A stretch of 34,607 nucleotides of DNA from Candidatus Zixiibacteriota bacterium (GTDB taxonomy: Bacteria > Zixibacteria > MSB-5A5 > GN15 > FEB-12): assembly GCA_024277795.1 (NCBI GenBank), contig JAJRUL010000159.1, positions 1 to 34,607 on the forward strand, written 5' to 3'. The notes below the pieces were generated by a model. The model searched no databases, was not told the DNA's origin, and was given only the letters and a program-made list of their open reading frames with translations. Below, in pieces: positions 1 to 34,607 of the stretch (position 1 is its first letter; the number at the start of each line of letters is the position of its first letter). Made by a program: the position numbers and the translations under genes.

Positions 1-179
1 ATCGTATCTCCAATATGCAAACCTACAGACGATCCGACATTGATATAGACCGCCTCTGCAGAAAGATAGGTCACTTCTCCACTATGAGCCGGCTCGGATT
101 TACTGGTATTACTGAAAGCTGTTTCCACTAACAGAAAACTCAACAGCAAAATTATACTTAGTATAGTTCTATGCATCAT
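1..179 (-). CDS. secreted protein of unknown function, N-terminal part only (runs off window start)
   Basis: Hand translation of the minus strand from ATG at 179: MMHRTILSIILLLSFLLVETAFSNTSKSEPAHSGEVTYLSAEAVYINVGSSVGLHIGDT. No stop before the window edge; signal peptide-like N-terminus; GGAAC just upstream; starts 5 nt after the stop of the 22-haem cytochrome gene. Absent from the supplied ORF track. Confidence 0.7.
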   Translation of the reverse strand, partial: MMHRTILSIILLLSFLLVETAFSNTSKSEPAHSGEVTYLSAEAVYINVGSSVGLHIGDT

Positions 180-184
180 GTTCC

Positions 185-1305
185 TTACGGTTTTGTTCCG
201 TCTGCATGACAGCCATAACAGACCTGACTATTATAAGAATAGCCAGATTCGCCCTTGTGCTTGTCATCCATTGCAGTTCGATTGTGTTCATGACAATTGA
301 AACATGTAAACTGTTTACGGTCTCCAGGAACCTCATGACAAGTTGAACATTGACTCCACTTAGATCTATGCTTTCCAGAATAGATAGGGAAATACTGCCC
401 ATCATGAGCAATAAATCGTCCAGCCTGACCATCAGGATGGCAATCAAGACAAAGCGGACTTAAGTAACTATATCCTTGCATACCACTGTGAGTATTATCC
501 GTATCTGTTTGATTATGCTTATGACAAGTAAAACAGTTAAACTCTTTTCTATCAGTCGGATTTGTATGACAAGCTGAACACTGAGACCATTGGTTGTTGT
601 GTTTTCCGGAAAAAATCGGGAAAAACTGTGCATCATGATCGACGTATGAACCCCTAACACCAGTTGGGTGACAATCAAGACAGAGCTGGCTCTGATAGGC
701 ATAGCCTGCAAAACCACTATGAATAGCATCAGTATCCGTCTGATTGTGTTTGTGACAATTAAAACAACTGAACTGCGTTCTATCTGAAGGTGTTGTATGA
801 CACTCAGTACATTGTTGCCACTGGGCATTATGAATCCCGGAATAGATAGGAAAAAATTGGCCGTCATGTGCAACAAATGTACCTTTCTCACCTGTAGGAT
901 GACAGTCGTAACACGCTGAACTCAAATAAGAGTATCCAGTCATACTGCCGTGTTTACCATCCATTTCACTCTGTCTATGCTGGTGACACTGCAGACAACT
1001 AAATTGTCGTCTATCACTCGGAACAACATGACAAACAGCACATTGATCCCATTGATCATTGTGCTTTCCTGAGTAAATAGGGAATGATTGTGCATCATGG
1101 TCTATAAACGGCTCTGCTTCACCTGTCGGGTGACAATCATAACATGCTATGCTCTGATAAGAATAACCGGGAATACTCAAATGATACGGATCAGTATCTC
1201 CCTGATTGTGCTCATGGCAATCTACACAGGAAAAAATTGCGTAACTCGATGGATCAATGTGACACTCAGCACAATCTCCCCATTCCCCACTATGCTTTCC
1301 ATTAT
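185..1305 (-). repeat. five tandem tri-haem repeats of ~77 aa (231 bp) within the 22-haem cytochrome
   Basis: Repeat unit FPIYSGKHNxQWxQCxxCHxxPSDRxxFxCxxCHxHNQTDTDxxHSGxxGYSYxSxxCxDCHPTGxxGxFxxHDGQF, five in-register copies with no gaps (the last is truncated at the C-terminus). The 231-nt period was checked by position for adjacent copies near 387 and 618. Confidence 0.9.
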
Positions 1306-1903
1306 ATATAGGAAAGATCGGGTCATGGTCAGGGAATCGTCCAGGTCTAAACGCATGCATCTGATGACAAAGCTGACAATCTATTGGCATACCGGCGGCT
1401 ACATGATCAGGTTCTGTCGTTTCAAGATATGTTGTCTCATGACATGATATGCATGATAGATTCGGGAACGACAGGTCTCCTCTTGGTAGATTAGTATGAC
1501 ATCCAAGGCAGTCGACAAGTGCATGACGGCCCATCAGTGGGAAGTTTGTATTTTCATGAATACTGTGGCTGTCAAAAACCTCCCATCCTCGAGATGTATG
1601 ACAACGAGTGCAATCTATACCCAGCTTTCCTTCATGTACATCTGTATGACATGATAAACAATCAGTCGTGACCCCTTTGAAATTCTTTATATTATGACAA
1701 CCTACACACTCTGCATGTGCATGACGTTCTTCAAGATCAAATGATGTCAGATTATTATGATCAAATTCCACATCAGAAAATGAGCTTGTTGTGTGGCAAG
1801 TCTCACATTCGAATTTAATCTTACCATGCGGATTATTTACTACCTGAGCATTAACTCCCATTGAGAGAAGAATCATAGCACTCATAAAGAGTAGTTGTTT
1901 CAT
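185..1903 (-). CDS. periplasmic/extracellular multihaem c-type cytochrome, 22 CxxCH motifs
   Basis: ORF 185..1921 begins at GTG; MKQLLFMSAMILLSMGVNAQ from ATG at 1903 is a better signal-peptide start. I count 22 CxxCH motifs by eye. Confidence 0.92.
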   Translation of the reverse strand: MKQLLFMSAMILLSMGVNAQVVNNPHGKIKFECETCHTTSSFSDVEFDHNNLTSFDLEERHAHAECVGCHNIKNFKGVTTDCLSCHTDVHEGKLGIDCTRCHTSRGWEVFDSHSIHENTNFPLMGRHALVDCLGCHTNLPRGDLSFPNLSCISCHETTYLETTEPDHVAAGMPIDCQLCHQMHAFRPGRFPDHDPIFPIYNGKHSGEWGDCAECHIDPSSYAIFSCVDCHEHNQGDTDPYHLSIPGYSYQSIACYDCHPTGEAEPFIDHDAQSFPIYSGKHNDQWDQCAVCHVVPSDRRQFSCLQCHQHRQSEMDGKHGSMTGYSYLSSACYDCHPTGEKGTFVAHDGQFFPIYSGIHNAQWQQCTECHTTPSDRTQFSCFNCHKHNQTDTDAIHSGFAGYAYQSQLCLDCHPTGVRGSYVDHDAQFFPIFSGKHNNQWSQCSACHTNPTDRKEFNCFTCHKHNQTDTDNTHSGMQGYSYLSPLCLDCHPDGQAGRFIAHDGQYFPIYSGKHRSKWSQCSTCHEVPGDRKQFTCFNCHEHNRTAMDDKHKGESGYSYNSQVCYGCHADGTKP

Positions 1904-1920
1904 TCTATCCAAACTGATCA

Positions 1921-3414
1921 CTATATCTCTCCTTGCCTAGGTGTGAGCGATCCGATATTACTGTCATGACAATCCTTACACTGCTTACCAAGCGGTCGAT
2001 ATCTGAATCCCTCAATATCATGATCCTTTTGCAGTACATGACATTGGTTGCATGCGACTTTCTTGTGTGCACCTTCAAGCGGATACGTTGTGTTCTGTGT
2101 ATGATCGAAATCTACTATTAACCAACTGTCGTTAGTATGACAATCCGTGCAGATCTTTACTGGAGCTGTTGCAGTAAATTGGGCATTGTGCTGATCCTTA
2201 TGACATCCTGTACAATTCTTGTCCTCAAAAACGAACTTACGATATTCTTTCTCCTTTTCTTTCTGTACAGTATGGCACGCGATGCACGGCTGGGCTTGGT
2301 GTGCACCGAAAAGTTTGAATTCGGATTGATTGTGGTCAGCAAGTGTATAGTTTGCCGGTTTGAATCCATCAACTGAATGACACGATTCACATTTCCCTTT
2401 ATCTTCTCTTTGAGCAAACTGACCAAAGTGTAAATCAGAGTGGCAATCGGTACAAAACTTTGATTTCATTTTCTTTTTGCTGATTCCACCTTTATGACAT
2501 TTCTCGCAAACCAGTAGTGTATGTTTCCCGCGCAACGGATAGTTGGTCTTGTTATGATCAAAATTCTTTGCTGATACTTTCAGCCAGCCGGAAGTACTAT
2601 GACACTTTGTACAGTTCTGTCCAAACTTGTCTTGATGAATATCTTTGTGACAGTCAGTACACGCGCTATGCTTGATGTCAACATATTTTGTATATGATGC
2701 CGTTTGCTTGACCTTGCTCTTCGGATCAATGAGTGTAGTATGACACTTTGTGCAATCAACATTCTTATGTTTTCCTGTCAAAAGGAACTTCGCCTTATCA
2801 TGGTCAAATAATTCTGCTGGCTTAAAACGCTCCATAGTATGACACCCGGAACATCTATCTGGCAACTGCCCTCTGTGTTCTCGACGATGACAACTCAGGC
2901 AAGTTGAATCGAGACCGAAGTACGTTCGAATCATATCGACTGACGGCTCATAACTTTTGAGGTCTTCTTGAATATTGGCAGGGTTGTGACAATCACGACA
3001 TTTTGTTACTCTATGCTTACCAACTAGCTCATAACCGATACTTCCGTGAGTCTCTTGTGTAAATGTTTCTGGTAACGTTATCAAAGCAAAATCGCGACCT
3101 GCATGTTCACTATGACAGACAAGGCACTGCTTCTCTTCTCTTTTTTTCTCTAAAACATGATACCCTCTCTTCTCATCAAGGCTCCGTTTAACCAACTTGT
3201 GACATTCAAGACATTTCCCATCCGTCGGACCTTCCCCCATTTCGTGGCATTTCGTACAGTTTGACAACCCTTCCAACGCTTCATGGTAAGTAGAAAGATC
3301 ACCAGGTGATATCTGTGCATGGGTAACAGAAGTAATACTCATGATCGCAGGTAATACTATTATGATCATAAGGCGATATATAGCGCTTATCATATTCTGC
3401 TTCAGAATATCCAT
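1921..3414 (-). CDS. multihaem c-type cytochrome, 17 CxxCH motifs
   Basis: 17 CxxCH motifs counted by eye. Signal peptide MDILKQNMISAIYRLMIIIVLPAIMSITSVTHAQ starts at ATG 3414, inside the longer ORF 1921..3501. Confidence 0.92.
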   Translation of the reverse strand: MDILKQNMISAIYRLMIIIVLPAIMSITSVTHAQISPGDLSTYHEALEGLSNCTKCHEMGEGPTDGKCLECHKLVKRSLDEKRGYHVLEKKREEKQCLVCHSEHAGRDFALITLPETFTQETHGSIGYELVGKHRVTKCRDCHNPANIQEDLKSYEPSVDMIRTYFGLDSTCLSCHRREHRGQLPDRCSGCHTMERFKPAELFDHDKAKFLLTGKHKNVDCTKCHTTLIDPKSKVKQTASYTKYVDIKHSACTDCHKDIHQDKFGQNCTKCHSTSGWLKVSAKNFDHNKTNYPLRGKHTLLVCEKCHKGGISKKKMKSKFCTDCHSDLHFGQFAQREDKGKCESCHSVDGFKPANYTLADHNQSEFKLFGAHQAQPCIACHTVQKEKEKEYRKFVFEDKNCTGCHKDQHNAQFTATAPVKICTDCHTNDSWLIVDFDHTQNTTYPLEGAHKKVACNQCHVLQKDHDIEGFRYRPLGKQCKDCHDSNIGSLTPRQGEI

Positions 3415-4280
3415 TTTGAACCCATGAGCAATGCTACAACAATATGACCGATCATTATCACAATCATAACGACAGCAAACGGTTTGTGAATAACGTGCCA
3501 AAGATGAAATACTGAATGAGCCACACCGAGTATATTACGACGACGTCTCATAATTGATCTGCGTCGGATCAGTTTCATTATTTCAGAAGCTACTGCAGGA
3601 GGTACATCATTATGTTTCCTGAGAATCTTTTTTTTCAGAAGATATAGTTGAACGGGTAGTTTGAGATCAGCAACGATCGAATGAGCTATTATCATTAATC
3701 GACTTGTTTTCTTATTGTCAGCTCCCCCTGATTTCTTACTACCTAACTCCAACAAATCAGGAGATACCTGAAAGCTTTCAACCAACAATTGTTCCATCCC
3801 TGAAATAGTAAGATCTATCTGACTTATTGAAAGCTCCATACCATTTTCATCACGAGGGATTTGCATATAAATATACCGACCGATGAATCCGCTACCCGCA
3901 ACAGCTAACATTGAGAAATAGCTAATTGATACTATACCGTTAAACTTCATGGATGTATGAAGTGTTATTAGTAATGGCCCCATAATTCCAAACCATATAT
4001 GAATATCTAACCAATGGCTCATCGTACCATAGCGCATCAACCATTTAGTCCTTTTTCTAGCCGAATAGAGAAACAACAACAGGATCATCATACTCCCTGC
4101 TATTCCTAAACCATGCCCTATAGGGCCACCTGGCTTCAACTGCTGGTGCATCTCATGATGAGGGCGTTCAATAAACGGTAAGGTATAGTAGTCCCAACCG
4201 ACAAATAGTGCATACGCACACATCACGAAACCAACGATATACATCATTATGAGTGTTATTCGAAATATCTTGGCTTTCAT
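3402..4280 (-). CDS. integral membrane b-type cytochrome-like protein
   Basis: Several hydrophobic helices with His residues positioned as possible haem ligands (HIWFGIMGPLLITLH, FHLWHVIHKPFAVVMIVIMIGHIVVALL). Overlaps the neighbouring genes by a few nt on both sides. Confidence 0.75.
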   Translation of the reverse strand: MKAKIFRITLIMMYIVGFVMCAYALFVGWDYYTLPFIERPHHEMHQQLKPGGPIGHGLGIAGSMMILLLFLYSARKRTKWLMRYGTMSHWLDIHIWFGIMGPLLITLHTSMKFNGIVSISYFSMLAVAGSGFIGRYIYMQIPRDENGMELSISQIDLTISGMEQLLVESFQVSPDLLELGSKKSGGADNKKTSRLMIIAHSIVADLKLPVQLYLLKKKILRKHNDVPPAVASEIMKLIRRRSIMRRRRNILGVAHSVFHLWHVIHKPFAVVMIVIMIGHIVVALLMGSKWIF

Positions 4281-5584
4281 CGTTGTCCGTACTTCGTTTC
4301 CATTCGTATACCAAGACTATTAAGAAAAGCTGTAGGAAGTTCGCCACCAATAAAGACAAATACATAATCATTCTTGAGAATCATTTCTTCCCCCTTACAG
4401 TCGAGAATCACACTCTCTGGCTCAATTTTCTTCACCTGTGATTCAAAAATGATAGTTAAACTACCCTTCTTCACGGCCTCGTCTACTCGAACCCTATTCC
4501 CCTCTTTGATTCTACTAAAGATATCTTTTCTATAGGACAAAGTTACTTTTGTACCGTCCTGTTCTGAGAGCATGCAAGCGGCTTCAATAGCAGAATCACC
4601 ACCTCCGACGACTAATACATCAGCTCCCACATATTGATCAGGTTCGATAAGTTTGTAAGCAACTTTTGCAGATTTCTCACCTTCGACATTAAGCTTCCTG
4701 GGGGTTCCGCGTCTTCCTACAGCAAGCAGAATTTTCTTAGTTGTATAACTGTTTTTATTTGATTGTAAGACAAAATGCCCATTGCCTCTATTGATAGACT
4801 CAACTTTCTCTGAACAAACGATCTTCACACCAACATTTTTAACTACATTCTTCCATAACTCAACCAATTCCTCCTTGAATACTTCTGGTTTATTAAAATG
4901 ACCATATTCTGGTATTATCATCGGTTGTGTCATAACTAGTTTTTGACGAGGATACGTAATAATCGCACCGCCAAACTCATCCTCTTGTTCAAGCGTAACT
5001 GCTCGTAAACCTTCCAGTTTTGCTTGTAGTGCCGCTGATAGACCAGCAGGCCCCGCACCGACAATAACCAGATCAAGGATATCATCCCCATTGGAAGAAT
5101 TGTTTCCTGCAATATATTCGACTGCTTCACGTCCTTGAGTTACAGCATTTCTGATAAGTCCCATTCCTCCAAGTTCACCTGCAATATAAATACCAGGTAC
5201 ATTGGTCTCGAAATTCTCACTTATATGAGGTATATCAACTCCTCTACGTGCTGTCCCGAAAACAAGAGATATAGCATTTACCGGACATGCAGTCTGACAC
5301 GCTCCGTGCCCTATACACTTACTGGGTGAAACGAGTACTGCTCTACCATTTACGATTCCCAAAATCCCTTTTTCTGGACATGCTGATAAACATGCCCCGG
5401 TACTTATACATCCGTTAGGATCTATAAGAGGGTGAAGTGATACTGGCTCAATAAGACCAAGCTCCTCAGCCTGTTTGAGTTTATGTTCTGCTTGCTTTGA
5501 GTGTGAACGAACTCTGTACCAATAGTAGTATGGAACAAGTACTGCAAAACCAACAACCACAATAGCGATTAGCGTTTCTACCAT
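4277..5584 (-). CDS. membrane-anchored FAD-dependent pyridine nucleotide oxidoreductase with N-terminal ferredoxin-like domain
   Basis: N-terminal TM helix; two Cys-rich motifs CISTGACLSACP and CIGHGACQTACP; FAD motif VIVGAGPAGLSAA; NAD(P) motif VLVVGGGDSAIEAA; thioredoxin-reductase-like fold but no CxxC redox pair. Confidence 0.85.
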   Translation of the reverse strand: MVETLIAIVVVGFAVLVPYYYWYRVRSHSKQAEHKLKQAEELGLIEPVSLHPLIDPNGCISTGACLSACPEKGILGIVNGRAVLVSPSKCIGHGACQTACPVNAISLVFGTARRGVDIPHISENFETNVPGIYIAGELGGMGLIRNAVTQGREAVEYIAGNNSSNGDDILDLVIVGAGPAGLSAALQAKLEGLRAVTLEQEDEFGGAIITYPRQKLVMTQPMIIPEYGHFNKPEVFKEELVELWKNVVKNVGVKIVCSEKVESINRGNGHFVLQSNKNSYTTKKILLAVGRRGTPRKLNVEGEKSAKVAYKLIEPDQYVGADVLVVGGGDSAIEAACMLSEQDGTKVTLSYRKDIFSRIKEGNRVRVDEAVKKGSLTIIFESQVKKIEPESVILDCKGEEMILKNDYVFVFIGGELPTAFLNSLGIRMETKYGQR

Positions 5585-5654
5585 TCCTATTAAATCCTAT
5601 CTAAACCCAGAGGACCATCTAAACACGCCGTACTATCGGGTATGATTTAGATTA

Positions 5655-5682
5655 TATATATTATCGGTATCAAACAACTCAA
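5655..5682 (-). promoter_or_regulatory. possible sigma-70 promoter of the cytochrome operon
   Basis: Minus strand TTGAGT (5682-5677), 16-nt spacer, TATATA (5660-5655), with an AT-rich TATATATAAT block upstream of the 5584 start. Confidence 0.3.
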
Positions 5683-5696
5683 AATTGATCAATAAT

Positions 5697-5877
5697 GGAG
5701 AAATCCGATGAAAAATGTCTACATATACATTCTATTGTTATGCAAGGATTTACGATTACAGTATCGGCGCAAGATCTGCTACAATAGCATATAAGAGACT
5801 TTGACCAAGGGATAACCCGGATGACTGCAACAGCCCACTCTGTCAGCTTAGCCAGCTATTATGTGGGTATGTGCGAA
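5697..5877 (+). pseudogene. possible decayed secreted-protein gene (signal peptide remnant with frameshifts)
   Basis: GGAG at 5697-5700, ATG at 5708, MKNVYIYILLLC, then continuation only in other frames (GFTITVSAQDLLQ* in one, YARIYDYSIGARSATIAYKRL* in another). Confidence 0.3.
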
Positions 5878-5965
5878 TAATAGAATATCTTCCTGCCATA
5901 TTCGAAATTGATATACGTGCAACCATAAAATACTTTATAAAAATGCTTTGTAAGAGAGTCAACTG

Positions 5966-7165
5966 TTAAGCAGTACTAGCCCTACAAAGCGAAAAGACCA
6001 TATCAGTTTGACTGGTAAGTCCAAGCGACTCTAAATACTCACCTGAAACTGACTCATTCAGGATATTCCCTCGAGCATTTTCATGTGTGTGAAAAACAGA
6101 GGCTAAATATACTGCACAAAGTGCATTTAATTCAGGAACAGGAGTTTTGTCAGGAGTATACTGCATCGCAACCGCTTCAACAATCGGGTCGCAGAACCCC
6201 CAACTTGAAAGCAAATAGGCTCCCAACTGAGCATCATGAACGCCAAGTACTTCAATTTCAGCAAGATACAAAGGCATCTGTTGTGAATTGACAATGTCAA
6301 TGGCATCTTTGAATTCATTCTTAAAGTGCCCGAGCATCAACAGCTTACCAACATCATGTAAAGCACCTGCCAACAAAGAGTCCTCGACGACTTGAGAGGG
6401 CATTCCGAATGAGTGGGCAAGCGTTCTGGCAGAAGTAGCGACACGTAAACATTTATCTCGAATATGCTCTATAGAATATCCTTCTACTGCTGAGACAGAA
6501 TTCTTATCAAACACAGATGTAGCACAAACTATTGTCGAAACAGTTTGCATTCCAAGCATATTTACAGCTTGAGTAACTGAACTAATACGTTGCGAAAGTC
6601 CAAAATATGCAGAGTTAGCCATCTTGAGCATCTGTGCACTCAAGCCAATATCTTGTGATATCAGATTAGAAATATTCTGTACAGAGACATCTTCCTTATT
6701 CATCTCGGAAACAAGCTTTTCATAGATCTCTGGAAGAGTGGGCAAACTACTAACTGAGGATACAATAGAACGTATCCGATCATTACTAATAGTTTGTCTA
6801 AGCTCAATAGAGTTCTTGAGCATATTATTGAACGTGTCCAATTTGATCGGGGTTGAGATAATACGATGTGCGGAGTTTGATGCATCAAAACTACCTGCAT
6901 CATCTTTATTCCCAACAATCAACACCCGCAAACCATCAGCAGTACATTTCGATACGTGCAAGAGCAACTCACTACCTACCATATCCGGGAGATCCTGTTT
7001 TGCAACAATTGCATCCCAGGATTCATTCTCCAATTTGCTGATTGCTTGCTTGCCATCTGATGTAGAAGTAACCTCCCATCCCCCCGACTCCATATTCAAT
7101 TCATCTTTTGATACCAACTCATCCAGCGATTCCACTCCCACTAGTAAGAGACGGTTTGCAGACAT
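5966..7165 (-). CDS. HDOD-domain protein with N-terminal degenerate receiver domain
   Basis: Receiver-like N-terminus (SWDAIVAKQDLPDMVGSELLL), then a typical HDOD: IVSSVSSLPTLPEIYEKLVSEM...LISQDIGLSAQMLKMANSAYFG...LLAGALHDVGKLLML. Confidence 0.88.
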   Translation of the reverse strand: MSANRLLLVGVESLDELVSKDELNMESGGWEVTSTSDGKQAISKLENESWDAIVAKQDLPDMVGSELLLHVSKCTADGLRVLIVGNKDDAGSFDASNSAHRIISTPIKLDTFNNMLKNSIELRQTISNDRIRSIVSSVSSLPTLPEIYEKLVSEMNKEDVSVQNISNLISQDIGLSAQMLKMANSAYFGLSQRISSVTQAVNMLGMQTVSTIVCATSVFDKNSVSAVEGYSIEHIRDKCLRVATSARTLAHSFGMPSQVVEDSLLAGALHDVGKLLMLGHFKNEFKDAIDIVNSQQMPLYLAEIEVLGVHDAQLGAYLLSSWGFCDPIVEAVAMQYTPDKTPVPELNALCAVYLASVFHTHENARGNILNESVSGEYLESLGLTSQTDMVFSLCRASTA

Positions 7166-7432
7166 TGTATTATTCCCTACATATGCTTGAAGTATATTAT
7201 TCTCGATGTATCTATTTCATTCACAAATTATTCACGTAGACATCATACTTCTCTTAATCGGTATCTCTGTTGTCAATCTTTATCATTACTATGAAATACC
7301 ATAGATATACTGTTTTTATTATTAGCCTAAGGCAAAAACAGGGCAGACGTAGCGGTGGTAAGATATTATTATAGAAAGGTTTGGAGAATAGTCTCTAATG
7401 TACTATGTAAACCGTTAGCTCAGGTAAACGCC

Positions 7433-8842
7433 TTAGTCGATCTCATGCACCATCATGAAATTTGTCGATTTACTCTTCCCGAATGGATATCCCCCGGTAA
7501 TGATAACCCTATCATGAGTTTCAGCAATTTTCTTTTCTTCTGCCTGCTGATTGATGACTGTCAACATCTCACTAAATGACCCTGGCTTTTCTATCAATAC
7601 AGGATACACTGAACGATACAAAGATAAATGCCTCATAATCATTCTATCAGCCGTAAGTGCAAAAACAGGTTCATCGAGGAATAGATTGGAAATTAACCCT
7701 GCAGTATACCCTGTTGATGTAAGTGCGAAAATGCACTTCGTTTGACAACTCTGGTCTGTTGTACTCACTGCATTGGCTATGGTCAAAGCTATTGGAGCTT
7801 TGATTAGATGTTCATCTACATGAACAGGTGGTCTTATTCCTGCATCTTCTGCTGATTTTATGGTCGCAACCATAGTTTGGACTGTCTCAACTGGATACTC
7901 GCCTGTTGCAGTCTCAGCCGAGAGCATAACTGCATCGGTAAAGTCAAATACAGCCGTTGCAACATCATTTATCTCTGCTCTTGTAGCCCGTGGTGAAAAC
8001 CGCATAGACTCAAGCATCTGTGTAGCAATAATAACAGGTAGATGATAACGGTTTGCCATCTTGATAATCTTCTTCTGCAAACGAGGTAACTCTGAGGGAG
8101 GTAGTTCAACACCTAAATCACCTCGTGCAACCATAACACCATCAGCCATAACCATTATTTCATCTAGTCTGTCAATCGCTTCCTTTTTCTCAAGCTTGGC
8201 AATAATCTTCTGACGACCACCTCTCTCTTTCAATATCTTTCTGGCGGTTATTATATCATCACCTGAACGAACAAAAGAAAGAGCGATAAAATCTGCACCA
8301 ACTTCTATTGCAGTTGCAATATCCTCGACATCTTTTTCTGTTATCGTTGGAATTTTGATGTCCGTATCAGGAAGATTAATCCCTTTCCCCGGCAGAACTC
8401 TGCAATGGTTCATCGCCCGCGCCACCACCATTCCGTCATCAATTGATTGAATCTGAAGAATTAAATTACCATCATCGATTAGTAGTCGCTCGCCCAACGT
8501 AACTGACTCAATAATTGCAGGATGATTGACACCAATAATTCTCTTTGAAATATCAGTACTACCAGAAGTAATCGTAATATCATCCCCTGCGCTAAGCTCA
8601 ATCTCTCCCTCAAAGTGATCAAGGCGAAGCTTTGGCCCTGAGATATCAAACAGCAAACCTATTGGATATTCTGAATCCTCAGTTGCTTTGCGAATCGTCT
8701 CTACGGCCTCAATAAAATCCGATTTCTTTCCATGCGAACAGTTGACTCTAAAGGCATTGACACCTTCTGCAACAAGCGTTCGCAACATATCGACAGATGC
8801 AATCGCTGGACCGTATGTCGCTAATATCTTTGTATGCTTCAC
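7433..8842 (-). CDS. pyk: pyruvate kinase
   Basis: MKHTKILATYGPAIAS, VNCSHG, GDLGVELP, IIATQMLESM, TDAVMLSAETATGEYPVETV; 469 aa. Confidence 0.96.
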   Translation of the reverse strand: MKHTKILATYGPAIASVDMLRTLVAEGVNAFRVNCSHGKKSDFIEAVETIRKATEDSEYPIGLLFDISGPKLRLDHFEGEIELSAGDDITITSGSTDISKRIIGVNHPAIIESVTLGERLLIDDGNLILQIQSIDDGMVVARAMNHCRVLPGKGINLPDTDIKIPTITEKDVEDIATAIEVGADFIALSFVRSGDDIITARKILKERGGRQKIIAKLEKKEAIDRLDEIMVMADGVMVARGDLGVELPPSELPRLQKKIIKMANRYHLPVIIATQMLESMRFSPRATRAEINDVATAVFDFTDAVMLSAETATGEYPVETVQTMVATIKSAEDAGIRPPVHVDEHLIKAPIALTIANAVSTTDQSCQTKCIFALTSTGYTAGLISNLFLDEPVFALTADRMIMRHLSLYRSVYPVLIEKPGSFSEMLTVINQQAEEKKIAETHDRVIITGGYPFGKSKSTNFMMVHEID

Positions 8843-8912
8843 AGTTATGTAATAGTGGATTAGTACTGTTCAATCAACAAAAATTGATAACCATGCTGAC
8901 TCTCACAGGAAA

Positions 8913-9674
8913 TCAACACAACAGATTCTCTGCACAATTAAGTATTAGTGATTGTGCCCTCCGAGTCCCCTTTCGTACTTCATCTGATTCAAAAGCGGGA
9001 TTCCAGTCATGCCATAGCTCGTCACTAATCACCAACACGTTACAAACAGAAACATCACGATATATACCAAGCGCATACATCGCTGAGGTTTCCATATCAA
9101 CCCCCAATACTCCCTGTTTCCGATATGCTTCTATCTTCGAATTGAGTTCGCGATACGGTGCATCTGTTGTCCAATGATGTCCTGTTGTAATTTCGATACC
9201 TTTGTCACGCGCTGTTGCCAGAATATAGCTCTTAAGCTCTTCATCAGGCACTAAGTCTACTGTATCATTCACATAGTGTTTTGATGTCCCCTCTTCACTT
9301 GTACACACAGTCGGCATAATCAATGATCCGATCGGCAATTCTTGCTGAAGCGATCCCGCCCAACCAAGTGCAATAAACTTTTTCGCTCCGCATGCAATAA
9401 GTTCTTCCATAGTCATAACTGAAGCTGCGGCACATACGGGCAGATTCAGAAATGATATGCGTAGAGCAGAAGATTGTAATGAATACAACATTGACCTGCT
9501 ACTCACCCAATTATCACATTTTGTCGCACCAACTTCTTCAGCCATTGATGTTATAACACCTTGCCACCATGACACAACCACAAGAGGAGCAATTCCAATC
9601 TCCCCTACAGTTATTCCACGTTTCTTAGCACAATAGTCGATATACACCTGAGGTGTTATACGTGCATCTGACAT
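8913..9674 (-). CDS. nucleoside (uridine/purine) phosphorylase family protein
   Basis: GWAGSLQQELPIGSLIMP, GVLGVDMETSAMYALG, VISDELWHDWNPAF are consistent with the PNP/UDP phosphorylase family. Confidence 0.85.
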   Translation of the reverse strand: MSDARITPQVYIDYCAKKRGITVGEIGIAPLVVVSWWQGVITSMAEEVGATKCDNWVSSRSMLYSLQSSALRISFLNLPVCAAASVMTMEELIACGAKKFIALGWAGSLQQELPIGSLIMPTVCTSEEGTSKHYVNDTVDLVPDEELKSYILATARDKGIEITTGHHWTTDAPYRELNSKIEAYRKQGVLGVDMETSAMYALGIYRDVSVCNVLVISDELWHDWNPAFESDEVRKGTRRAQSLILNCAENLLC

Positions 9675-9830
9675 AATAGGTCACTTTCGTTGTTATCTAT
9701 TGCCAATAATACACGCAATAAACAATACCTAATCAACCAAAAACCATCAGCCAGCAACCTAAAAGATTGTATTCCAACAATATAGCAACAGCTATCATGC
9801 AATAATAAACAGAATAGTCCATTTAATGTA

Positions 9831-9858
9831 TTGACAAAAATCTCATCGATTATATCTT
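9831..9858 (+). promoter_or_regulatory. predicted sigma-70 promoter for the lipoprotein gene
   Basis: TTGACA at 9831-9836, 16-nt spacer, TATCTT at 9853-9858, upstream of ATG 9926. Confidence 0.45.
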
Positions 9859-9925
9859 ATTTGTACGGAGTATCTACTAATGTACAGCTACTCTCTTATC
9901 GCAAAACTCTCTTGAGGATATACGT

Positions 9926-12442
9926 ATGAATCGCCATATCATAACTCTTCTTATTCTTGTTATTGGTCTGTCTCTTTCCTGTGGAAATGATTCTTCTACC
10001 AATCCACCAGCAACCAAAGTAGGATCGTGGGCTTTAAGTGTAAATGGATTACCGTCCGGTGTTGATGGCAATCTCATATTGACGGGGCCGAATAACTATA
10101 ACCGAAATCTAACTGGAAGCATCCAAATAAACGATCTCGAAATTGGAAACTATTTGTTACTGTGCGATACAGCCATACATGGCGTTGATACTCTCGTCCC
10201 TACTCCTGCTTCATTGGTGCTAACAATAACTCAGAATGATACCGTATCTACAACAGTTACATATTCACCCTCACAAATGACTCCAAAAGGATCACTTACT
10301 ATTACCATTACAGGTCTTCCTTCTGGAGAAACAGGCTATGTTCGATTGAGCGGTCCGGGTATTGCTGGGTACATTGAAGTTAATCAAACGACAATCTTTG
10401 ATTCACTTCAAATCGGAACTTTCCTTGTTGCCGCATACGGTATCACAGCATCAGACGGTCTTAACTATCGTCCAAAAATTGACTCTCAAACAGTCGTCGT
10501 ATCAACGACTCCCGCATCAGTCAATGTCGAATATGAACCACAATATGGTACAATTCAAATCAATGTTCAGGGCTTACCCTCGGGCGAGGATGCGGAAATT
10601 CGATTCTATGAAACAGGTCTCCCCGATAGCTACATTGGTATCAAAAAAACTGAACAGATCGACTCTGTTGCAGAGGGACAATATACTGTTCAGGCATTTG
10701 AAATCGAAGCGGGTGACGGAACTATCTATCGACCGGAACACTACTATCAGCCTGTTCAAGTGATGGGCCATCAACTCTCAACTGTTGATGTTGTTTACTT
10801 TCCCAAATATGGCAGTATTGCATTTACAGTAGGCGGTTTACCTCAAGGATTGTTTGCTGATGCTACGTTAGAGACACCAGATTTAGATTATGCTATATTA
10901 GAAAGTATCATTATTGACTCGCTCGAAGAAGGAAACTACACAGTTACTGCGAACGAAGTGACCGCTACAGATGGACAAGTATATAAACCGGATTTTGACT
11001 CTGCAACAGTTACAGTCAACGGCGGTCAAGTAACCAACTTCTCTATACAATATAAACCGAAATTCGGTAAGTTGGATTTAAGAATTACCGGCCTACCCAA
11101 TGAATTGGCGGGTGACGTTACCGTCACGAGAGACGACCTTGCGATTGTCGGTAAGTTTGGCGTTTCAACAATAATTGATTCGCTGGTTGAGGGAACATAC
11201 TGGGTTGTGAGCAAAGAAGTTGTGGATGGCAGTAATAATATCTACAAACCTGAGCGTGACAGCCTGCAAGTGTATATCATCCCACCTCAAACAGCTATAA
11301 TACACGTAAAGTACAAATCGAATTTGGGCTATTTGAAAATAGATATTTCAGGACTCCCCGACCAAACTGAAGCCGACATTCTCGTTGAGAAAGATGACTT
11401 GGGGTTTACCAAGCATGTCACATCTCCTGAAGTCATAGAGTTACTGGAAGAAGGCGCATACCGCATTATAATATATGAAGTAACTGACATGTCGAAAAAT
11501 GAGAGTTACTACCCCGCTCTTGATACTGCATGGAGAAGCATTACTGGTGGTGATACGACAAGTATAAATGTGATATACAAACCAGGATTCAGATTCGAAG
11601 TCTACGATGTCAACACTCCAGGCCGAATTCACGGGTATAGCACAGGTTGGTGCTGTCAAACATATAGTGATTGCTCAGAGTTCAATGGCTATACTGATTA
11701 TTTTGACTCAACAACGATGACCAACGGATATATCGTATATGGCTGTGATTCTATCTCCTCGATCAACATGATTACCGATTCTGGTTATAGTGCATCAGTA
11801 AGCCACACAGGAGATTTTGGCAATTCTCATGCAAGCCAACAGGTCGTCGTCTCAAGACAAGATAGAACAATATTTATTCAGAACAATCTTAATGCAATCG
11901 CTACAGTCCCATCCTGCGACGTCAATGGACACGCCATCTTCTACGCGAAAATTGACGGTGGCTATTACAAATCAGGAAATGCTGAGATATCTACCTCACC
12001 CAATGTTGTCCCTTCATACCTGATTATTGACATTAAGAACCCAAAACGTGATACCATAAAAGTCCAATTCGACTACACAGGATCTGGATCAGCTACCTAT
12101 GACCCGTCAGGTCCATCTATTTTTTCCGGTGGAGCATGGGGAGGAGCAAACCTAATCGTTACAGAAGCAGTCAACACATGTACATATTATTGGAGTAACT
12201 GGAATCAAATATACACATTCGGTTTCGGTACTGGTGATCCCAATCCATACGGAAACAGCGTATCTGGTTCAGAAGAAATAATCATCACAAATCCGAGAAC
12301 ACTCTTAAGCGTACAATATACAAATTCAGTTGAAGTGGCGTCATGGAAGAAAAATGAATCAGCTCCTGGAGACGGCGAAGGTGCAGGTACTGCTTCTCTT
12401 GCTTCTTCAGTTTTAATCACCGTTGAACAGATCAAAAAATAA
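9926..12442 (+). CDS. repeat-containing lipoprotein (838 aa)
   Basis: Lipobox MNRHIITLLILVIGLSLSCGNDSS; six ~86-aa repeats; C-terminal Cys-containing domain (YSTGWCCQTYSDCSEFNGYTD). Confidence 0.85.
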   Translation: MNRHIITLLILVIGLSLSCGNDSSTNPPATKVGSWALSVNGLPSGVDGNLILTGPNNYNRNLTGSIQINDLEIGNYLLLCDTAIHGVDTLVPTPASLVLTITQNDTVSTTVTYSPSQMTPKGSLTITITGLPSGETGYVRLSGPGIAGYIEVNQTTIFDSLQIGTFLVAAYGITASDGLNYRPKIDSQTVVVSTTPASVNVEYEPQYGTIQINVQGLPSGEDAEIRFYETGLPDSYIGIKKTEQIDSVAEGQYTVQAFEIEAGDGTIYRPEHYYQPVQVMGHQLSTVDVVYFPKYGSIAFTVGGLPQGLFADATLETPDLDYAILESIIIDSLEEGNYTVTANEVTATDGQVYKPDFDSATVTVNGGQVTNFSIQYKPKFGKLDLRITGLPNELAGDVTVTRDDLAIVGKFGVSTIIDSLVEGTYWVVSKEVVDGSNNIYKPERDSLQVYIIPPQTAIIHVKYKSNLGYLKIDISGLPDQTEADILVEKDDLGFTKHVTSPEVIELLEEGAYRIIIYEVTDMSKNESYYPALDTAWRSITGGDTTSINVIYKPGFRFEVYDVNTPGRIHGYSTGWCCQTYSDCSEFNGYTDYFDSTTMTNGYIVYGCDSISSINMITDSGYSASVSHTGDFGNSHASQQVVVSRQDRTIFIQNNLNAIATVPSCDVNGHAIFYAKIDGGYYKSGNAEISTSPNVVPSYLIIDIKNPKRDTIKVQFDYTGSGSATYDPSGPSIFSGGAWGGANLIVTEAVNTCTYYWSNWNQIYTFGFGTGDPNPYGNSVSGSEEIIITNPRTLLSVQYTNSVEVASWKKNESAPGDGEGAGTASLASSVLITVEQIKK
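10022..11587 (+). repeat. six diverged ~86-aa 'G-x-I-x-GLP-x-G' beta-sandwich-like repeats in the lipoprotein
   Basis: Repeats begin GSWALSVNGLPSG, GSLTITITGLPSG, GTIQINVQGLPSG, GSIAFTVGGLPQG, GKLDLRITGLPNE, GYLKIDISGLPDQ. Each has an 'I(D/E)xLxEGxYxV...YxPxxDS...V.Y.P' continuation. Confidence 0.85.
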
Positions 12443-12536
12443 TAACAAACAATAAGAGAGTAACGCGCCTATACTTTCACACCACTGATGAAAACGCATT
12501 ATAGAGTAGATTTGATCCTCTCAACTGATCAAAACA

Positions 12537-14114
12537 CTACTTAACTAAAAGCATTTTCTTAGTTAGAGCCAAATCTCCAGCAGTTATACGGTAGAAATAC
12601 AGACCGCTTGCAACTTGATTCCCCGTATCATCACGACCATCCCAACTGACCGAGTGCCTACCAACAGACTTAACCCCAAGATTAACAAACCGAATTTGTT
12701 TTCCTAGTGTATTAAAAATTGTGACTGTCACCTCACAAGAGGATGGAAGATTAAATGAAATATATGTTATCGGATTAAATGGATTCGGGTAGTTCTGAGC
12801 AACAGTAAACGTTTTTGGCAATTCGGTATCCAAATTTGAGTCAAAAATATCTGTGGGGATACTATCACAAACATCTCCTACCCCATTACCATCGCTGTCC
12901 AATTGATCAGCATTGGCAATCGACGGACAATTATCATTATAGTCGATTATCCCATCGAAATCTGAATCTACAAAACCCGTATAAGCAAACGCCCCCATAT
13001 CGTTCCGAGTTCCATCCTGATCAAGATAGGCGTAATCGGGACTCCCTGCATCAATGCATTGAGATGAAACGCTCAAGTAATACTCCGAGCCTGAATATGG
13101 CATAAACTGCGGATCAGCGAAGATTGTACCAGCACCAGGGAGGACACCATAATAATCACCGAGTTGATTGCTAAATGTATTGTTGTATTCGGCGACGGCA
13201 CCCGATGCATCACGAATATACACCCCCCATCCTGAGTTGAATGCAAAAATGTTATTGCGAATATAAATACGTGTAGAATGTGTCTTATGAATACAATCAT
13301 GACATCCTGAGAATGTATTGTTTTCAATCCGTACATGTGCTGAACTTGTCTTAACCGTGAGAGCAACATCAGTACAGTTGTTGAATAAGCAATGAGTAAC
13401 AAGTGTCGAATCTGAATCACCACAAATCTTGACATTACTATTATTAAAACTGCACCGTCGAATGACTGATATATTGTCATGATCGACATAAAATAACGCA
13501 GTATCAAATCGACAGTCTTCAATCAACATCGACTGCTTATATAAGTACAGTGTGGAACCTGTTCGAAACCAACAGTTTTTTATAACCCCGCTTTTACCAC
13601 TATTATTTACTCTCAATCTTATGAACGAGCAACTGTCAATCGTTACTTCAGTACTGTCAGGCAGTGAAATTGCCGGAAATCCTCCTAGTGAGTCAAATGT
13701 AAACCCTTTGATTGTTGACAGATTGCGAAGTGACATCGGAAACTTTACAATCGGAACTGCAGGATATCGTCCAACTAATGTTGTCACATCATAACCATCA
13801 GCAGACATCAACACGATTGATGCACTCCCAAAAACAATATGCTCAGTATATACTCCGGGATGGACAAGAACAGTATCCCCATCGACTGCAATCTGTACAG
13901 CGTGTTGAATTGTCGCAAACGGTTGAATGATAGTCCCGTCACCTGAAGTATCACTTCCTGACTGAGAGACATGGATAACTGTCCCAGCTTGCACCGAACT
14001 TGTAACCACCTTCAAGCTGGAGGTTGTCCACTGATCTGACTGAGTAGTCTTTGCTGACACATGAGCAATGAGAAATACTATTACTACAATTACAAATGAA
14101 ATGATTTGTTTCAT
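12537..14114 (-). CDS. secreted right-handed beta-helix protein with thrombospondin type-3-like Ca-binding segment and T9SS/FlgD-like C-terminal sorting domain
   Basis: Signal peptide; GDGTIIQPFATIQHAVQIAVDGDTVLVHPGVYTEHI; DSDFDGIIDYNDNCPSIANADQLDSDGNGVGDVCD; C-terminus QNYPNPFNPITYISFNLPSS...SGLYFYRITAGDLALTKKMLLVK. Confidence 0.9.
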   Translation of the reverse strand: MKQIISFVIVVIVFLIAHVSAKTTQSDQWTTSSLKVVTSSVQAGTVIHVSQSGSDTSGDGTIIQPFATIQHAVQIAVDGDTVLVHPGVYTEHIVFGSASIVLMSADGYDVTTLVGRYPAVPIVKFPMSLRNLSTIKGFTFDSLGGFPAISLPDSTEVTIDSCSFIRLRVNNSGKSGVIKNCWFRTGSTLYLYKQSMLIEDCRFDTALFYVDHDNISVIRRCSFNNSNVKICGDSDSTLVTHCLFNNCTDVALTVKTSSAHVRIENNTFSGCHDCIHKTHSTRIYIRNNIFAFNSGWGVYIRDASGAVAEYNNTFSNQLGDYYGVLPGAGTIFADPQFMPYSGSEYYLSVSSQCIDAGSPDYAYLDQDGTRNDMGAFAYTGFVDSDFDGIIDYNDNCPSIANADQLDSDGNGVGDVCDSIPTDIFDSNLDTELPKTFTVAQNYPNPFNPITYISFNLPSSCEVTVTIFNTLGKQIRFVNLGVKSVGRHSVSWDGRDDTGNQVASGLYFYRITAGDLALTKKMLLVK

Positions 14115-14299
14115 GATGCACCCTACATTTTTTTATGTTAACAACAGATATGTTGCATTACAGCAATATTGATGTCAACAAAATGATCCTAGACATTCTT
14201 ATCTTACATAAGTCTATTCCTTCAGCTTCTCGGAGAAGTTTCATTGTTGTGACTAGATCGACAAGTTTTCAAGCACAATACTTGACATGAAAAAGTAAC

Positions 14300-14383
14300 T
14301 GCCGAAGGGGGGACTCGAACCCCCACTCTCCAAGGAGAACTGCGCCCTGAACGCAGCGCGTCTACCAATTTCACCACTTCGGC
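14300..14383 (-). tRNA. tRNA-Leu (anticodon CAG)
   Basis: Minus strand GCCGAAG ... CTGCG-TTCAGGG-CGCAG anticodon arm, long variable arm TTCTCCTTGGAGAG, GGGGGTTCGAGTCCCCC T-arm, CTTCGGC-A acceptor; no encoded CCA. Confidence 0.95.
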
Positions 14384-14550
14384 AATATCTCACGAATCAC
14401 GATGATCCGCACAGGGAACGCAATATAATCGGGTCGACAAAAAAATCAACAGGATTCTTGATTGTACTAAAGCAACAAGCTAAAGCACGACAAAAGAAAA
14501 AAGCCTGATCTTGTTATTGTTTTGCCGATACATTTGAGTATTCTATTACT

Positions 14551-15885
14551 ATGGCTTACTCAAAAACATTCAACCAAAAGCATATACATACAATAGATCT
14601 GACCCTCATCTTTTTTATCGCTCTCGTACTTCGGCTTATCATGCTCACTTTCAGTGTAGAACAATCAGGTTTTGATGCCTTTTGGTCTTCGACTGTTGAT
14701 ACTGTCAATTATTTCAGTATTGCCAATGACTTCTTAGACGGAACAAATTATGCCGAGAGATTCTTATTCATTTTTGGACCGGGGTTTGGTGCATATTTGG
14801 CCTTGATCATGACAGTCTGCGGAGAACATATTTTCCCAATCCTCTTCATAAACATAATAATATCAGCCTCTTCCTGTTGTTTAATGTACCTGCTTGCCAA
14901 TCATCTGTTTCATAACCGACTCGTTTCAATAATAGCAAGTCTCCTCATGGTAGTTTCATATACAGCAATTTCCCTGAGTATCATCGTCCTATCCGACACA
15001 CTCTTCTTCTTCCTCTTCTTGTTATCACTATACACTCTCCTAACAGGCATACAAAAAAACAGACGACTATACTTCATATGTTCAGGTTTGTTCATGGGTT
15101 ATGCAATCCTCGTTCGATCGATTGGGCAGTTCTGGTTTGTACCTATTGCAATCATTATTCTTCTGTCGTTGACCTATCATAGAACTATGAAAGTTCGGGA
15201 TATCTATAACTACAACAAGGAGATTATTCAAAAAGGTGCAATAACGATCGCAATCATTCTGATTGTCATATGTACTGTGTCAATAAGGAACTATACAGTC
15301 CATAACGTATTTGCTATCACATCAACTGCCTCAGGAGGACTAGCCAATGTAGCCGCTTTTACATATGAATTACTCGATGGAACACCACGTCGTGCAGTAC
15401 GAACACAATGGTATAACGATTTTATGGAAGAGAACAATCGAGAGAGCATAACAGAAAAAGAGATGCACATAATCAACCAAAAAAAGGCTATCACAACTTT
15501 CTTACACCATCCGATAACAATGATTCAATCTCATTTATTAACAGCATGGACTAATGCAAACGAAATCAATAGTCTCAATAGAATACTATTTCCAAAAACG
15601 AAGAAGTTCGCAATTAAGATTGAACATTTCATTAGAAACTACAAACTCAATTACAGTGGCTTCATTTTGACAATACTCGGCCTTATTCTTCTTGCTATAA
15701 ATAGGCATCACAAAACAATGGCCATTATTGCACTAATCTATGCCTATTATTTCGTAATGATCGGTTCATATTATTGGCAAGGATCTCGACTCTTCTTCCC
15801 AGCCGAAATCGCATCATCTCTATCAATTGCTTATCTACTCGTGTACTGTTTTCAAAAAATAAAAAGAAGGCTATATAATACTTAG
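14551..15885 (+). CDS. multi-pass membrane glycosyltransferase-like protein (GT39/ArnT-like architecture)
   Basis: About 10 hydrophobic helices; N-terminal ALVLRLIMLTFSVEQSGFDAFW; early acidic loop residues (DTVNYFSIANDFLDGTNY) typical of dolichyl-P-mannose-type transferases. Confidence 0.65.
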   Translation: MAYSKTFNQKHIHTIDLTLIFFIALVLRLIMLTFSVEQSGFDAFWSSTVDTVNYFSIANDFLDGTNYAERFLFIFGPGFGAYLALIMTVCGEHIFPILFINIIISASSCCLMYLLANHLFHNRLVSIIASLLMVVSYTAISLSIIVLSDTLFFFLFLLSLYTLLTGIQKNRRLYFICSGLFMGYAILVRSIGQFWFVPIAIIILLSLTYHRTMKVRDIYNYNKEIIQKGAITIAIILIVICTVSIRNYTVHNVFAITSTASGGLANVAAFTYELLDGTPRRAVRTQWYNDFMEENNRESITEKEMHIINQKKAITTFLHHPITMIQSHLLTAWTNANEINSLNRILFPKTKKFAIKIEHFIRNYKLNYSGFILTILGLILLAINRHHKTMAIIALIYAYYFVMIGSYYWQGSRLFFPAEIASSLSIAYLLVYCFQKIKRRLYNT

Positions 15886-15922
15886 TTCATACTACAAGTA
15901 GAGCTTCAATGATTGCACAATA

Positions 15923-15956
15923 AAACCGCCAAGTCATTCACACAACTTGGCGGTTT
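15923..15956. terminator. bidirectional rho-independent terminator
   Basis: AAACCGCCAAGT / ACTTGGCGGTTT perfect 12-bp stem with a 10-nt loop, between convergent genes ending at 15885 (+) and 15984 (-). Confidence 0.9.
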
Positions 15957-15983
15957 CGTCACGTTCAATACAACTATTGAATG

Positions 15984-16838
15984 TTAGTTCAGATACGCTC
16001 TGAGTGAGCGACTACGTGAAGCATGGCGAAGTCGACGAATCGCTTTTTCTTTGATCTGTCGAACTCGCTCACGAGTTAAAGAAAACCTTGCGCCAATCTC
16101 TTCAAGCGTCAACGATTTCTCATGAGAAAGACCAAAATACAAATTGATCACTTCTGCTTCACGCCCCGTCAGTGAATCCAAGGCCTTTTCAATTTCAACC
16201 CGTAATGAATCTTTCAATAGTGATTCATCGGGTGATGGCTGGAATTCATCCTCGAGCACATCAATAAGAGAGTTATCCTCTGAGACCGAAAACGGCGCAT
16301 CCAAAGACAGATGCGAGTTTGAGATCTTCAGTGTGTCAGCAACCTCTCCTTCTGTTAGCTCAAGCTCTTTGGCAATTTCCTCTGGTGATGGAACTCTTCC
16401 GAGTCCCTGTTCCAGACGACTGGAAATCTTACCAATCTTATGAAGCGTTCCTACCCTATTAAGCGGTAAGCGGACAATTCGGCTCTGCTCGGCCAATGCC
16501 TGCAAAATCGCCTGACGAATCCACCAAACCGCATAGGAAATAAATTTGAATCCGCGAGTCTCATCAAAACGCTTGGCCGCTTTAATAAGGCCTATATTGC
16601 CTTCATTGATTAGATCGGCCAGGGAGAGACCCTGATTCTGATACTGTTTTGCCACAGATACAACAAAGCGAAGATTGGCTTTTGTTAGCTTCTCCAGGGC
16701 TTTTTGGCTACCCTGCTTGATTTTTCGAGCCAACCGCACTTCTTCCGCGGCATTAATGAGAGGAGTTTCCCCGATTTCACGAAGGTACAGATCGAGTGAA
16801 CGATCTTCATCGCGATACTTGAGGGATTGTTTAGCCAC
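15984..16838 (-). CDS. rpoD: RNA polymerase sigma-70 factor, short RpoD/SigA type
   Basis: [114 protein letters not shown]; no region 1.1. Confidence 0.93.
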
Positions 16839-16935
16839 TTTCTGTGTCTTACTCCTTACTTAAGGTTCACCAATGCAATCGTTCATACCTTGCCGATTGC
16901 CATATATCCACAAGAATGCTCACGCAAGCACTCAA

Positions 16936-18429
16936 TTATGGTCTTAATACTCTCCGCGCAGGCGTACCGTCTGGTTGTTGTACAATCAACGGAATCCTTT
17001 TACCTGCACTCTTGAGCTTACCAGCCAAAGGAGTAAACTCCTTCAAAGACGCTACCGCATGTTTATCAACAAGGATAATAATCGTCCCTCTGGTTATTGA
17101 TGCCCGATCGGCTGAACTGCCACGTTCAACATTTCGGACGTATAAACCCGGTACATGTTCAACACCAAGTTTATCTGCAAGTTCCTCAGTAAAATCAACC
17201 AATTCCATACCAAGCCAGAGATAACCTCTCGGTAATTCTCGCTCTACTCGTCTATTTCTACCCGAAACATACCAGTCCCTATCACCAATATCTGCCCGTA
17301 AGCTCTTATGAGAGCCATTCCGTACCAATTCAATCGGTACAGCCTCCCCGACCTTCATCGTCGAAACAAGTACAGATAACTGTCCCGCATTGACAACATC
17401 CTGGTCACCAAAACCTACTATAATATCACCTTTTTTAATACCCGCATTCTCAGCAGGTGATCCACTAAATACGGAATCAATACGAACACCCTTAACGGCA
17501 TCTAAACCTTGTCGTTTCGCTTCACGCTCACTGACATTATTTAGCCATACCCCAAGCCAACCACGAGAAACATGACCTGTTGCAATCAAATCAGGAGTAA
17601 TAGCCCTTGCCAGATTGATCGGAATAGCAAAACCAATTCCGACAGACCCGCCAGACGGTGATGAAATAGCTGAGTTTACACCGATACATTCACCTCTCAG
17701 ATTCAACAACGGTCCGCCTGAGTTACCTGGATTAATAGAAGCATCGGTTTGAATATAGTACTGGTAATACGGCGTTTCACGTCCAAAATTCAACTGACTA
17801 CGACCAATGGCTGAAATCACCCCCACAGTCACTGTTCTGTCTAACCCCTGCTGAGGAAATGGATTCCCGATGGCAATCGCCCAATCCCCTACCTTAAGGT
17901 GATCTGAATTCCCAAATGAAATTGTAGTTATCTGTTCTTGAGGCTCCACCTTCAGAACAGCAAGATCAGTCTCAGGATCAGTACCGACTACCACAGCCTC
18001 ATATTCAAAGCCAGAAGCTGTACGAACAGTTACTCTAATCGCATTTTCAACCACATGATTGTTCGTAAGGATATATCCGTCTTCACGAAAAAAGAAACCT
18101 GAGCCCGACGATGTCCCCTGTCCATTGCCTCCTCGATGCCAAAATGACCTCGGCTCCTGACGAGTCCTCGCAGATATATTGACTACTGCATCTTGCACCT
18201 GCTCAACAACCGCCACAAACGGTGATTCTTGAACACCATCCCGATTTACAACAGGATGCAAACCGGTTTCTACAATATTCGGAGATTGTCTTGCAACTGA
18301 TTCAGTCGGAAGATTCAATCCTGAAGCAATCAGAATCCCGATCAATATACTCACTATGGCGACAGATCCATATGTCGCGTATCGTAATCCCCCACGACCT
18401 TTTCTGGTGGAGAATCTGCTCATTTTCAC
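16936..18429 (-). CDS. degP: periplasmic serine endoprotease DegP/HtrA family (trypsin-like plus two PDZ)
   Basis: TNNHVVENA, DPETDLAVLKVE, NPGNSGGPLLNL triad contexts intact; two PDZ-like segments. Confidence 0.93.
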   Translation of the reverse strand: MKMSRFSTRKGRGGLRYATYGSVAIVSILIGILIASGLNLPTESVARQSPNIVETGLHPVVNRDGVQESPFVAVVEQVQDAVVNISARTRQEPRSFWHRGGNGQGTSSGSGFFFREDGYILTNNHVVENAIRVTVRTASGFEYEAVVVGTDPETDLAVLKVEPQEQITTISFGNSDHLKVGDWAIAIGNPFPQQGLDRTVTVGVISAIGRSQLNFGRETPYYQYYIQTDASINPGNSGGPLLNLRGECIGVNSAISSPSGGSVGIGFAIPINLARAITPDLIATGHVSRGWLGVWLNNVSEREAKRQGLDAVKGVRIDSVFSGSPAENAGIKKGDIIVGFGDQDVVNAGQLSVLVSTMKVGEAVPIELVRNGSHKSLRADIGDRDWYVSGRNRRVERELPRGYLWLGMELVDFTEELADKLGVEHVPGLYVRNVERGSSADRASITRGTIIILVDKHAVASLKEFTPLAGKLKSAGKRIPLIVQQPDGTPARRVLRP

Positions 18430-18593
18430 CTCTATGCTCCCTCCAATCAGACAGCCAAGGAGTATAAGCTATTGACTGCCATAAGTCAATTGAAAACTTG
18501 AATTATTTTATCTCTACTCACTACATATTTATAACGTTGAAACGTGCAAAGAGATTCAAAAAAAGGTGGAAAATCATCTTTACGACCGAAAAG

Positions 18594-18664
18594 CATGAGC
18601 GAAGCAATCTCTACTTCACATCCAACAAGATCGCCACGTCGCTATCGCTCCTCGCGATGACACA
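18594..18664. repeat. dispersed palindromic repeat element of the 'GTCATTGCGAGGAGCGAAGCGACGTGGCAATC' type
   Basis: Minus strand reads TGTCATCGCGAGGAGCGATAGCGACGTGGCGATCTTGTTGGATGTGAAGTAGAGATTGCTTCGCTCAT, matching the shape of a widespread intergenic repeat (left arm, variable spacer, AGATTGCTTCGCTC right arm). Confidence 0.7.
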
Positions 18665-18777
18665 AATGCTTAAAGATTCGCCTTTAAACCCACCATTTTC
18701 TTTGTTTGTCTTTGTCTTCCCCTCACCCACGATACGATATTGACTTTTGCTGTGGCCCGCTCTACCTTCATCTATAT

Positions 18778-19440
18778 ATGATATCACCATTTATTATGAA
18801 AAAACGACTCACCGAAATCGGTCAAAGGCTTTACCGCGCGGGCATGGTGGCCGGAACTGATGGCAACATTTCTGTCCGACTTGATGATGACAGAGTCATG
18901 ATAACACCATCAGGATTACCAAAAGGGCTTTTGGAGCCTGATGATATGGTCATTGTCGATATTCGCGGAAAACACCTTCAGGGTAAGCATCAACCTTCAA
19001 CTGAGTTGCCAATGCACCTGTTTGTCTACCAGAATCGACCTGATGCAGTCGCTTGTGTACATGCCCATCCGCCATATTCAACTGCTTTTGCAGTTGCAGG
19101 AATCCATCTCACTGATGATATTCTTCCTGAAGTTGTGTTGGCTGTCGGAACTATTCCACTGACCGACTACGCTCCACCGGGGACCGATGCCGTTCCAAAA
19201 TCATTGGAACCACATATCGAGAAAAACAACGCCTTTCTACTGCGAAATCACGGTTTGCTGACTATCGGCCGTTCTTTGGATGAAGCATATAACAGACATG
19301 AAACAGTTGAACATTACGCCAGAATTGTACATCTCGCCAGAACGCTTGGCAATGTCGATAGTATTCCGTCAGATGATTTCAAACGACTCGAACGGATGCG
19401 TCACAAACTCGATGAAACATGGAACAGTGAAAAACGATAG
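18778..19440 (+). CDS. class II aldolase/adducin family protein (L-fuculose-phosphate aldolase-like)
   Basis: AGMVAGTDGNISVRL, HAHPPYSTAFAVAG, LLRNHGLLTIGRSLDEAYNRHETVEHYARI. Start taken at ATG 18778 (18796 also possible) rather than 18706. Confidence 0.88.
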   Translation: MISPFIMKKRLTEIGQRLYRAGMVAGTDGNISVRLDDDRVMITPSGLPKGLLEPDDMVIVDIRGKHLQGKHQPSTELPMHLFVYQNRPDAVACVHAHPPYSTAFAVAGIHLTDDILPEVVLAVGTIPLTDYAPPGTDAVPKSLEPHIEKNNAFLLRNHGLLTIGRSLDEAYNRHETVEHYARIVHLARTLGNVDSIPSDDFKRLERMRHKLDETWNSEKR

Positions 19441-19455
19441 TCAAACGACCCTGCT

Positions 19456-20637
19456 ATGCTGGTAAAAAAAGTAGTTATTGATAAAGCTGACCGCCTCTAC
19501 CAACTCCCCCCTGCTCTGAGTTCGTTTCTTCCGAGTAAACAAAGGTTGGCACGAGTCAAAAAAAATGAACTGCTCGATTTGGCCTCTTTTGTCTGGCCAA
19601 TCAGCTTTGACGCGACTGAGACTCCTTCATCGAACTCTTTAGAGTCAGCCGATAGAACCCAGATGCTCAAACTGTCTGAAGAGATTGCCAACTGGTATAT
19701 GGCAGTTCATTCAGTACGACTTGACCCCACGAAAGACATTTATATTGGTGCGGGAATAACAACACTCTTGTTTCAAATAGCGCTATCCTACGTCGACAAC
19801 GGTGACATTGTTTTTGTCCCTGAACTTGGTCTTCCAATCTATCGTCGAGCGGTGACTGCCTGCGGGGGACAAACGGTAAATTACGGTATCTCACCTCGAA
19901 AAGGCTGGCAACCGGATTTTGAAAGAGTGAGTTCCCGTATTGGGCGAGTAGCGCGCCTTCTCTTTCTCAACTCTCCCCATAACCCAACAGGTTATGAACT
20001 CTCAGAGAAGGAGCTTGCTGACCTGTGTTGGATAACTGGCAAAGAAAATATAGTGGTCATTAATGATTCAGCGTACGCTTCATTGAGTGAACGAAAAGCA
20101 ACCTCACTCTTGGCAGTTCGTGGTGGCAAAAAAATCGGGGTCGAAGTTGGTTCATTTGCTTACAACTTCGGATTACCCTCAGCACCATACGGATATGTTG
20201 TGGGAAATCGCGATGTGATCCACGGACTAAAACAGATGTCCCTATTGATGCCATTCACTATGCCCCATGCCTATACTGAACTTGCGATTGATGCCATTCG
20301 ACAGTTCCCCTCCCCCACCCTCAAGCAGATTCGACGTACAATGATTGATCGTTCGACCGAAGCAACACAACTGCTTGAAATGATCGGTCTTGAGCGAACC
20401 AATATCGACTCCACCCCTTTCGTATGGGGCAAGATTGAACGTAGACGGAACTCAAAAACTGTTTGCGACCAACTCTTCCGTCGGGCTCGAGTATTGACAA
20501 TGCCAGGAAATGCCTTCGGTGACCCGGGAGAAGGATTTGTTCGGATCAGCCTGTTTGCCCCGGACGGACATCTAAGCATGGCACACGATAGATTGAAAAA
20601 GAAGTATCGACTTCTCAAGCTGAGTAAGAAATCATGA
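19456..20637 (+). CDS. PLP-dependent aminotransferase class I/II
   Basis: FLNSPHNPTGYELSEKELADLC, VINDSAYASLS, PGNAFGDPGEGFVRISLFAP; the usual active-site Lys context is not obvious by eye. Confidence 0.82.
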   Translation: MLVKKVVIDKADRLYQLPPALSSFLPSKQRLARVKKNELLDLASFVWPISFDATETPSSNSLESADRTQMLKLSEEIANWYMAVHSVRLDPTKDIYIGAGITTLLFQIALSYVDNGDIVFVPELGLPIYRRAVTACGGQTVNYGISPRKGWQPDFERVSSRIGRVARLLFLNSPHNPTGYELSEKELADLCWITGKENIVVINDSAYASLSERKATSLLAVRGGKKIGVEVGSFAYNFGLPSAPYGYVVGNRDVIHGLKQMSLLMPFTMPHAYTELAIDAIRQFPSPTLKQIRRTMIDRSTEATQLLEMIGLERTNIDSTPFVWGKIERRRNSKTVCDQLFRRARVLTMPGNAFGDPGEGFVRISLFAPDGHLSMAHDRLKKKYRLLKLSKKS

Positions 20638-21035
20638 AAGATATTATCCGCCTTGCAGGAATGTCATTCTATGGATTCCACGGTGTCTCAGCGGCTGAAA
20701 AGGAAACTGGAAGAGAATATGAAGTCGATTGCGAACTGGAAGTCGATCTCGCTGATGCAGGACAATCTGACCGCTTAAAAGATACGGTAGACTATGCACA
20801 AGTATATGCTGTTGTGAGAGAAACGGTTGAGGGTACTGCCTATGCACTCCTTGAGGGTCTTGCAACTGGGCTGGCAACCAAAATACTTGACAGGTTTCCC
20901 ATCTACCGTGTAACTTTGAAGGTACGAAAACTTACCCCACCGATCCCCGGGCATATCCGGTTTATCGAAGTGGAAATCACTCGTTATCAAGCTGATATGA
21001 CTAAGCTGATTGATAACGATCCGAACCGGACATAA
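20634..21035 (+). CDS. folB: dihydroneopterin aldolase
   Basis: MKDIIRLAGMSFYGFHGVSAAEKETGREYEVDCELEVDL; DTVDYAQVYAVVRETVEGTAYALLEGLA; start overlaps the end of the aminotransferase. Confidence 0.92.
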   Translation: MKDIIRLAGMSFYGFHGVSAAEKETGREYEVDCELEVDLADAGQSDRLKDTVDYAQVYAVVRETVEGTAYALLEGLATGLATKILDRFPIYRVTLKVRKLTPPIPGHIRFIEVEITRYQADMTKLIDNDPNRT

Positions 21036-21047
21036 GGAGTACTCTCT

Positions 21048-21557
21048 ATGGCAACCGAAGCATATATTTCAACAGGGAGCAACTTAGGTGATCGCGAAAG
21101 GAATCTTGACCATGCCCTGGAGCTGATTACGGCAATCCCGGGTTGTGAAGTGATCGCTGTCTCCGCTGTATATGTTACACAACCTCAAGAAATGGAAGGT
21201 GAAAATCCACCTTTTCTCAATCAGGTTATTAAGATCGATTATGAATTCAGAGCCTTTGAGCTTCTTCATGAACTCGAGGCAATAGAAAAAAAACTCGGTC
21301 GAACCGAAAAAGGTAAGCGGATGGCAAGAACTATCGACCTTGATATTCTGCTCTTTGGAAAAGAGATTATAGAAACCGATCAACTCTCTATTCCACATCG
21401 TGAGATGTTAAACCGCGCTTTTGTCATGATCCCACTCCTACAAATTGACCCTGATCTTGTGCATCCAGTCACCAACCGCCCTGTTTCAGAATTCCTGACA
21501 GAAGAACACAGCAAAGAAATCGTAATATATAAAGAGCATGTCGCACGTAGCATCTGA
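21048..21557 (+). CDS. folK: 2-amino-4-hydroxy-6-hydroxymethyldihydropteridine pyrophosphokinase
   Basis: AYISTGSNLGDRERNLDHAL; NPPFLNQVIKIDYEF; RTIDLDILLFG; IPHREMLNRAFVMIPLLQI. Confidence 0.94.
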   Translation: MATEAYISTGSNLGDRERNLDHALELITAIPGCEVIAVSAVYVTQPQEMEGENPPFLNQVIKIDYEFRAFELLHELEAIEKKLGRTEKGKRMARTIDLDILLFGKEIIETDQLSIPHREMLNRAFVMIPLLQIDPDLVHPVTNRPVSEFLTEEHSKEIVIYKEHVARSI

Positions 21558-22200
21558 ACATAATTATATCGCCGTAGAAGGCGTGATTGGTGTCGGCAAG
21601 ACAACATTTGCAGGAATGCTTGCCGAGGCACTTGATGCTGAGACTCTTAATGAAGAAGTGTTTGAGAACCCATATCTCGTCGACTATTACCGTAACAGAA
21701 AGCGTTATGCTTTTACATGCCAACTCAACTTCCTCCTATCACGATTTCAACAACAGCAACAATTACTCACAAGAGATCTGTTTGCACAACGCATTGTAGC
21801 AGACTATGTCTATGCAAAGGATGCTATTTTCGCCTCAGTTACCCTTTCTGATCGCGAACTCGCACTCTATAATCGTATTGCCCCAATGCTTGCCTCTGAA
21901 GTCCCAAAACCTGATCTTGTCATCTACCTGCAAGCATCTACTGCTGTTCTGCTTAACCGCATCAAAAAACGTAACCTGCCGTTTGAACGCCCTATTGACT
22001 CTGATTATATTCAAATGCTCAATCAAGCATACGACTATTTCTTCTTTAACTACACCGACACACCTCTACTGGTTGTCAAAACTGATGATATCGATTTTGT
22101 CAATAACCCCGAACACTTCGACGATCTCATTGATCAACTGCAAAAACCGATTGTTGGCAAAAAATATTATTCACCATCAGGCGACTTAGCACAGATATAA
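21538..22200 (+). CDS. deoxynucleoside kinase (dGK/dCK family)
   Basis: YIAVEGVIGVGKTTFAGMLAEAL; ERxxxxD-type context (QRIVADYVYAKDAIFA); LVIYLQASTAVLLNRIKKR; overlaps folK by 20 nt. Confidence 0.9.
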   Translation: MSHVASEHNYIAVEGVIGVGKTTFAGMLAEALDAETLNEEVFENPYLVDYYRNRKRYAFTCQLNFLLSRFQQQQQLLTRDLFAQRIVADYVYAKDAIFASVTLSDRELALYNRIAPMLASEVPKPDLVIYLQASTAVLLNRIKKRNLPFERPIDSDYIQMLNQAYDYFFFNYTDTPLLVVKTDDIDFVNNPEHFDDLIDQLQKPIVGKKYYSPSGDLAQI

Positions 22201-22201
22201 T

Positions 22202-23023
22202 ATGTCTAAGATAAATCAATCAAAAAAGAAAACAGTGCAAACTGTCATAAGAAAAAAATCCAAAGGGGAAAAAGTCACTATGCTAACAGCGTACGATGCC
22301 TTTATCGCTTCCCTTCTGGACAAGACAGGGATTGATATAATCCTCGTCGGGGATTCGGCCGCAAATGTTCTTCATGGGTATCAGTCAACAATTCCAATGA
22401 CTATGGATATCATGATTGCTCACACATCAGCCGTTTCACGCGGAACATCCAAGGCACTCGTTGTTGGTGATATGCCCTTCCTATCGTTTCAACCATCTGT
22501 TAAAACCGCAATCAAGAATGCGGGACGATTCCTCAAAGAGGGATCAGCTGAGGCGGTGAAAATTGAAGGCGGACTTGAAATGGTTGATACAATCACCAGA
22601 GTCATCGAGTGTGGCATCCCCGTCATGGGGCATGTTGGACTTACACCACAATCTATCCATCGCTTCGGCGGACCAAAAGTGCAAGGTCGTGTTGAAAAAT
22701 CTCGAAACTATCTTAAGGAGTCTGCTCTGGCATTGCAAGAGGCAGGATGTTTTGCCATTGTTCTGGAACTTATGGAGTCAGACGTTGCGAAAGAAATTAC
22801 TGAATCTCTTGATACAACCGCAACAATAGGAATCGGAGCAGGTCCGTTTTGTGATGGACAAGTATTAGTTACCAACGATATGTTAGGGCTTAAAGATGAC
22901 GGATTCAGCCCTAAATTCCTTCGCCAGTACGCTAACCTAACCGAAAACATAATAACAGCAGTAGAGCAATATATGGAAGATGTCAAAACAGGCAATTTCC
23001 CCTCAGAAAAAGAATCTTACTAA
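22202..23023 (+). CDS. panB: 3-methyl-2-oxobutanoate hydroxymethyltransferase
   Basis: VTMLTAYDAFIASLLDKTGIDIILVGDSAANVLHGYQSTIPMTMDIMIAH; VKIEGG; PVMGHVGLTPQS; IGIGAGPFCDGQVLVTNDMLG. Confidence 0.96.
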   Translation: MSKINQSKKKTVQTVIRKKSKGEKVTMLTAYDAFIASLLDKTGIDIILVGDSAANVLHGYQSTIPMTMDIMIAHTSAVSRGTSKALVVGDMPFLSFQPSVKTAIKNAGRFLKEGSAEAVKIEGGLEMVDTITRVIECGIPVMGHVGLTPQSIHRFGGPKVQGRVEKSRNYLKESALALQEAGCFAIVLELMESDVAKEITESLDTTATIGIGAGPFCDGQVLVTNDMLGLKDDGFSPKFLRQYANLTENIITAVEQYMEDVKTGNFPSEKESY

Positions 23024-23142
23024 GTCCCACATTATCATCATATAACTGCATCTTATCACGCCACAGAGGGCAGGAATCAATATAGTGATAACAATCAATA
23101 ACAGCATATTACCTAAAAAGAAAAGAGAATAGAGGAAAACAA

Positions 23143-23958
23143 ATGGAACAAGCAACAGAACTGATTAAAGCGTTTGCAATGGAGTATGGGCTCAAGATCA
23201 TTGGTGCGATTGCAATTCTTTTTATCGGACGAATTATCGTGGGGATTCTGTCCTCAATGGTACGAAAGCTGATGGACCGTGCAGGGACAGATGCTACATT
23301 GACAAAATTCGTATATTCACTTACCCGAACTGCTTTGATGATCTTTGTCGTCATTGCTGCACTCGGGACTCTCGGAGTTGAAACAACTTCATTCGTTGCA
23401 ATTATCGGTGCCGCAGGTTTGGCGGTCGGTTTTGCCCTGCAGGGTTCACTATCAAACTTTGCTTCGGGCGTAATGCTTATCATTTTTAGACCATTCAAAA
23501 CTGGTGACTATGTCGAAGCTGGTGGTACAAGTGGATCGGTTGACTCAATAGGTATTTTCGTTACCATCATGACAACCCCTGACAACAAAAAAATCATAAT
23601 TCCTAACAGCAAAATTACTGGTGATACAATTACCAACTACTCGGCAATGGATACTCGCAGGATTGATATGGTTTTCGGTATCGGTTATGGTGATGATATC
23701 AAAAAGGCGAAAGAGATACTCGAAAGAATTATGGCTGAAGATAATCGAATACTGAAAGATCCTGCTCCAATGGTAGCAGTATCCGAATTAGCCGATAGCT
23801 CAGTTAATTTTGTTGTTCGTCCGTGGGTGAAAAAAGAAGATTACTGGGGAGTTTTCTTCGATATGACGGAAACGGTTAAATTAACATTCGATAACAAAGG
23901 TATTTCTATACCTTTCCCACAGCAGGATGTCCATATGCATCAGGCCACAACAAGCTAA
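23143..23958 (+). CDS. mscS: small-conductance mechanosensitive channel
   Basis: GVETTSFVAIIGAAGLAVGFALQGSLSNFASGVMLIIFRPFKTGDYVEAGG; IIIPNSKITGDTITNYS; 271 aa. Confidence 0.95.
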   Translation: MEQATELIKAFAMEYGLKIIGAIAILFIGRIIVGILSSMVRKLMDRAGTDATLTKFVYSLTRTALMIFVVIAALGTLGVETTSFVAIIGAAGLAVGFALQGSLSNFASGVMLIIFRPFKTGDYVEAGGTSGSVDSIGIFVTIMTTPDNKKIIIPNSKITGDTITNYSAMDTRRIDMVFGIGYGDDIKKAKEILERIMAEDNRILKDPAPMVAVSELADSSVNFVVRPWVKKEDYWGVFFDMTETVKLTFDNKGISIPFPQQDVHMHQATTS

Positions 23959-23966
23959 GAAGGGGT

Positions 23967-24875
23967 ATGGCAATGAAAAAAACAAAACTATTCGCAAACA
24001 CACTTTGCCTCCTTTCTCTATGTATTTCAATGAGTGTCTATGCTCAAGATGACACAACACAAACAGGCTGGCAAAAATCGGTAGTAGTTGATGTTACAAC
24101 AACACAAACTGCATACTCAAATTCATGGACAGGAGGAGAGAACGGTTCTGTCAACTGGGTTGCAAATCTAAACGGCTCCGCAGAAAACCAACTCAGAGAA
24201 TGGATCAAGTTTCGGTCTACACTTAAGCTCTCTTTTGGTCAAACAATCCAACAAGATGATGACAACAATTGGAGTAAACCGAAGAAATCAACCGATCTGA
24301 TTGACTGGGAAAATGTTGGACGGTTTACCCTCCACAAATTTGTTGACCCGTATTCAGCCGTTAGAGTGCAATCTCAATTTGTTGATGCGTCAGTAGATAT
24401 CAAAAAGCGGTACCTGAGTCCAATGAAGATTACTGAGTCAGCAGGTATTGCTAAGGAGTTCTACCGAAAGGATAATGATTTGTTCGTAACGAGATTCGGT
24501 TTTGGATTCAGACAAATCAGATCGACCGAGATCACGGATACTGTAACACTGACTACAGAATCCGTCACATCTACTGACGGCGGTTTCGAGTCTGTCTCCG
24601 ATCTCCTGTTAACTTTCAATGAGATATTGAGATTGACCTCAAAACTCACTCTGTACAAAGCACTATTCTATTCAGAAAAAGATGCCGTAGTAAACACACC
24701 TGCAGAAAACTACTGGAAAGCAGTTGATGTTAATTTTGAGAATACTTTTACAGCACAACTCTCAAAGATAATTGCAGTGAATCTCTATATGCAGTTGATC
24801 TATGAAAAACAACAAAGCCTTAAGGGTCAGTTGAAAGAGACTCTTGGTATCGGTTTTATCTACAAGATGATTTAA
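23967..24875 (+). CDS. secreted DUF3078-like protein (probable outer-membrane beta-strand-rich protein)
   Basis: Signal peptide ending VYAQD; NSWTGGENGSVNWVANLNGSAE, VDLNFENTFTAQLSK-like segments, alternating aromatic strands. Confidence 0.75.
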   Translation: MAMKKTKLFANTLCLLSLCISMSVYAQDDTTQTGWQKSVVVDVTTTQTAYSNSWTGGENGSVNWVANLNGSAENQLREWIKFRSTLKLSFGQTIQQDDDNNWSKPKKSTDLIDWENVGRFTLHKFVDPYSAVRVQSQFVDASVDIKKRYLSPMKITESAGIAKEFYRKDNDLFVTRFGFGFRQIRSTEITDTVTLTTESVTSTDGGFESVSDLLLTFNEILRLTSKLTLYKALFYSEKDAVVNTPAENYWKAVDVNFENTFTAQLSKIIAVNLYMQLIYEKQQSLKGQLKETLGIGFIYKMI

Positions 24876-24897
24876 AATCATCGAAACGCTACTGATA

Positions 24898-24929
24898 AAA
24901 ACGATCGGGAAAAACAACCCGATCGTTTT
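24898..24929. terminator. bidirectional rho-independent terminator
   Basis: AAAACGATCGGG / CCCGATCGTTTT perfect 12-bp stem with an 8-nt loop, between convergent genes ending at 24875 (+) and 24940 (-). Confidence 0.92.
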
Positions 24930-24939
24930 CTATTATCTG

Positions 24940-26970
24940 CTATTGAAGCCGTGGAAATAACATTATCAGCGTATCAATATATCCTCTCTGATCAGGAAAC
25001 GCTTTTAACTGATTCATATACACCTGAGACTTCTGATAGTCATTGTTCTTGAGAAAGTGCTCAATGAGTCGCCGATATGAATATGCCGGTGCCCCCCCTA
25101 GCTTCACGGCTGACTCAAGTGCATTGAAATACTCATCAATACGACCTGTCTTCCCGTAAAGAGTCATTAACCCCTGATATGCCTCCTGCAAACTTGGATC
25201 AATCGCAGTTGCCATTTTCAATGCCTTTTCAGCCTCATCATAATGCTCAAGTCGTATCTGAAGCATTCCATAGGCATGATTAACTCTAGGGTTGTATGGA
25301 TTCATCCCGCGTGCAATCAAACAATATACTAAGGCACTATCAAATATACCTAACGACAAATAGGCCGCACCAATATTTGAATAACCTGATGGACTAGCAG
25401 GATTTTGCCTGATTGTTTTCTTAAAGATGTCGACTGCATCACGAAAACGACCCTCAGACAATGCTTTCTGCCCATCTCTATTACTCTTCCATGACGGATT
25501 TATCTCCCCCCATTTGTTCTGCTCCACAATAACTTTCATCTCATCACCCGCTTCGCGATAATAATCAATTATCTGAAAAAAAGAATTCTGATTCAGCAAA
25601 GGATCAAAATAATAGTAATCATAGAATTGTTCAAAAGCAGACTCTTCACTATGATTGACCAATACACGCCCACTCAAAAAGAAAATATTCAAACAGATAG
25701 CCAATAGAACAATATACATACCCATTCGTTTGGATGCGGATCGCACTATCAGGAGAGAAACAAACAGTCCTACAGGTATACCAGCAAAGGCAAACAGATC
25801 CCAATCTTTCGGCATCCCCAGTTTCGGATCCAGCAAAAACGGGACGGATAGAACTGAAAGGCTCAATATCAACAGATAGATTCTTTCAGAAGCCTCAAAA
25901 ACTCTGCCCTTGAGTTTTTGAAGTCTAAAAAGTGGTACAAACACAATTGCTGGCACAAGCAATACTGTTACATTAATCACGTCTGTAATATGACGGAGTG
26001 AGAATAAAGTATAATGACCAACCGTAAAGCGGTTTTCGAAAAGTGGCACAAAAGCAAAACGGAAAAAGAAGCTCCTAGCAGATAGATATTGGAACAGTAG
26101 TACACCTATTATAATAAGAAAGAGACCTGCTACATATTGAACAGATCGTGGTACACTTCTGATCCTCATAAAAACGCTCGTCCGATATGAAAGAACAATC
26201 AGCAATGCGGGAGTAAGCGTCAAAGCAAGACCATGCATAAACAATGCGAAAGTATAAGCAGGGAGAATCCACAATCGAGAGAGCTCACCACGCATAACCA
26301 ATAGCCCAATTATAGAGAACAGAGCGACACCAAATGCAAGAATCGAATAGTTCTCTACATAACCGAAAAACAGAAGAGAAAATCCCCCAGATACCCATAA
26401 AGCCACAAATAATAATCTCTCAAAATAACAATCGAACAGCTTTCTACTGAGAAGAAAAACTGTAATAAGAAACAGCAGACCGCTAACAATTGAAAGAATC
26501 TGGTAACTCAATAATGCAGACTGTTCATTTGGACCACCAAGTAATCGACTAAACCAAACATGTACAAGTGATTCACCAATCTCACGAGTCTTGATTATCG
26601 GATTTGCTGATGCTACCGAAGCAAGTAATGACTCACCATCTCCAAGGTAAAACCCCTTCGCTCTCAACAAATAGAATAAGACAGCAACTGCAATGATAAT
26701 GATCATTGTAGCAAGCTTCTCGTAGTTGCCCTCCATAATACTTGAACTATCTACTGACTTTGTACGTCTATTGAAAATCAATACAAGAGGCGGTATCAAT
26801 ATAGCAAAAAGAATCAGAATCCATCGTGATGTTACAGGTAGATATGAACCAAAACTGAAAGCAAACCAGTATTTTGATACAAACAAATCACCAAGAACAT
26901 TCAGCGCAACGAAAACATAGTAGCAGAGAAAAAAGAGAGGTCTATAATTATCACGGCTCGTCTCAGACAT
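24940..26970 (-). CDS. multi-pass membrane protein with C-terminal TPR domain
   Basis: N-terminal ~440 aa hydrophobic helices with GT39/O-mannosyltransferase-like layout (YLGDGESLLAS); C-terminal TPRs (NPASPSGYSNIGAAYLSLGIFDSALVYC; NPRVNHAYGMLQIRLEHYDEAEKALK). Confidence 0.82.
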   Translation of the reverse strand: MSETSRDNYRPLFFLCYYVFVALNVLGDLFVSKYWFAFSFGSYLPVTSRWILILFAILIPPLVLIFNRRTKSVDSSSIMEGNYEKLATMIIIIAVAVLFYLLRAKGFYLGDGESLLASVASANPIIKTREIGESLVHVWFSRLLGGPNEQSALLSYQILSIVSGLLFLITVFLLSRKLFDCYFERLLFVALWVSGGFSLLFFGYVENYSILAFGVALFSIIGLLVMRGELSRLWILPAYTFALFMHGLALTLTPALLIVLSYRTSVFMRIRSVPRSVQYVAGLFLIIIGVLLFQYLSARSFFFRFAFVPLFENRFTVGHYTLFSLRHITDVINVTVLLVPAIVFVPLFRLQKLKGRVFEASERIYLLILSLSVLSVPFLLDPKLGMPKDWDLFAFAGIPVGLFVSLLIVRSASKRMGMYIVLLAICLNIFFLSGRVLVNHSEESAFEQFYDYYYFDPLLNQNSFFQIIDYYREAGDEMKVIVEQNKWGEINPSWKSNRDGQKALSEGRFRDAVDIFKKTIRQNPASPSGYSNIGAAYLSLGIFDSALVYCLIARGMNPYNPRVNHAYGMLQIRLEHYDEAEKALKMATAIDPSLQEAYQGLMTLYGKTGRIDEYFNALESAVKLGGAPAYSYRRLIEHFLKNNDYQKSQVYMNQLKAFPDQRGYIDTLIMLFPRLQ

Positions 26971-27061
26971 AGTGAGTCAATCGTATTACGGTTTCGTGTT
27001 GTTATGAATATAATACGATAGATCGCGCTACGGAACAAGTCGTCACAAGAATCAACTACAT

Positions 27062-28768
27062 TCAACCGAAATAACCTGTAAAAAATAGAACCATTCCGAC
27101 AATAAAAAGTACCCCAAACGCTGTCGCCACCAATAACCAGAGAGGCACTGTCTTTCTCGTATCTTCTTGAACAACAGGTTTAGCAAGTGCTCTTCTGCGT
27201 TTTTCTTCTTCACGTTGACGTTCGTAATCTTCCCAATCAAGAAGGAACTCTTCACACGACCGATACCGACGCGACACACGAATAGCGAGCATCTTGCCAA
27301 TCATCTCTACTAATTCGTCAGGAAGTTCAGCCCGAAGACTGTCAACGATCAGATTGTTCCCTGAATCATACACAGGAGTCCTACCAACGAGCAACTGATG
27401 TAGCACAACGCCCATACCATAAATATCTCCCGCCCTGGATTTCTTCCTCTCAGGCGGGCTGTACCAGTTTCTCTTCTTACGGTCATCATAATGCGGAGGC
27501 ATTGCAAAATCTGTCAGTTTTACCACTTCATTCGCATCAAAGAGCAAGTTTGAAGGACGTAAATTCCCGTGCAGAATGTTATTCTTGTGAGCAAAATCAA
27601 GACCTGATGCTACCTGCCTGATTATCTCAAAAGCTTTCTCCCAACCATACGTGCGAACCATGCGATCTGCAAGTGAACCTCCCTGCGCATATTCAGAGAT
27701 TATAACAGTTCCATTCTTATCATTTCCCGCACCAAGGATATTAATTATGTTATCATGCTTCATCGAGGAAAGTAATTTTGCTTCCTTCTTCCCGTCTTCA
27801 CCTTTAGCATGGCGCTTGATAACATACAATTTCTTTGTCACACGGTTTTCTACGAGAATTGTTGAGCTGTAATTCGTCTCTCGAATAGTGTCCATGTAAC
27901 GACATTTACCAAGAAAAGACTCTGAACCTGACACATCCATCTTACTCGGATCGGATCCGCCTGACTGACCTCCGATAGCATCGAGAATAGCATCCTTTAA
28001 CTCAACCGCTGTCTGGTACCTGTCACTTGCCTCTTGAGCCAGACATTTTGTAATAATATTGTCAAAAGCTGTCCCTATTTGGGGATTAAGCTCAGAAGGC
28101 AACTTGAAACTTCCCAACGGTTTTTTAGCCGTCAAAATCTCATAAAGTATCACACCGACCGCATAAATATCTGTAGTTTGATCAACATTAGTCGAACTGA
28201 CTTTCTGTTCTGGCGACATATAAGAGAGAGTCCCCATAATAACATCCGAAGCAGTCATTTCAGCCTCAGGGGTGCCGACGATCTGAGCAATACCAAAATC
28301 TGCAACCAAGGCATTCCCTTGACGATCTATCAAAACATTAGCAGGCTTGATATCTCTGTGAATTACACCATTTTTATGCGCATAATCGAGTGCTTTACAC
28401 ACCTGTGCAATCATCTCAATCTTGGTTCTGAATTCGATACGGTCTGAGTCGATTACCTCACGAAGAGAGGTCCCGTCAATATAATCCATAACAAAATAAT
28501 ATCGACCTCCCGCCGTCCCTTTATCAATGATATGTACGATATTCGGGTGATTCAACCGAGCAATTACGAGCGATTCTCTTTCAAACCGACGGACTATATC
28601 TTCATCTGAAGTCAACTTCGTCGAAAGAACCTTAATCGCTACTTCCCGATTCAGAGACTCTTGATACCCTTTATAAATTTCGGCTATACCGCCCTGCCCT
28701 ATTTTTCCGGTTAGAACATACTCACCAAATTTGACTACTTTTTTAGCGGGAGCTACTGCCTGCGACAT
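27062..28768 (-). CDS. serine/threonine protein kinase with a second, degenerate kinase domain and C-terminal TM helix
   Basis: Domain 1: GQGGIAEIYKG, VAIKVLS, HRDIKPANVLI, ADFGIAQ, SPEQ. Domain 2: LYVIKRHAKG, HGNLRPSNLLF, TDFAMPP, SPPERK. TM near the C-terminus. Start assigned to ATG 28768 (GGAGAG RBS) rather than 28837. Confidence 0.9.
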   Translation of the reverse strand: MSQAVAPAKKVVKFGEYVLTGKIGQGGIAEIYKGYQESLNREVAIKVLSTKLTSDEDIVRRFERESLVIARLNHPNIVHIIDKGTAGGRYYFVMDYIDGTSLREVIDSDRIEFRTKIEMIAQVCKALDYAHKNGVIHRDIKPANVLIDRQGNALVADFGIAQIVGTPEAEMTASDVIMGTLSYMSPEQKVSSTNVDQTTDIYAVGVILYEILTAKKPLGSFKLPSELNPQIGTAFDNIITKCLAQEASDRYQTAVELKDAILDAIGGQSGGSDPSKMDVSGSESFLGKCRYMDTIRETNYSSTILVENRVTKKLYVIKRHAKGEDGKKEAKLLSSMKHDNIINILGAGNDKNGTVIISEYAQGGSLADRMVRTYGWEKAFEIIRQVASGLDFAHKNNILHGNLRPSNLLFDANEVVKLTDFAMPPHYDDRKKRNWYSPPERKKSRAGDIYGMGVVLHQLLVGRTPVYDSGNNLIVDSLRAELPDELVEMIGKMLAIRVSRRYRSCEEFLLDWEDYERQREEEKRRRALAKPVVQEDTRKTVPLWLLVATAFGVLFIVGMVLFFTGYFG

Positions 28769-28786
28769 AAAAATCTTCTCTCCATA

Positions 28787-28826
28787 ATAAAAAAACAGGG
28801 ATAGCGATTGTTTCGCTATCCCTGTT
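28787..28826 (-). terminator. rho-independent terminator-like hairpin immediately upstream of the kinase RBS
   Basis: Minus strand AACAGGGATAGCGA-AACAA-TCGCTATCCCTGTT perfect 14-bp stem (28826-28794), followed by TTTTTTATTAT and then GGAGAG and the kinase ATG. Confidence 0.88.
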
Positions 28827-28851
28827 ATAATCGGCAATATCTCTACAACTC

Positions 28852-29709
28852 TTACTTCACAAGAGTCATTTTCTTAGTCTCAACCCCTGACAGATGTGAC
28901 AGACGATAGAAGTAAACTCCTGAAGGCAGTTTTGAGGCATCAAACTCTACCTGATGATGTCCTGCTTCGAGCTTTCTATCTATCAGTATAGATACTGATT
29001 GTCCCAGAATATTGAATACTTCAAGTCTGACATTACCAGTCTTAGGCAAAGCAAACTCTATAAGAGTAGCTGGATTGAACGGGTTTGGATAGTTCTGTGA
29101 AAGCCCAAAACCTGTCGGCAAACCATTTGGATTATCATCACCTATATCAGTAGGCATTCTCACCTGAACACCACCACCTATAAAACCGGGAAGTATTGTA
29201 TTCCCAAGATTATCAGTAGCATTAACCTTCTTCCAATAGCGTACATTAGAAGGGCCACCATCACTGATAAATGTATCGATTGAAATAGAATCGATCGGAA
29301 TAAAACCGGCAGGAGTTGATGAAGAGACAGTTATATGTAGCGTTGCAATCAAACCACTATTAACTGACATTACAGGAATCGGGAAAGTAAAAGATGGTGA
29401 GTAGGTCACTTCCACCGTATCACCAATAGCACCTGTAGGATATACATATCCTACAAAATCGGCAGGTTTTACTGCCCCAGAGAATGAAACTGAGTCAACA
29501 GTCAAATATGGGCTCATTATCTTCAATGGTATACTGATCCCAGAAATTGGCTGATCCGAGTTCGACAACCGAATCGGCACTATAATCTTCTGGCCTGCCT
29601 GAGCAGACACGGTATCAATTGAAACTATACCTGTATAGGCAAAAGTCTGAGTAGCAACAATCAGCACCAGAAGCATCATCCAGATAACTACTTTAACATT
29701 TGGCTTCAT
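28852..29709 (-). CDS. secreted protein with cohesin-like domain and T9SS/FlgD-like C-terminal sorting domain
   Basis: Signal peptide from MKPNVKV (ATG 29709); cohesin-like VDTVSAQAGQKIIVPIRLSNSDQPISGISIPLKI...; C-terminus LSQNYPNPFNPATLIEFALPKTG...SGVYFYRLSHLSGVETKKMTLVK. Confidence 0.85.
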   Translation of the reverse strand: MKPNVKVVIWMMLLVLIVATQTFAYTGIVSIDTVSAQAGQKIIVPIRLSNSDQPISGISIPLKIMSPYLTVDSVSFSGAVKPADFVGYVYPTGAIGDTVEVTYSPSFTFPIPVMSVNSGLIATLHITVSSSTPAGFIPIDSISIDTFISDGGPSNVRYWKKVNATDNLGNTILPGFIGGGVQVRMPTDIGDDNPNGLPTGFGLSQNYPNPFNPATLIEFALPKTGNVRLEVFNILGQSVSILIDRKLEAGHHQVEFDASKLPSGVYFYRLSHLSGVETKKMTLVK

Positions 29710-30010
29710 ATGCGCTTTCCTTTCGTTAACAAACACCTTCTTTTCTTTCTCTCATTTTCGATCATCTGATCGAGCATCATCGATGCACAGGCAGTTAAGG
29801 CAAAGAGTGTGCCGATTAACTATACATGATTAAGAGTTTTTCTACCAGAACGCCCGACAATCTATACTACCCTAAGATATTATTATACTTCACCTTACAG
29901 CACAAACATATCGCCTGTTGAAAAATAATGCACTACATATATGCATAAGACTGCACGTATAATATAGCAATAGCTTGCACTTTTGCAAACATCATCACTC
30001 TAAAGGTAGA

Positions 30011-30042
30011 AAAAAAGAGCCTCCTGATGAAGACTCTTTTTG
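30011..30042 (-). terminator. rho-independent terminator downstream of the HtrA-like pair
   Basis: Minus strand AAAAGAGTCT-TCATCAGG-AGGCTCTTTTTTT; stem with one mismatch followed by a T-run, just after the stop at 30081. Confidence 0.7.
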
Positions 30043-30080
30043 CTTGCTAAATTCTTTTACTGGTTACCAATTGGTTGTAA

Positions 30081-31523
30081 CTAGTTCCATGCTGACTTGA
30101 GGTTGATAAACATAGTCTTATTCTGTCGCCAAACAAATAATATCACTTCAGATGGTTTCTCAAGCTCAACTCTGTTCATCGTTTCAATCATATCTTCCAG
30201 AGAACGTGTCTCTGTGTCACCAACTTTTTGTATAACATCACCTATTCTAAGTCCACCGACTTCCGCAGGTCCACCCAATTTTATCTCTGATACTACAACC
30301 CCGGTAAAATTATCAGGCTCCTGATTAAGTCTCATGAAATCAGAAAAAACAAGTGATCGTACTTTAAACTCAAGACCGTCGATATCATAGTCAGGTGCAT
30401 CAGAGGCCGCCAATGGTGCCGCTTCAAGTAATGCAGAAAGAGAAAGCTCTTTCCAACTTGATCCTTCAGGCCTAAGGACACTAAGCTCAAGATCAGCCCC
30501 TGGCCCCAATTCAACGACAACTCGCTGGAATAGAGAGATTTTTTCATCCTTGTTCACTTCAAGTGTATCACCATTGATAGCATAGATAACATCACCAACT
30601 TCCAAACCTGCTTTTTCCGCTGGAGATCCCTTAACAATATCGTTGACAATTATCCCACCGGGAACATGAAGCCCCCAAAAATCAGATAACTCATCAGTCA
30701 GAGCCTGCAGAGATATCCCCAACCATGCACGATCTGTTGCCCCTTTCTTGGGCGGGTCTGCTATCAATTCTTGCAAACGCTTTACTGAGAGCAATCCAAG
30801 CAGTGGCATTCGAAACTGACCGAAAGATTCAAGCATACCGTTGCTGTCAGTCGTAGCATTACCAGGATCAACCAATGCTCCCAAAATACCAATCGGTTTA
30901 AGTTCTTCATTGAACAGAACAGCCGCCTTTTGAGTAGCGTTAAATCCGACAGTAAGCGGGAAATGTTCAGGAGATGTTATCACAGTTGAGACCATTCCGA
31001 TATCAGCAGCAAGTGGAGGGGTGATGAATTCAGGAAGCAACATATATAATGCTAACCAATCACCGGGCTTGATGTTGTTTTCCGATTGAAATTCTACAAA
31101 TTCAAAGCTCTTCCCCTCACCGCGAATTCTGGCAAAACCTAACTTAGTAAAACGATCACTTCCAATATAGTCAGCTTGATATTCTTGTCCGTCCATAGTC
31201 GTAACATCGATACGAATAGGTGTGATTTTGACCGACATCCCCGACAAACCGGGTATAGACTGATCACCAAGTAATGCGGTTCCGTCAAAAATAATCAAAC
31301 CATTCTCATCAACAATAGTCCCAAGAAGCCTGTCAGTCTGCTCAGAAGTATGAACTCCGAATGCCATCTCAATCTTGAGGTCTACTATGACAGTAAAACG
31401 CTGGGTCTTTTCCTCAAGTTTCTCAAAATCAAAATTCTGTGCAAACAACGACCCAGCACTAAAGAGTATTAGAACAAATGTCGCAATCAGATAATAGGAT
31501 CGGGAGCGAGAGAGTTTATTCAT
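30081..31523 (-). CDS. HtrA-like protein with degenerate protease domain and two PDZ domains (putative pseudoprotease)
   Basis: PDZ1 RAWLGISLQAL...GGIIVNDIVKGSPAEKAGLEVGDVIYAINGD; PDZ2 GVVVSEIKLGGPAEVGGLRIGDVIQKVGD; no GNSGG, no TNxHV. Start assigned to ATG 31523, overlapping the upstream gene's stop. Confidence 0.8.
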   Translation of the reverse strand: MNKLSRSRSYYLIATFVLILFSAGSLFAQNFDFEKLEEKTQRFTVIVDLKIEMAFGVHTSEQTDRLLGTIVDENGLIIFDGTALLGDQSIPGLSGMSVKITPIRIDVTTMDGQEYQADYIGSDRFTKLGFARIRGEGKSFEFVEFQSENNIKPGDWLALYMLLPEFITPPLAADIGMVSTVITSPEHFPLTVGFNATQKAAVLFNEELKPIGILGALVDPGNATTDSNGMLESFGQFRMPLLGLLSVKRLQELIADPPKKGATDRAWLGISLQALTDELSDFWGLHVPGGIIVNDIVKGSPAEKAGLEVGDVIYAINGDTLEVNKDEKISLFQRVVVELGPGADLELSVLRPEGSSWKELSLSALLEAAPLAASDAPDYDIDGLEFKVRSLVFSDFMRLNQEPDNFTGVVVSEIKLGGPAEVGGLRIGDVIQKVGDTETRSLEDMIETMNRVELEKPSEVILFVWRQNKTMFINLKSAWN

Positions 31524-32880
31524 TAACCTTTTCCTCTTCTTCAATCTTCAAGACCATATAACGAATCGCCCCGTTGCGATTTGTCTGAATCATTACTCGT
31601 CTGTCTTTACTTAACTCAGCATATAGAGCGGCAAACACAGATAGTCCATTCACACGAACATTGTTGATCTTCGAAATAACATCACCCCGCCTGAGTCCAT
31701 CAAGCCCACCCGCTGAACCGGAACGCTTCACCCCCGTAACCAACACACCAAGCGTATCATCAAGCGAGTTGTCTATTTGCATCTGTCGTGTTATCGCCTT
31801 AACGGTAAAACCCCATTTCGCCGCTTCAAAATCTTCACCTTGGAGATCACCTAACTGTCGAGTAACAACTTTGACAGGATATTCCTCTCCATCGCGAAAT
31901 ACTTTCAACGTTATTTCAGTACCGGGAGTTACTTTAGCAATCTTACTGTAGAAAAGAGGCACCTCTTCGACAAATCGTGCAGAAACTGGCTCCCCATCCA
32001 ATTCGAGAATAATATCACCCGCCTTTAAGAAAGCAATATCCGCAGGAGAGCCCGGATCGATAGACGCAATCAAAACCCCATTGTCTCGACCTGCCTTAAA
32101 ATAACCCTCAAGTTCCTGAAGTGCCTGACAATGCAACCCTATCCAGCTTCTGACAACCTCCCCATCCTTGAGTATCGCAGATGTCACAGACCTGACAATA
32201 TTAATCGGAATCGCAAAACCTATATTATTGGCAAACATTGTAGCACGGGAATTGATCCCAACGACCCGTCCACTCAGGTCTACCAACGGGCCTCCGGAGT
32301 TTCCAGGATTAATTGCCGCGTCTGTCTGTAACCAGAGATTGTACCGCCCTGTTCTCTCCCCGCTTGGAAGACGCACTTCTGATCCAAAGTATCTGTCTTT
32401 TGTCGAAATCACTCCAGCAGAAACTGAGCGGGATAACGACAACGGAGACCCCATCGCCAAAACATATTGACCGACCTGAGCAGAATCAGAATTACCAAAA
32501 TCTGCAATATGCAATTCTGGTTCATAATCTGAAAGGTCCAATTTGATAACTGCAACATCAGTCATAGGGTCACCGCCAACAAACGTTGCGGGGACTTGCT
32601 CCCGATCATTGAGTGTACAGATTATTCGTTCCGCTTTTCCAGCAACATGATAATTTGTTACAACATAACCATCTTTATGAAAAATCACACCCGAGCCGAT
32701 CACAGCCTGCTTTTCAAGCTCCCCAGTATCATAATTCTTTATAACCGGCTGAATATGCACTAAAGCAGGCATCACTCTATCCCGGGCATAATAAATCTGG
32801 TGTTGCAGAGTAGAATCAACTGGAGTAACGGCTTGAATCGTTGTGGCCAGAAAAAAAATAAATAAGAAACGGGCTATCAT
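31516..32880 (-). CDS. HtrA/DegP-family serine protease (trypsin-like plus two PDZ)
   Basis: VVTNYHVAGKAE, DPMTDVAVIKLD, NPGNSGGPLVDLSGRVVGINS; PDZ segments SPADIAFLKAGDIILELDGEP and SGSAGGLDGLRRGDVISKINN. Confidence 0.92.
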   Translation of the reverse strand: MIARFLFIFFLATTIQAVTPVDSTLQHQIYYARDRVMPALVHIQPVIKNYDTGELEKQAVIGSGVIFHKDGYVVTNYHVAGKAERIICTLNDREQVPATFVGGDPMTDVAVIKLDLSDYEPELHIADFGNSDSAQVGQYVLAMGSPLSLSRSVSAGVISTKDRYFGSEVRLPSGERTGRYNLWLQTDAAINPGNSGGPLVDLSGRVVGINSRATMFANNIGFAIPINIVRSVTSAILKDGEVVRSWIGLHCQALQELEGYFKAGRDNGVLIASIDPGSPADIAFLKAGDIILELDGEPVSARFVEEVPLFYSKIAKVTPGTEITLKVFRDGEEYPVKVVTRQLGDLQGEDFEAAKWGFTVKAITRQMQIDNSLDDTLGVLVTGVKRSGSAGGLDGLRRGDVISKINNVRVNGLSVFAALYAELSKDRRVMIQTNRNGAIRYMVLKIEEEEKVNE

Positions 32881-33230
32881 CTGTTCTCCTTCAGTTTCCC
32901 CATTCTAACGCTCAAAAGTGCTATCAGTTCCATCCGAAAGATCTACAATAAACCAATAGCTTAATGGGAGCGTTGAAAAAGTACTGACGGCTAGTTCAAC
33001 AGGTCTTACAAAGTTACTTTACTATTCTGTGTGACCTGTTTCCTTTATCTGGTACACGCGTACGTGTCAAATTATAACCCGCCAAGGCAGATCAAAAACC
33101 CGACACAACGACTCAGGAGGTTATCAACGCTCTCCTCAATAAATGAAGGTACAGAAAGAATCAAACCCTCAGCAAGTTTTTACAACTGTAAGTTTCACTT
33201 TCCTACTCTTTTTTTCAGAAATATTGAAAG

Positions 33231-34097
33231 TCAACGTCGCCAAGTAATATCCACCGATCCGAGACCAACTTCAATCTTCATAATAATCCTGACATCTGCA
33301 CTCTCAAAATCAGCGGATTCGTAAATATCATCATCTATTTCATCAACATCCCCACGGTGAAACTCAACTGATGAAAGAAATGGTGCACGATCAACTTCTA
33401 TTCTGACTGGAATACCTCGGGGAAGTGTAATATCAGCTGATCCTATTCCTATTTCAAGCTCAATAGACGATTCAGCTGTATAGTCACCACGAAAATCTAA
33501 ATCAAAAGAGCCAACCCCACCTTCAAGTTCAAAAGATTCAAAGTTGGCATTACCAATATCTGACATCTCGATAGAACATGCCCCTGCTTCCACAGAAAAT
33601 CGTTCCATACGTACCGGATTTGGCTCTGTAAAACCTATGTGACATGATGCCGCACCTACATCAATCTTGAACTGCTCTATCTGCAATCCACCAAGTTCAA
33701 GCTCAGCATCAGAAGCCCCTAAGTTCAAATCCATTGACATTGGATAGCGGGATGATAAACCGACTGACCATTCATTATCATCCGTATCAAAACTCGTCTT
33801 CTTCTTTAGCTCCGACTCAAGAAATAACCGACCAACCCCACCATCAACCTCATATTCGACCGTAGCATCACTTTGACGATCATCATATGTAATATCTATA
33901 TCTGCCACAGTCTTAGAATCTATTGCATCCATTCTCAATTCCCCTGCGGAAAAGTTAAACTCAACTTCTAACCTCTTTGCCCCATCAGGATCGATCTTTT
34001 TCTGCTCATGCATCGAACGTGCAGAAACAGTAGTGACGACCATCAGCGCAACAAGCAGATGACTGCATCCCATCCAAAATCTAGGTCTATACATCAC
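33231..34097 (-). CDS. secreted toast-rack/LiaF-C-like (DUF4097-like) beta-repeat protein
   Basis: Signal peptide ending VSARS; repeated short strands (LNLGASDAELELGGLQIEQFKIDVGAASCHIGF; ELEIGIGSADITLPRGIPVRIE). Confidence 0.65.
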   Translation of the reverse strand: MMYRPRFWMGCSHLLVALMVVTTVSARSMHEQKKIDPDGAKRLEVEFNFSAGELRMDAIDSKTVADIDITYDDRQSDATVEYEVDGGVGRLFLESELKKKTSFDTDDNEWSVGLSSRYPMSMDLNLGASDAELELGGLQIEQFKIDVGAASCHIGFTEPNPVRMERFSVEAGACSIEMSDIGNANFESFELEGGVGSFDLDFRGDYTAESSIELEIGIGSADITLPRGIPVRIEVDRAPFLSSVEFHRGDVDEIDDDIYESADFESADVRIIMKIEVGLGSVDITWRR

Positions 34098-34160
34098 TAT
34101 CCTCCAAAATAATATATTATTGATGTAATACTATCTTAGTAGACGTATACGATACTTAGA

Positions 34161-34607
34161 CTATTTTGATTCGTCTGATTGATCAGATTCTTTTGATTGA
34201 TCAACAGGAGCAGTAACAGGTGGCACATCATGCAATGGAGGTGGTGCAGGGGCAGGGGCCTCCGTTTGAGTAGATCGCTTATGCCACATCACATATGTCT
34301 TAAAACCGAAACGAGTCAAAATTGCCGCACCAATCCCTGAAAGGCAGGCGTAGAACGAAAAAACACCGGCGGAAAATGCTAGAACGCCAGCAAATACTCC
34401 CCCTGTCTCTCCCCCGTGGGCATCGAGCAAAGCAACAATTATCCATACCGACATCAATAGAAAAGTCCCGACAAATGCGTTGAACAGCTCCCCTTTACGA
34501 CTTCCAAGATATTTTTCTGCAACCTTACGCCCGATCCTTTGTCCGAAAGATACAAATCCAAGCAACATAGCAAAAACATAAGCCAGAAGGACAAACGGAA
34601 TTAACAA
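34161..34607 (-). CDS. integral membrane protein, N-terminal side reaches the window edge (possibly truncated)
   Basis: Three to four hydrophobic helices, Pro/Ala-rich then acidic hydrophilic tail (APAPAPPPLHDVPPVTAPVDQSKESDQSDESK). The listed start is a TTG exactly at the window end, so the true start may lie outside. Confidence 0.55.
   Translation of the reverse strand: MLIPFVLLAYVFAMLLGFVSFGQRIGRKVAEKYLGSRKGELFNAFVGTFLLMSVWIIVALLDAHGGETGGVFAGVLAFSAGVFSFYACLSGIGAAILTRFGFKTYVMWHKRSTQTEAPAPAPPPLHDVPPVTAPVDQSKESDQSDESK

Follow-up and report, generated by a model that had tools for sequence, protein, structure and literature searches.

The window analysed here is a stretch of 34607 bases that forms one whole contig (C127) of its assembly. 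Since the window is the whole contig, its position 1 is also an end of assembled sequence. A compact group of five genes on the minus strand occupies this end. The gene of a FAD/Fe-S flavoprotein of 435 aa (4277..5584) overlaps by 4 nt with that of a membrane cytochrome b-like protein of 292 aa (3402..4280), which overlaps by 13 nt with the gene of a 17-haem cytochrome of 497 aa (1921..3414). A gap of 17 nt leads to the gene of a 22-haem cytochrome of 572 aa (185..1903). The fifth gene starts 5 nt past the stop of the 22-haem gene, with an ATG at 179 (or 176), and encodes the beginning of an outer-membrane beta-barrel (1..179) before it runs off the contig. The reading frames, their strand, overlaps, haem-motif counts and redox motifs lie exactly where the original prediction had placed them. 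The locus is not a product of chance, because the same genes adjoin in dozens of other genomes and the pair of WX3HX13H motifs in the membrane protein is rare in shuffled sequences (13 of 200,000 shuffles of this protein contain two).

The membrane protein is a bundle of five helices in an AlphaFold2 model with a pLDDT of 90. The model and hydropathy place the transmembrane (TM) helices at approximately residues 3-27, 53-77, 87-108, 115-139 and 256-285; topology was assigned by hydropathy and the positive-inside rule. Three conserved minus-strand motifs characterize the protein: W90-x3-H94-x13-H108 on TM3 (3957..4013), S130-G-x-x-G134 on TM4 (3879..3893) and W261-x3-H265-x13-H279 on TM5 (3444..3500). 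The reading of this protein as a cytochrome b depended on its haem-ligand histidines being conserved, and the four predicted ligands are nearly invariant across the family (H94 64/66, H108 65/66, H265 65/66, H279 64/66). All 65 sequences of this family with a length of at least 200 aa have SGXXG, and 60 of them have WX3HX13H twice. These features point to a protein of FRD/NOX-like kind, similar to the inner-membrane protein (IMP) of PCC3, that would hold two b haems. Pfam and NCBIfam profiles placed it in no family above cut-off, and neither Foldseek with the model against the PDB nor a PDB sequence search gave a solved relative. Because Foldseek offered no such relative, haem binding is deduced from motif, conservation and topology.

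Both cytochromes carry a signal peptide. Their CxxCH counts are exactly 17 and 22, and all 34 and all 44 cysteines of the mature proteins sit in these motifs, so that neither has a CxxCK-type catalytic haem. This bears on the idea that the operon is an already described reductase module for nitrite, tetrathionate or sulfur; the original prediction had named a match to a nitrite or sulfur reductase complex as a challenge to its own reading. Matches to the NrfB, DmsE-family and Hmc/Qrc models speak for such a module, but all of them fall far under the curated cut-offs, and besides the missing CxxCK there is no catalytic subunit. The operon passes the cut-off of no nitrite or sulfur reductase family; the searches contradict this identity, and we consider it hardly credible. 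The 17-haem protein is the conserved member of the pair, with 17-20 haems in most relatives, and would be periplasmic. The 22-haem protein is the variable member (14-73 haems in most relatives) and probably threads the barrel or sits outside. Part of its length is made of five tandem 77-residue three-haem repeats (185..1309, minus strand), in which a haem spacing of 15/28/34 recurs five times. There are 26 and 29 residues per haem in the two cytochromes, and the median over 100 cytochrome frames is 28.9. Cytochrome c maturation genes are present in the same genome.

The fifth gene had been described as a secreted protein truncated at the window edge. The truncation is confirmed, but the identity is revised to the N-terminus of a beta-barrel porin. 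The fragment comprises the first 59 codons, encoding a signal peptide and an N-terminal SH3-like domain, and is 49% identical to the N-terminus of the barrel family. An outer-membrane porin had been anticipated beyond position 1, and a barrel C-terminal half of 282 aa, its frame still open, indeed sits at the edge of contig C202 (4070 bases), which belongs to this assembly too. This is the probable remainder of the gene. The barrel of a relative was modelled with 22 strands and matches outer-membrane barrels. Pfam applied to three barrels of the family returned only a sub-cut-off FlgT_C-like N-domain, and the MtrB/PioB porin models do not recognise them.

The flavoprotein consists of one N-terminal membrane anchor, a ferredoxin-like two-cluster domain and a FAD/NAD(P)H oxidoreductase, with Pfam matches to Pyr_redox_3 (1e-43) and Fer4_10 (4e-11). 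Its FAD-binding GAGPAG (5042..5059, minus strand), with invariant glycines, and its NAD(P)-binding GGGDSA (4589..4606, minus strand) are kept in relatives. The latter is followed by conserved R352 and R358, which suggest a preference for NADPH. Each of the two Fe-S motifs, also on the minus strand, is one cysteine below the canonical CxxCxxCxxxCP. In motif 1, C59-x5-C65-x3-C69-P (5375..5410), the second cysteine is replaced by threonine at position 62, where 39/51 flavoprotein sequences have cysteine. In motif 2, C90-x2-H93-x2-C96-x3-C100-P (5282..5317), histidine takes the place of the second cysteine, and this substitution is a family signature found in 50/51 sequences. The substituted cluster may be His-ligated or of the 3Fe-4S type. 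We place the flavoprotein at the cytosolic electron entry of a putative conduit.

The closest solved structures are of the YpdA/TrxR/FNR2 class, and this likeness of the FAD domain would fit a system that supplies periplasmic redox needs, for example those of haem-attachment cysteines or of a periplasmic enzyme, and stays inside the cell. A cytochrome maturation gene adjoining the complete cassette that cultured Emticicia oligotrophica DSM 17448 carries on plasmid pEMTOL02 at EMTOL_RS21090-RS21110 is in line with such a role. Against it, the flavoprotein has no redox CxxC, every cysteine of the mature cytochromes is a haem ligand, and the barrel belongs to the cassette, making periplasmic supply quite improbable. 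Since the only cysteines of the flavoprotein conserved in relatives are the Fe-S ligands, it is not a thiol reductase, and a YpdA/TrxR function is rejected; the NCBIfam YpdA model scores 171 against a cut-off of 340. A flavoprotein match on a Pseudoalteromonas plasmid sits among glycosyltransferases and is unrelated.

The gene neighbourhood was compared in 65 relatives from the FCB phyla and Acidobacteria, and it is conserved among them, as the original prediction required of relatives. The FAD gene is present in 51, the barrel in 43 and a multihaem cytochrome in 55; 32 of the 65 hold all components including two large cytochromes, and nearly all incomplete relatives are cut off by contig or retrieved-stretch ends. 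Within 134 genomes of the phylum, the cytochrome b and the FAD protein occur together in 26, the cytochrome b alone in none, the FAD protein alone in 3 and neither in 105 (Fisher p ~1e-24, uncorrected for shared ancestry). The two genes are nearly always neighbours or within one cluster. The flavoprotein is thus a dedicated, obligate partner of the cytochrome b. One exception is an acidobacterial locus (L044) with cytochrome b, cytochrome and barrel and no FAD gene in ~8 kb downstream. A Legionella plasmid triad (FNR-type FAD/2Fe-2S protein, HX13H membrane protein and 7-haem cytochrome) was taken as an analogue and left out of the members, because its flavoprotein is different and no barrel lies within the stretch.

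The original prediction could match this arrangement to no named system. In fact, all but the FAD protein fits PCC3 (He et al. 2017, PMC5566968), which is known from Gallionellaceae, Leptothrix and other Proteobacteria. The PCC3 IMP has ~300 aa, five TM helices and a signature of WX3HX13H on TM3 and TM5 and SGXXG on TM4; a periplasmic cytochrome of ~21 haems is accompanied by a second with a large, variable haem number, and residues per haem range over 22-39 with a median of 26 (PMC5566968). The operon shares the five-TM protein of 292 aa with the exact SGXXG and both WX3HX13H motifs, the 17- and 22-haem cytochromes of which the second is variable, the repeats, the residues per haem inside the published range, and an outer-membrane barrel in the cluster. 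Because IMP signature, haem numbers and gene content all fit, the system is PCC3-like, as judged from the published descriptions of these features. It differs in adding a conserved NAD(P)H/FAD/Fe-S protein, whereas PCC3 clusters are described as four genes without a flavoprotein (PMC5566968), and its family is found in FCB phyla and Acidobacteria. The same signature also defines the inner-membrane protein of PCC4, whose gene is preceded by an Fe-S gene in subgroup II. In contrast to the operon, PCC4 cytochromes have 4, 5 and 10 haems, and the Fe-S gene belongs to pfam13247; no FAD/NAD(P)H domain has been described for it.

Proteins of the b561/FRD kind with five TM helices and two haems often react with quinones. 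The cytochrome b could accordingly exchange electrons with the quinone pool, leaving the flavoprotein as a side input or as a feeder of quinone. A quinone site may be compatible with its sequence. The flavoprotein-free four-gene clusters of PCC3 speak for a quinone link, and the FAD-less acidobacterial locus counts against an NAD(P)H-fed reading. He et al. also modelled the PCC3 inner-membrane protein, which bears the same signature, as quinone-linked (PMC5566968), a difference from the path favoured here. The flavoprotein accompanies the cytochrome b in 26/26 genomes, nearly always as a neighbour or within one cluster, which argues the other way: if it were no more than a side input, its loss should be commoner. 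We regard the quinone link as unlikely.

Other known systems share parts of the design. FRE/NOX proteins have two HX13H pairs on TM3 and TM5 and a cytosolic NAD(P)H-FAD side, and electrons cross the membrane through two b haems, as would occur here. They differ in having a fused FNR domain instead of a separate TrxR/YpdA-type Fe-S flavoprotein, and the cytochrome b of the operon would deliver to multihaem cytochromes. Pfam Ferric_reduct scores 15.6 bits on the membrane protein against a cut-off of 28, and it matches 26/42 family members with E values no higher than 1, the lowest being 0.0011. The Mtr/Pcc/Cbc systems of Shewanella and Geobacter follow the same logic of inner-membrane cytochrome, periplasmic multihaem cytochrome, barrel and outer cytochrome, but CymA, CbcL and ImcH are quinol-linked, and Pfam does not recognise the operon's barrel or inner-membrane protein as members. 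In the available part of a report on ghost-rock MAGs, an FNR-annotated gene lies near a porin and a multihaem cytochrome, and functional coupling is suggested (PMC13264449). The clusters in that part centre on large decahaem cytochromes, and it does not analyse motifs, co-occurrence or a pairing with an inner-membrane cytochrome b.

Homology, motifs and synteny support the originally predicted conduit from NAD(P)H to multihaem cytochromes, in which FAD and Fe-S centres form the input on the cytosolic side, a cytochrome b spans the membrane and further cytochromes lead outward. The operon probably specifies a porin-cytochrome conduit of PCC3-like type that has an NAD(P)H dehydrogenase of its own, which would let electrons pass between cytosolic NAD(P)H and the exterior while bypassing quinones. 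In the predicted order of transfer, NAD(P)H would reduce the FAD of the anchored flavoprotein, and single electrons would pass through the two ferredoxin-type clusters to an inner b haem (H94/H265) and on to an outer b haem (H108/H279). The 17-haem periplasmic cytochrome would then hand them to the 22-haem cytochrome and barrel, and so to the outside. More tentatively, and with slightly less than even confidence, widespread conduits of FCB phyla and Acidobacteria may wire NAD(P)H to the surface without quinones, driven partly by the membrane potential, via the conserved His-substituted ferredoxin cluster.

In the reverse direction, the conduit might take electrons from Fe(II), from a mineral or from a partner and pass them straight to NAD(P)+. 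Multihaem conduits are reversible, PCC3 has been discussed for Fe(II) oxidisers, and the haem-copper oxidases of the same genome could be a second outlet. Uptake from Fe(II) to NADP+ would be uphill and against the membrane potential with no visible energy-coupling subunit, and the genome has no match to RuBisCO, the one CO2-fixation pathway examined; we therefore doubt this direction. Outward flow, whether to balance the cell's redox state or to reduce a partner or Fe(III)/Mn(IV), is likelier, since the negative-inside potential favours it, haem-copper oxidases are present and RuBisCO has no match.

The outward Gram-negative conduits compared here draw on quinol at the inner membrane. If the NAD(P)H-fed conduit is real, its obligatory NAD(P)H dehydrogenase would tie the redox balance of fermentation, or the regeneration of NADPH, directly to the exterior. 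The PCC3 inner-membrane protein, so far without a function, would gain a partner, and its electron entry could be put to the test. What is new relative to PCC3 is this dedicated NAD(P)H/FAD/Fe-S partner; the rest of the system is already known in kind. The question is directly testable, because the plasmid of the cultured E. oligotrophica strain holds a complete copy. Among the papers covered by a literature search, none dealt with Marinimicrobia and multihaem extracellular electron transfer. At a Marinimicrobia locus (L059), the genes upstream of the cassette start like housekeeping genes. Many phyla without cultured members carry the cassette, and in their habitats, which are marine or in the subsurface, electron transfer to the outside is suspected.

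Five minus-strand genes lie tightly packed at the start of the window: two neighbouring pairs overlap, by 4 and 13 nt, and the other two are separated by 17 and 5 nt. As originally predicted, they encode a flavoprotein (4277-5584), a membrane protein (3402-4280), cytochromes with 17 (1921-3414) and 22 (185-1903) CxxCH motifs, and a protein truncated at position 1. The mature cytochromes, with 26 and 29 residues per haem, have all their cysteines within CxxCH motifs, and a 77-residue three-haem unit occurs five times in the 22-haem protein. Since the window is an entire contig of a 2.96 Mb genome (252 contigs, about 91% complete), the truncation is an assembly end.

A scan of 85,462 species, one genome each, with the membrane protein as query identified 65 relatives on contigs of Zixibacteria, KSB1, Calditrichota, Neomarinimicrobiota, Eisenbacteria, Latescibacteria, Abyssobacteria and Acidobacteria, and on contigs labelled Gemmatimonas or Bacteroidetes. 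The synteny is conserved in their neighbourhoods as a cassette of FAD protein, membrane cytochrome b, two cytochromes and a 500-590 aa protein. The FAD gene is present beside 51 of the 65 relatives, a multihaem cytochrome beside 55, the last protein beside 43, and all components with two large cytochromes beside 32; nearly all missing genes fall at contig ends or at edges of the fetched stretch. The first cytochrome has 17-20 haems in most relatives and the second has 14 to 73, and some cassettes add a third with 8-10. In two loci (L018 and L019), the second cytochromes have 67 and 73 CxxCH motifs (1716 and 1827 aa). Gene order varies: FAD is first in the window's group and cytochrome b first in Marinimicrobia, the FAD gene follows the last cassette gene in several Calditrichota, and the barrel gene precedes cytochrome b in Acidobacteria.

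The flavoprotein is the fixed partner of cytochrome b. Among 134 genomes of the phylum, cytochrome b (strong hits) occurs in 26, all of which encode the flavoprotein; three others encode the flavoprotein but no full cytochrome b, although one has a fragment of it, and the remaining 105 lack both (Fisher p about 1e-24, ignoring kinship among genomes). Most of the 26 genomes with cytochrome b carry both genes on a single contig, at most about 11 kb apart. The flavoprotein combines a TM anchor, a ferredoxin domain for two clusters and an FAD-NAD(P) module of the TrxR/YpdA class. A thiol reductase role was ruled out because its conserved cysteines are limited to Fe-S ligands. The second Fe-S motif, CxGHxxCxxxCP, is present in 50/51 sequences, and in the window's clade the second Cys of the first motif has been replaced. 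Such replacements yield [3Fe-4S] or His-ligated clusters.

No Pfam or NCBIfam model matched the membrane protein above cut-off, and Foldseek with its model found no relative among solved structures; below cut-off, the protein weakly resembles the DUF4405, Ferric_reduct and b561-type families. Its predicted structure (pLDDT 90) comprises five membrane helices plus a helical hairpin, which the charge distribution places in the cytosol. H94, H108, H265 and H279, each shared by 64 or more of the 66 sequences, form two HX13H pairs (H94/H108 and H265/H279) on TM3 and TM5. These pairs suggest two stacked b haems, an inner one at H94/H265 and an outer one at H108/H279. Weak relatives (50-57 bits; frames about 280-320 aa) in four genomes (G032, G034, G036, G072), matching residues 46-263 at most, may represent another family of membrane proteins with two haems.

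The last cassette protein is, as judged from modelling, a beta-barrel: the predicted structure of one relative's copy has 22 long strands, and its PDB matches are ushers and porins. At its N-terminus, the protein carries a signal peptide followed by a small SH3-like domain with weak FlgT_C similarity, and its C-terminal residue is aromatic in many copies. Outer-membrane barrels typically terminate in such a residue. A search past position 1 for a porin or surface cytochrome had been proposed; the contig ends there, and the truncated gene is itself the N-terminus of the barrel family (49% identity). The genome's only other barrel piece, a 282-residue C-terminal part, is cut off where contig C202 (4,070 bases) ends; this contig probably adjoins the window (C127).

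The original prediction could not match the arrangement to a named system, but apart from the flavoprotein it resembles PCC3, a porin-cytochrome complex described by He et al. in 2017 that includes a porin and two cytochromes, one extracellular (median 34 haems) and the other periplasmic (median 21) (PMC5566968). Its inner-membrane protein, of about 300 residues and five helices, has no assigned function and was likened to FRE/NOX; its TM4 carries SGXXG, and TM3 and TM5 each carry WX3HX13H (PMC5566968). The window protein has all three motifs exactly, all 65 sequences compared have SGXXG and 60 of the 65 have the double WX3HX13H, and the window cytochromes fit in residues per haem and repeat structure. 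However, He et al. name no flavoprotein among the PCC3 components, and in their scheme electrons flow to quinone (PMC5566968). PCC3 function is still without experimental test (PMC12442390). In Zixibacteria, porin-cytochrome operons resembling those of Geobacter were reported by FeGenie (PMC7005843). A recent paper places ferredoxin-NADP reductase genes near 7 of 11 decahaem-type porin-cytochrome clusters and suggests coupling (PMC13264449), so a nucleotide-linked module beside conduits is not a wholly new idea. Within the literature searched, the pairing of the flavoprotein with a di-haem inner-membrane protein and their near-perfect co-occurrence appear new.

In the cultured bacterium Emticicia oligotrophica DSM 17448, plasmid pEMTOL02 carries a complete cassette (L084, NC_018749.1, 9965-18661 of the locus) as one run of cytochrome b, flavoprotein, 23-haem and 40-haem cytochromes and barrel. 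It adjoins ccsA, a Rieske protein and YceI, and is annotated as hypothetical, NAD(P)-binding and cytochrome c3 proteins. A Legionella fallonii plasmid triad near a multicopper oxidase gene (L085, NZ_LN614828.1, 2941-6271 of the locus) comprises an FNR-type FAD/2Fe-2S protein, a 228 aa membrane protein with two HX13H pairs and a 7-haem cytochrome; it is an analogue, but its flavoprotein is unrelated.

Gene content, conservation, pairing, motifs and barrel class bear out the observations behind the predicted NAD(P)H-to-multihaem-cytochrome conduit and part of its interpretation; cofactors, transfer order, localisation and the nucleotide used are what we infer. Electrons would pass from NAD(P)H through FAD, Fe-S, inner and outer b haems to the 17-haem cytochrome, then to the 22-haem cytochrome, which would lie within the barrel or past it, and outside. 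Outward flow would be favoured by the membrane potential and would dissipate it, and the conduit is therefore likelier a redox sink than energy-conserving respiration, unless coupled elsewhere. The genome encodes cytochrome c assembly genes and haem-copper oxidases, and a RuBisCO search of it gave no matches. Several other multihaem cytochrome loci lie on contigs C84, C151, C183, C133, C75 and C164, some with open frames of 660-1000 aa.

Elsewhere in the window, an 838 aa lipoprotein-like protein (9926-12442) contains repeats roughly 80 residues long and matches nothing in Pfam. An HtrA/DegP-like protease gene with trypsin and PDZ domains (31516-32880) overlaps one for a second protein that has PDZ domains but lacks a recognisable protease domain (30081-31544), possibly an active/inactive protease pair. 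The protein at 27062-28837 has two kinase domains, the second of which, with HGN for HRD and DFA for DFG, looks like a pseudokinase.
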